Shown in pieces: positions 1 through 64,000 of a stretch of 64,000 nucleotides of DNA (position 1 is its first letter; each line of letters opens with the position of its first letter). The position numbers and the translations under genes are program-made. The notes beneath the pieces are model-generated. The model searched no databases and was not told where the DNA came from. It saw only the letters and a list, made by a program, of their open reading frames with translations. Origin of the DNA: Nitrospira sp. CR1.2 (lineage in GTDB: Bacteria; Nitrospirota; Nitrospiria; Nitrospirales; Nitrospiraceae); the NCBI GenBank assembly GCA_014055495.1, contig WIAG01000010.1:1-64000 (forward strand), read 5' to 3'.

Positions 1-62
1 TCGGTGTGATGGGCGAGTCGGCGGTAGGGGGGAATGTGGGCGCTCCGCTAGTGCCGCGGCCT

Positions 63-117
63 GGTAAGAATTTCAGATGACGCAACGATCAGGGCTCGGG
101 TAAGAAATTCAGATGAC
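63..117. repeat. Direct repeat pair, possible IS terminus
   Basis: Two copies of GGTAAGAA(T/A)TTCAGATGAC lie at 63-81 and 99-117, 36 bp apart, with one difference. Short multiple repeats of this kind are typical of insertion-sequence ends, for example the IS21 type, so the left edge of the window may cut such an element. No transposase is visible here, so the assignment is inference. Confidence 0.35.
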
Positions 118-140
118 TTGATAGGGACAGGGGATGGAAT

Positions 141-170
141 CGTGAAGCGGATCTCGTGAAACGTATCTCG
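141..170. repeat. Partial copy of GTGAAACG-type intergenic repeat
   Basis: CGTGAAGCG and CGTGAAACGTATCTCG follow each other here, upstream of the restriction gene. The units resemble those at 22811-22840, 28479-28552, 30597-30665 and 59179-59262. The CGAACGACGAGA half found in the fuller copies is missing. Confidence 0.4.
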
Positions 171-263
171 TCCGCCGGGTGTAGGCGAGCCACGTGATTT
201 CTCTTCCAGAACAAGGTATTCTGCGCCCGCATAAGCTGGCGATCAATCAAAGGCACAGTTCCC

Positions 264-2978
264 ATGTCTCTTCACCCTGATTTTCCAACCTCACCGTACG
301 AGCCGCTCATCCCTTCCCAGCGGTGGTTCCCAGCCGACGAAGCGTTGAGAAGCACGGCCTATGAGAAACTGCTGCCGCCGTTGGTCGCCAAGGTGCGGGA
401 GGAAGTCTTTGCTTGGCGAACCAACCGATACGCGGGCGCGTCGGCAACCTCAACCGCCTTACTCTGCCACTGGTTCGAGACCGAGCATCTGATTGAAAAC
501 ACCGATGGATCGCCGTCACCCTTCCGTTACTACTTTGCCCAGCGCGAAGCAGTGGAGACGGTCATCTGGCTGTTCGAGGTCCGCCGCGCACGCGACAAGT
601 ACGACCTGCTCCGGTTCGATGCGTCCGGCGCGGTGTCGTCCGGCATGTTCGATGAAGACTGGCCGCGCTACGTGCTGAAGATGGCGACCGGAGCCGGAAA
701 AACCAAGGTCCTCTCCCTGCTCATCGCCTGGAGCTTTTTTCATAAACTCTACGAAGCGGACTCGGCGCTGTCTCGCAACTTCCTCGTGATCGCGCCCAAC
801 ATCATCGTCCTCGATCGGCTACGCGCGGACTTCGACGGTCTCCGGATCTTCTTCAATGATCCCATTCTGCCCGGCAACGGCCATGAGGGCCGTAACTGGC
901 GGGACGACTTTCAGCTCACCCTGCATATCCAGGATGATGTGCGCGTCGTCCGAGAGACGGGCAATCTGTTCTTGACCAACATTCACCGCGTGTTCCTTGG
1001 CGATGTGGCCGATCCCTCGCTGGAAGACGACGATCTGCGCGACTACTTTCTCGCGCCCTTCGGCCCCAAGCCGGTCGGCAAGACCACCGATAGCCAGACC
1101 GACCTCGGCGAAATCGTCCGCGAGGTGGAGGAGCTGGCCGTCTTCAACGACGAAGCGCACCATATCCACGACCCGAAGATGGCCTGGTTCAAATCCATTC
1201 AGGACATTCATCACAAGATGCTGCAGAAGGACCGCCGTCTGGCCTTGCAAGTGGATGTGACCGCCACGCCGCGCCACAATAACGGCGCGATTTTCGTCCA
1301 AACCGTTTCCGACTATCCGCTCGTCGAGGCTATTCACCAAAACGTCGTCAAACATCCGGTCCTTCCCGATGCGGCCAGCCGCGCCAAACTGCAGGAGCGC
1401 AAAAGTGCCCGCTTCACGGAGAAGTACGCCGACTACCTCGCGCTGGGAATCGAAGAGTGGAAGAAAAGCGCCGCCGAACACCAACAGCTTGGTAAGAAGG
1501 CCGTGCTCTTCGTCATGGTGGACGACACTCGCAATTGCGACGACGTGGGGGCCTATCTCGAAAAAATCTGCCCTGAACTGCAGAGCGGAGTATTGGTGAT
1601 CCACACTAAGAATAACGGCGAAATCTCCGAAGCCGCCTCGGGCAAGAAGAAGGAAGAGCTCGAACTGCTCCGCAAGCAGTCGAATGAGATCGATTCCTGG
1701 AAGTCGCCTTGCAAGGCCATCGTCTCGGTCTTGATGCTCAAGGAGGGGTGGGACGTGCGGAATGTCAGCGTCATCGTCGGCTTGCGGGAGTACAGCGCGG
1801 AAAGCAAAATCCTGCCGGAACAAACCCTCGGGCGCGGTCTCCGCCGGATGTACTTCGGCACGGATACCAAGGAAACCGTCTCGGTGATGGGCACTCCCGC
1901 CTTCATGGAGTTCGTCGAATCCATCCAAACCGAGGGCGTCAGCTTCGAGCAGGTGCCGATGGGCGGCGGCGCAACGCGACCGGATTCACTCATCGTCGAA
2001 GTGGACCGGGAGAACCCCGACAAGAACCTTGACGAGCTGGACATCCCGCTCCCCAAGCTCGGTCGCCGTTTCCAACGCGAGTTCAAGAACCTCGACGCGC
2101 TCGACGCGGCGGCTTTGGGCAACAAGCGACTGCCTCTCAAGCCGTTCACGCCGGAAGAGACGAGGGAAATCGTCTTCAAGACCATGCTCGACTCGGAGAT
2201 TCACCACACGATCCAACTCGACGGCTCCGGGCCTGCCGACTTCCGCTCAGTCGTCGCCTTCTTCTCGCGCCAACTACTAAAAGATATGCGCCTCGTCGGC
2301 GGTTACGACGTGCTCTATGGGAAGGTCAAAACCTTCATGCGTGAGCATCTGTTTGCGGGGGAGCCGGTGAATCTCGAAGATCCGGTGGTGCTCCGCAATC
2401 TCTCCGAGCCGGAAGTGGGCAAGGTCCTGTACGATGCTTTCAAGACCGCCATCAACGGCCTGACGATTCGGGATAGCGGCACGACGCGGATCGAAGCCCG
2501 GATTCGATTGAAAGAGACGCGCCCCTTCCGCACGGAGCATCGCCCGTTCCTCACGGCGAAGAAGTCCCTTTTCACCAAGACCGTCGGCGAAGCCAACGCA
2601 AGCGGCTTCGAGCTGTCGTTCGCCGCCTTTCTGGAAACTGCCAAGGATGTGGCGGCGTTCGCCAAGAACTACCTGGCGGTCGGGTTCAAACTCGACTATG
2701 TGAGGGCCGACGGTGACCTGTCCAACTACACACCGGACTTTATCGTCCGCACCACCGACGGCACGGTCTGGATCGTGGAAACCAAGGGGCGTCAGGAATT
2801 GGATCTGCCGCAGAAAATGGCCCGGCTCAAACAATGGTGCGCCGACGCCACTGACGCCGAAGAAAACGGGCAGCGGTACGACTTTGCCTTTGTGGATCAA
2901 CCAGGCTTCGAGAAACACCAGCCGGGTACCTTCGCCGCGCTCGCCGCCGGCTTCACGGAGTTCAAAAACAAATCATGA
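264..2978 (+). CDS. Type III-like restriction endonuclease subunit (Res), DEAH helicase plus PD-ExK nuclease
   Basis: 904 aa. This is the translocating and cleaving subunit of a restriction-modification system; it works with the methyltransferase encoded at 4443-6728. SF2 helicase motifs are clear: Walker A ATGAGKT at residues 141-147, DEAH at 296-299, and a motif VI-like QTLGRGLRR near 530. The C-terminus has a nuclease core with PD at 824-825 and E839-x-K841. The N-terminal extension before the helicase is longer than in textbook EcoP15I Res. The stop overlaps the next ORF by 4 bp (ATGA), so translation of the two is probably coupled. Cytoplasmic DNA defence is the expected role. I am sure of the family; the exact R-M subtype is inferred from the partner. 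Confidence 0.9.
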   Translation: MSLHPDFPTSPYEPLIPSQRWFPADEALRSTAYEKLLPPLVAKVREEVFAWRTNRYAGASATSTALLCHWFETEHLIENTDGSPSPFRYYFAQREAVETVIWLFEVRRARDKYDLLRFDASGAVSSGMFDEDWPRYVLKMATGAGKTKVLSLLIAWSFFHKLYEADSALSRNFLVIAPNIIVLDRLRADFDGLRIFFNDPILPGNGHEGRNWRDDFQLTLHIQDDVRVVRETGNLFLTNIHRVFLGDVADPSLEDDDLRDYFLAPFGPKPVGKTTDSQTDLGEIVREVEELAVFNDEAHHIHDPKMAWFKSIQDIHHKMLQKDRRLALQVDVTATPRHNNGAIFVQTVSDYPLVEAIHQNVVKHPVLPDAASRAKLQERKSARFTEKYADYLALGIEEWKKSAAEHQQLGKKAVLFVMVDDTRNCDDVGAYLEKICPELQSGVLVIHTKNNGEISEAASGKKKEELELLRKQSNEIDSWKSPCKAIVSVLMLKEGWDVRNVSVIVGLREYSAESKILPEQTLGRGLRRMYFGTDTKETVSVMGTPAFMEFVESIQTEGVSFEQVPMGGGATRPDSLIVEVDRENPDKNLDELDIPLPKLGRRFQREFKNLDALDAAALGNKRLPLKPFTPEETREIVFKTMLDSEIHHTIQLDGSGPADFRSVVAFFSRQLLKDMRLVGGYDVLYGKVKTFMREHLFAGEPVNLEDPVVLRNLSEPEVGKVLYDAFKTAINGLTIRDSGTTRIEARIRLKETRPFRTEHRPFLTAKKSLFTKTVGEANASGFELSFAAFLETAKDVAAFAKNYLAVGFKLDYVRADGDLSNYTPDFIVRTTDGTVWIVETKGRQELDLPQKMARLKQWCADATDAEENGQRYDFAFVDQPGFEKHQPGTFAALAAGFTEFKNKS

Positions 2979-3217
2979 TGACGCTCCGCCAACTCGCCGC
3001 TGAACCGCACACGTTGCCCACGCAGACGACGTGGTATCTGATTGATCTCGCCGAGGCCAAAGGTAAGCAGGAGTTATTCACCCGTCAGTCGCCGCCGAAG
3101 AAACCACGATCGTTTACGGTCTTGTTCCGCCCCCTCCTTCACCGACTCATGACCGCGCAGATTCGCGTCCACGATCTGGATCTGTCACTACTCCAACAGG
3201 ATGCCCAAGCATCATGA
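2975..3217 (+). CDS. Small protein between Res and Fic, resembles a Fic N-terminus
   Basis: 80 aa, no full domain recognised. It overlaps both neighbours by 4 bp (ATGA), which argues that it is translated. Residues about 28-35 read EAKGKQEL. The downstream Fic protein has EHKGKQEL at residues 27-34, followed in both by a polar stretch ending in (S/A)P. It may be a helical accessory to Fic, or a remnant of a duplicated Fic N-terminal region. It lacks the (S/T)xxxE(G/N) inhibitory motif, so it does not look like a classical FicA antitoxin. Confidence 0.55.
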   Translation: MMTLRQLAAEPHTLPTQTTWYLIDLAEAKGKQELFTRQSPPKKPRSFTVLFRPLLHRLMTAQIRVHDLDLSLLQQDAQAS

Positions 3218-4278
3218 CCTCATTGACACAGGCCTATCTGGCCAAGTTGGTCGTTCCGCAGCGGATCATTACGATGATTCGCAAGCTGGGCGAACACAAG
3301 GGCAAACAGGAACTCTATAAGAAGCAGGCGCCGGAGATTCTCGAGAATCTCCGTCAGGTGGCCTTGATCCAGAGTACCGAGTCCTCCAACCGTATTGAAG
3401 GCATTGTCGCGGATGACAAGCGGCTGCGGGCCATTGTCGAAGAGAAAGTGCAACCTGCCAACCGTTCAGAATCAGAGATCGCCGGCTATCGGGATGTGCT
3501 CAATACGATCCACCAGAGTCATGCGGATATTCCCTTTGCCGAGCGTGTGGTCCTCCAGCTCCACCGCGACTTGATGAAATATGCCGGTGGTTATGGTGGC
3601 GTATGGAAGGCCACGCAGAACGAAATTACCGAGACGCTGCCGGGCGGAAAGACGCGTGTCCGGTTTACACCGGTCGCCCCGCATGTGACCGAGGAGTTCA
3701 TGCGGACGTTGCATGGGCAATTCGCTAATGTGGAGCGGGCGCGAGAATTGGACCCGTTGCTCCTCATTCCCTTCTACGTGTTGGACTTCCTCTGCATTCA
3801 TCCCTTTCTGGATGGCAATGGGCGGATGGCTCGCCTGCTTGCGTTGCTGTTGCTCTACCAGCACGGCTATGAGGTTGGACGGTATGTGAGTCTTGAGCGG
3901 ATCATCGAGCAGTCGAAGCAGTCCTACTACGACACCCTGTATCAGTCATCACAGGGATGGCACGAGGGCCAGCATGACGTTCTGCCCTGGACGGAATACT
4001 TTCTAGGGACCCTTCTGGCGGCCTACGACGAATTCGAAAGCCGGTTTGGCACGATCAGCAGGGGGCATGGCAGCAAGACCGATATGATCCGCAATGCGGT
4101 AGACGGTTTCATCGCCGACTTCAGCATTACCGAGGTTGAAAAGGCCTGCCCTAAAGTCAGCCGAGACATGATTCGCCATGTGCTCGGCCAACTCCGGGAG
4201 GCCGGCATCATCATTCCGGTCGGGAAAGGCCGCGGGGCGAAATGGCGTAATGCTCAGCCGAAATGGGGTAATAAGTGA
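3214..4278 (+). CDS. Fic family protein (putative AMP-transferase, self-inhibited class)
   Basis: 354 aa. Fic enzymes transfer AMP or related groups from nucleotides to target hydroxyls. The complete catalytic motif HPFLDGNGRMAR is at residues 196-207, with the catalytic His at 196. An inhibitory helix motif SNRIEG at 58-63 matches (S/T)xxxE(G/N) and lies N-terminal to the Fic core, the class II self-inhibited arrangement. The C-terminal 80 residues look like a winged helix (DMIRHVLGQLREAGII). It is embedded between the restriction and methyltransferase genes and overlaps the 80-aa ORF by ATGA. The target is unknown; a guard or toxin role alongside the R-M genes is inference. Confidence 0.9.
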   Translation: MTSLTQAYLAKLVVPQRIITMIRKLGEHKGKQELYKKQAPEILENLRQVALIQSTESSNRIEGIVADDKRLRAIVEEKVQPANRSESEIAGYRDVLNTIHQSHADIPFAERVVLQLHRDLMKYAGGYGGVWKATQNEITETLPGGKTRVRFTPVAPHVTEEFMRTLHGQFANVERARELDPLLLIPFYVLDFLCIHPFLDGNGRMARLLALLLLYQHGYEVGRYVSLERIIEQSKQSYYDTLYQSSQGWHEGQHDVLPWTEYFLGTLLAAYDEFESRFGTISRGHGSKTDMIRNAVDGFIADFSITEVEKACPKVSRDMIRHVLGQLREAGIIIPVGKGRGAKWRNAQPKWGNK

Positions 4279-4396
4279 GGGGTTATTACCCTGTTTCTGA
4301 CGGTTTTTACCGCATTATGCCCGAGGCATGGCGTGGAAATGGGTAGGACCCGATCAAATGGGTACTGGATTGGGTACTACCCTTAAAAGAGGGTAA
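4266..4396. promoter_or_regulatory. Dyad over the fic stop and GGGTA repeats before mod
   Basis: GGGTAATAA at 4266-4274 and TTATTACCC at 4283-4291 form a perfect 9-bp stem spanning the fic stop codon. Further GGGTA motifs follow before the methyltransferase start: GGGTAGGACCC, two GGGTACT and GGGTAAG. The cluster could be an operator or a weak terminator controlling mod. This is read from sequence only. Confidence 0.35.
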
Positions 4397-4442
4397 GAGA
4401 GAAGGTAGTCACTAGATCCGGGAAAGAAGCAGGAATCACGGT

Positions 4443-6728
4443 ATGGCACGACCACACGACAGCGAACGTTACGACCTCTCCGACGCTGAAAAGCGCGATC
4501 TCATCAAGCTCATCGAGCAGGGCAAGCCGCTGCCGGAGAAGTACCGGTTTCTGCTGTTTGCCGACAAGCGCGAGGTCGAACTGGTGTGGAACGGCAAATC
4601 CCGCGAGGTCTGCACCGCCGTACTGCCCTTTCAAACGCTGGAACACATCGACGAGCCGCGCAAGGAGCAGCGCGATCAGGGGGAACTCGGCTTCGACCTG
4701 GGCGGGCGGCAGGTCAAGGGTTGGACCAATAAACTTATCTGGGGCGATAACAAACTGATTCTCTCCTCTCTCAAAAGCGGCGCGCTGCGCCGTCAGATCG
4801 AGGAGGCCGGCGGCCTCAAGCTCATCTACATCGATCCGCCCTTCGACGTGGGCGCGGACTTCAGCATGGACATCGAGATCGGCGGCGAGACCTTCCACAA
4901 GGAGCCGAACCTTCTCGAACAAATCGCCTACCGCGACACCTGGGGGCGCGGCGCGGATTCCTTCATCGCCATGATCTACGAGCGGTTGATCTTGATGCGG
5001 GATTTGATGCACAGCGAGGGGAGCATCTATGTGCATTGCGATTGGCGGGTGAATTCATTTGTCCGAATCACAATGGATGAGATTTTTGGGAAAGACCGTC
5101 TCTTGAATCATATCGTCTGGAAACGAACACCATTTGCAGGAAGCAGTAAGGCCCGTGCGAATAAGTTTCCGATTAACCAAGACACAATCCTCAGTTACAC
5201 ACGCGGCGATAATTACCACTTCCATCAACAATACATCGACTACTCGGACGAATATGAGGAGCGCTTTAAATTCAAGGATGAGCGCGGATATTACCGAAAG
5301 ACACTCCTTAAAACCTATTCAGCTGAAACCGCAGCGAGACTGAAAGCAGAAAGTCGATGGATTGATCCTGTGAAAGCTGGAGCTTACCCCTCTTACAAAC
5401 AATACCTTCACGAATCGAAAGGCAAGCAAGTCGAAGACATTTGGACTGACATCAATCTCGCCAATCCCATGGCAATTGAGCGAGTAGACTATCCTACGCA
5501 GAAGCCTGAAGCACTTATCGAGCGCATTCTCAAAGCCAGCAGCAACGAAGGCGATTTGGTCGCGGACTTCTTCTGCGGCAGCGGCACGACGGCGGCCGTG
5601 GCCGAAAAGCTCGGGCGCAAATGGATCGCCACCGACCTCGGTAAGTTCGGTATTCACACGACGCGGAAACGACTCATTCAAGTGCAGCGCGAGTTAAAGG
5701 CCAACGGCAAACCCTTCCGCGCCTTCGAGGTGCTCAACCTGGGCCGTTACGAGCGCCAAGCCTACCTCAATGTCTCAGGTCGTCTCAGCGGGAAGAAGAA
5801 AGAAGAGGCGCTGGCGAAGAAGGAGACGGAGTTCCGCGAACTGATTCTGAAGGCCTACCGAGCCGAGCCGTTGCCCGATACGGGATTTTTCCATGGCAAG
5901 CAGAGCGGGCGTTTGGTCGTAGTCGGGCCGATCAACCTGCCGGTCGGGCGGCTGTTCATCGAAGAAGTCATCACGGAATGCCGCAAGCGCGGCGCCTCCC
6001 GTGTGGACGTGCTTGCCTTCGAGTTCGAGATGGGGCTGTTTCCTGCCGTGCTGGACGAAGCGAAACAGAAGGGCATCGATCTGGCGCCCAAGACGATCCC
6101 GCCGGAAGTCTTCGACAAACGCGCCGTCGAAAAAGGCCAAGTCCGATTTCACGACGTGGCCTACATCGAAGTGACGCCGCGCTTCGATAAGAAGGACAAG
6201 CTGGCGTTGTCGGTAGAACTGACGGACTTTTCCGTCTACTACTCGCAGGGGCTGGTGGACTCCATCGCCGCCGAGTTGAAGGAAGGCAAGAGCGAGGTAG
6301 TCTGCGAATCGGGCAAATTGCTGAAAATCAGCAAGGACAAGCAGGGGATCGTCACTCGCGAGGTGCTCACGAAGCAGTGGACCGACTGGGTGGACTACTG
6401 GGCGGTGGACTTCAACTATGAAAGCCGGAAAGAAATCATCAAGGTGTCCCGTGGCACCGGCCTTGGCGGCGTGCAGGGCTTTCTCCCGGGACAGGAACCG
6501 GCGCAACGCGACCTCGATCTTACGACCGACGACTTCGAGGAACGCTGGACCGGCGCCTACATCTTCGAGAACGAATGGCAGAGCTTCCGCACGCGCCAGA
6601 ATCGCGACCTTGAGTTGAAGTCCGCCCCGCACCGCTACGAAAAGCCGGGCCGCTACATCGTCGCCGTGAAGGTCATCGATATCTTCGGCAACGACACCAT
6701 GACGCTCATGCCTGTCACAATCGGGTAA
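4443..6728 (+). CDS. Site-specific DNA methyltransferase (type III-like Mod, beta class, adenine-N6)
   Basis: 761 aa. It methylates the recognition site and supplies sequence specificity to the Res subunit. Catalytic motif IV DPPF is at residues 131-134 and the SAM-binding motif I FCGSG at 377-381. Motif IV before motif I is the beta-class order of Mod proteins. The region between them, the usual target recognition domain (residues about 203-368, bases about 5050-5545), is visibly poorer in G+C than either flank, which points to domain exchange. The long C-terminal part (residues 450-761) has no catalytic motif I can name. It begins 164 bp after fic, so it may have its own promoter. Confidence 0.88.
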   Translation: MARPHDSERYDLSDAEKRDLIKLIEQGKPLPEKYRFLLFADKREVELVWNGKSREVCTAVLPFQTLEHIDEPRKEQRDQGELGFDLGGRQVKGWTNKLIWGDNKLILSSLKSGALRRQIEEAGGLKLIYIDPPFDVGADFSMDIEIGGETFHKEPNLLEQIAYRDTWGRGADSFIAMIYERLILMRDLMHSEGSIYVHCDWRVNSFVRITMDEIFGKDRLLNHIVWKRTPFAGSSKARANKFPINQDTILSYTRGDNYHFHQQYIDYSDEYEERFKFKDERGYYRKTLLKTYSAETAARLKAESRWIDPVKAGAYPSYKQYLHESKGKQVEDIWTDINLANPMAIERVDYPTQKPEALIERILKASSNEGDLVADFFCGSGTTAAVAEKLGRKWIATDLGKFGIHTTRKRLIQVQRELKANGKPFRAFEVLNLGRYERQAYLNVSGRLSGKKKEEALAKKETEFRELILKAYRAEPLPDTGFFHGKQSGRLVVVGPINLPVGRLFIEEVITECRKRGASRVDVLAFEFEMGLFPAVLDEAKQKGIDLAPKTIPPEVFDKRAVEKGQVRFHDVAYIEVTPRFDKKDKLALSVELTDFSVYYSQGLVDSIAAELKEGKSEVVCESGKLLKISKDKQGIVTREVLTKQWTDWVDYWAVDFNYESRKEIIKVSRGTGLGGVQGFLPGQEPAQRDLDLTTDDFEERWTGAYIFENEWQSFRTRQNRDLELKSAPHRYEKPGRYIVAVKVIDIFGNDTMTLMPVTIG

Positions 6729-6779
6729 TTGGCCCAGGTGAGCAGCCTGTCATTACATTGATCCGAGCAGGTGGAGCGT

Positions 6780-7367
6780 TCACCCACTGCACTGCTCCCC
6801 GCCGGATGCCTCGCAGGAACAATCCAGACAACCGTGCACGGAACAGGTGCCGCAGGCCTGTTCGATCCGGCGACGAAGCGCGGCTCTGGCCCGATGCACG
6901 CGGACGGCGGCATTGTCGGCGGTGATGCCTGACTGTTCCGCCAGGTCCTTCAGTTTCCCTTCTTGCATGTCCACGATCCGCAGGGCGTCGCGATATTCGG
7001 GTTTGAGCGTGTCGAGCAGGCTCGAGACACAGTGGCAGATCTCCTGTCGCAGCTCCGCCTCCGGTTCCTGCACATCCGGAAACTCGCGTGCCCAGGCCTC
7101 CGTCACTCGCTCGGCGGTGGACCGCTGCCGGTAGTGATCGATCACGGCGTTGCGAAGCACCCGATAGAACCAGGCGACGACTTTTTCGTCCTGCACGTCG
7201 CCCCCACGCTCCAATCCACGGGTGAAGGCCGTCTGTAAAATATCTTCCGCCACGGCGCGAGATTCCACACGCCGTTCCAGGAAGGCCAGGAACTCACGGT
7301 GTCCCTTGACCAGTTGCGCAATGGCCTCCGGCGAGAGAGCTGTCGAGGTATGTGATTCAAGGCTCAT
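6780..7367 (-). CDS. ECF sigma-70 family RNA polymerase sigma factor with Cys-rich C-terminal tail
   Basis: 195 aa. Region 2 covers about residues 15-85 (AEDILQTAF, WFYRVLRNAVIDHYR) and region 4 about 115-170 (an HTH ending DNAAVRVHRARAALRRR). Beyond region 4 is a 25-residue tail with Cys at 172, 175, 180, 183, 185 and 193, and the region 2-4 linker has C111-x-C113. No anti-sigma gene is adjacent. Metal sensing through a Cys-rich tail is established for CorE-type ECF factors, so direct sensing of a metal or oxidant is a reasonable inference. It is divergent from the Cys-rich peptide gene at 7474, the obvious target. Confidence 0.85.
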   Translation of the reverse strand: MSLESHTSTALSPEAIAQLVKGHREFLAFLERRVESRAVAEDILQTAFTRGLERGGDVQDEKVVAWFYRVLRNAVIDHYRQRSTAERVTEAWAREFPDVQEPEAELRQEICHCVSSLLDTLKPEYRDALRIVDMQEGKLKDLAEQSGITADNAAVRVHRARAALRRRIEQACGTCSVHGCLDCSCEASGGEQCSG

Positions 7368-7398
7368 GGGAGCAGCTTACCAAACTGTGCGCAGAACT

Positions 7399-7424
7399 GT
7401 AAGGTTTCCGGGAGGCATCCGTCA
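7399..7424 (+). promoter_or_regulatory. Candidate ECF-type promoter of the Cys-rich peptide
   Basis: TGTAAGG (7399-7405) and CGTCA (7420-7424) are spaced 14 bp apart, with 15 bp between GTAAG and CGTC. These resemble the -35 (GTAA) and -10 (CGTC) elements seen at ECF-controlled promoters. It would start transcription about 40 bp before the ATG at 7474. Assignment to the neighbouring sigma factor is inference. Confidence 0.35.
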
Positions 7425-7473
7425 GCCCCTATGACGGCGCAATGACGCGTTGTCGTCACCAAGGAGTTTCACC

Positions 7474-7635
7474 ATGGCTGCTAGTAAGACATCCACCTCG
7501 CAGAAGGTTTCCAAGACAGGCTGTTGCGGAACGTGCGACTGTGCCGCCTGTTCATGCGGGTGCCAGGCGAATGCCTGTCGCTGCGCGCCGATCAATTGCC
7601 AATGTGGTTGCCGCAAGCAAGCGTCCAAGCGGTAG
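7474..7635 (+). CDS. Cys-rich metallothionein-like peptide
   Basis: 53 aa with 12 cysteines between residues 17 and 48, in CC, CxC and CxxC spacings (for example CGTCDC, CSCGC, CQCGC). A short Ser/Thr/Lys-rich N-terminus and a basic end flank this core. A clear ribosome site AAGGAG lies 7 bp before the ATG at 7474, which sets the start. The composition indicates metal-thiolate binding, but there are almost no His residues and the spacing does not follow cyanobacterial SmtA that I can recall. It is divergent from the Cys-tailed sigma factor and followed by a strong hairpin, so it is probably a single-gene transcript. Confidence 0.75.
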   Translation: MAASKTSTSQKVSKTGCCGTCDCAACSCGCQANACRCAPINCQCGCRKQASKR

Positions 7636-7644
7636 ATCGATTCT

Positions 7645-7677
7645 GTTCCGGCCCGCCGGTCTCCGGTGGGCCGGAAC
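7645..7677 (+). terminator. Strong hairpin after the metallothionein-like gene
   Basis: GTTCCGGCCCGCCGG at 7645-7659 pairs with CCGGTGGGCCGGAAC at 7663-7677 around a TCT loop: 15 bp with a single G-T wobble. The downstream T content is weak (GATTGTTG). Confidence 0.6.
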
Positions 7678-7830
7678 GTGGATTGTTGCTGACACATCCG
7701 TGTGCGCCGGCATTGTGAGGACCTCGCCACTCGCGTATCATGCACAACCATGCCGCTCTCGTGACGCCCGTCGGGGGCTCCTGTGCTGCACGACGTGCGG
7801 TGAACAGACAACCTTGAAACCCAGTGAGTC

Positions 7831-9090
7831 ATGCGCTTTATCCACGCCGCGGATCTCCATATCGACAGCCCCTTGCGAGGCCTCGATCGCTATGACGGCG
7901 CGCCCGTTGCGCGGTTGCGAACGGCGACACGCACCGCGTTCGAGCGCCTGGTGGATCGGGCGTTGGCCGAGCAGGTGGATTTCGTGCTGTTCGCCGGGGA
8001 CATCTACGACTGCGACTGGCAGGACTTCCACACGGGCCTTTTTTTTCGCGAGCAGCTGGCGCGCCTCGGACGGGCGGGCATTCGGGTGTTCATCGTTCAG
8101 GGCAATCATGATGCGCAGGGGGTGATCTCGAAGCAGTTGGTCCTGCCGCCGCATGTGAGGGTTTTCTCGTCTCGCACCGCCCAGACGATCAGACTCGACG
8201 ACCTGTCGGTGGCGATTCACGGCCGCAGTTTCCCCGAGCGGGCGGTCGATGAAGACCTGGTCCCTTCCTATCCATCCCCCGTGCCGGGGTTCTTCAACAT
8301 CGGTCTCTTGCACACGAGTCTGACGGGGCGCGCCGGGCACGATACCTATGCGCCGACGGACCTACCGACGTTGATCAACAAAGGCTACGACTACTGGGCT
8401 CTGGGGCATGTGCACGCGCGGGAACTGTTGTGTGAGCGGCCGCGTATTCTGTTTCCCGGCAACCTGCAGGGCCGCCATGCGAAGGAAACCGGCGCGAAAG
8501 GCGGTGAGCTGGTGACGGTGGAGGCCGGGCGCATCGAGAGCGAGTTCCTGGCGCTGGATGTCGTTCGTTGGAGTCAGGTGGTTGTCCCGCTCGATGGGCT
8601 TCACCGGCTCGACGCATTGGGCGAGGCCTTTCGACGGGCGCTCGACCCGGTGCTCGCGGGCGCCAAGGATCGCCTGCATGCGGTGCGCGTGACCTTGGCC
8701 GGATCGACGGAGTTGCACAGGCTGGAGGCGGCGCAGCCCGGCACGTTGGCTGCCGCCATGTATGGCGCGGCGCAGGATATCGGCGAGGCGGAAATTTGGA
8801 TCGAACAGGTGCGGTTGGAACTCGCCACGCCCCTGGATCGCAGCAGGGCCGCAGACCGTCAGGATGCCGTGGGTGAGCTGGTCCGGCTCGTGGATTCGAT
8901 TGCCGGGGACGAGGCGGAGCTGCTCCGGTTGGCACAGGACGAACTCGGTGATCTGCTCGGCGCTCTCCCGCAGGAAGTGGCGGCCGGCGATGTGCCACGG
9001 CTCGACGACCCGATGGAAATGAGGTCCCTCCTGATGGATGCCGAGGCTACGGTCTTGGCGCGTCTGACCGATTCCGGTGCGGACCGATGA
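7831..9090 (+). CDS. DNA repair exonuclease, SbcD/Mre11/YhaO-type metallophosphoesterase
   Basis: 419 aa. This is the nuclease subunit of an SbcCD-like complex that processes DNA ends. The calcineurin-type metal-binding motifs are in order: HAADLHID at 5-12, AGDIYD near 58, QGNHDAQG near 90, LLHTS near 160 and GHVHAR near 190. Its stop overlaps the next gene by 4 bp (ATGA). The pair order and sizes match Bacillus YhaO-YhaN more closely than E. coli SbcD-SbcC. No strong Shine-Dalgarno is visible; the start is set by the phosphoesterase N-terminus. Confidence 0.88.
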   Translation: MRFIHAADLHIDSPLRGLDRYDGAPVARLRTATRTAFERLVDRALAEQVDFVLFAGDIYDCDWQDFHTGLFFREQLARLGRAGIRVFIVQGNHDAQGVISKQLVLPPHVRVFSSRTAQTIRLDDLSVAIHGRSFPERAVDEDLVPSYPSPVPGFFNIGLLHTSLTGRAGHDTYAPTDLPTLINKGYDYWALGHVHARELLCERPRILFPGNLQGRHAKETGAKGGELVTVEAGRIESEFLALDVVRWSQVVVPLDGLHRLDALGEAFRRALDPVLAGAKDRLHAVRVTLAGSTELHRLEAAQPGTLAAAMYGAAQDIGEAEIWIEQVRLELATPLDRSRAADRQDAVGELVRLVDSIAGDEAELLRLAQDELGDLLGALPQEVAAGDVPRLDDPMEMRSLLMDAEATVLARLTDSGADR

Positions 9091-12000
9091 AACTGCTCAA
9101 GCTGCTGCTCCAGGCCTTCGGCCCCTTCACGGCCAAGACGGTGGATTTCTCGACCGGTCCTGCCGATCTCCACCTGATGTACGGCCCTAACGAAGCGGGT
9201 AAATCGTCGGCGTTACGCGCCATGGTGGATCTGCGATTCGGCATTCCGCTGCGCAGCCCCGATGATTTTGTTCATGCGGCGGGCGACCTGCGCATCGGCG
9301 GGATCTTTCTCACGCAAGCCGGCGAACGAGTCGGGTTTGTGCGACGCAAGGGCAAGGGGGCCACTCTCTCGCGGCTCGATGTCGAGACGGAGCAACCGGA
9401 CGCGGCTCTTCCTATGGTGGCTGCGTATGAACTGGAATTGACCGGCGGGATGGAACGGGGGGAATTCGAGTCCATGTTCGGTCTCAACCATGCCCGGCTA
9501 CGCGAAGGCGGCCAGGTCCTGTTGCTCGGCGAGGGTGATGTGGGGGCGGCCCTGTTCGAAGCCAGCGCGGGAACGGGCGGGATCGCGACCTTGTTGGATT
9601 CGTTGGAGGGCGATGCGAAGAAACTGTACAGTTCGCATGGCCGGGCGCAGAACGCGGTGGTCAACGAGGCGCGGCGTCGGCTCGATGAGCAGCGGCAGAT
9701 CTGGAGGGACGCGCAGACCAGGCCGGCGGAATGGCAGAGCGTCAATCGCGCGCATGAGGCTGCAGTGGCGGCGTTGGCGGACGTCACAGGCAGGCTGGAG
9801 ACGTTGCGTCGCCGTGAACATGAGCTGACCGAACTCCGTACGGTCGAACCCTTGTTGCGGGAGCATGCGGCCGTCTCGGCGCTCGCGGCTTCGCTGACCG
9901 GTACTCCTGATTTGCCCGAGCAGGCGAGGGAGGAACGGCTGGCGGCGGTACAGGCGCTGGACCATGCGCAACGCAGCCTGCGAGAAGCGGAGGCAGAGGA
10001 GGAACGATGTGCGCTGGCGTTGAAGGGGTTGGTCGTGGAGCCGCTGCTGATCGAACATGCAGGGGCGATCGAACGATTGGTGACCTCGGTGGCTGCGGCT
10101 GCTGCTCATCGGACTGAGGTGCAACAGAGTACCGCGGTGATCACGGCGCTGGAGAACGACCTTGCGCTATCCGCTGCGCGCCTGGCCCCTGGGCAGGCAT
10201 TGCGGCAATTGCTGGAAGCCGTGCCTGCTGCCGCCGATCGACTTGTATTGGACGATCACCTGGCGCAGGTGAGTCGATTGAGCGATCGGCTTGAGGATCA
10301 CCGGCAACGTGCCGCCCGGCTTGATGAGGCGATGCAGGTGGATCGGGAGGTCTCCGCACCGATGGGTGATCCTGCTGAAAGAGTGCGCCTCACGGCTGCC
10401 GTTCGCGGTGCGCAGGCCTTGGGTGACGTGGTTCGGCGAACTGGCGAATTGGAACGGCAACTCCGCGACCTTGAAACGACTCTGGAACAGGCGTTGTCCG
10501 ATGTCGGCCTCGCGTCCGATCGTGCGCTGCGGTCCACACAACCGTTGTTGGACGCGCAAATCGCCCAGACCAGGAAAGACCTGGCCGACTCGGATGAACA
10601 GATGCGCACGTTGCTGGAGGAACAGAAACGGTTGGAGCGCGACCTGGAAAACCAACGACTGCGACTGAGGCAACTGGCCGCAGATGGAGAGGTGGTGACG
10701 TCGGAGACGTTGCGCCAGGCTCGTGTCAGACGTGACGAAACCTGGGCGGCCATCCGGCGCGCCTACATCGAGCGAGTGCAGGATCGGGATCAACTGGCGC
10801 TGGGATTCGATACCACCAGGATCGTTCCGGAGGCCTTCGAGGGGGCGATAGGCGAAGCGGATCGGCAGGCCGATCTGCTGCGCGCGGATGCGAAACGCGC
10901 GGCCGGTCTTGAAGAGTGTGCGGGGCGGATCGACCTGATGGAAACGCGCCGGATAGACATCGAACATCAGATCGCCACGCTGACGAAGGGCCGTGAAGAC
11001 ATTCTGATTGCCTGGGCCGGCCGGTTACACAGCGCGGGGCTCCCGAACCTGGCTCCTGAACCATTGCGGGAATGGCAGGGGCGGCGTCTCGATGCGTTAC
11101 GTCTGGCTGAACGCGTCGGCTCGCTCCGGGCTGATCGCGAGCGACTGCGCGAGGACACGAACGAGGCGGTCTCAACGCTCAAGAAGACGCTGGCTGAGCT
11201 GCGGCATCCGGTCGGCGACCTGACGGCGAATATTGTACAAGCCCTGCCTGTGCTGATCGAGGAGGCGTTGCGGTGGGAGCGGGAGGCGGTGGAAGCGGAC
11301 GCGGCAAGAAGTGCCAGGCATGAGGCGGCGGAGGCCCGGAGGAACGAATGTGAACAGGTGAAGCGGTCGATGACCGAGATCGAGCGCAGGTTACAGCAGC
11401 GCCAAGCGGCGTTGCGGGAGTGGCATGTTCGGCTCTTTCTCTCGTCCGAGCCGGTGCCGGATGCCGTCAAGGTGCGGCTGGATGAATTGGATAATCTGGC
11501 TCGCCAAGCTGCGGCCTTGAGCGAATCGCGGCAACGGCAGGCGCAGGCGCAAGTCATTCTCGATGATCTGGTTGTGCACGCGCAGCAGGTGGCGGCTTTG
11601 CTGGGGGAACCGGTTCCACACGCCGTCGACGACTTTGTGGATCGTTTGCGCGCCAGGTTGATGGCGGCGAGGGCCACTGAGCAGGAACGCGGCACCCTTC
11701 TTCGAGATCAACGAAAGGCCGTCGATCAGCGACGGCGTGCGGCATCCGAACAGGCGGCGCAGCAGGCGACCTTGGCGAGGCTGTGCGCCGCTGCCGGCGT
11801 CAGCGGTATCGAGTTGTTGCCCCAATCTGAAGAGGCGGCGCTCCGCAAGCGCGAAGTCAGTCGGGCGCTGGCTCAAGTGCAGCACCAGCTCGCCGCAGCC
11901 TCTTTACGCTCAGAGGAAGAACTGCGCCGCGATTTGGCTGGTCGTGACGCGTTGATCATCGAGAGTGAGCGGGAGCGATGCCGTGCCGACATCAAGACCG

Positions 12001-12617
12001 CTGAGGAGTCGCAATCGACCGCTCGTCGCACGGAGGAGCAGACTCGCCGCGCGTTGGAGGCCATCGATTCGTCTGATCGAGCCGCATTGGCGAGGGAAGC
12101 GATGGAAGCCGCCGCGGCCCGGTACCGGGCGGCTCTGAGACCCTGGGCCAGATTGAAACTGGCTCGCGCACTGCTCCAAGCAGCCCTGCGCCGGTTTCGC
12201 GAACGGGCACAGGCCCCCATGATGACCCACGCGTCCACCTATTTTTCGCTGATGACGGGTGGAGATTATGAACGGGTGATCACCGATGAGAGCGGGGCCA
12301 CACCGCTGTTGTGCGCGGTGCGGGCCGGTGGCGCGCGTGTCACCATCGATGAAATGAGCGAGGGGACGGCGGATCAACTGTATCTTGCCTTGAGACTGGC
12401 GGCGCTGGATCTCAGACGGGCGGCGCACCCGCCGATGCCGCTGGTCCTCGATGACGCGCTCATGACCTCGGATGACCGGCGGGCAGGGCATATTCTGCGT
12501 GCCTTGGCGCGGTTCGCGGAACACGGTCAGGTGTTGGTCTTTACACACCATCGGCATTTGTTTGATGTGGCTCGCGAGGCGATCGGGGAGCAGGCGTTTG
12601 TCGGGCATACGGTGTAA
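9087..12617 (+). CDS. SbcC/Rad50/YhaN-type ATPase of the end-processing nuclease
   Basis: 1176 aa. Rad50-like ABC ATPase arms flank a very long coiled coil. Walker A GPNEAGKS is at residues 33-40. The ABC signature region DEMSEGTADQLYLALRLAAL and a Walker B-like PLVLDDALMT lie in the last 100 residues. The middle, about 200-1000, is rich in Glu, Arg, Leu and Gln heptads, interrupted around the hinge. No CxxC zinc hook is evident, which fits YhaN rather than Rad50. It is translationally coupled to the phosphoesterase. Confidence 0.87.
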   Translation: MKLLKLLLQAFGPFTAKTVDFSTGPADLHLMYGPNEAGKSSALRAMVDLRFGIPLRSPDDFVHAAGDLRIGGIFLTQAGERVGFVRRKGKGATLSRLDVETEQPDAALPMVAAYELELTGGMERGEFESMFGLNHARLREGGQVLLLGEGDVGAALFEASAGTGGIATLLDSLEGDAKKLYSSHGRAQNAVVNEARRRLDEQRQIWRDAQTRPAEWQSVNRAHEAAVAALADVTGRLETLRRREHELTELRTVEPLLREHAAVSALAASLTGTPDLPEQAREERLAAVQALDHAQRSLREAEAEEERCALALKGLVVEPLLIEHAGAIERLVTSVAAAAAHRTEVQQSTAVITALENDLALSAARLAPGQALRQLLEAVPAAADRLVLDDHLAQVSRLSDRLEDHRQRAARLDEAMQVDREVSAPMGDPAERVRLTAAVRGAQALGDVVRRTGELERQLRDLETTLEQALSDVGLASDRALRSTQPLLDAQIAQTRKDLADSDEQMRTLLEEQKRLERDLENQRLRLRQLAADGEVVTSETLRQARVRRDETWAAIRRAYIERVQDRDQLALGFDTTRIVPEAFEGAIGEADRQADLLRADAKRAAGLEECAGRIDLMETRRIDIEHQIATLTKGREDILIAWAGRLHSAGLPNLAPEPLREWQGRRLDALRLAERVGSLRADRERLREDTNEAVSTLKKTLAELRHPVGDLTANIVQALPVLIEEALRWEREAVEADAARSARHEAAEARRNECEQVKRSMTEIERRLQQRQAALREWHVRLFLSSEPVPDAVKVRLDELDNLARQAAALSESRQRQAQAQVILDDLVVHAQQVAALLGEPVPHAVDDFVDRLRARLMAARATEQERGTLLRDQRKAVDQRRRAASEQAAQQATLARLCAAAGVSGIELLPQSEEAALRKREVSRALAQVQHQLAAASLRSEEELRRDLAGRDALIIESERERCRADIKTAEESQSTARRTEEQTRRALEAIDSSDRAALAREAMEAAAARYRAALRPWARLKLARALLQAALRRFRERAQAPMMTHASTYFSLMTGGDYERVITDESGATPLLCAVRAGGARVTIDEMSEGTADQLYLALRLAALDLRRAAHPPMPLVLDDALMTSDDRRAGHILRALARFAEHGQVLVFTHHRHLFDVAREAIGEQAFVGHTV

Positions 12618-12647
12618 TCGCGACAGTGCTGCAGGGAAGGAGTCTGT

Positions 12648-13367
12648 ATGCAACGGCTGAAAGACAAAATCGCCGTCGTCACCGGAAGCAGCAGCGGCAT
12701 CGGCAAGGCGATTGCCTTACGTTTCGCGCAAGAAGGGGCTACGGTCGTGGTGGCGGCGCGGCGGTTGCCCAAATGTGAAGAGGCCGTCGCGCAGATCACC
12801 GCAGCCGGCGGGAGGGCCATGGCGCTGCAAACCGATGTGGCCGAAGAATCCCAGGTTGAGCGCCTGGTGACCGAAACCGCTCGTCGGTATGGTCGGCTGG
12901 ATATCCTCGTGAACAACGCCGGAATCTTCGGCGGCCGGCGAATTGTAGATACTACCACCGATGAGTTCGATGAGGTGATGCGGACCAATGTGCGCGGTAC
13001 CTTCTTCTGTTGTCGCGCGGGATTTTCCCAGATGAAACAACAGGGAGGCGGCACGATCATCAACATGGCGAGTGTGGCCGGGGTGCAGGCCTGGAGGGGA
13101 ACCGGGACCTACGGCGCGTCCAAACATGCGATCATGGCGCTGACGAAGTCCCTGGCGGACGAAGGCCGGGAGTACCGCATCAAGGTGAGTGCCATTTGTC
13201 CGGGGGGCGTGGCGGACGAGTTAGTGGATGCGACGAGGCAAGCACGGGCAGAGAGCGAAAAAATCGATCCCTTCGATATTGCCGAAACGGCGCTCTACCT
13301 GGCCTGCCTTGGGCCGCAGGCGGTCGTGCACCAGATCGTGGTGGATCGGCTGGGGGCCGACTGGTAG
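12648..13367 (+). CDS. SDR family oxidoreductase (FabG-like)
   Basis: 239 aa, a classical short-chain dehydrogenase. The cofactor motif TGSSSGIG starts at residue 12, with RR following beta 2, which favours NADP. NNAG is near residue 87 and the catalytic Ser-Tyr-Lys set is present (YGASK near 150-154). An AAGGAG site precedes the ATG. It starts 30 bp after the SbcC-like gene and could be co-transcribed. The substrate cannot be told from sequence; 3-oxoacyl-ACP reductase activity is only one possibility. Confidence 0.85.
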   Translation: MQRLKDKIAVVTGSSSGIGKAIALRFAQEGATVVVAARRLPKCEEAVAQITAAGGRAMALQTDVAEESQVERLVTETARRYGRLDILVNNAGIFGGRRIVDTTTDEFDEVMRTNVRGTFFCCRAGFSQMKQQGGGTIINMASVAGVQAWRGTGTYGASKHAIMALTKSLADEGREYRIKVSAICPGGVADELVDATRQARAESEKIDPFDIAETALYLACLGPQAVVHQIVVDRLGADW

Positions 13368-13376
13368 TAGGCTGTC

Positions 13377-13400
13377 GGCGCGTCATGCGTCAGACGCGCC
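13377..13400 (+). terminator. Hairpin after the SDR gene
   Basis: GGCGCGTC at 13377-13384 and GACGCGCC at 13393-13400 pair perfectly. A T-containing tract (GCTCTTTTCTG) begins about 8 bp later. Confidence 0.45.
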
Positions 13401-13471
13401 TCGCGTCGCTCTTTTCTGCAGACGAGTGACGCGCGACGTTGCACGACTGCCGGACGACGAGGAGCGGGTCG

Positions 13472-13652
13472 CTAGCCCGGACTATTGATGAATGCCGTCG
13501 CGAGGCGTTCGAGACAGAAGCCCGCCGAGGCTGCTCGCACGTAAGGCCGACGCAGGCGTACTTACAGTCCGTCGAGGAGGCCGAACGAGAACAGTCTCGC
13601 CGGGCGACAGGATCGGACGCCGGAGCAGGGATTCATGAATGGTCCGGGCTAG
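13472..13652. mobile_element. Inverted-repeat element, copy 1 (MITE- or REP-like)
   Basis: The ends are CTAGCCCGGACTATTGATGAAT and its near-perfect inverse complement ending TCCGGGCTAG (20 of 22 positions match). The 181-bp interior has no convincing ORF. It shares CTAGCCCG termini and internal words such as AGGCG(T/C)ACTT and ACAGT with the copy at 43913-44132. The right end supplies the stop codon of the transporter gene at 13649. Confidence 0.5.
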
Positions 13653-14266
13653 ACCACCTTGACGACCGAGTGCAGTGGCTTCTGTTCGTGGAACATGAGC
13701 GGCGGGCCGAGCGGCAGGACGGCGCGGCCGGTGAAGGCCAGCGTCAGGCTGCCGACGGCATGGTAGAACGCCATCAGGCCCACAATGATGTGTCCCCACC
13801 CAGGCAGGAGTTCGCTGATGAAATCCAGCCGGGCGAATACGGTGGCAAGGAACGTGAGGGTGATGACGACGTGGAGGGCGCTGAGCGTGAGGTTTCGATA
13901 GGCGGTGAGAAAGACCATGACCCCGGAAAAGACGGCGTAGACCAGATTGATGGGGAGGTAAAGCACGGCGTCGAAATGAAACGTGCTGCTCGCGCTCACG
14001 AGTTTGACGGTGCAGAGCGTGACCCAAAGGAACCCATACATCGTCAAGGCAGTGCCGCCCAATTGTTCGTTGTAGCGAATATCGGTAATGCCGGCTAAGA
14101 CTTGCACCACCCCGCCGAACATCAAGGCGATGACGAGCGCGCCGACCATGTTCTTCTGTTGAATCCATCCTAACTGCGCCACCCCGAGGGTCAGCGCGCC
14201 CACCGCCAGACCGAATAGGCCGATTGCCAGCACGTCTATGCGCCGAGTTTGATTTTCTGCGTTCAT
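13649..14266 (-). CDS. Acetate/succinate transporter family membrane protein (AceTr, SatP/YaaH-like)
   Basis: 205 aa with about six hydrophobic segments. It follows E. coli SatP along its length: a GGxxQxxAG stretch (GGVVQVLAG), then GGTALTMYGFLWVTL for the SatP TAFTSYGSFWLTL region, and near the end GRAVLPLG for GRTVLPIG. The family's N-terminal NPAPLG signature is absent; the aligned segment reads DVLAIGLFG. The ATG at 14266 is preceded by AGAGGA. The UAG stop lies inside the terminal repeat of the element at 13472-13652. Proton-coupled carboxylate uptake is the family role, but the missing signature makes the substrate uncertain. Confidence 0.75.
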   Translation of the reverse strand: MNAENQTRRIDVLAIGLFGLAVGALTLGVAQLGWIQQKNMVGALVIALMFGGVVQVLAGITDIRYNEQLGGTALTMYGFLWVTLCTVKLVSASSTFHFDAVLYLPINLVYAVFSGVMVFLTAYRNLTLSALHVVITLTFLATVFARLDFISELLPGWGHIIVGLMAFYHAVGSLTLAFTGRAVLPLGPPLMFHEQKPLHSVVKVV

Positions 14267-14407
14267 GTCGCCGTTCCTCTTGAGTGGTCGATGGGACTCG
14301 ATTGACCTAGGGTTATCGCTAGGGACGAGCCAAGAATGCAAGAGCAGTGCAAAAAAGGCAAGGGAAAATCCTAGGGAGGGCAGGAGAAAAGAACTGGTAG
14401 GGAAGAC

Positions 14408-14731
14408 CTATGCCTTGTCGGGAGTGGTCGGAGGGAGCTTAGGGCTAGCGGAGTCGAGGAACGTTTTCAGCCGAGCGGTCTGCAACGGCAGGAGAGAGAG
14501 AAACTGTATGCCGCAGACAGTTCCGCGGCTCCAGCGCACGGCTGCCAGATCCACGAGGATCGGCATCTCGTTCGGTGAAACGATCAGCCTCATCGAAAGG
14601 TAAGTGTTGACGGGCAGTTCCTGTTGCGTCTCGACCCGGCAGCCTTCCGCCGAGAGATCGAGCAATCGCCCCTCGCCGGCGGTGATTGAGCTTGCGGACA
14701 GAGCCACCCGGTAGTGAACCAACATGGGCAT
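14408..14731 (-). CDS. PilZ-like domain protein
   Basis: About 107 aa from the ATG at 14731. The frame is open upstream to 14956, so the start is not certain. LLDLSAEGCRVET matches the PilZ DxSxxG motif that contacts cyclic di-GMP. The preceding RxxxR motif is not well placed: HYRVAL is near the start and RRN lies further upstream in the open frame, which may favour a longer protein. The final third includes the strand FLSLLPLQTARLKTFL. A cyclic di-GMP response is a family-based inference. Confidence 0.6.
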   Translation of the reverse strand: MPMLVHYRVALSASSITAGEGRLLDLSAEGCRVETQQELPVNTYLSMRLIVSPNEMPILVDLAAVRWSRGTVCGIQFLSLLPLQTARLKTFLDSASPKLPPTTPDKA

Positions 14732-15293
14732 GGGGACGTCGATATCCTTGCTGTGATCGCTAGCCGGGTTACGCCGTGACACCGGATACCCCCGCGACAA
14801 CAATAATCGCGCGGAAGCGGCACCAACAGCGGAGCCCTGTCGCGTGACGCTGTTGGGAGAGGCGAGGAGTCTATGCGGGCGGTGATTGTTCCTTCCAGCA
14901 GAATGGCATACCACGTTGGCCTTGGCAGGTGCGATCAGGATAATGTCCCCGACCATTCGGCGTTGGGGAAATCCCTAGGTCGCGTCCATCCGGATGACCT
15001 ACTGGCATCTACTGCCGTGTGGGAACAACTCGCTACAAGACAATTGGTTACGTGGGATCATCACTCCCTCTTCGATGGTGATCCTGTCAGCCCGCTAGCT
15101 TGGCCGGGTTTTCTCCGCTTGACTACGCTGCTCCTGCGGCAGAAGCTAAGAGAACCCCTGGAGGTCATCATAAAGCCGGGGTGATCCCTTCCCTCACGCC
15201 TCGTCATGTCCTCCACCAGGGTCAGGTAGGGGCGCTCTCCTGCTGGATGTCGGAGGGCGTCGTTGTTTCACCGGTCCACAGGGAGGTGTTGTG
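14732..15293. other. Intergenic stretch, nothing convincing
   Basis: The left part may hold the true N-terminus of the PilZ gene, since that frame is open to 14956. A 103-aa frame at 14873-15184 on the plus strand has no recognisable domain or ribosome site. I see no RNA gene or strong terminator. The right end carries the ribosome site of the next gene. Confidence 0.4.
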
Positions 15294-15659
15294 ATGAAAG
15301 CCTCAGTACTCATATACATAGGAGCCTTGAGTCTGGTTCTGGCCGCAGCGCCGGTTTTTGCAAACCCGGCTATGCTGCCGCAACATCCGGGTTATCCGAT
15401 GGGAAAGGCAACCGACCCGGTCAACGGACAGCCGCTCGCGAACGATCCCGGACGCGCGAATGCGACCGGGTCTTCGGCGCTGACCGGGGCCGCCGCGTTT
15501 GATGAACGACACGTGACGCAAAACTTGTCGAGCAACGACCAGAACCTCCGGGTGTTGGAGAAACCAGGCGCCGGTTTATTGCCGAAAGTGCAAGGGCCGA
15601 ACATCGTCATCGATCCGCCGGTGAAGGAGGCGACCAAGGTTCAGGCATCGCCCCAGTAG
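15294..15659 (+). CDS. Small exported protein of unknown function
   Basis: 121 aa. It begins with a typical signal peptide (a Lys, then about 18 hydrophobic residues ending APVFA), with likely cleavage after FANPA or FA. The mature part is Pro-, Asn- and Ala-rich and probably disordered. The ATG at 15294 is 7 bp after GGAGG (15282-15286); a GTG 3 bp upstream is less well spaced. No domain is recognised. Confidence 0.65.
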   Translation: MKASVLIYIGALSLVLAAAPVFANPAMLPQHPGYPMGKATDPVNGQPLANDPGRANATGSSALTGAAAFDERHVTQNLSSNDQNLRVLEKPGAGLLPKVQGPNIVIDPPVKEATKVQASPQ

Positions 15660-15813
15660 GAGAATCGTTGCGTTTGAGCGCTGTGAGGTGCCGCAACGCA
15701 TGGTCCCGGGTGGCGAGCACCTGCCATGCCTTGCGGTCACCTCCGGCCGCCCGCCCGGCGTTTGATTTTCAGCCTCCCGCCTCTTAGAATGCCGCCACTC
15801 ATCGCGTACCGGT

Positions 15814-16539
15814 ATGCCTACACACACTCGCGCGTCCAAATCAGCCTCGCGGCGCAAGAAGTCGACTTCGAAGTCCTCCGTTTCGCTCCCGCGCGGGCAG
15901 AAGCAGCGATTTCAGAACCGGTTGTTGAAATGGTACAAGGAGCACGGCCGCGACCTGCCCTGGCGGAGAACCTCCGATCCCTACCACATCCTGGTCTCGG
16001 AGGTGATGCTTCAGCAGACGCAGGTTGACCGCGTCATCCCCAAATACCATGAATTCCTGGAACGGTACCCGTCCTTTGCCGAGTTGGCCGACGCGCCGGT
16101 GGCCGAGGTGAAGCAGACCTGGTACCCGTTGGGTTACAACATTCGCCCGGAACGGCTGCACAGTATCGCCCGTGAAACGGTCGCTCGTTACGGGGGACAG
16201 TTGCCCAGTGATGCGGATGAGCTGTTGTCCTTCAAGGGCATCGGTCGATATACGGCCGGCGCAATCCGCTCCTTTGCCTTCAACGAAGATGCGCCGATTC
16301 TCGATACGAACGTGATACGTGTGCTCCATCGGGTGTTCATTGCCGAAGGAGACCCGAAAGGGCAGAAATCGGCGCTCTGGGAACTCTCCGAGGCGCTGAT
16401 TCCTCGCGGTAAGGGGTATGACTTCAATCAAGCGATCATGGATTTCGGCGCCACGGTGTGCACCGCTCGAAATCCCTATTGTCTGCTCTGTCCGATGAAG
16501 ACGTTCTGCAAGACCTATCCCTTCGAGGAGCAGAAGTGA
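15814..16539 (+). CDS. mutY: A/G-specific adenine glycosylase-like protein (MutY catalytic region only)
   Basis: 241 aa. MutY removes adenine mispaired with 8-oxoguanine. The catalytic Glu is in VSEVMLQQT (E63). The helix-hairpin-helix FKGIGRYTAGAI at 140-151 and the catalytic Asp in DTNVIRV (D164) are present. The [4Fe-4S] loop has Cys at 216, 223, 226 and 232, the C-x6-C-x2-C-x5-C spacing of the family. The protein ends 9 residues after the cluster, so the C-terminal Nudix-like domain that recognises 8-oxoG in normal 350-aa MutY is absent. A free Nudix protein follows at 16647. A basic, Ser-rich N-terminal extension of 30 residues is unusual. Confidence 0.8.
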   Translation: MPTHTRASKSASRRKKSTSKSSVSLPRGQKQRFQNRLLKWYKEHGRDLPWRRTSDPYHILVSEVMLQQTQVDRVIPKYHEFLERYPSFAELADAPVAEVKQTWYPLGYNIRPERLHSIARETVARYGGQLPSDADELLSFKGIGRYTAGAIRSFAFNEDAPILDTNVIRVLHRVFIAEGDPKGQKSALWELSEALIPRGKGYDFNQAIMDFGATVCTARNPYCLLCPMKTFCKTYPFEEQK

Positions 16540-16566
16540 GAAGGGAAATGGTCGTGCTTGATGTTC

Positions 16567-16616
16567 AATTCTTAATGCTCAATGCGCCAGGGAAAATTCA
16601 TTGACCATTAAGCATT
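16567..16616. repeat. AT-rich imperfect inverted repeat between mutY and mutT genes
   Basis: The arms at 16567-16584 and 16599-16616 match at 16 of 18 positions as inverse complements (AATTCTTAATGCTCAATG against CATTGACCATTAAGCATT). The stretch is strikingly AT-rich for this genome and has no T-run after it. Confidence 0.5.
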
Positions 16617-16646
16617 GTTAACCGAACAGTATCGGGCCACTACTCC

Positions 16647-17039
16647 ATGGAAGTCATCGAGGTCGCAGCAGGGATCATCGCTCATGAGGGACGCTACCTG
16701 ATCGCGCGCCGAAAGGCGGGCTCGCATCTTGGCGGGTTGTGGGAATTCCCCGGCGGAAAACGGGAGGCGGGCGAAACGCTGGAGGAATGTCTGCATCGTG
16801 AACTTCGGGAGGAGCTGAACATTCGCATCGGGGCTCCGACTCCCTTTCGAATCGTCAGACATGAGTATCCCGAGAAAGTGGTGGAACTGCATTTCTTTTG
16901 TTGTCGGATCGAAACCGGGACGGCGGTGGCCCTGGACTGTGCGGAAGTCCGCTGGGTCTACCCATATGAAATGGGGGCGTTCGAGTTTCCTCCGGCCGAT
17001 CAACCCGTGATCGCTGCGCTTCGGGAAGAGAGGGTGTAG
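16647..17039 (+). CDS. MutT-type Nudix hydrolase
   Basis: 130 aa. Nudix hydrolases of this type cleave oxidised nucleoside triphosphates such as 8-oxo-dGTP. The Nudix box runs from GGKREAGE through RELREEL (about residues 34-56). The family's last Gly is replaced by Asn (EELNI). GGLWEFPGGK just before it is typical of MutT. It lies between the MutY-like gene and an exonuclease gene 5 bp downstream, which supports a DNA-sanitation role. No clear Shine-Dalgarno is seen before the ATG at 16647. Confidence 0.85.
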   Translation: MEVIEVAAGIIAHEGRYLIARRKAGSHLGGLWEFPGGKREAGETLEECLHRELREELNIRIGAPTPFRIVRHEYPEKVVELHFFCCRIETGTAVALDCAEVRWVYPYEMGAFEFPPADQPVIAALREERV

Positions 17040-17044
17040 TCCCC

Positions 17045-17761
17045 ATGAAGGTCGTGCTCGATATTGAAACGGTCCAGGCGCCCAAGGACGAATGGGCGCG
17101 GATCGCCGGACGTCGGCTGACCTCCGGTGAGGCGGCCTATGATCAAACCGGCGGGGATCTCTTTGCGGTCGGGGAGGCGCAGGCCCAACAACGCCTCGAA
17201 GATGAACTCTACGAAAAGTCCTCCTTCGACGGAACGTTCAGCAAAATCGTCTGTATCGGGCTTCTGGAGTTTTCCGACAATCTGGAGCCGCGTGGCGCCA
17301 CGTCGTGGTATGGGGGCAACGAGCAGGAGCTTTTGCGGCGCTTCTGGAGCCACCTGGCGCAACTGCGTCCCTCGCTGTTTATTACCCACAACGGTCTCAA
17401 CTTCGACCTGCCGTTCATTAAAAAGCGATCGATCATCCATCAGGTGAAACCGAGCATGGAGATCAATCTGGCCAAGTTTCGGGCCGAGCCGGTCTATGAC
17501 ACCATGGCGATCTGGAGCAATTGGGACAATCGCGGGTGGGTCAAGCTGGATGTGTTGGCCCGGGCGCTGAATGTGGAAAGCAAGTCCGGAAGCGGATCGC
17601 AGGTGGCGCAGATGTGGGCAGAGGGGCAGGGGCGAGAAATCGCCCTCTATTGTCTGCAAGATACCTATGTGACGTATGGCTGCTATTGCCGGATGAATTT
17701 CCGGCAGCCGATCTCGCGCGAGGTGGTGCTGTTGAGGCCGGAGTTGATCGATGTGGGGTGA
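17045..17761 (+). CDS. Predicted 3'-5' exonuclease, DNA polymerase B-type (DnaQ-like fold)
   Basis: 238 aa. The DEDD-type residues are visible: DIET at 6-9 (exo I), HNGLNFDLPF near 118-127 (exo II) and a terminal YCLQDTYVTY (exo III, Asp near 204). This matches the stand-alone family of polymerase-B-like exonucleases. GAGAGGGTG precedes the ATG, and the gap from the Nudix gene is only 5 bp, so these are likely co-transcribed repair genes. Confidence 0.8.
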   Translation: MKVVLDIETVQAPKDEWARIAGRRLTSGEAAYDQTGGDLFAVGEAQAQQRLEDELYEKSSFDGTFSKIVCIGLLEFSDNLEPRGATSWYGGNEQELLRRFWSHLAQLRPSLFITHNGLNFDLPFIKKRSIIHQVKPSMEINLAKFRAEPVYDTMAIWSNWDNRGWVKLDVLARALNVESKSGSGSQVAQMWAEGQGREIALYCLQDTYVTYGCYCRMNFRQPISREVVLLRPELIDVG

Positions 17762-17776
17762 GCGGCCCCGGCCGGG

Positions 17777-18817
17777 TCAGCGGATGAGTTCGGCCTTGTT
17801 CCGGTTCTCCCGTCGGGGCTGCGTCTGCTGAGTACTCTTCACGGCTCGCAGTTCCTTGTCCTTCGTTTCCAACTGGACCCGCATCGATTCTAAATCCCGT
17901 CGTAGGGCGTTGATCTTGGCGTCCTTGCGGGCCATGGCGTCCCGCACTTCCTGCAGCTCCTGCAGGGTTTCGGTCATTCGATCATCTCCAACCGGCGGTA
18001 CGTTGGCCGCGACTGTTGCCTCTGGCACTGCCGGCGTGGCAGGTCGAGGGCTCATCGGCCGTTCCTCAGGAAGCACCGCCGCCATCGCCGGTGCGGCCAT
18101 TGCCTGAGCTGGTTTGACCGCTGATGCGACTGCCTCCTTGGTCTGGGCCGGAGATCGATCGACGTTCTTGGCAAACAGGCTATAGTCGATGGCCAACGAC
18201 TTCAGCTGCTGTTTCCCCTGGACTGTGGCAGGCATGGCCTGCTCGATTCGGCCGGCGGAGGCCGGGGCCATACTCACGACGCGCGCCGGACGGCCGTTGC
18301 CGAACCATGTTGAATCAACTTTCTGGAGTGTGCCCTGGTGCTCGGTGATGGTGAGGTATAACCGGTCGCTGTGAACGTAAAGGGTGCCCGCGGTGGGTTC
18401 AACGCCTGACCCTGCCGATGAGGATAGCCGGAAAGCGACCACGTATTCGGGTTGCGCTTGGGACAACGCTTGGGCTAGCAGGGGAGCAAGATATCGCACG
18501 TCCTCATCGCTGAACACTGTCATCGGCTTGCTGCCATCCACGGGCAGATTCGAGAGATCGGTCGGTGCCTCGGAAATCACAACAGCCCGCAGGATGTCCT
18601 GCAGGCTGTCGATCTCCAGAGAACTGGGGTGGGAGGCTTCAAACTCCCAATCGGCGACTTCTTCCAGCCGGACGGATGCCTGAGGTTGCCTAGTCTGTTG
18701 CTGGACGGAGGCGGTTGTTGTTGAGCAGCCGACGGCCATCGCTCCCAGGAAGGTCAACCCGATGATTGCGGAATGCATGGTGGCTGTCAGGGGGGAGCGG
18801 GAGCCGTAGGTCAGCAT
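17777..18817 (-). CDS. Putative lipoprotein with C-terminal coiled coil
   Basis: 346 aa. The lipobox AVGC places the lipidated Cys at residue 31. The middle (residues 45-200) is a mixed domain I do not recognise. Residues 215-275 are Ala/Pro/Val-rich and likely extended. Residues 285-330 form a charged heptad coiled coil (LQELQEVRDAMARKDAKIN). The ATG at 18817 is preceded by AAGGAAG. It is convergent with the exonuclease gene (15 bp apart). Location at the cell envelope is inferred from the lipobox. Confidence 0.65.
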   Translation of the reverse strand: MLTYGSRSPLTATMHSAIIGLTFLGAMAVGCSTTTASVQQQTRQPQASVRLEEVADWEFEASHPSSLEIDSLQDILRAVVISEAPTDLSNLPVDGSKPMTVFSDEDVRYLAPLLAQALSQAQPEYVVAFRLSSSAGSGVEPTAGTLYVHSDRLYLTITEHQGTLQKVDSTWFGNGRPARVVSMAPASAGRIEQAMPATVQGKQQLKSLAIDYSLFAKNVDRSPAQTKEAVASAVKPAQAMAAPAMAAVLPEERPMSPRPATPAVPEATVAANVPPVGDDRMTETLQELQEVRDAMARKDAKINALRRDLESMRVQLETKDKELRAVKSTQQTQPRRENRNKAELIR

Positions 18818-18903
18818 AACGGTCTTCCTTCTCGGCTGGTTGCTGTGGTCAGGAACAGGGGCGGTGCGACCTCATCGTGAAGTCGAGAGCAGACGGATCG
18901 GCC

Positions 18904-19035
18904 TTACCAGATACCCAGCCCCATCATCACGACGCCAAGGGCCATCCACCCGAAGACCCCGACGGCGATAATCGTTTCAAGGCTGATCCCCCTAGGGGAT
19001 TCTTCTGCATGGGTCTTGGCGATCTCTTTCTTCAT
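18904..19035 (-). CDS. Small single-span membrane peptide
   Basis: 43 aa. The first half is polar (MKKEIAKTHAEESPRG); the second half is one hydrophobic helix rich in Gly, Val and Met that ends the protein. AGAGGACG lies about 8 bp before the ATG at 19035. It has the same orientation as the lipoprotein gene downstream of it. No known family is recognised. Confidence 0.55.
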   Translation of the reverse strand: MKKEIAKTHAEESPRGISLETIIAVGVFGWMALGVVMMGLGIW

Positions 19036-19497
19036 GGCGGGACGTCCTCTGACCGGATCGGTGATTGTTCTATTCTCTTGCTGTTGGTCGCCAGAGTGGA
19101 CCAAGCAAGGCCTATGCCCTGATTCCATGGACTTACGAGGCGTGAGTTTTCGACCCTCGGGAGTCGATCACTACGATGATGGCTGTGAATGTTGCGCGAC
19201 GCGATGCAGTGGGGACTGCCGTCTAAGCTATTGAAGTTTCAGGGTGGCAACAGGGCTCCATATGCCGGGAGGTCTTCGTGGGACCGCTCACGTCGACAAC
19301 ACCAGGAGAACATGCGATGCGGATTCCGGTTGTCAGTCTGACGCGGACGGGTGTCTAAAAATTGGCAATGATTGTTCAGGAGTGGGCAACAAGGTCCTCT
19401 GCGATCTGCACTGTGTGCCCGGTTGACCGCTAGCGCGCGGCAGCGGGCGGCGGCGAGGTGAACCGGTAATGAATCGAGCGGGCGACGCAGGAGGCAT
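19036..19497. other. Intergenic stretch, no gene supported
   Basis: Both neighbours are on the minus strand, so this holds the upstream region of the 43-aa gene and the downstream region of miaB. No tRNA, strong hairpin or credible ORF is seen. The 60-aa plus-strand frame at 19244 is Cys-rich but lacks a ribosome site and domain. Confidence 0.4.
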
Positions 19498-20856
19498 TCA
19501 CGAGAGGGTCGCACCGGCCTCACGCCGTCCCATGAGCACAGCGGCGCTTCCATCCAGAATGGTGATCGGTTGGATGCTGCCGAGTGGCGCCGACGCATCC
19601 TCCTTGTTCCAAATGACGTACACTCCGGTATCGGTGCGCCCCATCCATCGGTCGGCAGAGCGTTTCGAGTCTCCTTCCACCATTACCGGAAGTGTCTGCC
19701 CGATCAGGTCACGGTTCAGTCGCGCGGTGATCGGGCGTTGCAGGTCGACCAGCCGGCTGACCCGTTCACCTTTCACGGTTTCCGGCACATTGTCCGGAAA
19801 TTTGCGCGCCGCAATGGTGTTCTTGCGTTCCGAATACTTGAACACATAGGCGGAGTGATACTGCACCTCCTCGACCGCGCGATAGGTCTCCAGGAATTCT
19901 GCTTCGGTCTCCGAGCAGAACCCGCAGATAATGTCGGTGGTCAGGGCGATGCCGGGGTGTTTGCGCCTGATCGTCGCGGCCAGATCCAGGTATTCCTTCC
20001 GGCTGTAGGTGCGATTCATAAGTTCCAGGATCCGATCGTTGCCGGACTGCAACGGCAGGTGAATGTGTTTACAGATGTTCGGATGACCGGCAACGGCATC
20101 CAGCAGGGCCGGGGGAAAATCCTTCGGGTGCGGGGAGGTAAATCGCACCCGCTGCACTCCCGGCACCTCGGCGACGGCCAAAATAAGCCGGGCGAAGTCC
20201 CAGTCGTCGCAGTGATACGAGTTTACGTTTTGCCCGAGCAGCGTAATCTGGCTATGGCCGGATGCCACCGACGCTTCCACCTCCCGCAGAATCCCCTCGG
20301 GGTTGCGCGAACGTTCACGGCCTCTCGTGTAGGGAACCACACAAAAACTGCAAAAGTTATCGCAGCCTCGCATGATGGCGATCCAGGCGTTCACACCGCC
20401 GTCTCGCTCCGGCAGGATGTCGTCGTATGTTTCATACTCCGACAGGTCCACGGCCAACCCACGGCGCGTCAACTGATCTTCTTCCGAGGTTAAGGCCTTC
20501 GTCAGCAACCCAGGGAGTTGCCGGTATCCGTCCGGTCCCACTAACACGTCTACGAGGGGCTGCTTTTCGGTGAGCTCTTCCTTCAGGTTTTGCGCCATGC
20601 AGCCAAGCACACCCACGACCAGCGGGCGCTGCGCCTTGACCGCCTTCAGCTCCGCCAGGTGTCCGTAGACCTTATTATGGGCGTTCTCACGAATGGCGCA
20701 GGTGTTCATGAGCATGACGTCGGCGCGTTCCCGGTCCTCGGTAAATTCGAAACCGGCTGTGCGTAGCAAGGTCCGGACGAGTTCCGAGTCGTACTCGTTC
20801 ATCTGGCAACCAAACGTTTCGATATGGACTGTATGGGGTTTGTTCGGTTGAGTCAT
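19498..20856 (-). CDS. miaB: tRNA-2-methylthio-N6-dimethylallyladenosine synthase
   Basis: 452 aa. A radical-SAM methylthiotransferase that adds the 2-methylthio group to i6A37 in tRNAs. The N-terminal UPF0004 domain opens with HIETFGCQMNEYDSE, whose Cys is a ligand of the auxiliary cluster. The radical-SAM triad is CDNFCSFC near residue 160. A TRAM domain occupies the last 65 residues (LPVMVEGDSKR). The start overlaps the stop of the upstream paralogue mtaB by 4 bp, so the two tRNA A37 enzymes are coupled. Confidence 0.95.
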   Translation of the reverse strand: MTQPNKPHTVHIETFGCQMNEYDSELVRTLLRTAGFEFTEDRERADVMLMNTCAIRENAHNKVYGHLAELKAVKAQRPLVVGVLGCMAQNLKEELTEKQPLVDVLVGPDGYRQLPGLLTKALTSEEDQLTRRGLAVDLSEYETYDDILPERDGGVNAWIAIMRGCDNFCSFCVVPYTRGRERSRNPEGILREVEASVASGHSQITLLGQNVNSYHCDDWDFARLILAVAEVPGVQRVRFTSPHPKDFPPALLDAVAGHPNICKHIHLPLQSGNDRILELMNRTYSRKEYLDLAATIRRKHPGIALTTDIICGFCSETEAEFLETYRAVEEVQYHSAYVFKYSERKNTIAARKFPDNVPETVKGERVSRLVDLQRPITARLNRDLIGQTLPVMVEGDSKRSADRWMGRTDTGVYVIWNKEDASAPLGSIQPITILDGSAAVLMGRREAGATLS

Positions 20857-22196
20857 AACAATGGCCTGCGTGAGTGGACGGCGGATGGATCGGCGAGGTG
20901 GCCGTAAGCCAGCCCATCCATCACTCCGGTAATGGTGACGTTGTGGATGGAGCCTGCTGCAGCCGCGTCGGTCGGGACAGCGACGCGAGTGAAATCTCCC
21001 GTCGTGCCGGTACGAAAGCCGTCACGAGCACCCTGTTCAAACAGCACGGACTCGGTGCGGCCGATGTGCCGTTGGTAAAAGGCCAGTGCCTTCCTACGGG
21101 ACAATTCCGCCAGCCCCTTGCTGCGCTGCCGGATCACGGCGGGTTGAACGTGGTCCTTCAGTCGCGCGGCCGGCGTTCCGGGCCGGGATGAGTAGCTGAA
21201 CACGTGGCAATAGGAGAATGGAAGGCGTTCGACAGTCCGTAGGCTGTTGGCAAACGCCCGTTCGTCTTCACCGGGGAATCCGACCATGAGGTCTGTGCCC
21301 AGTCCGAGGTCAGGCATGAGCGAGAAGGCTTGGCCGATCAGGTCCTCATACTCACGGACGGTATACCGTCGATTCATCGCCTGCAGGATGTCGTCATCGC
21401 CGCTTTGCAGAGGGATATGCAGATAGCGGCAGAGTTTCGTCGAGACCGCCATGTGCCGGAGCAACTCTGCAGAGACTGTTGTCGGCTCGATGGAGGAAAT
21501 CCTGACCCGGTTGACTTCCGGGATGGTCTCAATCTCACGAATAAGGTCGACCAATTCCATCCCATTATAGGAGTAGCGGCCGATGTTCACGCCGGTCAGG
21601 ACCAGTTCCTGGTAGCCGTGGCCGGCCAGTTCGCCCGCTTCCCGCAGCACATCCCCGGCCACCCGGCTGCGCTCGCGCCCCCGCGCGAAGGGAATCAGGC
21701 AAAAACTGCACATGAAATCGCAGCCGTCCTGGATTTTGAGCAGCGCCCTGGTCGAGTCGGAATAGGCGGTGCCGGGGAGGACAAAATCTTCGCGATCGAT
21801 CGTCCGGCTGTGGCGGAGCTCCGGTGCTGCCTGCTTCCTCAGTTTGTCCGGGGCCGGAAGATACTCGGGTAGATTCATCTTGTATTGCGTGCCGACGATC
21901 AGGTCGATACCCGGCACGGATTGCAGTTGCGCGGCTCCGGTCTGGGCGTAACAGCCGGTGACGGCCACGAACGCGTTGGGCGAGTGGCGCAGAGTCTTAC
22001 GGATCGCATAGCGGCAGTCTTTTTCCGCATGCTCCGTAACCGAACAGGTATTCAGGACGAGGAGGTCCGTTTCCTTGCCGAACTCGACCAGACGGTACCC
22101 TTGACGTGTCAGGGTATCGGCTAACATGGCGGTTTCCGACTGGCTGAGACGGCAGCCCAATGTATGGAGTGACGCGCGCGGCATGCTGCTGGACAT
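20853..22196 (-). CDS. mtaB: tRNA t6A37 methylthiotransferase
   Basis: 447 aa. MtaB converts t6A37 to ms2t6A37. It has the same architecture as MiaB: an N-terminal cluster domain starting HTLGCRLSQSETAML (the TLGC-x3-Q/N-E form typical of MtaB), a radical-SAM triad CDFMCSFC, and a C-terminal TRAM-like segment. The presence of both paralogues in one 4-bp overlapping unit means both A37 pathways are covered. Confidence 0.92.
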   Translation of the reverse strand: MSSSMPRASLHTLGCRLSQSETAMLADTLTRQGYRLVEFGKETDLLVLNTCSVTEHAEKDCRYAIRKTLRHSPNAFVAVTGCYAQTGAAQLQSVPGIDLIVGTQYKMNLPEYLPAPDKLRKQAAPELRHSRTIDREDFVLPGTAYSDSTRALLKIQDGCDFMCSFCLIPFARGRERSRVAGDVLREAGELAGHGYQELVLTGVNIGRYSYNGMELVDLIREIETIPEVNRVRISSIEPTTVSAELLRHMAVSTKLCRYLHIPLQSGDDDILQAMNRRYTVREYEDLIGQAFSLMPDLGLGTDLMVGFPGEDERAFANSLRTVERLPFSYCHVFSYSSRPGTPAARLKDHVQPAVIRQRSKGLAELSRRKALAFYQRHIGRTESVLFEQGARDGFRTGTTGDFTRVAVPTDAAAAGSIHNVTITGVMDGLAYGHLADPSAVHSRRPLL

Positions 22197-22353
22197 CGTA
22201 GGCGATTATAAGAGGGTGGGTGTTCGATCAGCAAGCTGAGGGACGTGTGAAAATATGAGGTCTGCGCTTGAACCGGTCGGCTTGAACAGGCTATAGGTGG
22301 GTGGTAGCATGATCGAGATGTCCACGCCTGAGTCTTGGCCGGATGTTGGAGTT

Positions 22354-22761
22354 ATGACGAACCACCGCCTTGCCGCCGTCCTGTTTGTTGTCATCCTCTG
22401 TGTGTTTCAGCCTGTCCGCGGATGGTCCATGGATCCGCTCCCGTTGGAGCCCGATCTCAATAGCCGTCTCGAAGAAGTCTATGACCATGAAACGAGGCTG
22501 TTCATCATGCTCTTTTCGTTGCATGGTGATGGCAAGGTCGACTATGTGACGGGGCGGTTGGTGCAGGAATACACGCGGAGCAACTACGGGAATCCGGTCT
22601 ACTACACCGAACAGTATCCGCTCTTTTACTGGTGGAACCACACCATGTTCAACGATCCCGACCAGGATGGGGTCAACGGGAACGAACAGGTCTACCAGGA
22701 AAACATCGAATTCGACGTCGCTCGCTACAAGCCCTGTTTGTTCAACGGCCAGCCTTGCTAG
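22354..22761 (+). CDS. Small secreted protein with EF-hand-like loops
   Basis: 135 aa from the ATG at 22354, chosen because it gives a compact signal peptide (polar MTNHR, then about 14 hydrophobic residues). In-frame starts exist at 22309 and 22297. Two Asp/Gly-rich loops, HGDGKVDYVTG and DPDQDGVNGNE, resemble calcium-binding EF-hand or dockerin loops, though neither is canonical at position 12. The end has two Cys (YKPCLFNGQPC), possibly a disulfide. It is alone between convergent units. Function unknown. Confidence 0.6.
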   Translation: MTNHRLAAVLFVVILCVFQPVRGWSMDPLPLEPDLNSRLEEVYDHETRLFIMLFSLHGDGKVDYVTGRLVQEYTRSNYGNPVYYTEQYPLFYWWNHTMFNDPDQDGVNGNEQVYQENIEFDVARYKPCLFNGQPC

Positions 22762-22810
22762 CTCAGGCTGCGCAGAAAGGCCGCCAGCGGCGTTCTCGGT
22801 CGCTCTTGAG

Positions 22811-22840
22811 GCGTAAAAGGCAAAACGTGAAACGCGAACC
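22811..22840. repeat. Partial copy of GTGAAACG-type intergenic repeat
   Basis: GCGTAAAAGGCAAAACGTGAAACGCGAACC lies between two convergent genes and shares the ACGTGAAACG core with the copies near fdsG, fdsA and trpG. Confidence 0.35.
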
Positions 22841-22935
22841 TGATGAGCCTGGCGTGCTTACCGCACCTCTTCCTCCTTAGTTAATCACCTCGTACAGTAT
22901 TGTTTGGCATACCGGCCTCTCCTCACCTCGCTCGA

Positions 22936-23799
22936 TCATTCAAATACCAGCACCTGACAAGGCGCGCGGTGCAGCACCGCATGGGAGACGCTCCCCAAGA
23001 CGAACCGGGTGATGCCTTGCCTCGCATGTGATCCCACCAGAATCAGATCGACCCGCAGCCGTTCCGCCTCATGAAGAATCATGGTCAGAGGCACACCAAG
23101 CAGGCTTGTCGAACGAGTCGTATATCCGAGCGCGCGTAACTTCGCTGCCACATCCTCGATGAAGTCCCGGGCATGACCAAGGGCCTGTGCTTCCAGTTGT
23201 TCCGCGACCGTATCGTCCACAGGCCAGGGCGGGCGGGTCGGCGGGAGCACGGTGAGCAGGTTCACGTTGACTGGCTCGTGAAAGGGTTGTTTGGCGAGAA
23301 ACCGCACTGCCGCTTCGGCGTCCGAGATCCCTTGCAGCGGGAGCAGTACCTCTTTCAAGGCGCGCAGAGAACCCTGCAGGATGAGTTTCGCACAGGGAGC
23401 CATGCTCAGGACCCGGTGTGACACGCTTCCGAAGAATCGTTCCTTCACCGGTCCCAGGCCTCTCGCTCCCATGACAATCAGGTCAATGTGACGTGATTCT
23501 GCCGCGGACACGATATGTTCCGCCGGCGATCCGACCTCCAGAATTTTCGTCACCGGCCCGCTGTGGAGCGGGAGGAGTGACTGTACTCGCGTCAGCAGCT
23601 GCTCGCCGTCTTCCTTCATGCCGCGTTCCAACTGGGCATAGAGTTCCTGTGCGACCTCCGGCATCATCATAGGGTAGGCCGGTTTCGGCGCGTCCACGAC
23701 ATGCAGGAGCGTGAGGTCGTCGGCGCGGCGGAGATATTTGAGGGCGCGAACGCCCTCGTAGGAATGGTCCGATCCATCGACTGCCAGCAGGGTCTTCAT
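22936..23799 (-). CDS. Tandem universal stress protein
   Basis: 287 aa: two UspA domains in one chain. Each half has the nucleotide-binding signature G-x2-G-x9-G-(S/T): MGARGLGPVKERFFGSVSH near 120-138 and VGSHARQGITRFVLGSVSH near the end. Each half opens with a beta strand ending in Asp (LLAVDGSD at the start). AAGGAG precedes the ATG at 23799, which fixes the start. It is the last gene of the minus-strand unit driven from 24627-24642. USPs act in survival of starvation, hypoxia or oxidative stress. Confidence 0.88.
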   Translation of the reverse strand: MKTLLAVDGSDHSYEGVRALKYLRRADDLTLLHVVDAPKPAYPMMMPEVAQELYAQLERGMKEDGEQLLTRVQSLLPLHSGPVTKILEVGSPAEHIVSAAESRHIDLIVMGARGLGPVKERFFGSVSHRVLSMAPCAKLILQGSLRALKEVLLPLQGISDAEAAVRFLAKQPFHEPVNVNLLTVLPPTRPPWPVDDTVAEQLEAQALGHARDFIEDVAAKLRALGYTTRSTSLLGVPLTMILHEAERLRVDLILVGSHARQGITRFVLGSVSHAVLHRAPCQVLVFE

Positions 23800-23810
23800 G
23801 AGGAGCTCCT

Positions 23811-24467
23811 TTACGCTGATGATGCTGGACGAAGGTATTGCTGAAACCAATGCCCGGCTTCTCGGGCTACTTGTTCGAGCGTTCCCGGTTCTTCGAACAG
23901 ATGACTAGCACCCGGGATGATCGTGAGCTGTTTCGTGCAGGTGAGCTGCGCGAGCGCCTCCTGATTCATGTCGATGACGGGGCCGTCATCCCCGCCGACC
24001 AGCAGCAACGTGGGTGCGCTGACTTGTCTGAGGTATGGACCCGCCAGGTCCGGTCGCCCGCCACGTGACACCACGGCGCCCACGGCTTGGGGTCTCCGCG
24101 CCGCTGCCTGTAACGCTGCCGCGGCTCCCGTGCTCGCCCCGAAATATCCCGCCCTCAGCCCACTGGTCGAACGATGCGTGGCTAACCAGGTCTGGGCGAG
24201 CAGCAGGCGGTTCGCCAGCAGATCGATATTGAACACTTTTCGTCGGTCGTCCGACTCGTCGGGCGTGAGCAGATCCAGCAACAGGGTGGCAAAGCCACCG
24301 GTTTCCAGGACTCGGGCTACGTATTGATTGCGCGGGCTGAAACGGCCGCTTCCGCTACCGTGCGCAAAAGCCACGACCCCTGTCGTCTGGTCGGGAATTC
24401 TCAGAATGCCATCGAGGCTGACCCCGTCGCCGGTGATCGTGATCTGATACACGCTGTCCTGGTGCAT
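23811..24467 (-). CDS. Alpha/beta hydrolase, dienelactone hydrolase-like
   Basis: 218 aa. The nucleophile elbow GASTG has Ser at residue 112, the acid is probably D160 or D161 (LLVGGDDGP) and the His is H189 (GASHLFEE). An AHGSGSG oxyanion loop is at 35-41. The fold and size match the DLH family often found beside universal stress proteins. It starts 37 bp after the 31-aa ORF and ends 11 bp before the USP start, so the three form one unit. Substrate unknown. Confidence 0.82.
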   Translation of the reverse strand: MHQDSVYQITITGDGVSLDGILRIPDQTTGVVAFAHGSGSGRFSPRNQYVARVLETGGFATLLLDLLTPDESDDRRKVFNIDLLANRLLLAQTWLATHRSTSGLRAGYFGASTGAAAALQAAARRPQAVGAVVSRGGRPDLAGPYLRQVSAPTLLLVGGDDGPVIDMNQEALAQLTCTKQLTIIPGASHLFEEPGTLEQVAREAGHWFQQYLRPASSA

Positions 24468-24504
24468 GGGTGAACCGCTGGTCTCGTGCGAATGGGACGA
24501 CCGC

Positions 24505-24600
24505 TCAATGACAGTCCGTCGGGCAGAAAAAAATCAGATAGACCGCGACTGCGGCGCCGATCAAAACCGCTCCCAGCAACAGCCACTGTGTTCGCGACAT
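24505..24600 (-). CDS. 31-aa membrane peptide at the head of the minus-strand stress unit
   Basis: The sequence starts MSRTQWLLLG, continues as one hydrophobic helix and ends FFCPTDCH. AGAGGAT lies 7 bp before the ATG. A sigma-54 type promoter at 24627-24642 would put the transcript start about 15 bp upstream, so this is the first ORF of the message. One transmembrane helix with a C-terminal CxxxC pair suggests an inner-membrane peptide with a metal or redox site, but no family is recognised. Confidence 0.6.
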   Translation of the reverse strand: MSRTQWLLLGAVLIGAAVAVYLIFFCPTDCH

Positions 24601-24626
24601 GGTGTCATCCTCTGACCAGCTGTCTG

Positions 24627-24642
24627 AGCAAGACAAATGCCA
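24627..24642 (-). promoter_or_regulatory. Sigma-54 type promoter (minus strand)
   Basis: Read on the minus strand the site is TGGCATTTGTCTTGCT, which has the strict GG-N10-GC spacing of -24/-12 promoters and matches TGGCAC-N5-TTGC with one change. It differs at only two positions from the plus-strand site at 24911-24926. It would drive the 31-aa peptide, hydrolase and USP genes. Confidence 0.65.
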
Positions 24643-24779
24643 TCACAGGCCTGCGTCGGGAATCCGATGCTTCTGTCAGCATAAGGGCAGGCGGCCGTGA
24701 CTGTCGTCGATTCAGCGGAACAGGCAACGTCCCTGAGCCTGTCCCATCCGGCAGCAACATTCAGAACTCTGTGGCGTTG

Positions 24780-24809
24780 TGCTACAGCGTGCAAATGTCC
24801 GCTGTAGCA
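24780..24809. promoter_or_regulatory. Long dyad between divergent sigma-54 promoters, candidate enhancer site
   Basis: TGCTACAGCG (24780-24789) and CGCTGTAGCA (24800-24809) are perfect inverse complements around 10 bp, and weaker symmetry continues outward for several bases. The centre is about 160 bp from the minus-strand promoter and about 123 bp from the plus-strand one, the usual distance for an NtrC-family activator site. The activator is not encoded in this window. Confidence 0.6.
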
Positions 24810-24910
24810 GGACACCACCGGCAGACATCAGACGGGGACGGGAATCGGAGCGTCACCCATGAAACGCAAGCATTCTCGAAGGATTCCCCCCAGCGTCCGC
24901 GCTCCAGCAA

Positions 24911-24926
24911 TGGCATTGGCCTTGCT
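24911..24926 (+). promoter_or_regulatory. Sigma-54 type promoter (plus strand)
   Basis: TGGCATTGGCCTTGCT has GG and GC separated by exactly 10 bp and matches the -24/-12 consensus with one change in the first box. Transcription would begin near 24938, in front of GGAGGTGTA and the ATG at 24961. It heads the USP, cupredoxin, tandem USP and DUF2934 genes. Confidence 0.65.
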
Positions 24927-24960
24927 GATGTCTAGGCAGGACGTCCGTCTTGGAGGTGTA

Positions 24961-25461
24961 ATGGCCGATCGGCTTTTCACAAAAATTCTGGTCCCCGTGG
25001 ATTTCTCCCCCTGTTCCGAGGAAGCCTTCCGGATTGCCCTGGCGTTTGCCAAGTCGTATCAAGCAGAGGTGTTGCTGTTGCACGTCGTCGATACGAAGAG
25101 TCTCGATGCCCTGAATCGACTCGGATTAGCCCCGGCCTCGGAGGCGGCCAAGCAGAAGAAGCAACTGCACCATGTTGCCCGCCTGAATGCCAGGCAATTG
25201 CTGGCCTGGGACGACACGAAGGGTGTGGCGGTCAGGCGGTTGCTGGCCGATGGTGCTCCGTTCGAAGAAATTGCCAGGACGGCGCGGGTGGAAGGGGTGG
25301 ATCTGGTCGTCATGGGCAGTTACGGGGGGGCGCTGGGGGGAGTCGACAAGATTTTTTTCGTCAGCACTGCGGAGAAAGTGGTTCGGACGGCCGGATGTCC
25401 GGTGCTCACGGTGCCGATGCCGATCAAACGGGGTAAGGTGCGGGTGGCGAAAAGCTCGTAG
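24961..25461 (+). CDS. Universal stress protein (single domain)
   Basis: 166 aa from the ATG at 24961, which follows GGAGGTGTA; the frame is open further upstream but would run through the sigma-54 promoter. It begins with the usual strand FTKILVPVDFSPCSEEA. The nucleotide-binding loop is altered: MGSYGGALGGVDKIFFVSTAEKVV has the spacing but a Gly-rich, atypical first half. It is the first gene of the plus-strand stress operon. Confidence 0.87.
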   Translation: MADRLFTKILVPVDFSPCSEEAFRIALAFAKSYQAEVLLLHVVDTKSLDALNRLGLAPASEAAKQKKQLHHVARLNARQLLAWDDTKGVAVRRLLADGAPFEEIARTARVEGVDLVVMGSYGGALGGVDKIFFVSTAEKVVRTAGCPVLTVPMPIKRGKVRVAKSS

Positions 25462-25491
25462 GCGACACATATCTCAGAAGGAGGCAGCGTT

Positions 25492-25920
25492 ATGGGTGCG
25501 ATGTGGGGTAGAACGGTGCGGAGTGCGCAACGGATCCTGTTGGCGGCCGGGTTTGTGCTTGCGCTCTGTTCGCAGGGGGGTGCCCAGGCGGAGCAACGGA
25601 TCGAAGTGAGTATCAAGAATTTTGCGTTCGTGACCAAACAGGTCCCGCTCCGTTTGGGGGTGCCGACGGTGATCGCTATCACGAATGAAGATGAGGAGCG
25701 GCACGATTTCGGGTCCAGCATGTTTGACGGCATTCCGACACGTGTGACGTCGGGCGGGGTCGTTTCCTACGGGAAGGGTATCAGCGGGGTGTTCCTGGAT
25801 GCCAAAAAGGAGGCGGTGATCCGTTTTAACATGGAACGCCCCGGTCGCCATGAATTCCGCTGTTCGATTCATCAGCACATGAAGGGCGAACTGCTCCTCC
25901 TGAATGTGGAGGCGGTCTAA
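25492..25920 (+). CDS. Exported cupredoxin-like copper protein
   Basis: 142 aa. It has a signal peptide of about 33 residues ending near GGAQA, then a beta-sandwich. Candidate type 1 copper ligands are H71 (ERHDF), C124, H127 or H129 and M130 in CSIHQHMKG. AAGGAGG precedes the ATG. It sits between two universal stress protein genes, 3 bp before the second. An electron carrier or copper-binding role in the periplasm is likely. The ligand assignment is from the motif only. Confidence 0.75.
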   Translation: MGAMWGRTVRSAQRILLAAGFVLALCSQGGAQAEQRIEVSIKNFAFVTKQVPLRLGVPTVIAITNEDEERHDFGSSMFDGIPTRVTSGGVVSYGKGISGVFLDAKKEAVIRFNMERPGRHEFRCSIHQHMKGELLLLNVEAV

Positions 25921-25923
25921 CCC

Positions 25924-26865
25924 ATGACGGCCTTGATCAAGCGAGTCCTGTTCGCGACGGATTTTTCGGCTTGTGCCGACCGTGCCCTCGGTTATGCCCT
26001 GGCCTTGGCGAGGGTCTGGAAGGCGGAACTCACGGTGATGACCGTGCTCGAACTGTATCCGGGAATGGATCCGGACTATACCGTCAACAAGATGTACCTG
26101 GATCATTTGCGGGACGAAGCAAAACGCCAGCTGGCCTCTCTGGAGACCAGGGTCAAGGCGGCTGGTCACTCGATCACGACCCGCATCGAAACCGGTATCC
26201 CGAGCCAATGCGTGCAAGCCGTAGCGGAGGAGATTGGTGCCGACCTGCTGGTGGTCGGGACGCATGGGCGAACCGGGCTCGATCACGTGCTCGTGGGCAG
26301 CACGGCGGAGCGGGTGGTGCGCATCGCGCCTTGCCCGGTGCTCGCGGTGAAGGCCGACAAGGACGCGGCCCAGGCCGCTTCGGTTCCGACGATCAAGCGG
26401 ATCGTGGTTCCGATCGATCTCTCGACCTGTTCGCTGGATGCGCTGGAGTATGCCGTGCAGTTTGCGAGGCCGCTTGGGGCGTCCATTACGATTCTCCACG
26501 CCATGGAACCGGTCGCATACGGGTTGGATTTCAGTCTGACACACGCGAAGGAATGGAAGGAGCAGCGCGCCTATCTGGAAAAGCGGCTGACGGTGCTCAC
26601 CGCCTGTCTGACCGCCCTTGGCATTCAGACCGACCATGCGCTGAAACCGGGGTTGCCGGCCGACTCGATCACGTCGTACGTGACCGGGCAGGGGTACGAC
26701 CTGATGATTATGGGCACACACGGGAGGCGCGGTCTCTCCCATGTCCTGGTCGGGAGTATTGCCGGCGCGATGTTACGGCATGCGCCCTGTCCGGTCCTTA
26801 CCGTTCGCCGGCTCAAGGTCGGCCCGGAGTATCAACGTGTCGTTCCGCTGGGAGAGTCGTCATGA
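25924..26865 (+). CDS. Tandem universal stress protein
   Basis: 313 aa, two complete UspA domains. The ATP-binding signatures are VGTHGRTGLDHVLVGSTAE near 106-124 and MGTHGRRGLSHVLVGSIAG near 262-280. Both halves start with a strand ending in Asp (RVLFATDFS, RIVVPIDLS). The intact signatures suggest nucleotide binding, unlike the single-domain USP upstream. It is 3 bp from the cupredoxin gene, so co-translation is likely. Confidence 0.9.
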   Translation: MTALIKRVLFATDFSACADRALGYALALARVWKAELTVMTVLELYPGMDPDYTVNKMYLDHLRDEAKRQLASLETRVKAAGHSITTRIETGIPSQCVQAVAEEIGADLLVVGTHGRTGLDHVLVGSTAERVVRIAPCPVLAVKADKDAAQAASVPTIKRIVVPIDLSTCSLDALEYAVQFARPLGASITILHAMEPVAYGLDFSLTHAKEWKEQRAYLEKRLTVLTACLTALGIQTDHALKPGLPADSITSYVTGQGYDLMIMGTHGRRGLSHVLVGSIAGAMLRHAPCPVLTVRRLKVGPEYQRVVPLGESS

Positions 26866-26892
26866 CTCGGCCTGTCGTAAAGGAGTCCCCCC

Positions 26893-27117
26893 ATGAAACC
26901 CAATGTGAAGAAACGGTCAGCGGTGAAATCGAAGCCTGCAGCTGCGGCCCGGCCCGTCGGACCACCGATCGAGCTGCCAGACGGCATGTGGGAGCGGATT
27001 TCGCAAAAAGCCTACGAACTCTGGAAGGAGCGGGGCTACCGCGAAGGCTACGCCCTACAGGATTGGCTGGATGCGGAGGCGGCCGTCATGGAGGAAATTC
27101 ATGAAGCTCGCGAATGA
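26893..27117 (+). CDS. DUF2934-type small protein
   Basis: 74 aa. A basic, Lys/Pro-rich N-terminus (residues 1-25) is followed by the DUF2934 core: MWERISQKAYELWKERG, then DWLDAEAAV. AAAGGAG lies 8 bp upstream of the ATG. Its 3' end overlaps the next gene by 17 bp. The molecular function is not known. Confidence 0.75.
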   Translation: MKPNVKKRSAVKSKPAAAARPVGPPIELPDGMWERISQKAYELWKERGYREGYALQDWLDAEAAVMEEIHEARE

Positions 27118-28471
27118 GCGGGTTGCCGCGCGTTCGGTTCCGATCGTCAAGGAATTGGATGGTCTGTTGGCGCGGCTGGACCGCCTCTCCATGGCGCCGG
27201 GGTTCGAGCCGCAGCGCCGACTCGCTTTCATGCGCGCCTTGCAGGTCTATGCAGAGCTGGGGACTCAAACGCCCTTGTCGCCGTTACCGGAAGAGGTCGA
27301 GTTGGCCGATCTGTTGTTGTTCGCAGATTTTTATCCTGAAGATGGCCAATTGACGCTGATCGAGCAGCTGCGCGACGTCATCACCGAACATATCCCCGAC
27401 GAAGAGCGCGTCTGGCTCGACCCGCTCAAACATTCCTATATGGATCTGGTTGAGGTGCTGCCGAGTCAATCCGGGACCCCGCGGCGTCCATTGCGATCCA
27501 TCGGCAACGGGCGAGTCTATGAGATACCGGCCGAGAGCCTGGATCGCACCATCGAGTCGGGGCAGGTGCTGCTGACCCGCCTGATTCGCGAGCCCGGGGA
27601 TCCGGAAAGCCCTCTGGCGGTCCTGGCTGGCCCGCTCCTCCTGTTGTCGGCCCAGGATGCGCGGACGCTGTATGAGCAGACTGCGGACGAGCGCCGGGAG
27701 ATGGAGGTCGTCGGCGGCTCTTTCGAACTCGGGGACTGGCCGGAATTCGCGAAGCGGTTCGGCCACATGCTGCTGAGAAATTTTGCCCGGATGCGTTTCG
27801 CGGCGTTGGTCGAGGCGGTGAGCGAGATTCGCTATCGGACCCCGGATGGGCTGCCGCATCTCTATGTTATCGCGCTGTACGAACATCATGAATTCACCTT
27901 CATCGCCGGGGGAATGGTCGACCTGGAAGGGTGGGCGGAGGACGCGCCCCTGCCAGCGACGGAAACGACCGGTCCCAAGAAGCTTCGTCGGTTTGTTTCA
28001 CGCGCGAAGGGCGACGTCTCGGCAGCGGCGACTCAGGCACGGGCGACGGTCACGGCCACCGAGCTCTATGTAGAGTGCGACTCACGTGAGCGGTTGGACG
28101 GCATCAAACACAGTCTGGCGGCCACCTTCGGATTTTCGCTGCACTTCCGGGGAGAAATCGCCCAACCTCCGGTCCGCCAGGTGACGAAGGAGGAGTTGTC
28201 GAACGAAGAGCCGCTGACCGTGGTGGTGAGTCGCGAGGAGGACCGGGCGCTGCTGAACGGCTTCTTAGAAACGGTGTATCTCGAATGGGCGGATCGTGAA
28301 TCGCCGGTGCTCGGTGGTGAGACGCCTCGGCATGTCGCCAAGACGCCGGCTGGGCGAGCCAGGGTCGCTGAGCTGATCGATGAGATGGAACGGTGCGATA
28401 TCGGGGTGTTGCGCAACGGGGTGGCGGCGTTTGACTACAGCAAGCTGCGAGCGCACGTGGGACTTTGTTAG
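27101..28471 (+). CDS. Uncharacterised 456-aa cytoplasmic protein
   Basis: No family recognised. The ATG at 27101 follows GGAGGA with 5-6 bp spacing and overlaps the DUF2934 gene. The protein has no signal or membrane segment. The first 120 residues are Leu-rich helices, 190-300 is a mixed alpha/beta part and 320-380 a second one. Two hydrophobic acidic patches (LPEEVELADLLLFADFYPEDGQ, YVECDSRERLDG) recur in helix-strand style. It ends the sigma-54 type stress operon and is followed by the intergenic repeat before fdsG. Confidence 0.6.
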   Translation: MKLANERVAARSVPIVKELDGLLARLDRLSMAPGFEPQRRLAFMRALQVYAELGTQTPLSPLPEEVELADLLLFADFYPEDGQLTLIEQLRDVITEHIPDEERVWLDPLKHSYMDLVEVLPSQSGTPRRPLRSIGNGRVYEIPAESLDRTIESGQVLLTRLIREPGDPESPLAVLAGPLLLLSAQDARTLYEQTADERREMEVVGGSFELGDWPEFAKRFGHMLLRNFARMRFAALVEAVSEIRYRTPDGLPHLYVIALYEHHEFTFIAGGMVDLEGWAEDAPLPATETTGPKKLRRFVSRAKGDVSAAATQARATVTATELYVECDSRERLDGIKHSLAATFGFSLHFRGEIAQPPVRQVTKEELSNEEPLTVVVSREEDRALLNGFLETVYLEWADRESPVLGGETPRHVAKTPAGRARVAELIDEMERCDIGVLRNGVAAFDYSKLRAHVGLC

Positions 28472-28478
28472 TGCGAGC

Positions 28479-28552
28479 CGTGAAGCGTATGTCGTGAAGC
28501 GTGAAGCGCTCGGGTAGTTGGCGAGATACGAACGACGAGATACGAGATACGG
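28479..28552. repeat. GTGAAACG / CGAACGACGAGA intergenic repeat, copy before fdsG
   Basis: GTGAAGCG units (three, tandem) are followed after 16 bp by GCGAGATACGAACGACGAGA and a further GATACGAGATACG. It ends 8 bp before the fdsG ATG and occupies the place where a ribosome site would be. Confidence 0.55.
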
Positions 28553-28559
28553 TTTCTCA

Positions 28560-29009
28560 ATGCATGAACAGGTGAAAAACATCCTGAACCAGGTGCGGGG
28601 CGAACCGCCTAACATTTTGCAATCCCTCCTCGCCCTGCAGGGAGAGCTTGGACATGTGTCGGCCGACATGGTGCCGGTCATCGCGAAAAGTCTTGGTGTC
28701 ACCACTGCTGAGGTGGCAGGAGTTCTGTCGTATTACCCGGATCTGCGCCCCTCGGCACCCGGGCGACACGTGATTCGGGTTTGTATGGGGGAGTCCTGCT
28801 ACGCCAACGGCTGCGGGCGGGTGCTGCGCGAATTGCAGGAACGTTTACGGGCCGATATCCATGAGACGATGCCGGGAGGACGGTTCACGCTCGATACGAT
28901 GTCCTGTGCGGGGAATTGCGCGGTGTCCCCCACAGTCATCATCGACGATGATCTATACGGTCGCGTCCTGCCGTCGCAGTTGGACGGCATGTTGGAGCGG
29001 TACAGGTAG
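28560..29009 (+). CDS. fdsG: NAD-dependent formate dehydrogenase gamma subunit (NuoE-like)
   Basis: 149 aa from the ATG at 28560. It is a thioredoxin-fold [2Fe-2S] protein with Cys ligands in CMGESC (C-x4-C) and CAGNC (C-x3-C). It passes electrons between the FMN and iron-sulfur chain of the FdsB subunit. It heads fdsG-fdsB-fdsA, the usual gene order of soluble FDH. No Shine-Dalgarno is visible because the intergenic repeat abuts the start. Upstream in-frame TTG at 28518 lies within the repeat and is unlikely. Confidence 0.88.
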   Translation: MHEQVKNILNQVRGEPPNILQSLLALQGELGHVSADMVPVIAKSLGVTTAEVAGVLSYYPDLRPSAPGRHVIRVCMGESCYANGCGRVLRELQERLRADIHETMPGGRFTLDTMSCAGNCAVSPTVIIDDDLYGRVLPSQLDGMLERYR

Positions 29010-29100
29010 TCGAGGTCGCCGGGCGTACGGCCGGTGCGGGGCTTCAGGTCCGCAGGCAGGGTTCATCGTTTCCCATTGTCCGGATAATCTGCTGAGAACC

Positions 29101-30591
29101 ATGGTCACAAGGCTCTACCTTTCCAACGATACCTCAGCCCGCGCTGCCGGTGCCGCTGCGCTGGCCGAGGCCTGGTCCGATCGTGCCGATGTCCAGCTGA
29201 TCCGGACGTCGTCGCGTGGGGCCTTCTACCTTGAACCGATGGTGGAGCGTGACGGTCCGGACGGAAGGATCGCCTGGTTCAATGTCTCTCCTCAGGACTT
29301 ACCCGCCATTCTGTCCGGTACGGGTGGAACAGCCGTGCACACGATCCCCTTCCTTGCCCAGCAGGTGAGATATACGTTTGCCAACTTCGGTGAGACTGAA
29401 CCCCTGTCCCTGGATGAATACCAGGCTCGCGGTGGATTGTCCGGGTTGGAAGCGGCGTTTCGCCTGACGCCCGATGCCATTATTGAGGAGCTTCGGGTGT
29501 CGCAGTTGCGCGGGCGAGGCGGCGCGGCATTTCCGGTCTGGAACAAGTGGAAGGTCGCTCAGCAGGCGAAGGGAGCGCAGAAATATGTGGTGGCCAACTC
29601 GGACGAAGGTGATGCCGGAACCTACTGCGACCGGATGATTCTGGAAGGTGATTCGTTCCGTCTGCTGGAAGGGATGTTGATCTGCGCCCGCGCCATCGGG
29701 GCTGGCCGGGGCTACGTGTATTGCCGACAAGAATATCCTGCCGCGTCGGCGACGTTGCGCGCCGCCATTCACAAGGCCGATGAGGCGGAGTTGCTGGAAT
29801 TGAACGGGGAACCGTTTCCCATCGAAGTGATCGAGGGCGCGGGTTCTTACGTGTGCGGAGAAGAGACGGCGCTGCTCGAATCGCTTGAAGGGAAGCGAGG
29901 GGTGGTTCGCGCGAGGCCGCCCTATCCCGCCCAATCCGGGTTGTACGGTTGTCCTACGATCGTCAGCAACGTGCTGACCTTCGCGACGATCCCACAGATT
30001 CTGTCACGGGGCGGATCCTGGCATGCCTCTCTGGGAACCGAACAATCGCGCGGGACCATTGTGTTGCAGCTGGGCGGACGTGTGAAACATCCGGGTCTGG
30101 TAGAGGTACCGTTCGGCCTGAGTCTCCACCAGGTGTTGGAGCAGTTCGGTGGGGGGATGGCACCAGGGTCACGGTTCAAGGCCGTGCAAGTCGGCGGGCC
30201 ACTGGGCAGTCTCTTTCCGACGACCGGACTCGAGTTGCCGATTTGTTACGATGCGTTTGCCAAGGCCGGCGCGGTGCTGGGACACGGCGGCATCGTGGTC
30301 TACGACCATGAGACCGATATGGTGGATCTGGCGCGGCATTTTATGGCCTTCACCGCGGATGAGTCTTGCGGTAAATGCACACCGTGCCGCATTGGCTCGG
30401 TGCGCGGACGCGAGATTCTTGAACGAATCCAGGCGGGCAGCGGCACGATGGATGACCTCCGGCTGCTGGACGATCTTGGCGAAACCATGAAACTTGCCAG
30501 TCTCTGTGCATTGGGCGGACGAGCGCCGTATCCGGTGCTCACGGCCATCGAACATTTTCCTGCCGAGTTCCGATCCAAGCTGAGGGCGTAA
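29101..30591 (+). CDS. fdsB: NAD-dependent formate dehydrogenase beta subunit (NuoF-like)
   Basis: 496 aa from the ATG at 29101; the frame is open upstream into fdsG but without homology. An N-terminal region (1-100) of the FdsB type precedes the NuoF core. RGRGGAAFPVWNKW at 137-150 binds FMN and VVANSDEGDAGT near 163-174 binds NADH. A CGKCTPC stretch near 420 plus a later Cys (SLCALGG) hold the [4Fe-4S] N3-type cluster. It reduces NAD with electrons from formate. Confidence 0.9.
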   Translation: MVTRLYLSNDTSARAAGAAALAEAWSDRADVQLIRTSSRGAFYLEPMVERDGPDGRIAWFNVSPQDLPAILSGTGGTAVHTIPFLAQQVRYTFANFGETEPLSLDEYQARGGLSGLEAAFRLTPDAIIEELRVSQLRGRGGAAFPVWNKWKVAQQAKGAQKYVVANSDEGDAGTYCDRMILEGDSFRLLEGMLICARAIGAGRGYVYCRQEYPAASATLRAAIHKADEAELLELNGEPFPIEVIEGAGSYVCGEETALLESLEGKRGVVRARPPYPAQSGLYGCPTIVSNVLTFATIPQILSRGGSWHASLGTEQSRGTIVLQLGGRVKHPGLVEVPFGLSLHQVLEQFGGGMAPGSRFKAVQVGGPLGSLFPTTGLELPICYDAFAKAGAVLGHGGIVVYDHETDMVDLARHFMAFTADESCGKCTPCRIGSVRGREILERIQAGSGTMDDLRLLDDLGETMKLASLCALGGRAPYPVLTAIEHFPAEFRSKLRA

Positions 30592-30596
30592 ATCGT

Positions 30597-30665
30597 CAGG
30601 CGTCAAACGGGACATGTGAAACGTGAAACGTAGGGCGGACCACGAGAGACGAACGACGAGAGGCG
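30597..30665. repeat. GTGAAACG / CGAACGACGAGA intergenic repeat, copy before fdsA
   Basis: ATGTGAAACGTGAAACGTAG is followed by CACGAGAGACGAACGACGAG. It fills the spacer between fdsB and fdsA and ends about 10 bp before the GTG start. Confidence 0.55.
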
Positions 30666-30675
30666 GAGCCCCCAA

Positions 30676-33399
30676 GTGAAGCTGGAAATAAACGGACGAT
30701 CGGTGGACGCGTTGCCGGGAGATACGATTTACGTTGCTGCAAAGAAGGCGGGTATCGTCATTCCGGCACTCTGCACCTCGGACCATCTGGCGCCCTTCGG
30801 ATCCTGCCGTCTCTGTCTGTGCGAGGTCGATGGCCAACAAGGTACTCCTGCCTCCTGCACCACGCCGGTGCGCGACGGCATGGTCGTTCATACCGAGAGC
30901 GAACGAGTGCGACGTCTCCGGAAACACCTCGTCGAGCTGTATCTGTCGGAACAACCGCCGGGAGATCGGGTGCCGGAGCCGTTGCATCGGCTGGCGCATT
31001 CGCTGGACCTCCGGCACATCCGGTATCCGCAGCCCGCCACCAGAATCGACACCGTCGATCGATCGAATCCGTTTTTCGTCTTCGACAATACCGTCTGTAT
31101 TTCCTGCGCCCGCTGCGTCCGGGCCTGCGATGACATTCAAGGCACGCATGCGCTGACCATGCTCCACCGGGGATTTGCGAGCAGGCCGGCGGCGGGTGGA
31201 TCTGCATTGATGGGTGAGTCGGCCGGATTTGCCTCGTCGAACTGTGTGTCCTGTGGGGCCTGCGTGAAGGAATGTCCGACGGGGGCCTTGATTGAGAAGA
31301 CGGTGATGGATGAGGGTGTGCCGGGACATTCTGTCCGTACTACCTGCGCCTATTGCGGGGTGGGCTGCACCTTTGAGGCTGGTGTACGGGACGATCGAGT
31401 GGTTCGAATGGTGCCGGCGGATGACGGCCCTTCGAATCAGGGCCATGCCTGCATGAAAGGGCGATTCGGCTGGACTTACAACTATGCCCCTGACCGGCTG
31501 CGCACGCCTCTTTTACGACAGGGGCGGGACTGGGTCGAAATATCCTGGTCCGCGGCCCTCGATCGCATTGCCGAGGAGTGGACCCGCATCAAAGACACCC
31601 ACGGTCCGGACGCGCTCGCCACGATTTCCTCCAGCCGCGGCACGAACGAAGAGAATTATCTGTTCGGCAAGTTCATGCGTTGCGTGATGGGCAGCAACCA
31701 CATCGATAACTGTGCACGGGTCTGTCACAGCGCGACCGTGACCGGGATGATGGAAACGCTCGGCGCCTCGGCGGCGACCAACTCCATCCAGGACCTGGAT
31801 CTGGCGAAGTTGATTCTGGTGGCGGGCGCCAATCCCACCGAATCGCATCCGGTGGTGGGCGCGCGCATCAAACGGGCCGTGCGCCGCGGCGTGCCGTTGA
31901 TCGTCATCGATCCCCGCCGAACGGAATTGGCACGCCTGGCGGATCTCCATCTGCAATTGCATCCGGGGACCAACGTGGCTCTGTTGAACGGCATGGGCCA
32001 TGTCATCGCCAAGGAGCAGCTGACCGATGCGGCGTTCGTGAGAAACCGGACGCAAGGATTCGACGAGTGGCTGGCTCTGGTGGCTGGTTGTACACCTGAG
32101 GCGACGTCGACTGTGACCGGCGTACCGGTACCTCTCATCATCGAAGCCGCGCGGCTCTATGCGAAGAGCGGGGGAGCGATGGCCGTGCATGGGCTGGGCA
32201 TGACGGAACATCGGTGGGGCAGCCACGGCGTGATGGCCCTTGTGAATCTGGCGCTGGCCACGGGCAACATCGGGAAACCCGGCACCGGGATCAATCCGTT
32301 GCGTGGCCAGAACAATGTGCAGGGGGCGTCGGATGTCGGCTGCCTGCCGACCTTCTTCGCCGGCTATCAGCCTCTCACCGATTCGACGTTGGCCGCGGCA
32401 CACCTTGCCGTCACCGGGCGGCCGTTGCCGACGGCGCGCGGCATGAAAACGCCCGATATGTGGGACGCGGCGCTGGCGGGCAGGCTCAAAACACTTTGGA
32501 TCATCGGGTATGACGTGGCGCAGACCGATCCGAATCTCAAAAAAGTACATGCAGCGCTGAAGAGTCTTGATTTCCTGATCGTCCAGGATCTGTTTCTCAG
32601 CGAGACGGCCAAGCTGGCGCATCTCGTCATTCCCGGCGCGTCGTTCCTCGAAAAGGACGGCACGTTTACGAATCTGGAGCGTCGCATCCAGCGTATTAGA
32701 AAAGCCGTGGAGCCGCCGAATGGAGTGCTGCCGGACTGGCAGGTGGTCTGCGAAGTGTCCGCGCGAATGGGATACCCGATGCAGTATTCCCATCCGTCGG
32801 CGATCATGGATGAGATTGCGCAACTGGCGCCGCTGTTTGCCGGCGTCACGTACGATCGGCTCGATCGCCCGGAAGGATTGCAATGGCCCGTGCCCTCGAA
32901 AGACCATCCAGGTACCTCCTTGATGCACGAACAGTCGTTTCCCAAAGGGAAGGCGCAGTTTGTCCCGGTGGAGTATCTGCCGCCGGGAGAGCGCCCGAAC
33001 GACACCTACCCGCTGGTGCTGATCACCGGGAGAATCCTGCAGCATTACAACTGCGGTGCGCAGACCAGGCGAACCGACATCATGCAGGTGGTCGATACCG
33101 ATGTGTTGGAAATTCATGCCTGCGACGCGTCTAGGTTGGATCTCCGTGACGGCGACCTGGTTCGGCTGATCAGCGCGCGCGGGGAGGCGCGGTTGCCTGT
33201 GGTGGTGAGCGACCGTGTTCAGCCGGGCGAGCTCTTTACGAGTTTTCACTTCCCCGACACGGATCTGAACGTGCTGCTGTCGTCCAGCGCCGATGAAAGC
33301 TCCAAGTGCCCCGAGTACAAAGTGTCAACCGTACGGCTTGAGAAAGTCACACAAACTGCCGTGCCGACTCCCCCCATGCAGGTGATGTTGATCACGTGA
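30676..33399 (+). CDS. fdsA: NAD-dependent formate dehydrogenase alpha subunit (molybdopterin/tungstopterin)
   Basis: 907 aa, GTG start with GGAG 8 bp upstream. It oxidises formate to CO2 at a bis-MGD site. The N-terminal [2Fe-2S] ligands are C33, C44, C47 and C61. Two ferredoxin-type [4Fe-4S] sites are at C141/144/147/151 and C190/193/196/200. The catalytic domain has C224, C227, C231 and C259 for its [4Fe-4S], and the metal ligand is C350 (RVCHSATV), a Cys and not selenocysteine. The His-Cys3 cluster motif expected near residues 92-108 in FdsA/NuoG is missing: the stretch reads SEQPPGDRVPEPLHR. The C-terminal dinucleotide-binding domain is complete. Confidence 0.93.
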   Translation: MKLEINGRSVDALPGDTIYVAAKKAGIVIPALCTSDHLAPFGSCRLCLCEVDGQQGTPASCTTPVRDGMVVHTESERVRRLRKHLVELYLSEQPPGDRVPEPLHRLAHSLDLRHIRYPQPATRIDTVDRSNPFFVFDNTVCISCARCVRACDDIQGTHALTMLHRGFASRPAAGGSALMGESAGFASSNCVSCGACVKECPTGALIEKTVMDEGVPGHSVRTTCAYCGVGCTFEAGVRDDRVVRMVPADDGPSNQGHACMKGRFGWTYNYAPDRLRTPLLRQGRDWVEISWSAALDRIAEEWTRIKDTHGPDALATISSSRGTNEENYLFGKFMRCVMGSNHIDNCARVCHSATVTGMMETLGASAATNSIQDLDLAKLILVAGANPTESHPVVGARIKRAVRRGVPLIVIDPRRTELARLADLHLQLHPGTNVALLNGMGHVIAKEQLTDAAFVRNRTQGFDEWLALVAGCTPEATSTVTGVPVPLIIEAARLYAKSGGAMAVHGLGMTEHRWGSHGVMALVNLALATGNIGKPGTGINPLRGQNNVQGASDVGCLPTFFAGYQPLTDSTLAAAHLAVTGRPLPTARGMKTPDMWDAALAGRLKTLWIIGYDVAQTDPNLKKVHAALKSLDFLIVQDLFLSETAKLAHLVIPGASFLEKDGTFTNLERRIQRIRKAVEPPNGVLPDWQVVCEVSARMGYPMQYSHPSAIMDEIAQLAPLFAGVTYDRLDRPEGLQWPVPSKDHPGTSLMHEQSFPKGKAQFVPVEYLPPGERPNDTYPLVLITGRILQHYNCGAQTRRTDIMQVVDTDVLEIHACDASRLDLRDGDLVRLISARGEARLPVVVSDRVQPGELFTSFHFPDTDLNVLLSSSADESSKCPEYKVSTVRLEKVTQTAVPTPPMQVMLIT

Positions 33400-34241
33400 C
33401 GACTGAGCCTGCCATTCCCGCGCCCGGGTCCGTCGCCGATGCCTATCCGCCGCCGGAGATCGCGGCGCGCGTGTGCAAGGTCGGCCTGGCCAAGGTGAAC
33501 ACCGCGGTGCCGACGATGGTGGCGCTGGCCGTGCTGGCCGGCGCGTTCATTTCGTTGGGTGCTTTGTTTTACACCGTCACGATCACGGTGGGGAACGAGG
33601 GCCCGACCTTGCCATTCGGGTTGTTGCGCCTGGTCGGGGGGATGGCTTTCAGCTTGGGACTGATCCTGGTGGTGGTCGGCGGCGCGGAACTCTTTACGGG
33701 AAACAATTTGATTGCGATGGCGTGGGCGACCGGATGCGTGCAAACGCGACAGGTCGTGCGCAACTGGTTATGGGTCTATCTCGGGAATTTGCTCGGGGCC
33801 GTCGGAACGGCGGCGCTGGTGCTGCTCGCCGGAGTGCAGACATTAGGGGATGGGGCGGTCGGCGACACGATGCTGCGCATCGCGCGCGGCAAGATCGCCC
33901 TCGATCCGCTGTCCGCGCTCGCCCGGGGTATTCTCTGCAACGTGCTGGTATGCCTGGCGGTCTGGCTCTGTATGGGCGCGCGGACCGTGGCGGATAAAAT
34001 TCTCGCCGTCCTCTTTCCGATCAGCGCGTTCGTCGCCTGCGGATTTGAGCACTCCGTGGCGAATATGTTTTTCCTGCCGTTAGGCCTGGTCCTGACGGCG
34101 GGCGGCGCTGCGTCCTTCTCCATCGTGGATGCGGTGAGCAACCTTGCCCTGGTCACCCTCGGCAACATCATCGGCGGGACGGTATTGGTGGCGCTGGTCT
34201 ATTGGTTCATTTATCTGCGAGCTGAGACCCACGCACGATAG
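33396..34241 (+). CDS. Formate/nitrite transporter family channel
   Basis: 281 aa, GTG start overlapping the fdsA stop by 4 bp (GTGA). Six hydrophobic segments are visible. The FNT motifs are GGAELFTGNN (residues 90-99) and FEHSVANM (about 210-217), whose His corresponds to the gating His of FocA. The coupling to fdsA points to formate as substrate, though nitrite cannot be excluded by sequence in this family. Confidence 0.9.
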   Translation: MTTEPAIPAPGSVADAYPPPEIAARVCKVGLAKVNTAVPTMVALAVLAGAFISLGALFYTVTITVGNEGPTLPFGLLRLVGGMAFSLGLILVVVGGAELFTGNNLIAMAWATGCVQTRQVVRNWLWVYLGNLLGAVGTAALVLLAGVQTLGDGAVGDTMLRIARGKIALDPLSALARGILCNVLVCLAVWLCMGARTVADKILAVLFPISAFVACGFEHSVANMFFLPLGLVLTAGGAASFSIVDAVSNLALVTLGNIIGGTVLVALVYWFIYLRAETHAR

Positions 34242-34254
34242 TCCTCGCCTCGGA

Positions 34255-34659
34255 TCAACGGGCCTCCAACCCTTCCTTGATGGCCTTGGCGACATCGCCG
34301 CATTCCGTCACCACTTCGACGCGGTACTGCGCTCCGGGGCTGCGGGGGATTCTGTGTGCCACACAGGATTCGAAATCCTTGATGTCGTTGTTTTCAAACG
34401 TGCGGCTCCAGATCTCGGAGACGCGTGTCCGCTCATCCTGCTGATGCCGATCGACCGCCAGCCAGCCGACCAGCGCGACTGCACCGAGCAGCAAACCGAT
34501 GCCGAGCAGCTTGACGGGTTTACTCCGCAGCACTTTGAGGAGAACATACAGAGCCGCCCCGCCCACCAGGAGTGCCGCCACGATGGCGATCGCCAGTTCC
34601 GTCGGCTCCAGCTCGAGGTAGCGGGAGTTCCATGAGAGGCCTAAGTTTGTCACGTTCAT
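34255..34659 (-). CDS. Small membrane protein with a soluble C-terminal part
   Basis: 134 aa. Two adjacent hydrophobic helices (about 22-42 and 50-68) are separated by a basic loop (KVLRSKPVK). A polar tail of about 60 residues follows with two Cys (FESCVAHR, TECGDVA). AGAGGG precedes the ATG. It ends 13 bp from the FNT gene, convergently. No family recognised. Confidence 0.65.
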   Translation of the reverse strand: MNVTNLGLSWNSRYLELEPTELAIAIVAALLVGGAALYVLLKVLRSKPVKLLGIGLLLGAVALVGWLAVDRHQQDERTRVSEIWSRTFENNDIKDFESCVAHRIPRSPGAQYRVEVVTECGDVAKAIKEGLEAR

Positions 34660-34901
34660 CTCGTCCCTCTCCGTATGGCTTCTTATACCAGGTCAGCTGC
34701 ACAAAAGCCTCCTCTGATTCATCTTGCGGGTGTCGGCCGGCGAGCGACGAGATACGTACGCCCATGTGTCCTGCGCCGAGGTGTCGCAGAATCCGGCCGG
34801 GTAGGTTCCGGTTCGGCACAGAGCTATTCACGATTCTAATGCCTTCAACGCCTAGGGCAGTGGTATGCTGCAGCTCGTGACCTTCCGGTCCCGTTGATCG
34901 C

Positions 34902-36164
34902 ATGAACGATTCATCCATTCGCGCCTATCTGACTCCGCGCCTCGGCATCATGCTGCCCCTGGGCTTTGCTTCCGGACTCCCGCTCGCCCTGACCGGGGCG
35001 ACGTTGCAAGCCTGGCTGACGGAGGCGGACCTGGACCTCGCGACCATCGGTCTTTTCGCCTACGTGGGTCTTCCCTATACTCTAAAGTTTCTCTGGGCCC
35101 CGGTGATGGACCGGATCGTTCCGCCCTGGCTGGGGCGCCGTCGTGGGTGGATGATCGTGACACAGACGGGTCTCGCCCTTGCGCTGGCGCTCATGGCCCT
35201 GGTCGGACCTTCCAGCGGGGCGCAGGTCTTCGCAGCCTTGGCGTTGGGCGTTGCGTTTCTTTCCGCCTCGCAAGACATTGTGTATGACGCCTACCGGACT
35301 GATGTGTTGAAACCGGAAGAACGGGGATTGGGTGCCGCCACGTGGGTGATGGGGTACCGGATTGCCATGATCGCATCCGGCTCGTTGGCGTTGATTCTGG
35401 CCGCTCGCCTGGGCTGGTCGGTAGCCTATTTGTGCATGGCCGGTTTGATGGCCTTGGGCGTCGTCACGATCCTCCTGAGTCCCGAGCCGGAGGAGTCGCA
35501 GGTTGCGCCGAAGTCCATGGCGGAGGCGGTGTGGGGTCCGCTGACGGAGTTTCTCTCCCGTCCCATGGCGCTGGCGTTGTTGGGCTTGATCGTACTCTAC
35601 AAACTCGGCGATGCGTTTGCCGGGGCGTTGACGACCTCGTTTCTTCTGCGCGGCATGCAGTTTTCGTCGGAAGACATCGGGGTGGTGCGTGCCTTCGGAA
35701 TCGGCGCGACCATTCTTGGCGCGTTCATCGGCGGCGGCCTGTTGCCGCGTCTGGGGCTGTTTCGCGCATTGTTTCTATTCGGAGTGCTGCAGGCCCTGTC
35801 GAACCTGTCGTTCTTGTGGTTAGCCTGGGTGGGAAAGAGTTACCCCGTGATGGCCGTCGCCATCGGGGTGGAAAATCTCACCGGCGGCATGGGCACGGCG
35901 GCGTTCGTGGCTCTGGTCATGTCGCTGTGCAACCATCGGTATACGGCGACACAATTTGCGCTGCTCTCTTCGGTCGAAGCGCTTGGCCGCGTGTTCCTCG
36001 GTTGGCCTGCGGCCAAGTTGATCGGACTGGCCGGCTGGGGCCCGTTTTTCTTTGTCACCTTTCTGGCCGCCTTTCCGGGTCTGTGGCTCTTGTGGTATTT
36101 GCGGAAGTCGGTCACGCAACAGGCGGAGCTGAGCGGCCGCAGCGCCTCAAGGTTGTCCTGTTGA
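34902..36164 (+). CDS. MFS permease, AmpG-like
   Basis: 420 aa with about 12 hydrophobic segments. The N-terminus has GFASGLPLALTGATLQAWL, the AmpG/PAT-family signature. GRRRGWM and VYDAYRTDVL match the cytoplasmic loop motifs of muropeptide permeases. The family imports anhydromuropeptides for cell-wall recycling. No ampD or beta-lactamase gene is adjacent, so the substrate is inferred from the family only. Confidence 0.85.
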   Translation: MNDSSIRAYLTPRLGIMLPLGFASGLPLALTGATLQAWLTEADLDLATIGLFAYVGLPYTLKFLWAPVMDRIVPPWLGRRRGWMIVTQTGLALALALMALVGPSSGAQVFAALALGVAFLSASQDIVYDAYRTDVLKPEERGLGAATWVMGYRIAMIASGSLALILAARLGWSVAYLCMAGLMALGVVTILLSPEPEESQVAPKSMAEAVWGPLTEFLSRPMALALLGLIVLYKLGDAFAGALTTSFLLRGMQFSSEDIGVVRAFGIGATILGAFIGGGLLPRLGLFRALFLFGVLQALSNLSFLWLAWVGKSYPVMAVAIGVENLTGGMGTAAFVALVMSLCNHRYTATQFALLSSVEALGRVFLGWPAAKLIGLAGWGPFFFVTFLAAFPGLWLLWYLRKSVTQQAELSGRSASRLSC

Positions 36165-36392
36165 GCCGACTCCCCGCGGAACTGCGTTCGTATCTCTTCC
36201 GATAACAACCTCGCCACTGTTCGGATACACCTGTTCTGTTCTCGCCTCGCACTGCACGGATTACGTCCATTCCGACCTCGCTGTAACTTGAGGGCCTCGG
36301 TGCTTCGCCTTTACTTGGGTGCAGCTCTTGCTCATTTCTCGGAGCGAACGACCACAGGCCTTGAGCTGGTTCGAGACAAAGGAGGTGTGATC

Positions 36393-38084
36393 ATGGAGGG
36401 CCGAGATCAATTTGCCGCTACCCTTGGAGTGTCGGACGTGTATCTCAAGGGGGTCTTGGATCTGCATCATGCATTTCGTCTGCATACGACCGTCAAAATT
36501 CTGGTCGTTGTCGATGGTGGGATATCCCTGACGGAAGCCCCCTCGGGGTTTGGTGTCGGCCGTGTCGTGCGGTTACTGCGTGAATCCCATGTCGGCTGTA
36601 CACACTTTTCGGTTGACCTTGCCCGGCGCACAGCCGGCGCTCCCAGCACCAACAACAATCCAGCACCCAATCAGCCGCGTTATAACGGTTTCCGATTCGA
36701 TCAGCAGGAGTCCGGTCAACCAATTCTGAACAAATATCACGAAGTATGGTGCTTCGGCTTCAACCCGGGTAACGATGCCGGGCCGGATTCGAACATCACC
36801 CAGACGGGCGCCCTGCCCATGAGCGACGCCGAGTTGACGGTCCTGACGAACTGGATGAACAGCAGGCGCGGGGGCCTACTCGCCATGGGCGATCACGACT
36901 ACTTGGGTGCATCGATGTGCCATCGCATTCCACGCATCCGCTCGATGCGTCGCTGGACGAACGCGCAAGGCGTGCCTCCGATCGGCGGGGCCGGTCATTC
37001 CGACACGCATCTGCGCCTCGATACCAATCAGCCTTTCACGGCGGGACAGATCGCCGGGACGGAAACGATTCCGTTCGCGGTCCAGGAAGACTCGAAACCG
37101 CAGAGGATCGACTGGGTGCCTTGGATTTCCCAGCAGATTTCCATCTTTCACATGCGGCAGCGGCCGCATCCGATTCTCTGTCATCCGGTCTATGGCCCGA
37201 TCGACGTGATGCCGGATCATCCGCACGAAGGGTGGTGTTACGAAGACAGCGAGATCAATCTTGCGGCTTCGCTGAACGTTCCCACCTTGAACGGCGAGGA
37301 ATATCCGACGGTCGGCGGCTATCAACCGAAACCGATGGTGATCGCGCACGGCACGACGACGCCCAATCCGCCGTACCTGTTGGAGAAGGGCCCTTCCCCG
37401 AAAAAACGATTCGGGATGATCAGCGTGTATGACGGGCATCCCGCGAACGTCGGCCGGGTGGCGACAGACTCCACCTGGCATCACTGGTTCGATGAAAACA
37501 TCTACGCCATAGAGGCGGCAGGCGGCGAAAACTGGGCCAAGATCAGCCGTTATTATTTGAACGTGGCCAAGTGGTTGGCCCCGCCGAGCAGCGCGAACTG
37601 GTGCATTGCGCTGGATGTCATCACCACCCATTTCAGCTACCTGGGTTTTCAAGAATACTCGCGCAAGGCAAGCATTTTCGATTTGGGCAAAGCCTTGCAC
37701 ACGCATCTCTCGCGATATCTGGGGCCCTGTTGGGTCACGCAATGGGTGTTCGACAATCTGCACATTGTCGACAACGATTTTTGGGCTTGGCTCAAGGATC
37801 GGCTGTTTTGGAAGGATGGAATCCCTCTGCCCGGTGGCGACCCCTGCCTGTCCTGTCCGTCGTTCGAGTTGCTTGAGATGGCGGTGTTGGGCGGGGTAGT
37901 GCGCGCGGGCTTTCCGCTTGCCGACACGATCAAGGCGCAAATGGAGAAACGGCCCGACGCTGAGCTCAATCTCGACGTCGAGTCCATCGTCAAACAACAA
38001 TTGGATGGAGTGACCATCGGTGTAAAGGAATTTCGTTCCGCCTTGGCCAAGTCCGTGAAGCAGATGCAACCGCTGCTTCGTTGA
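36393..38084 (+). CDS. Uncharacterised 563-aa protein, possible GATase1/ThuA-like N-terminal fold
   Basis: The ATG at 36393 has AGGAGGTG 5-6 bp upstream. KILVVVDGG near residue 35, VWCFGFNPG near 120, and LTNWMNSRRGGLLAMGDHDYLG near 150-170 form an alternating alpha/beta pattern like glutamine-amidotransferase-type folds, with a helix ending in RGG and a GDHD turn. The middle (200-400) is rich in aromatic and His residues (SIFHMRQRPHPILCHPVYG). The end is helical. No signal peptide is evident. The function is unknown and I do not recognise a named family with confidence. Confidence 0.65.
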   Translation: MEGRDQFAATLGVSDVYLKGVLDLHHAFRLHTTVKILVVVDGGISLTEAPSGFGVGRVVRLLRESHVGCTHFSVDLARRTAGAPSTNNNPAPNQPRYNGFRFDQQESGQPILNKYHEVWCFGFNPGNDAGPDSNITQTGALPMSDAELTVLTNWMNSRRGGLLAMGDHDYLGASMCHRIPRIRSMRRWTNAQGVPPIGGAGHSDTHLRLDTNQPFTAGQIAGTETIPFAVQEDSKPQRIDWVPWISQQISIFHMRQRPHPILCHPVYGPIDVMPDHPHEGWCYEDSEINLAASLNVPTLNGEEYPTVGGYQPKPMVIAHGTTTPNPPYLLEKGPSPKKRFGMISVYDGHPANVGRVATDSTWHHWFDENIYAIEAAGGENWAKISRYYLNVAKWLAPPSSANWCIALDVITTHFSYLGFQEYSRKASIFDLGKALHTHLSRYLGPCWVTQWVFDNLHIVDNDFWAWLKDRLFWKDGIPLPGGDPCLSCPSFELLEMAVLGGVVRAGFPLADTIKAQMEKRPDAELNLDVESIVKQQLDGVTIGVKEFRSALAKSVKQMQPLLR

Positions 38085-38100
38085 GGTGCGGGCCTCATCC

Positions 38101-38126
38101 GGCTCGCCCCGTCGCCGGGGCGGGCC
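38101..38126 (+). terminator. GC hairpin after the 563-aa gene
   Basis: GGCTCGCCCCG (38101-38111) pairs with CGGGGCGGGCC (38116-38126) around TCGC, with one wobble pair. No U-tract follows directly, so termination is not certain. Confidence 0.4.
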
Positions 38127-38186
38127 ATGGATGATGGACCGCGTTATCCTTTCAGCCTTACTCTAGAAATTGTCTGTGAGTCGGGA

Positions 38187-38275
38187 GCGGCGCCAGAGCA
38201 AACGGTACCGGCAGCCGCAGCATGTTTATCCATCCCGGCTTGATCGAACATCCAGATGAAGAGCCAGGCCGGCAC
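38187..38275 (-). pseudogene. Fragment duplicating the membrane-protein gene at 38976-39266
   Basis: The 89 bp align with 39027-39119, including the shared run TTGATCGAACATCCAGA. Read on the minus strand it gives a LFIWMFDQAG peptide matching VFVWMFDQAR of the intact gene, then loses frame. It has neither start nor stop, so it is a decayed partial copy. Confidence 0.6.
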
Positions 38276-38694
38276 GTGACTGACGAGATCTTGCGCTACT
38301 TGAGCGCGGCTGGCCCTTGCTCATAGCCGGCAGACCGTGAGGCATGGGTTCAACCATGCGCGTAACAGCTGTGCACGCGACGGATGGCCCGCATTCGGTT
38401 GCCGTGGGATGAGAAGAAAAACGGCCGGAATGTTCCAAGCACAGAGTCGTATTCGGGGAGACCCAGTCCTATTGCTCGACGACTAGGCGCCGAGACTTTA
38501 CGATCCGGTTCAGTGGGAGGACAAAGACCGTTTCTGATTCCGGGTTTGAGCGTCAGGCTACGCATCGTGATTGAGTGACATTGCGATAGGGAAGAGGACG
38601 ACTGCAGTGGCGTCATTTCAGCCAGAATCGCCACACGACGACAGAGCGCACACTAGAAGGGGGACCGATAGGGGCGGGATATGATTTCTCGAAC
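38276..38694. other. Intergenic stretch with decayed sequence
   Basis: Lies between two pseudogene fragments. Frames such as 38384-38578 lack ribosome sites and domains. I looked for a BrnT-type toxin upstream of the antitoxin remnant and found none. It is probably a graveyard of inserted material. Confidence 0.35.
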
Positions 38695-38885
38695 ATGAAA
38701 GGGCAGCGGATTCCGTACCGCGGACCGTTGAAGCAACCCATCACGATTCGATTGGACAAGGCCACTGTGACGAATTTCAAGGAGTTGGCAGATGAGATCG
38801 GGATGCCATACAGAACCTACGCAATTTGTATCTGCGAGATTGCGCCTTGAATCAGAAGAAACTTGAATTGCGCTGGGCCTCCTAA
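38695..38885 (+). pseudogene. Frameshifted ribbon-helix-helix (CopG/BrnA-like) antitoxin
   Basis: From the ATG at 38695 the frame reads PITIRLDKATVTNFKELADE, then GMPYRT, typical of RHH antitoxins, and stops early at 38850. In the next frame NLYLRDCALNQKKLELRW and a stop at 38885 give the expected ending (LINLYLRDC... in relatives). One missing base near 38817 restores the join. No toxin gene is adjacent. Confidence 0.7.
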
Positions 38886-38975
38886 AGCAGCGCGAATCTG
38901 GGCGACTGCTTACCGGTCCTAGAATTGAACATGGCGTTACATCTCTTTGGGAGAAGAGAGCGTTCCAGCTTCGGA

Positions 38976-39266
38976 CTACCTCACCTTCCTCTGCAAAAAT
39001 AGCACGAACAGCATGAGCGTCGGCAACGGCGCCAGGGCGAAGGGCACCAGCCACAGCCACACGTGTTTACCGCGCACTCTGGCTTGATCGAACATCCAGA
39101 CGAAGACCCAGACCAGCAGGCCGATGTAATTCACGGCCATCCAGCGGGTGGTATGGATCTTCAGCCCGCTGACGCTTTCCGCCTCTCCTTGAATCAGAAA
39201 CAGGCCGATGAGCAGGACGAATCCGGCCAGCAGGCCCGTCACGAGGCGCTTACTCCACACAAACAT
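38976..39266 (-). CDS. Small membrane protein, three spans
   Basis: 96 aa from the ATG at 39266 with AAGGAG upstream. Three hydrophobic helices are at about 10-28, 45-64 and 72-92. WMFDQARVRGK lies in a loop. No named family is recognised with certainty; the layout is reminiscent of small superinfection-immunity-type membrane proteins. A partial copy lies at 38187-38275. Confidence 0.65.
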   Translation of the reverse strand: MFVWSKRLVTGLLAGFVLLIGLFLIQGEAESVSGLKIHTTRWMAVNYIGLLVWVFVWMFDQARVRGKHVWLWLVPFALAPLPTLMLFVLFLQRKVR

Positions 39267-39424
39267 AGGCACTCCTTCCGTTGTCGTCGAATCGGCGTCT
39301 CGACACGCCTCGGGATTCCATTCTTCGGAAATCGGGCGTAAGCTAAACAGCGCCGGTCCATTTGTCAAACCATCCGGACGTCCGTCCCGGGTCAGGTGCA
39401 ACGGTCTCTCGATGCGGCGATATC

Positions 39425-39796
39425 ATGAGTAACGTGACGTTGGGCGCAGTGGTGGCCGTCTTGGTGGTGGCTGTATGGTTGGCGGCGACCAACCCGACAA
39501 TGGAGGCCTATGTGCAGTTCGTCGAGGCCCGTTTAACGGCCGAGATCGAGAAGATGGACCAATCCGGGCCGAGGCGTGATCGCGACCTGATCAAGGCGAT
39601 CTTCCGCGCGCAAGGCCCCAAACTCGTGGAAGGGCTGGTGAGGCCGAATACCAGGCGGAACAATTGGGGCCTCGTGAGTCTGTTTGAAACCAACGTGCTG
39701 GATCAGCCGGTGCTGGTGTTGGGTGTGGCCGGTCAGTTTGTCCCGTTGCGCGGGGTGGAAGAGGCGACCCTGAAGGTCGGTCGGCTCGCCTTTTAA
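39425..39796 (+). CDS. DUF4359-like small membrane-anchored protein
   Basis: 123 aa. An N-terminal hydrophobic segment (residues 5-20) ends in TNPTMEAYVQF, and later SLFETN and VLGVAGQFVPL follow, the order seen in DUF4359. Likely exported with an N-terminal anchor. No role is known. Confidence 0.6.
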   Translation: MSNVTLGAVVAVLVVAVWLAATNPTMEAYVQFVEARLTAEIEKMDQSGPRRDRDLIKAIFRAQGPKLVEGLVRPNTRRNNWGLVSLFETNVLDQPVLVLGVAGQFVPLRGVEEATLKVGRLAF

Positions 39797-39857
39797 CCTG
39801 TGCCAAGAATTTTCTCGCCCCCTTGTGAAAAACCTCCCTCCACAGCCCAGAATTTGC

Positions 39858-39866
39858 TGTGGATAA
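39858..39866. promoter_or_regulatory. DnaA box upstream of nrdJ
   Basis: TGTGGATAA is a perfect DnaA box in inverse orientation. TTATCCCCA at 39923-39931 matches with one mismatch. DnaA control of nrdAB is known in E. coli. Two sites do not make an origin. Confidence 0.4.
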
Positions 39867-39947
39867 CTGGTCGAAAAATGAAGAAACCCTGCACCAATTC
39901 TGCCGACACGGCTATCACCAGCTTATCCCCATTACTCACAGTTGTGC

Positions 39948-39993
39948 CACAACATTTTGTTTGACAAAAAAATGGGATCACTATATCTAGTAG
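39948..39993 (+). promoter_or_regulatory. Tandem NrdR-like boxes over the nrdJ promoter
   Basis: CCACAACATTTTGTTT (39948-39963) and TCACTATATCTAGTAG (39978-39993) each match ACACWATATATWGTGT at 12 of 16 positions. They start 30 bp apart, close to the helical phasing of known NrdR pairs. A TTGACA -35 box (39961-39966) overlaps the first site and the TATATC -10 region lies in the second, so binding would block transcription. Confidence 0.65.
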
Positions 39994-40126
39994 GCATTGC
40001 AGTTGAGGTCGAGTTCGTTGAAGAGATCGCCCCTGATGGGCAAGCCTCTTTTGCCGCCACACCCAATATAGTCGTTGCCATCCGGCCCTCGGCACCGAAC
40101 ATTCGGTACCTGTCAAGGAGGAACCA

Positions 40127-43100
40127 GTGAGAATTGAACGAAGATTCACCAAGCGCGGGCAGAGCCCCTACGAGGGTCTTGCGTTCGTAAAACGTTCCTC
40201 GGAGATCCGCAATCCCGACGGATCGACCGTGTTCAAGTTGGATCATATCGACATCCCGGAACATTGGACGCAATTGGCTATCGATATTCTGGCGCAGAAA
40301 TACTTCCGCAAGGCCGGGGTGCCGCAGGTTCACGAGGACGGCACACCGGTGGTGGATGCCGCAGGCAAACCCGTGCTCGGCGGCGAGCGCGATGCCCGAC
40401 AGGTGTTTGAGCGGCTGGCCGGCTGCTGGACCTTTTGGGGCAAGAACCACGGCTATTTCAAGACCCCGGAAGATGCGACCGCCTTCCACGATGAGATGTG
40501 TTACATGCTGGCCCATCAGATGGCCGCCCCCAACAGCCCCCAGTGGTTCAACACCGGGCTGCATTACGCCTACGGGCTCTCGGGGCCGGCGCAAGGTCAC
40601 TTTTATGTCGATCCCGCGCTGGGGGAAGTGGTCCGGGCCACAAACGCTTTTGAACACCCGCAACCGCATGCTTGCTTCATCCAGTCGATCGAGGACGATC
40701 TCGTCAACGAGAACGGCATCATGGATCTGTGGGTGCGTGAGGCCCGGCTCTTCAAGTACGGATCAGGCACCGGCACCAATTTCTCGCGCTTGCGCGGCGA
40801 CGGCGAATCGCTGTCGGGCGGCGGACGGTCCTCCGGGCTCATGTCGTTCCTGAAAATCGGCGATCGTGCCGCCGGGGCGATCAAGTCGGGCGGGACGACG
40901 AGGCGCGCGGCCAAGATGGTCTGTCTGGACCTCGATCACCCCGATATCGAAGAATTCATCGATTGGAAGGTCGTCGAAGAGCAGAAGGTGGCCGCCATGG
41001 TCACCGGCTCCAAGATTTGTGCGCAACGGCTGAACGCCGTGCTCAAGGCCTGTCAATCCGCGGATGCGCAAGGTGTGGTGCAGCTTGAGCTGGACATGAA
41101 GAAGAACCAAGTCCTGCGCGAGGCCGTGACGGCGGCCCGGCGCGACATGGTGCCCGAAGCCTACATCCACCGCATGTTCGACTATGCGAAGCAGGGCTAC
41201 ACCCACTTCGTGTTTCACGAGTATGACACCAATTGGGACGGCAAGGCCTACCAAACCGTCTCGGGGCAGAATTCCAACAACAGCGTGCGCATCCCGAACG
41301 GCTTCTTCGACGCGTTGGAGCAAGACGGCGATTGGGAACTGCGCCGCCGGATCGACGGCAAGATCAGCAAGACGCTCAAGGCCCGCGACCTGTGGGACAA
41401 GATTGCCTGGGCCGCGTGGATCTGCGCCGATCCCGGCACCCAGTACGATACGACCATCAACGAGTGGCACACCTGTCCGGAAGACGGGCGGATCAATGCG
41501 TCCAACCCCTGTTCGGAATATATGTTCCTGGACGACACGGCCTGCAACCTGGCGTCGTTGAATCTGGCGAAGTTCTTCAACGAGGAAGGGGAGTTCGATC
41601 TGGAGTCGTTCCGTCACGCCGTTCGGTTGTGGACGGTGGCGTTGGAAATCAGCGTGCTGATGGCGTCGTTCCCCAGCCGCGCGATTGCGCAGAAGAGTTA
41701 CGACTACCGGACGTTGGGATTGGGCTATGCCAACCTCGGTACCATTCTTATGAAACAAAGCATTCCCTATGATTCCCAGAAAGCGACGGCCATTTGCGGC
41801 GCGATTACGGCCATCATGACCGGCGAGTCCTATGCGACGTCGGCGGAAATGGCGGCGGAGATCGGTCCGTTTCCCTGCTACAGCCGGAATCGTGAATCGA
41901 TGTTGCGGGTGATCAGGAATCACCGGCGGGCAGCGTACAGCGCCCCGCAGGCGGAATATGAGGGGCTCACGATTCTGCCCGCCTCGATTCAGCCGGAGCA
42001 TTGTCCGCCGGCGATGTTGTTGGCGGCCAGACGCGCCTGGGATCGCGCCTTGGAATTAGGGACGGCCTATGGATTCCGGAACGCGCAGGTCACCGTGATC
42101 GCGCCGACAGGGACCATCGGTCTGGTCATGGATTGCGATACGACCGGGATCGAGCCGGACTTCGCCCTGGTCAAGTTCAAGAAACTGGCGGGCGGGGGCT
42201 ACTTCAAGATCATCAATCAGAGTCTCCCTCCGGCGTTGCGTGCGCTCGGCTACACCGAGGCCCAGATCCGCGACATCGTGGCCTATTGCGCGGGGCATCA
42301 AACCCTCAAGGGCGCGCCCTTCATCAACCATGAGGTGTTGCGCCAAAAGGGGTTTGACGATGCGGCGTTGGAACGGCTGGAAGGGTCGTTGGGCCAGGCG
42401 TTTGAAATTCAGTTTACCTTCAATAAGTATACGTTAGGTGAAGAATTCTGCCGCCAGAATCTTGGCATCACTGAGGCACAGCTGGCCGATCCGACGTTCA
42501 ACATGCTGAAGTCGCTGGGCTTCACGCAGGAGGATGTCGTGGCGGCGAACGACTATTGCTGCGGCACGATGACGGTCGAAGGTGCGCCCCATCTCAAGCT
42601 GGAGCATCTGCCGATCTTCGATTGCGCCAATCGATGCGGCCGAATCGGACAACGGTATATTCCCGTGGATGCGCATATCCGCATGATGGCGGCTGCCCAG
42701 CCGTTCATCAGCGGCGCAATCAGCAAGACCATCAACATGCCGGCCGATGCGACATTGGAAGACGTCAAGGCAGCCTACCTCTTCGCCTGGAAGAGTATGG
42801 TCAAGGCCGTGGCGCTGTATCGTGACGGGTCGAAGTTGAGTCAGCCGTTGAATGCCTCGTCCGACAGCGGGAAGGGCGCGGAGGCGATGCCCAGCGTCGC
42901 ACAGGTGGCGGAAAAGGTCGCCGAACGGGTGTTGGTGCGATATCTGCACAAGCGCCGGTCGCTTCCGGCACGACGCGGCGGGTATACACAGAAAGCCATC
43001 ATCGGCGGGCATAAACTGTATCTGCGCACCGGCGAATATGAGGACGGCACGCTCGGCGAAATTTTCCTCGATATGCACAAGGAGGGCGCCGCCTTCCGCA

Positions 43101-43669
43101 GCTTGATGAATAACTTCGCCATCGCGATTTCGCTCGGTCTGCAGCACGGCGTGCCGCTGGAGGAGTTTGTCGAAGCCTTCGTGTTCACCCGATTCGAGCC
43201 GAACGGGCCGGTGAAGTTGAACGACCGGATCAAGATGGCGACGTCGATCATCGACTACATCTTCCGCGAGCTGGCGATCACCTATCTCGAGCGGAAAGAT
43301 CTGGCACAGGTGCAGGAAGACGACCTGCGGATGGATTCGATGAAGAAAGATGATCAGGATCCCGAATGTGACGAGGAAGAGGTCGACATGACGGCGTTGA
43401 AGAAAGCCTCGATCCTCACCGAACATCTGCCCGTGCGACGAAACGGCATGAACGGCGGCAACGGTCACTCGCAGAGAGCCGGCAACGGCAGCGTGGCCCA
43501 TAAATTGGAATTGAAACGTGAGACGTTGACCGTCACCTCGGTGAGACAAGAAGCGAGGGAGAAGGGCTACGAAGGCGACCCCTGCCAGAATTGCAAACAG
43601 TTCACGCTCGTGCGCAACGGGACCTGTCTGAAATGCATGACCTGCGGCGAAACCAGCGGGTGTTCGTAG
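40127..43669 (+). CDS. nrdJ: Ribonucleoside-diphosphate reductase, adenosylcobalamin-dependent (class II)
   Basis: 1180 aa, GTG start with AAGGAGG upstream. Class II RNR makes deoxyribonucleotides with a B12-derived radical and without oxygen. The active-site loop NPCSEY (about residues 457-462) carries the radical-site Cys. Other conserved stretches are [10 protein letters not shown] near 134 and the PTGTIG loop near 660. The C-terminus has a helical DUF-like extension ([16 protein letters not shown]) and ends with a Cys-rich tail ([14 protein letters not shown]) that accepts electrons from a reductant. It is alone in its unit with its own promoter and terminator. Confidence 0.95.
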
Positions 43670-43792
43670 TAGCTGCGGAGCAGCATCACGACCTGAACCA
43701 GAGATATCCGACGCTCCAGTAATCAATTGCCCTACCTGCTGCGATCACCGGCGAGAACGGGGTCGAGGCGGCGCCGTGAGCATACCGAAGAC

Positions 43793-43842
43793 GCCGAGTT
43801 TGCCCCATTTGACTAAGGCAAACTCGGCCTTTTCATCTTTTT
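43793..43842 (+). terminator. Rho-independent terminator after nrdJ
   Basis: GCCGAGTTTGCC (43793-43804) pairs perfectly with GGCAAACTCGGC (43817-43828), followed by CTTTTCATCTTTTT. It lies about 125 bp after the nrdJ stop. Confidence 0.85.
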
Positions 43843-43912
43843 CAACGAGTGGTGGGAATCAACCTGTAAGGTCTCCCGCCTCACCCCTGCACCAGTGTCT
43901 CCTCCTACACCA

Positions 43913-44132
43913 CTAGCCCGCATGATTCATAACGGTTCGTCGCGAAATTGCGCAGTCGCCAGGCGAGACGGACGCGCGCAGCCTCTCGCGGTCGAGGCGC
44001 ACTTGAAACAGTACGTTGAGGTCACGGGGGGGGGCGAGCCCGCCCGCTGGCATGCAACGACGCCTGCCGCCAGCTTGTCGCAGCGGCGAATCCGCGATTA
44101 GAGCAGAAGCGGTCATGAATCATGCGGGCTAG
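43913..44132. mobile_element. Inverted-repeat element, copy 2 (MITE- or REP-like)
   Basis: CTAGCCCGCATGATTCAT at 43913-43930 and its exact inverse complement at 44115-44132 bound 220 bp with no convincing ORF. The interior is GC-rich and contains further small hairpins. Termini and internal words are shared with 13472-13652. Confidence 0.6.
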
Positions 44133-44221
44133 GGTTCATCCGAGTGGGGCGCCCGCCGTGAAACGTGTACACCAACAATATGCGCCCCGCAGAGAATACC
44201 CATGGGCCGAGTGAAATCTCT

Positions 44222-45778
44222 ATGCCCCGTTGGGCCAAGTGGATAAGCGGGTTGGTGATCGGCGTGATTGCGATCAGCTTGTTCGCCGCGGCAATTGCCG
44301 ATGAGCCGCTGAAGAAGTATATCGCGGAAAAGGCCAACCCCTCGCTCAAGGGCTATGCGCTCCATATCGACCAACTCGATCTGCACCCCCTGACCCTGTC
44401 GCTCGACCTCACAAACGTGATCCTTACCCAGAACCGCCGTCCTGAGCCGCCGATGGCGCACATTCCGAAATGGCATGTGGGTCTGCAGTGGGGCGGACTC
44501 GTCACCGGCGAACTTGTGAGCGACCATCGTATTGAACGACCAACGGCGCATGTGACGCGTCCTCAGGTCAAGGTGAAACTCAAGGACGTGCGCCCGGCCA
44601 TGTGGCAGGACAACATACGGCAGCTCGTGCCGTTTCGTATCAATTCGGTGGCGGTCGTACATGCCGAGCTCACGTATTTTGACCATCCCCAAGCCATACC
44701 GGTGAAACTCAACGATGTGCACTTCGAAGCCGGCGAGATCAGCAATCGTGGCGGTGAAGGAGAGAAGTATCCCTCAACAATTGTCGTAGATGCTCACCTT
44801 CCGCAGGGTGGCCGTATCAAGGTCGAGGGCCGTGCCAACGTGCTGGCGAAGCTGTTTCCCGTCTTTAGTGTGGACTTCGAGTTGGACGGTATCTCGCTCG
44901 TCGACCTGAGCGGCCTTGCCGGTGGATATAACCTTCACCTGGAGCGGGGAACATTGACGGCGAACGGCCGCACCGAATTGGCGCCCTGGAAGCAGGTGGC
45001 AGACGTGCGGGACATCCGTTTGGAAGGAGCCAAGGCGGACTACGTGTATCGCCGGAATCCGAAAGATGAGGCGCGCCGGTCGGAGGCTGCGGCAGTGGCC
45101 AAAAAGGCGAAGGACAATCCGTTGTTGGTGGTCAACGTCAAGCGGGGAAAAATTTTGGACAGCGAGTTTGGGTTTGTCAATCAAGCGGCCTCACCCGACT
45201 ATCGCGTCTTTGTCGCGGAGGTGAACGCGGACCTCGATAACTTCAGCAGCAGGCTGCGCGAATTGCAGGGAGGTGACGCCGTCGTCAAGGTGACGGGCCG
45301 ATTCATGGGCACGGGCCGCAGCGTCATCGCCTGGACGTTTCGGCCGGAGAAACCGGCTCCCGACTTCGATCTCGACATCCAAATCGTCAAAACCGACATG
45401 AAGTCGTTCAATAATGTGTTGCGCGCCTATGCGGATGTTGACGTGCATCGCGGTGACCTCTCGTTCTTCAGCGAACTCTCCATCCTCGAGGGACAGGTCT
45501 CCGGATATCTTAAGCCCATCTTTCGGGACGTCGAAGTCTATGATCCTCACGAGGACAAGGAGAAGGGGTGGAGCAAGCAGTTGTACGAGTCGGTCATCGG
45601 CGGCGTCGTGGAACTGCTGAAAGATTCGACCAGCGAACAAGTTGCTGCCGATGCGGCGGTGGCCGGGCCGCTTTCCACCCCATCCGTCGACACCTGGCAG
45701 GTACTGGGCACGCTGATCCAAAACGCCTTCTTCAAAGCGATTGTACCCGGCTTGGAACGGGAGTACGGCAAAGCCTGA
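44222..45778 (+). CDS. DUF748/AsmA-like envelope protein
   Basis: 518 aa from the ATG at 44222; starts at 44180 and 44165 are also in frame and no site has a good Shine-Dalgarno. One N-terminal membrane helix (WISGLVIGVIAISLFAAA) is followed by a long beta-rich region with the DUF748 layout: LDLTNVILTQ near 80, VELTYFDH-like repeats, and a late FSELSILEGQVSGYLKPIF. AsmA-like proteins are anchored at the inner membrane and are linked to lipid transport to the outer membrane. The hopanoid methylase gene follows 70 bp downstream. Confidence 0.75.
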   Translation: MPRWAKWISGLVIGVIAISLFAAAIADEPLKKYIAEKANPSLKGYALHIDQLDLHPLTLSLDLTNVILTQNRRPEPPMAHIPKWHVGLQWGGLVTGELVSDHRIERPTAHVTRPQVKVKLKDVRPAMWQDNIRQLVPFRINSVAVVHAELTYFDHPQAIPVKLNDVHFEAGEISNRGGEGEKYPSTIVVDAHLPQGGRIKVEGRANVLAKLFPVFSVDFELDGISLVDLSGLAGGYNLHLERGTLTANGRTELAPWKQVADVRDIRLEGAKADYVYRRNPKDEARRSEAAAVAKKAKDNPLLVVNVKRGKILDSEFGFVNQAASPDYRVFVAEVNADLDNFSSRLRELQGGDAVVKVTGRFMGTGRSVIAWTFRPEKPAPDFDLDIQIVKTDMKSFNNVLRAYADVDVHRGDLSFFSELSILEGQVSGYLKPIFRDVEVYDPHEDKEKGWSKQLYESVIGGVVELLKDSTSEQVAADAAVAGPLSTPSVDTWQVLGTLIQNAFFKAIVPGLEREYGKA

Positions 45779-45850
45779 TCTCAGCCGCCGCTGCTCCTGG
45801 TCGGGCCACTGGCCTGGCGACGAAGGCCAGAAGACCAAGAGGAGGAGACC

Positions 45851-47437
45851 ATGCGAGTCCTTGCCGTTCACCCGGGCCCATTGATGTACACCAAGATTTA
45901 TCTTCGTCTGGAGCCACTCGGACTCGAACTGGTGGCGGAGGGCCTGCGGCGGGCCGGCCACGAGGTGCGTCTCATCGACCTGCAGGTCGAATCCCAAAGC
46001 CAGTATGTGCGCCTGCTGCGCAATTGGTCGCCGGAGCTGATTGCTCTTTCGTGCAATTACTTAGCAAATGTTCCTGAGGTGATCGATCTCGCCAAACTCA
46101 CGAAAACCATTCTCCCACAGTGCTGCATTTGCGTGGGCGGCCACAGCGCATCCTTCATCGCTCCACAGTTGCTCCGTCACGGGATGGGCGCGATCGATTG
46201 CGTCCTCCGGGGGGAAGGGGAGGAGAGTATGCGGATGCTGGTGGATGCGGCCGCCCAGGATCGCTCGAGCCTCCAGCATGTTCCGGGAATCATGACGCAG
46301 GAAGGCGAAGGTCCACCGGCGAAGTTTGTGCATAGTCTGGACGAACTTCAGCCGGCGAGGGACCTGGTGCGACACCGCCGAAAATACTTCATCGGAGTAT
46401 TGGATCCCTGTGCGTCGATCGAGTTTGCGAGAGGGTGTCCGTGGGATTGTGCCTTTTGCAGCGCGTGGACATTTTACGGCCGGAGTTATCGCGCGCGGAG
46501 CGTCGATGCGATCGTGGAAGATCTGACACGGATCGAGGAGCCCGCCTGCTTCATCGTGGACGACGTGGCGTTTATTCAAGCCCAGCAAGGTTGTGCGATC
46601 GGCGAGGCTATCGCGTCCAGGGGCATCAATAAACAATATTATCTGGAAACGCGCGGGGATGTCCTGCTCCGCAATAAAGACGTGTTTCGGTTGTGGACGA
46701 GGCTTGGTCTCAAATATATGTTTCTGGGGATCGAGGCGATCGATGAAGAGGGGTTGGCCACCCATCGCAAACGGATTTCGTTGGGAAGGAATTTCGAAGC
46801 GTTGGAATTTGCCAGGACATTAGGGATCACGGTGGCGATCAATCTGATTGCCGATCCCGATTGGGATCGGGCGCGTTTCGACGTGGTGCGCCAATGGTGC
46901 TTGGAGATCCCCGAAATCGTGAACATCAGCGTGAATACGCCCTATCCGGGAACGGAAAGCTGGCAGACGGAGACGCGGCCGATTCTCACGCGCGACTACC
47001 GCCTGTTCGACATTCAGCATGCCGTCATGCCCACGCGGCTCCCGCTTCCGGAGTTCTACGAGGAGTTGGTCAAGACCCAGCAGGTGCTGAATACCAAGCA
47101 CCTCGGCTGGGCGGCTCTCAAGAGCACGGCGAAGATCGCGGCCGGACATCTGGTGCGAGGACAGACCAATTTTGTGAAGATGCTCTGGAAGTTCAACAGC
47201 GTGTATGACCCCCGGCTTCAATTGGCCGACCATATGCAGCCTGTGTATTACATGATGGATCCGCCGGCGAGGATCAAGGGGGTCGGCCACGACAGCGTCA
47301 TTCCGATTCACCGTCTGAAGAGACGGACGTCACAGCAGTTGGACGAGGAGACGGTTCATTTCGTCAATCAGAGCAGCGGGCACGCGATCGCAATCGAGTC
47401 AGAAGGTCGCTCTCGGTCGAGGGCAGAGGTTCCCTAA
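45851..47437 (+). CDS. hpnR: Hopanoid C-3 methylase, B12-binding radical SAM
   Basis: 528 aa. HpnR adds a methyl group at C-3 of hopanoids. The N-terminus MRVLAVHPGPLMYTKIYLRL and EPLGLELVAEGLRRAGHEV is characteristic of this enzyme. A cobalamin-binding domain covers about 1-150. The radical-SAM triad is C196, C200 and C203 (CPWDCAFC). A Gly-rich LETRGD strand and LGIEA motif follow in the barrel. AGGAGGAG lies just before the ATG. Products would be 3-methylhopanoids in the membranes. Confidence 0.88.
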   Translation: MRVLAVHPGPLMYTKIYLRLEPLGLELVAEGLRRAGHEVRLIDLQVESQSQYVRLLRNWSPELIALSCNYLANVPEVIDLAKLTKTILPQCCICVGGHSASFIAPQLLRHGMGAIDCVLRGEGEESMRMLVDAAAQDRSSLQHVPGIMTQEGEGPPAKFVHSLDELQPARDLVRHRRKYFIGVLDPCASIEFARGCPWDCAFCSAWTFYGRSYRARSVDAIVEDLTRIEEPACFIVDDVAFIQAQQGCAIGEAIASRGINKQYYLETRGDVLLRNKDVFRLWTRLGLKYMFLGIEAIDEEGLATHRKRISLGRNFEALEFARTLGITVAINLIADPDWDRARFDVVRQWCLEIPEIVNISVNTPYPGTESWQTETRPILTRDYRLFDIQHAVMPTRLPLPEFYEELVKTQQVLNTKHLGWAALKSTAKIAAGHLVRGQTNFVKMLWKFNSVYDPRLQLADHMQPVYYMMDPPARIKGVGHDSVIPIHRLKRRTSQQLDEETVHFVNQSSGHAIAIESEGRSRSRAEVP

Positions 47438-47456
47438 GAAGCCACAGTGCATCGTG

Positions 47457-47666
47457 TCAGACCTTATAGGCGAGTCCTTTGACGGCAATGCTGCCTTCTG
47501 CTACAGGTGACGCCCGGAACTGTAGCGCCTCTCCACGGGTGAGGCGTGCGCGGCGGCAGTGCGCGCGACAAGTCCAACATATTCGACCTGCCCCCTCGAT
47601 ACATGCCCGGGCACTACCCTTGCTCTTTTCAATGAGAAGACCTCTTAGAGGCTGAGTCTCTGTCAC
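47457..47666 (-). CDS. Possible small Cys-containing protein
   Basis: 69 aa, GTG start, weak ribosome site. It contains CIEGAGRICWTCRAHC and a Val-rich end. It lies alone between hpnR and the FBPase gene on the opposite strand. The codon use is less GC-biased than its neighbours, so it could be spurious. Confidence 0.25.
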   Translation of the reverse strand: MTETQPLRGLLIEKSKGSARACIEGAGRICWTCRAHCRRARLTRGEALQFRASPVAEGSIAVKGLAYKV

Positions 47667-47707
47667 AGGGAGATCACCTCAAACCCTTCTTTACCCAGGG
47701 GTGCGCT

Positions 47708-48832
47708 ATGGCGACTGAACAGAAGCCAGGAGACAGCGGTAAGCTCACGCTGAGTGTCATCAAAGCGGACATCGGTGGGTTTGTCGGCCATTCGGCGATC
47801 CACCCTGCATTATTGGATTGCGCGAACGAGAGGCTGGCCACAGCCAAGAACGGCGGGTTGCTGATCGATGCTCATGTGTCGGCCTGCGGGGATGATTTGC
47901 AGCTGATCATGACGCATCGCCAAGGCGTGGACCACGAACCGATCCATCGTTTAGCCTGGGAGACGTTTTTAGCGGGCACGGAGGTCGCGAAGGACCTGCA
48001 TCTCTACGGTGCCGGGCAGGATCTGCTGGCCGACGCGTTCAGCGGGAATGTGCGGGGGCAGGGCCCAGGCGTGGCCGAGATGGAGTTTGTGGAGCGGAAA
48101 TCCGACCCGGTGCTGATTTTCATGGCGGATAAAACGTCCGCCGGGGCTTGGAATCTCCCGCTGTATAAGATGTTTGCGGACCCGTTCACGACTGCCGGTC
48201 TGGTGATCGCGCCGACGCTGCATCAGGGGTTCCGCTTCGAGGTCCACGACATTTACAAACACAAAAAGATCACGTTCGATTGTCCGGAAGAATTGTATGA
48301 TCTGTTGGTGTTTATCGGGTCGCCCGGCAAGTATACGGTCAAAGCTGTGTATTCCAGGGCGGACGGCACCATTGCCGCCTCCACGTCCACCGAGCGGCTT
48401 TCCTTGATCGCGGGCAAATATGTCGGCAAGGATGATCCGGTGATGATCGTGCGTGCACAGCAAAACTTCCCGGCGGTGGGAGAGGTCCTGGACCCGTTCC
48501 GGTATCCCTGGATCATTGAGGGGTGGATGCGGGGCTCGCACTATGGCCCGCTCATGCCGGTCTCGGTGAAACAGGCGACACCGACCCGGTTCGACGGCCC
48601 TCCGCGTGTGGCCTGTCTAGGGTTTCAACTCGCCAACGGTCGATTGATCGGGCCGAGAGACATGTTCGACGATCCGTCCTATGACGAAGCGCGGAGGGAT
48701 GCGAATCGGATCGCCGATGTGTTGCGTCTCCATGGCCCCTTCGAGCCGCATCGATTGCCGTTGGAGGATATGGAGTATACGACCATGCCGCAGATTATGA
48801 AGAAACTCGAAGGACGCTGGGGGCCACTGTAA
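47708..48832 (+). CDS. Fructose-1,6-bisphosphate aldolase/phosphatase (class V FBPase)
   Basis: 374 aa. This bifunctional gluconeogenic enzyme condenses triose phosphates and dephosphorylates the product; it is widespread in archaea and deep-branching autotrophs. The metal-binding start SVIKADIGGF with GHSA (residues 16-30), CGDDLQ near 60-65, and FADPFTTAGLV at 157-166 are diagnostic. The aldolase pair Y209 and K212 (KYTVK) matches the Tyr/Lys of the archaeal enzymes. The gene has no FBPase neighbours; it suits an organism fixing CO2 by the reductive TCA cycle. Confidence 0.88.
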   Translation: MATEQKPGDSGKLTLSVIKADIGGFVGHSAIHPALLDCANERLATAKNGGLLIDAHVSACGDDLQLIMTHRQGVDHEPIHRLAWETFLAGTEVAKDLHLYGAGQDLLADAFSGNVRGQGPGVAEMEFVERKSDPVLIFMADKTSAGAWNLPLYKMFADPFTTAGLVIAPTLHQGFRFEVHDIYKHKKITFDCPEELYDLLVFIGSPGKYTVKAVYSRADGTIAASTSTERLSLIAGKYVGKDDPVMIVRAQQNFPAVGEVLDPFRYPWIIEGWMRGSHYGPLMPVSVKQATPTRFDGPPRVACLGFQLANGRLIGPRDMFDDPSYDEARRDANRIADVLRLHGPFEPHRLPLEDMEYTTMPQIMKKLEGRWGPL

Positions 48833-48855
48833 GTCTCATCCTTCGAGGCATCACG

Positions 48856-49146
48856 ATGGCCCAGATCGATCAACAGGCGGTGGCGCTGGAGTGGCAGGCG
48901 AGGGGCTTCAGTTGTGATCTTTGGGTTGATCCGCCCGGGCAAGTATGGGAGGATTACTGCCACGCGACCGACGAGTTGGTCATGCCGGTCGTCGGCCGGC
49001 TGGAACTGGAATTCGAAGGGCGGCGTGTGCGGCCCGCTCCCGGAGAGGCCATCCTGATTCCGGCCGGTGTGTTCCATACCGTCAGAAACATCGGCGGGAC
49101 GACTGCTCAGTGGCTCTACGGGTATAAGCGGATGCAGACAGGCTGA
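48856..49146 (+). CDS. Cupin domain protein
   Basis: 96 aa, a single small beta-barrel. Cupin motif 1 resembles EDYCHATDELVMPVVGRLELEF and motif 2 is PGEAILIPAGVFHTV, with the His at about 80. The usual H-x-H of motif 1 is reduced (YCHATDE), so metal binding is uncertain. It starts 23 bp after the FBPase gene. Confidence 0.8.
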   Translation: MAQIDQQAVALEWQARGFSCDLWVDPPGQVWEDYCHATDELVMPVVGRLELEFEGRRVRPAPGEAILIPAGVFHTVRNIGGTTAQWLYGYKRMQTG

Positions 49147-49175
49147 TGGACTGACTCACGGAGGGAGAGGAGCCG

Positions 49176-49586
49176 ATGCCGACAACGACGCAGTTTGTGG
49201 TGAGTGGACAGAGCAAGCCAGGGGTGCTGGCAGAGGTGGCGGCCGTGCTCGGCGCTGCCGGGGTCAACATCAAAGCCTTTTCCGCGCCTGAAGTCACGGG
49301 GCCCGGCAAACTGCGATTGATTGTCGCGGACGTCGATGCCGCGCGGATCGCCCTGAGAAAATCCAAGATCAAATTTCGCGAAGAGACCGCCTTGATTCTG
49401 AGCCTGGAAAATAAGCCCGGCGCCTTGAAACAGGTCGCCGATTCGCTGACCAGGGCCCGCATTAACGTGAAGTGCGGCTATTGTACGCCTTCTCGGGAAG
49501 GCAAACGCGCCATCGTCGTCTTGACGGTGTCGAATACAACGAAAGCCCTCGGGGTGTTGCGCACCCATTCACTCGACGAATTTTGA
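49176..49586 (+). CDS. Tandem ACT domain protein
   Basis: 136 aa with two ACT folds: residues 5-60 (VVSGQSKPGVLAEVAAVLGAAGVNI) and 72-130 (LSLENKPGALKQVADSLTRARINV). ACT domains bind amino acids or other small ligands. It is a stand-alone regulator with no catalytic domain. GGGAGAGGAG lies before the ATG. Confidence 0.85.
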   Translation: MPTTTQFVVSGQSKPGVLAEVAAVLGAAGVNIKAFSAPEVTGPGKLRLIVADVDAARIALRKSKIKFREETALILSLENKPGALKQVADSLTRARINVKCGYCTPSREGKRAIVVLTVSNTTKALGVLRTHSLDEF

Positions 49587-49594
49587 TCTCCTCC

Positions 49595-50302
49595 ATGCAG
49601 AGGGAGAAGCAGACCGGCACCTGTGGCCTCCTTCTCCCTCTTTGCCTTCTGATTCTGACCTCATGGCTGAACGGGTGCTCGGGCTGGGCGCCGGTCCGTC
49701 CTGTCTATCCACCGGGCTACCCGGTCGGTTTTGTCGAACGGGGCAGCGCCTCATGGTATGGCCCTGGTTTTCACGGCAATCGCACGGCGAACGGGGAAGT
49801 CTACGACATGCACAAACTGACGGCGGCGCACCGGACCTTACCCTTGGGATCGGTGGCCGTGGTGCGATCACTGACCACCGGCCGACAGGTCACCGTTCGG
49901 ATCAATGATCGCGGCCCCTTTGCCCGCGGACGCATTCTCGACCTCTCCCTGGCCGGCGCACAGGCGGTGGGCATGGTCGGGCGCGGTACCGACGACATCG
50001 AATTGCGAGTCGTCAGCTACCAGGGACGGGGAGGAGAGATGGGCGTACTCCAGGTACAGGTCGGCTCCTTTGCCGATCCTGCGAACGCGTCTGCGCTGGT
50101 AGAACGCCTACGCGGCGTCTACCCGGGTACTCGTGCGGTGGCGGTGGAGCTACCGGAGGGACGCCGCTACCGAGTGTATGCCGGACAGTTTCAGACGGAA
50201 GCGGCGGCAGAGCAGGCGGCCGCGCACCTGAGGCGGGCGCTGGATACCGATCCGTTTATTGTGCGAGACGACGGCGCGGGGGGCTCCGTGGAAAACCCTT
50301 AG
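49595..50302 (+). CDS. rlpA: RlpA-like lipoprotein with SPOR domain
   Basis: 235 aa from the ATG at 49595, 8 bp after the ACT gene stop. A lipobox (LNGC) places the lipidated Cys at residue 28. The double-psi barrel begins GSASWYGPGFHGNRTANGE near 47-65 and continues with NDRGPFARGR. The SPOR domain covers about 150-225 (VQVGSFADPANA). RlpA proteins cleave denuded glycan strands and localise to the septum. An upstream in-frame start at 49472 would be inside the ACT gene. Confidence 0.87.
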   Translation: MQREKQTGTCGLLLPLCLLILTSWLNGCSGWAPVRPVYPPGYPVGFVERGSASWYGPGFHGNRTANGEVYDMHKLTAAHRTLPLGSVAVVRSLTTGRQVTVRINDRGPFARGRILDLSLAGAQAVGMVGRGTDDIELRVVSYQGRGGEMGVLQVQVGSFADPANASALVERLRGVYPGTRAVAVELPEGRRYRVYAGQFQTEAAAEQAAAHLRRALDTDPFIVRDDGAGGSVENP

Positions 50303-50569
50303 CCTGACAGACCATGGTCGTGACGAGAAATTATTGATATTCTGATCGTTTCGCAGTAGGTAGGGAATTCTGGTAACGCTTGATGCGCCTGCCTGCCTGT
50401 GCTAATGGTAGTACGCGATGGATGAAAGTGACCCGAGAGGACCAATTCTGGTCGTCTTCTCACGACATGCGGTCAGTCTTGCAGTTCGACCCCTGCGCGT
50501 CGAACTGATCCAAGGTCTTGACCTTCACACACACAATCTGGTTTGGATTCTTTAACTTCGATAGGTCTT

Positions 50570-55763
<5,194 letters not shown>

Positions 55764-55764
<1 letters not shown>

Positions 55765-56717
55765 TATCGGCCGGGGTGTAAAGGGTCATCACTTTCGAAA
55801 AAGAAATCACCGAGTCCGCGGGGCAAGGCCTGATCGCCCAACGCACGCTTTCGTTTGCGGGACTGGGTCGGCAGATCGAGCGCTTCTTCCCCCAACACCT
55901 TGATGAGCGATTCCCTCCAGGCGGCATCGGCGGCCAACGGGTGGGCCGGGTCCTGGGCGCATCGTTTGAGCGCATATTGCAGCAGGTGAATGCCGTCGCG
56001 TACGGAGTATTCGAGGCTGAGTTGATGCGCCTCCTGCAGGAACTCCACCGTCAACGCCAGCATGTCGGCGGGAGCGAAGGGTAGGTGATACCGCAGAATC
56101 GCGAGCTCATCTTCGCGAGTAGGAAAGCCCATGCCGAGCGTCGGTTGGAGCCGCGAGAGGATATAGTCGGGCACCTCATACGTCGAGGCATCTTCGTTCA
56201 TCGTGACACAACAGCGGAAGTCGGCATGCGCTTTGATGAGCAGGCCCGCGATGATCGATTCCACGCAGCGCCGGTGATCCAACAGCGGAGCCAGGGAGGC
56301 CCAGCTTTTTTCGTTCATCCGGTTGCCTTCGTCGAGGACGCAGATGCTTCCGGTCAGTACCGCAGTGACCAGGGGTGACGCGTGATAACTGATCGTGCCG
56401 GATTCCGCCAGGACGGGCGTGATCAACAGGTCTTCCGGGCGGGTGTCCGCCGTGCATTGAAAGACATAGAGGTCTTGCTTCCGTTCGCGGGCTCCGGCCA
56501 TGGCCAGCGTGGTTTTGCCGATGCCCGGTTGCCCCGTGATCCGAGGTGAGAGGGGGAGATCGCGGTCGTCGATCACGAGCCAGCAGGCCAGCAGCTGCTT
56601 GAGAATTTCCCGGTTGCCGATCCACTCCTGGCCCATGGTCATCGGTTGCGCCAGGTGCAGCGAGATGCCTTCGATGGAAATGGAGCGCGCGGCGGCCTGA
56701 TGCGGGCTGGATGACAT
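55764..56717 (-). CDS. MoxR-like AAA ATPase
   Basis: 317 aa from the ATG at 56717; the frame is open to 56942 but without homology. Walker [10 protein letters not shown] is at 62-70, Walker [11 protein letters not shown] is near 118-127, and sensor 1 resembles CCVTMNED near 165. The arginine-containing lid follows. MoxR ATPases usually act as chaperones with a dedicated partner encoded beside them. Here the partner is the 628-aa protein and there is no vWA-domain gene. Confidence 0.82.
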
Positions 56718-56954
56718 AGTCTTTCGTGCCGATGATTGGATAGAATGGGCGGAACGGAAATCGTGGGCGAACCGTAGCACAGGGGCAGGGAAGGGGTCAA
56801 ACGCCTTGCCGACCCATTTCACTTTGACTTTCGCTGCCTTGGACCGTATCCTACCCACTTTCGCAAGCGGCGAATCGGGAGCGGATGCAGCAACACGAGT
56901 CTCCCTCAGGGAATCGACCACCGTCCATCTAGATGGCCGCAACGAAGGAGCGAG

Positions 56955-57647
56955 ATGATGACTGAGCGAGGCGGATCGATGAAACAGGCAGCAGTAGGGT
57001 CCCTTGGGCTACTGGTACTGTGCAGCGTGGGGTTGAGCGGTTGTGTGATGTCGGAAAAATATGAAGCGGAGAAGGCGCGTAGTCTGAACTTCCAGCGTCT
57101 TCTGGCGCAGGAAGAAAAGCGCAGCGCGGAGCTGGATAGCGAAGTCAAACGCAGCAAACGCGAGTTGGGTGAATATGAGGCCCGCAATCGTGAACTCAGC
57201 GCCCAGGTAGAAGCGGTCCGTCAGCAGGCGGCGCAGATCCAGGAAGAAGCACAGGCCATGAAAGAGGCGAGCCTGCTTGAGAAACGGGCACAAGAGGACA
57301 TGAAGCGCCTGACGACCATCCCCTCGAAAGCCAAGAAAGCCGCGCCGAAGAAGGATTTTGCGGCGGCTGTCGACGAAGCCCTGAAGGCCGAGGTGCCGAC
57401 CGACCTGAGCCTCGAGCCGGCCAAGGAGTCGGCGAAAGACCTGCTGGGGCACGCGGAGACGGCGTTGGACTCTGCCGGGGAAGCCGCGGCCTCTCTAGGA
57501 GGCACCACGCATACGGTGCGTCCGGGAGAAACGCTCTACCGCATCGGGCAAAAGTATCACGTCGGGTTGGATCAGCTGCGTAAGTGGAACAACATGACCA
57601 ACAACACCGTCGTCGTCGGACAAAAGTTGATCGTGAGTCAGCCGTAG
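56955..57647 (+). CDS. Lipoprotein with coiled coil and C-terminal LysM domain
   Basis: 230 aa. AAGGAG lies 4 to 7 bp before two adjacent ATGs (56955, 56958); 56979 is also possible. The lipobox LSGC puts the lipidated Cys at 30. Residues 31-115 form a charged coiled coil. A Lys/Ala-rich link leads to a LysM domain at about 186-229 ([18 protein letters not shown]) that binds peptidoglycan. It is 32 bp before trpE, so it may lie in the same transcript. Confidence 0.8.
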
Positions 57648-57679
57648 CCGGACGGTCTCGTCCTATCGGTCGTTTTTGT

Positions 57680-59176
57680 ATGGCGAAGCAGCACTATTCA
57701 TTGACCCTCGAGGAGTTTCGGACCCTGGCCGCACAAGGGAATCTGATTCCGTTGTACCGGGAGATCCTGGCGGACTATGAGACGCCTGTGTCGGCGTTCG
57801 CCAAGATCGACCACGGAGCGACCGCCTATCTGCTGGAGAGTGTCGCCGGCGGAGAGAATTGGGCCCGCTATTCCTTTCTTGGAAGCGGCTCCTCGGCTGT
57901 GATCCACGAAGAACAGGGCGATCTGGTGTTGACCCGCGGCAAGAAACGTCTGCGCATTCAGAGCCGGGGAAACCCACTGGAGCGACTCCGTGAATTGATG
58001 GACGAGTACCGGCCGGTGACCGTGCCGGGCTTGCCGCGTTTTGTCGGCGGCGCCGTGGGGTACGTGAGCTATGACATGGTGCGAACCTTCGAGGAGTTGC
58101 CGTCTCTTCGCAAAGACAGCCTGGGGCTGCCGGACTTCGCCTTCTTGCTGACCGATACCCTGCTGATTTTCGATAACGTTTCGCAGAAGATCAAGGTCGT
58201 CGCCAATGCCTATCTGGAATCCACGAAAGATCGTGACATTCGCGAGGCTTATCGGCACGCGACGGCGCGGATTGAAAAGATGATCGCCCGCCTGAAACGG
58301 CCCGTGCGGCAGCCACGTCAGCAGCGGCGTCGCAAGCCGATCACGTTCACGTCCAACATGAACAAGGCTGACTTCGAGAAGATGGTCGTGGCGACCAAGG
58401 AATATATCCGCGCGGGTGACATCGTGCAGGCCGTGCTGTCTCAGCGTTGGGAAACGCAGATTCATACGACACCGTTTCAGCTCTACCGCGCCCTGCGCGT
58501 CATCAACCCTTCGCCCTACATGTATTATCTGCGCGTCGGGGGCGTGGAACTGGTAGGCTCCTCACCGGAGACGCTGGTGCGTTGTGAAGACGGGCAGATC
58601 TCGTTGCGGCCCATTGCGGGGACGCGTCGTCGCGGGAAGACGCCGGAAGAGGATCAGGAACTCGCGCGGAATCTCTTGGCGGATGAAAAAGAACGCGCCG
58701 AACATGTGATGCTGGTGGATCTGGGACGCAACGACGTGGGGCGTGTGGCCTCTCGCGGATCGGTGAAGGTGGATTCGTTGATGCAGGTGGAACGCTATTC
58801 CCACGTCATGCACATCGTCTCCCAAGTGACGGGACAGTTGGAAAAGGGAAAATCGGTGTACGATGTCACGCGTGCGTGTTTCCCCGCCGGGACTGTCTCG
58901 GGGGCGCCGAAGATCCGGGCCATGGAGATCATCGAGGAGTTGGAGCCGACGCGGCGCGGTCCCTATGCCGGGGCAGTGGGGTATTTCGGTTTCTCCGGCA
59001 ATATGGACATGTGCATCAATATCCGGACCGTGGTGATCAAGGGGCGGCAGGCTTATATCCAGGCCGGCGCGGGCATCGTGGCCGACTCCGTACCCGAACA
59101 TGAGTATGAGGAAACCTGCAATAAGGCGCGCGCGATGATGAAGGCCATCGAACTCGCCGAGCAGGGACTGGAATGA
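57680..59176 (+). CDS. trpE: Anthranilate synthase component I
   Basis: 498 aa from the ATG at 57680; the frame is open into the LysM gene. Converts chorismate to anthranilate with TrpG. LLES at 50-53 is the tryptophan feedback site region. The chorismate-binding half has GSSPETLVR near 305, IAGTRRRG near 325, and FPAGTVSGAPKIRAMEII near 410. A basic insertion (RQPRQQRRRKP) precedes it. No leader peptide or attenuator lies in the 32-bp gap upstream. Confidence 0.95.
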   Translation: MAKQHYSLTLEEFRTLAAQGNLIPLYREILADYETPVSAFAKIDHGATAYLLESVAGGENWARYSFLGSGSSAVIHEEQGDLVLTRGKKRLRIQSRGNPLERLRELMDEYRPVTVPGLPRFVGGAVGYVSYDMVRTFEELPSLRKDSLGLPDFAFLLTDTLLIFDNVSQKIKVVANAYLESTKDRDIREAYRHATARIEKMIARLKRPVRQPRQQRRRKPITFTSNMNKADFEKMVVATKEYIRAGDIVQAVLSQRWETQIHTTPFQLYRALRVINPSPYMYYLRVGGVELVGSSPETLVRCEDGQISLRPIAGTRRRGKTPEEDQELARNLLADEKERAEHVMLVDLGRNDVGRVASRGSVKVDSLMQVERYSHVMHIVSQVTGQLEKGKSVYDVTRACFPAGTVSGAPKIRAMEIIEELEPTRRGPYAGAVGYFGFSGNMDMCINIRTVVIKGRQAYIQAGAGIVADSVPEHEYEETCNKARAMMKAIELAEQGLE

Positions 59177-59178
59177 GT

Positions 59179-59262
59179 GCGTGAAACGTGAACGGTCGAA
59201 TGTGAAACGCAGGAACTGTGACCCGATGAGATACGATTCACGAACGACGAACGACGAGCGCC
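59179..59262. repeat. GTGAAACG / CGAACGACGAGA intergenic repeat, copy between trpE and trpG
   Basis: GCGTGAAACGTGAACG and ATGTGAAACGC are followed by GATGAGATACGATTCACGAA and CGACGAACGACGAGCG. It ends about 5 bp before the trpG ATG, leaving no room for a normal ribosome site. Confidence 0.55.
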
Positions 59263-59266
59263 GCGT

Positions 59267-59830
59267 ATGCTGTTGATGATCGACAATTACGATTCCTTCA
59301 CCTACAACCTCGTTCAATATTTTGGCGAGTTGGGGGAGGATGTGGTCGTGTATCGTAACGATAAAATCTCCATTCCGGAGATTGAAGCCTTGAAGCCGAG
59401 CCGGCTGGTCATTTCACCTGGCCCCTGCACGCCGAACGAAGCTGGGATCTCGGTGGAGGCGATCAAGTATTTCGGCGGCACGTTGCCGCTGTTGGGGGTC
59501 TGTCTTGGCCACCAGTCGCTGGCGGTCGCGTTCGGCGGTGAAGTGATCCGCGCCGAGCGGCTCATGCATGGTAAGACGTCGATGGTGCGTCATGACGGCC
59601 TGACGATTTTTCGCGATCTTCCCAACCCGTTTGAAGCCACGCGCTATCACTCGCTCATCGTGAACCGGAAGAATCTGCCCGATTGCTTCGAGATCAGCGC
59701 CGAGACCGCCGAGGGAGAAATCATGGGGATGCGGCACAAGACGCTGGGTATCGAAGGCGTGCAATTCCATCCGGAGTCCATTCTCACCACCGCCGGCAAG
59801 GAGCTGTTGCGTAATTTCCTGAAGTTATAG
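59267..59830 (+). CDS. trpG: Anthranilate synthase component II (glutamine amidotransferase)
   Basis: 187 aa. The class I amidotransferase catalytic Cys is in GVCLGHQSL (about residue 79) and the His-Glu pair in FHPESIL (about 167-172). [15 protein letters not shown] opens the protein. It supplies ammonia to TrpE. It may also serve the folate pathway as PabA; no pabB is in the window. Confidence 0.95.
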
Positions 59831-59868
59831 CGCAACGATCGACGCGATCCCTGCCACTGGTTCGTATC

Positions 59869-60885
59869 ATGATCAAAGACGCGATTCACAAACTGGCCGA
59901 ACGGGCCGACCTGACCGAGGCTGAGGCTGAGACGGTCCTGGGCGAGATCATGGACGGCACCACGACGCCGGCGCAGATCGCCGCGTATTTGATGGGGCTG
60001 CGGATGAAGGGCGAGACCGTCGAAGAAATCGCCGGCTCAGTGTCGGCGATGCGTGCGCGGGCGACCAGAATCCGGGTGAGGGATGCACAGGTCGTGGATA
60101 CCTGTGGGACGGGAGGAGATCGTGCCCACACGTTCAATATCTCCACCACGGCCGCGTTCGTCGTCGCCGGTGCCGGGTTGACGGTCGCCAAACATGGCAA
60201 CCGGTCGGTGTCCTCCAAGTCGGGGAGCGCAGATGTGCTGGCGGCGCTGGGGGTGGCCATCAACTTGTCGCCTGACCGGGTAGCCGATTGCGTGAACGAA
60301 GTGGGGATCGGGTTTCTCTTCGCGCCGCTCTATCACAGTGCGATGAAACATTGCGCCCAACCGCGGCAGGAACTGGGCATCCGCACCTTACTGAATATCC
60401 TTGGACCGCTCACGAATCCCGCCGGCGCCCGGCTGCAAGTCGTCGGGGTCTTCGACGCGGGATTGACGGAACTGCTGGCCAAGGTCCTGATTCACCTGGG
60501 AGCACAACATTGTTTCGTGGTGCATGGCATGGATGGGCTGGATGAAATCACGGTCACCGACCGGACCCGAATCTCGGAGGGCAAGGCCGGGGTAGTCTCG
60601 AGCTACGCGATCGACCCTTCTGAGTTCGACCTCACGCGAGTTCGTCCGAAAGAACTGGTGGGCGGCAGCGCAGAGGAGAACGCGGCGATCACCCGCGACA
60701 TATTCCGTGGACGGAAAGGACCGAAGCGCGACGTTGTCTGTCTCAACGCGGCGCCCGCGCTGGTGGCCGGAGGGAAGGCGAAGACCCTGCAGGACGGGTT
60801 TGCGCTGGCCCAACGGACGATCGACTCCGGGGCGGCGATGGAGAAACTGGAAGCCTTGATCGACTTCACCAAGAAAGCCTCGTGA
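59869..60885 (+). CDS. trpD: Anthranilate phosphoribosyltransferase
   Basis: 338 aa. Transfers phosphoribose from PRPP to anthranilate. The PRPP-binding glycine loop DTCGTGGD is near 78-85, and NISTTAAFVVAGAG and KHGNRSVSSKSGSADVL follow. It starts 38 bp after trpG and its stop lies 4 bp before trpC. Confidence 0.95.
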   Translation: MIKDAIHKLAERADLTEAEAETVLGEIMDGTTTPAQIAAYLMGLRMKGETVEEIAGSVSAMRARATRIRVRDAQVVDTCGTGGDRAHTFNISTTAAFVVAGAGLTVAKHGNRSVSSKSGSADVLAALGVAINLSPDRVADCVNEVGIGFLFAPLYHSAMKHCAQPRQELGIRTLLNILGPLTNPAGARLQVVGVFDAGLTELLAKVLIHLGAQHCFVVHGMDGLDEITVTDRTRISEGKAGVVSSYAIDPSEFDLTRVRPKELVGGSAEENAAITRDIFRGRKGPKRDVVCLNAAPALVAGGKAKTLQDGFALAQRTIDSGAAMEKLEALIDFTKKAS

Positions 60886-60889
60886 AATC

Positions 60890-61714
60890 GTGATTCTCGA
60901 CCGGATTCTGGAACATAAGAAAGCGGAAATCCGCCACAAGAACAGCCGCGGCTACCTGGCTGAGCTGAAGACGAAAATTCGTGACGCGGGGCCGACGCTT
61001 GGATTTGCCGTCACGCTCGATGCTCGCCGCACACCGACCAGGCCCGCCTTGATCGCTGAGGTGAAAAGAGCCTCGCCCAGCCTGGGGTTGCTACGGCCGG
61101 AGTTCGAGCAGCGCTTCGAACCAGTCGGCATCGCCGAAGCCTATCGCGAGCATGGGGCCAGCGCCGTCTCCGTCTTGACCGACAAAGATTTCTTCCAGGG
61201 TCACCTGGAGTATCTGGCCGACGTGAAGGGACGGGTGGGGCTGCCGGCGCTGAATAAAGAATTCATGGTCGCCGACGTTCAGTTCTACGAGGCCCGAGCC
61301 TATGGCGCCGATGCGGTGCTCCTGATCGTGGCGGGTCTGGAAAAACGTCAGTTGATCGACTTTTCGGCGCTTGCCAAGGAGTTGTCTCTGGACGTCTTGG
61401 TGGAAACGCACCATGAGCGGGAACTCGATACCGTCCTCGAATGGTTGCCCGATGTGCGGATGATCGGTATCAATAATCGTGATCTCAAGACGTTCTCGAC
61501 CGATCTTGGCGTGACCCTGCGGTTGGCCAAGCGGATTCCTGCCGACAAACTGATCGTGAGCGAGAGCGGTATTCACAAGCGCGAAGACGTCCTGCGGTTG
61601 GTGGAGGCTGGGGTGCATGCCATGCTGATCGGCGAGTCGCTGATTCGGGCGCAGGACATCGGGGCAAAGATACGTGAACTGCTGGGTGACCAACCGAAGA
61701 AGGAGGCGCGATGA
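60890..61714 (+). CDS. trpC: Indole-3-glycerol phosphate synthase
   Basis: 274 aa, GTG start 4 bp after trpD. A TIM-barrel enzyme closing the indole ring. AEVKRASPS near 58-66 contains the catalytic Lys. VLTDKDFFQG and LNKEFMVADVQ hold further active-site residues, and IGINNRDLKTF and VSESGIHKREDV complete the phosphate site. Its stop overlaps the lipoprotein gene by 4 bp. Confidence 0.95.
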   Translation: MILDRILEHKKAEIRHKNSRGYLAELKTKIRDAGPTLGFAVTLDARRTPTRPALIAEVKRASPSLGLLRPEFEQRFEPVGIAEAYREHGASAVSVLTDKDFFQGHLEYLADVKGRVGLPALNKEFMVADVQFYEARAYGADAVLLIVAGLEKRQLIDFSALAKELSLDVLVETHHERELDTVLEWLPDVRMIGINNRDLKTFSTDLGVTLRLAKRIPADKLIVSESGIHKREDVLRLVEAGVHAMLIGESLIRAQDIGAKIRELLGDQPKKEAR

Positions 61715-62025
61715 AGCGGATCCTGGCCTGTGGTGTGACGATTGGATTGTTGGCCCTCGCCGGCTGCGCCAACCAGGAGATCCATGAATTTTCCCCGAAG
61801 TGGGATTCCTGGATGGGCAGCAGCAAAGACGATCGCATCAAGGAAATGGGCATTCCCACTCGTTGCCACTCATTTAAGGACGGCGGGGAAGTCTGCGAGT
61901 GGATGGTCCCTCAGCAGGACGGGCGGCAAGATCTGATCGGGCTCACCTTCAACCCGAAGGGACAAGCCTGCCAATGGTCCTATCGCGGGTTCTACGGCGC
62001 GCAGAAGAGCCGGCAGAGTTGTTGA
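61711..62025 (+). CDS. Small lipoprotein inside the trp cluster
   Basis: 104 aa, start overlapping the trpC stop (ATGA). Lipobox LAGC with the lipidated Cys at 19. The mature part has four more Cys (RCHSF, EVCEW, QACQW, end SC), which could form two disulfides. No known domain. A lipoprotein is not a tryptophan-pathway enzyme, but its coupling to trpC and closeness to trpF (4 bp) mean it is expressed with them. Confidence 0.75.
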   Translation: MKRILACGVTIGLLALAGCANQEIHEFSPKWDSWMGSSKDDRIKEMGIPTRCHSFKDGGEVCEWMVPQQDGRQDLIGLTFNPKGQACQWSYRGFYGAQKSRQSC

Positions 62026-62029
62026 GGTC

Positions 62030-62659
62030 ATGACGGTCAAGGTCAAGATTTGCGGATTGACGAATGCCGAGGATGCGGCGGTGGCCGTCGAAGCCGGCGC
62101 AGATGCGGTCGGCTTCGTGTTCCATAAGAAGAGTCCTCGTTGCGCGGAAGCAGCGGTGGTCAAGGCGATTGTCAAAGAGTTGCCTCCCTTTGTTTTGCCG
62201 ATCGGCGTCTTCGTGAACGAAGACGCCAAGATCGTACGGGACATGATGGACAGTTGCGGCCTTGCACTGGCGCAGTTGCATGGTGATGAGCCGGTGGCCT
62301 ATTGCGAGACGTTGGGACGCCCTGTCCTCAAAGCGATCAGGCTCAGGGACCGTGGATCATTTCTGGCTCTGGCCGAGTTCCAAGGCCGCGCGGGCGTGCG
62401 CGGGTTCTTAGTGGATGCATTTTCGCCGGATGCCTACGGCGGCACGGGACAGGTAGCCGATTGGTCGTTGGCGGCGGAGGCGGCATCGGTGGCCCGCATC
62501 CTTCTGGCCGGGGGGCTGACGCCGGACAATGTCGCCAAGGCCATCGGACAGGTGCGCCCCTACGGCGTCGACGTCAGCAGCGGCGTCGAAGCGCGACCCG
62601 GCAAGAAGGATCACGCGAAGGTTCGAGCATTCGTACAGGCCGTGAAGCTGGCGTCTTGA
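62030..62659 (+). CDS. trpF: Phosphoribosylanthranilate isomerase
   Basis: 209 aa. A TIM barrel performing the Amadori rearrangement of PRA to CdRP. KICGLTNAEDA at 5-15 includes the catalytic Cys, GADAVGFVF follows, and the general acid Asp lies in FLVDAFSPDAYGGTG near 128-142. LAGGLTPDNV forms the phosphate loop. The protein is separate from TrpC, unlike the E. coli fusion. Confidence 0.95.
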   Translation: MTVKVKICGLTNAEDAAVAVEAGADAVGFVFHKKSPRCAEAAVVKAIVKELPPFVLPIGVFVNEDAKIVRDMMDSCGLALAQLHGDEPVAYCETLGRPVLKAIRLRDRGSFLALAEFQGRAGVRGFLVDAFSPDAYGGTGQVADWSLAAEAASVARILLAGGLTPDNVAKAIGQVRPYGVDVSSGVEARPGKKDHAKVRAFVQAVKLAS

Positions 62660-62761
62660 TCGCGCGGTGTCTTGAGCTCCGTGTCAGGTGACGGCGATGG
62701 TGGCGGACGATTTCGGCAGGCTGTTATACTTTCGTTTTCATGATTAGCTGAAGGACAGGCG

Positions 62762-63952
62762 ATGGCGATACCAGATCAACATGGGCGATTCGGACTCTAT
62801 GGCGGGCGCTACGTCCCTGAGACCCTGATGCCGGCCTTGCTGGAGCTGGAAGAGGTGTATCAGCGTACGCGACGGGACCGGAAGTTTCAGGCCGAATTCA
62901 AACATTACCTGAAGGAATATGTCGGGAGGCCGACGCCGTTATATCTTGCGCAGCGGCTGACGAAGCAGCTGGGCGGGGCCAAGATCTATCTGAAGCGGGA
63001 AGATCTCTGTCATACCGGGGCTCATAAGATCAATAACGCCATCGGACAGGCGTTGTTGGCAAAGCGCATGAAAAAGCCTCGTCTCATTGCTGAAACCGGC
63101 GCGGGACAGCACGGTGTGGCGACAGCGACCGTGGCCGCCATGTTCGGCCTGGAATGCGAAATTTACATGGGCACGGAAGATATGCAGCGACAGGCGCTGA
63201 ACGTATTCCGCATGCGATTGCTCGGTTCCAAGGTGACCGGTGTGGATGCCGGTAGCCGGACGTTGAAAGATGCCATCAGCGAAGCCATGCGTGATTGGAC
63301 GACCAATGTGCGGACGACGCACTATGTGCTCGGGTCTGTTCTCGGCGCGCACCCGTATCCCATGATGATCCGGGATTTTCAGTCTGTGATCGGCCGTGAG
63401 GCCCGCAAACAGATTCTGGCGACGGAAGGGAGACTTCCCGATTGTCTGATTGCCTGTGTCGGTGGAGGAAGTAATGCCATGGGTCTCTTCCACGCCTTTG
63501 TCCCGGACAAGAAGGTGAAGATGGTCGGGGTGGAAGCCGGTGGCCTGGGGGTGGAGAGCGGGAAGCATGCGGCCCGGTTTGCCGGCGGGCGGCCCGGCGT
63601 CCTCCAAGGCACCATGACCTATCTCTTACAGGATGACAACGGGCAGGTGAATCTCACGCATTCGGTGTCGGCCGGGCTGGACTATGCGGCCGTGGGACCG
63701 GAGCACAGTTACCTCCGGGAATCGAATCGCGCCGAGTACACCTCAGTGACGGATGATCAGGCGTTGGCGGCATTCGATCTGTTGGCCAGGGAAGAGGGCA
63801 TCATGCCGGCGCTCGAAAGTGCCCATGCCATCGCCGAAGTCGTGAAGCGAGCGCCGAAGATGAAAAAGAATCAAATTCTGGTGGTGAACCTCTCGGGGCG
63901 TGGCGATAAGGATGTGCAGCAGGTAGCGAGAATCAAAGGCGTGACGCTGTAG
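62762..63952 (+). CDS. trpB: Tryptophan synthase beta chain
   Basis: 396 aa. PLP-dependent condensation of indole and serine. The PLP lysine is in HTGAHKINN (about residue 87). [13 protein letters not shown] is the substrate loop and GGGSNAMG binds the cofactor phosphate. AAGGACAGG lies upstream of the ATG. A 102-bp gap from trpF may hold a separate promoter: TATACT at 62725-62730 is present, but I see no good -35. trpA is expected just past the window. Confidence 0.95.
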
Positions 63953-64000
63953 CAGGATGTTGAACTGTGTCGCCAGCGGCGGTCGGAGGTTCGACGTAGG

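Follow-up and report, generated by a model that had tools for sequence, protein, structure and literature searches.

Can a single stretch of DNA between two sigma-54 promoters that face apart switch on stress-protein genes on both sides, and if so, is this a peculiarity of one genome or part of a larger regulon in nitrite-oxidising Nitrospira? We addressed this question in a window of 64,000 nucleotides (positions 1 to 64,000 of contig WIAG01000010.1, assembly GCA_014055495.1) from Nitrospira sp. CR1.2, where a sequence-only reading had proposed two divergent sigma-54 promoters that share one enhancer, a perfect 10+10 bp dyad, within a cluster of universal stress protein (USP) genes. Briefly, the observation holds and is larger than first described, as the conserved element probably activates both flanking operons, recurs across the Nitrospiraceae and lies beside one conserved regulator gene.

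Divergent promoters and a bipartite element

Two 16-bp sites, TGGCATTTGTCTTGCT (24627-24642, minus strand) and TGGCATTGGCCTTGCT (24911-24926, plus strand), are present, face apart, match the sigma-54 consensus (TGGCAY-N5-TTGCW, with GG and GC ten bases apart) at 11 of 11 positions and are the only two full-consensus sites in the window. Their predicted transcript starts lie near 24615 and 24938, although starts were not mapped, rpoN itself was not looked up and dependence on sigma-54 is inferred. Between the two sites, the dyad TGCTACAGCG-N10-CGCTGTAGCA (24780-24809) is perfect and unique in the 4.06-Mb genome, and searches with the exact 10-bp half-site and the exact dyad recovered the dyad only at this locus, while a search of plasmid DNA returned no match.

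We then considered whether these features could have arisen by chance, i.e., generic GG-N10-GC matches and a hairpin in an intergenic region. In favor of this, when one mismatch was allowed, the five matches to the promoter pattern in the window were not above the number in shuffled sequences (3.6 expected). However, loss of the promoter sites or of the dyad in close relatives had been named in advance as one outcome that would overturn the proposal, and this was not what we found. The USP1 protein retrieved 18 related Nitrospira loci, including N. defluvii FP929003, in which the plus-strand site is conserved in all 18 (one, locus L048, has G at the first base) and the minus-strand site in 17, the contig of the 18th (locus L057) beginning about 430 bases before USP1. 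Among the records compared, one titled Candidatus Parvibacillus calidus carries a Nitrospira-type locus with the same gene order, so its title or binning looks wrong, and one titled Nitrosospira likewise looks like Nitrospira. Promoters and element are islands of conservation in otherwise divergent intergenic DNA, and, together with the family-wide association described below, these comparisons refute the chance explanation.

The anatomy of the element needs correction, however, because an alignment of 19 loci showed that the 10+10 bp dyad is not itself the conserved unit. Only GCTACAG-N14-CTGTAGC of the dyad is conserved and the inner CG...CG pairs are particular to this genome, while longer outer arms are conserved, giving CTGTGGCGTTCCGCTACAG-N14-CTGTAGCAGGACACCMCC with a variable spacer. 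This 52-bp bipartite element (24769-24820) is best read as two adjacent 19-bp NtrC-type dimer sites, CTGTRGC-N5-GCYACAG, whose centers are 33 bp apart and of which the dyad is the inner half. Site 1 (24769-24787, plus strand), CTGTGGC-GTTGT-GCTACAG, has no mismatch to this pattern, whereas site 2 (24802-24820, plus strand), CTGTAGC-AGGAC-ACCACCG, has two, with a strong inner and a weaker outer half. The distances from the element center to the promoter GG are 117 bp (plus) and 154 bp (minus), so that the layout is that expected of an NtrC-type enhancer, namely inverted-repeat dimer sites, usually two, roughly 80-200 bp upstream of a sigma-54 promoter. A role of the dyad at the RNA level was set aside, since the dyad lies upstream of both outward promoters and its spacer is not conserved, though no RNA folding was run.

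The gene content proposed for both sides was correct. Leftward, the promoter precedes a 31-aa membrane peptide (24505-24600, minus), a dienelactone-hydrolase/alpha-beta hydrolase (23811-24467, minus; PF01738 and PF00561, with gene order conserved) and a tandem USP (22936-23799, minus; two PF00582 stretches). The peptide is conserved in the 17 loci that hold it and is under purifying selection, with 219 synonymous against 91 non-synonymous codon differences. Rightward lie USP1 (24961-25461, plus; PF00582, 84-93% identical in most of the related loci), a cupredoxin-like protein (25492-25920, plus; PF13473), a second tandem USP (25924-26865, plus; two PF00582 stretches), a DUF2934 protein (26893-27117, plus; PF11154) and, last in the USP operon, an unknown protein of uncertain start (27113-28471, plus) with only a sub-threshold Xre_MbcA_ParS_C match at its C-terminus. 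After a 47-bp gap follow formate-dehydrogenase-like genes (28518-33399, plus; 2Fe-2S thioredoxin-like, NuoF-like and molybdopterin subunit), which are possibly reached by read-through, though co-transcription was not shown. Homologues lie in the same places in most of the related loci.

Recurrence of the element across Nitrospiraceae

To ask whether the element marks a regulon, we built a sequence-only profile (R1) from the element alone, so that it carries no promoter information. In this genome the USP locus was the best match (E 4e-13, though the window copy is itself in the model) and the next-best hits outside the locus were both on another contig, C98, while in N. defluvii they were upstream of a fructose-1,6-bisphosphatase gene (E 2.5e-4) and upstream of an activator gene. 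Across the family, 125 of 147 genomes, in 20 of 22 genera, have a match; other families of Nitrospirota were not searched. Of 101 hits inspected, 83 have an outward sigma-54 site 40-260 bp away and 57 have one on both sides, against 6 and 0 of 239 control points upstream of other genes, with distances peaking at 120-140 bp, a typical enhancer distance. We acknowledge that these 101 hits are not independent, as many are the same orthologous locus in different species, but distinct target families are involved, i.e., chiefly USPs and cupredoxins, together with CBS-domain proteins, FtsH, TolC, hydrolases, hemerythrin-like proteins and MacA (some of these names come from sequence inspection rather than a profile search). 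In one locus (L186), two elements lie 1.85 kb apart on one contig, and one of them precedes an FtsH-like gene.

A second copy lies within the window itself, upstream of a fructose-1,6-bisphosphatase gene (47708-48832, plus; FBPase_3, PF01950, E 6e-183). Here the element (47488-47538, plus) is followed by a sigma-54-type promoter, GGGCACTACCCTTGCT (47609-47624, plus; 10 of 11 consensus positions), and both are conserved in N. defluvii and in genome G101, which have AGGCATTGCCTTTGCT at the corresponding place. Further, about 60 kb of contig C98 carry several elements near USP, cytochrome c, TolC, Kef-type antiporter and bactofilin-like genes, representing a second stress cluster. Of these, related but weaker elements precede a USP and a cytochrome c gene and are conserved in N. 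defluvii and UBC2, while the elements near TolC/Kef and at C98:33546 score well (24.0 and 35.9) but lack a full-consensus sigma-54 site. By contrast, a search with CTGTRGC-N5-GCYACAG alone at two mismatches gave fewer hits than its reversed control (39 against 93), so it was not used as genome-wide evidence and only its clustering on C98 was followed.

These data also bear on whether the element might instead serve a non-sigma-54 regulator, such as a repressor or architectural protein, with the sigma-54 sites used independently of it. This reading is compatible with the absence of binding data and with about 18 elements, largely of the FtsH and TolC types, that lack a clear sigma-54 site at the stricter threshold. 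However, we consider it very unlikely given the pairing of 83 of 101 copies with outward sigma-54 sites at a preferred distance and the position of the element, in Nitrospira, next to a sigma-54 activator gene.

A candidate NtrC-family activator

The sequence-only reading had also asked for an NtrC-family activator carrying the motif in its own promoter, and one such gene was found, though its element is a relative of TGCTACAGCG rather than an exact copy. This genome has 28 matches to the sigma-54 activator domain, and we examined the upstream regions of 24 sigma-54 activators with a matrix made only from the USP-locus copies. Only one had an upstream match (17.8, against a next best of 2.4), a receiver-AAA-HTH_8 response regulator on contig C66 (8986-10422; PF00072, PF00158, PF25601 and PF02954), i.e., with the receiver, sigma-54 AAA+ and Fis-type HTH domains of the NtrC family, encoded next to a multi-PAS histidine kinase. 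The element lies between this gene and a divergent HlyD/MacB-type operon with its own sigma-54 promoter. In all 24 Nitrospira genomes with enough upstream sequence the element is upstream of the regulator, at a nearly constant position (about 135 bp) and nearly always with the divergent macA sigma-54 promoter. The median score in these 24 genomes is 23.4, against a 99th percentile of 13.8 in 1500 control windows, a pool that includes true elements. The copy in this genome is a weaker match than in several relatives, and the weakest of the 24 (9.9) is within reach of chance on its own (1.7% of control windows). In other genera, 9 of 20 upstream regions of this regulator hold a dyad at one mismatch or fewer, against 16 of 400 control windows, and in seven loci the gene is preceded by a sigma-54-like site (mostly of the form TGGTCY), in most with dyads between it and the start codon, suggesting autoregulation.

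The regulator is 72-100% identical across the family, whereas paralogues are at or below 52%, and its HTH is 93% conserved. Genomes without the element more often lack it (8 of 22 against 13 of 125; Fisher p 0.004), although this co-occurrence is confounded by incomplete assemblies and by relatedness. The loop expected to contact sigma-54 reads GSFTDA or GAFTDA in the orthologues shown in place of the canonical GAFTGA, an observation that leaves undecided whether this contact is made in the usual way.

Alternatively, the same enhancer unit might be served by another bEBP, most plausibly a PAS-AAA-HTH protein that is encoded in the same C66 cluster and keeps GAFTGA. It lies behind a response regulator whose promoter region has a sigma-54 site, TGGCACATGGTTTGCG, and a weak dyad, which we regard as tentative. 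That dyad scores poorly with the USP-locus matrix (-8.7 in this genome and -3.1 in N. defluvii), whereas the element beside the receiver-type regulator is conserved in 24 Nitrospira genomes and scores far above those of 23 other activators, so we consider this alternative unlikely, though we cannot rule it out. Elsewhere in the sequences examined, a 486-aa bEBP gene (contig C150, 1045-2683) has a full-consensus sigma-54 site, TGGCATTCCTCTTGCT, just downstream of it.

A putative two-way control unit and its regulon

Taken together, the interpretation as divergent sigma-54 promoters sharing one enhancer is supported. In our preferred reading, to which we give a probability of about 0.8, an NtrC-family activator, most likely the C66 receiver-type regulator, would bind the two 19-bp sites, assemble its AAA+ ring there and, by DNA looping, activate sigma-54 RNA polymerase at both flanking promoters, leftward to the peptide, hydrolase and tandem USP, and rightward to USP1 through the unknown protein and perhaps the formate-dehydrogenase genes. 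The unit would belong to a regulon spread over Nitrospiraceae (USPs, cupredoxin, FtsH, TolC, MacAB, fructose-1,6-bisphosphatase and probably cytochrome c). The sequence comparisons establish both promoter motifs, the element, their conservation, the family-wide pairing of the element with sigma-54 sites and its place beside that one activator gene, whereas binding (not assayed here), looping, the role of sigma-54, the identity of the activator and the signal are inferred, without expression data. Low oxygen or redox stress is the most likely signal, as four UspA proteins are among those most increased at about 5.6 uM O2 in N. marina, beside operons that also rise (PMC8115632), though this rests on the proteome of another species. 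A broader possibility, which we hold only tentatively, is that a single conserved NtrC-family two-component system acts as the family-wide oxygen/redox stress regulator of Nitrospiraceae, driving USP, cupredoxin, protease, efflux and carbon-metabolism genes through one bipartite enhancer that serves divergent promoter pairs.

Parts of this arrangement have precedents. At the enteric glnAp2 promoter, NtrC, a receiver-AAA-HTH_8 regulator, binds two tandem inverted-repeat dimer sites about three helical turns apart upstream of a sigma-54 promoter. The conserved motif here is CTGTRGC-N5-GCYACAG rather than the NtrC motif TGCACC-N5-GGTGCA, the targets are USP and redox genes, two divergent promoters are served and the activator is not shown to be NtrC. 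Enhancers shared between divergent sigma-54 operons occur at E. coli hyc/hyp (FhlA) and at the Caulobacter ftr sites, with a different motif, activator and targets, whereas here the same architecture recurs in many genera and loci. DosR-type hypoxia regulons also place several USPs under a response regulator, plausibly in low oxygen, but DosR is a NarL-family regulator that does not act through sigma-54, while the promoters here are sigma-54 type and the candidate regulator is NtrC-type. Sigma-54 promoters upstream of UspA-domain genes have been predicted in Planctomycetia (PMC12316311), another phylum, where we found no enhancer element or activator named and the text does not mention Nitrospira.

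Nitrospira are the most widespread nitrite oxidisers, and we found no description of this regulon in the literature searched. Our analysis provides a concrete motif, a candidate two-component activator and a target list, and may explain why USPs are among the proteins most increased when N. marina is short of oxygen (PMC8115632). Further, it offers a natural series of shared enhancers between divergent sigma-54 promoters, conserved over many genera, for studying how one enhancer serves two promoters.
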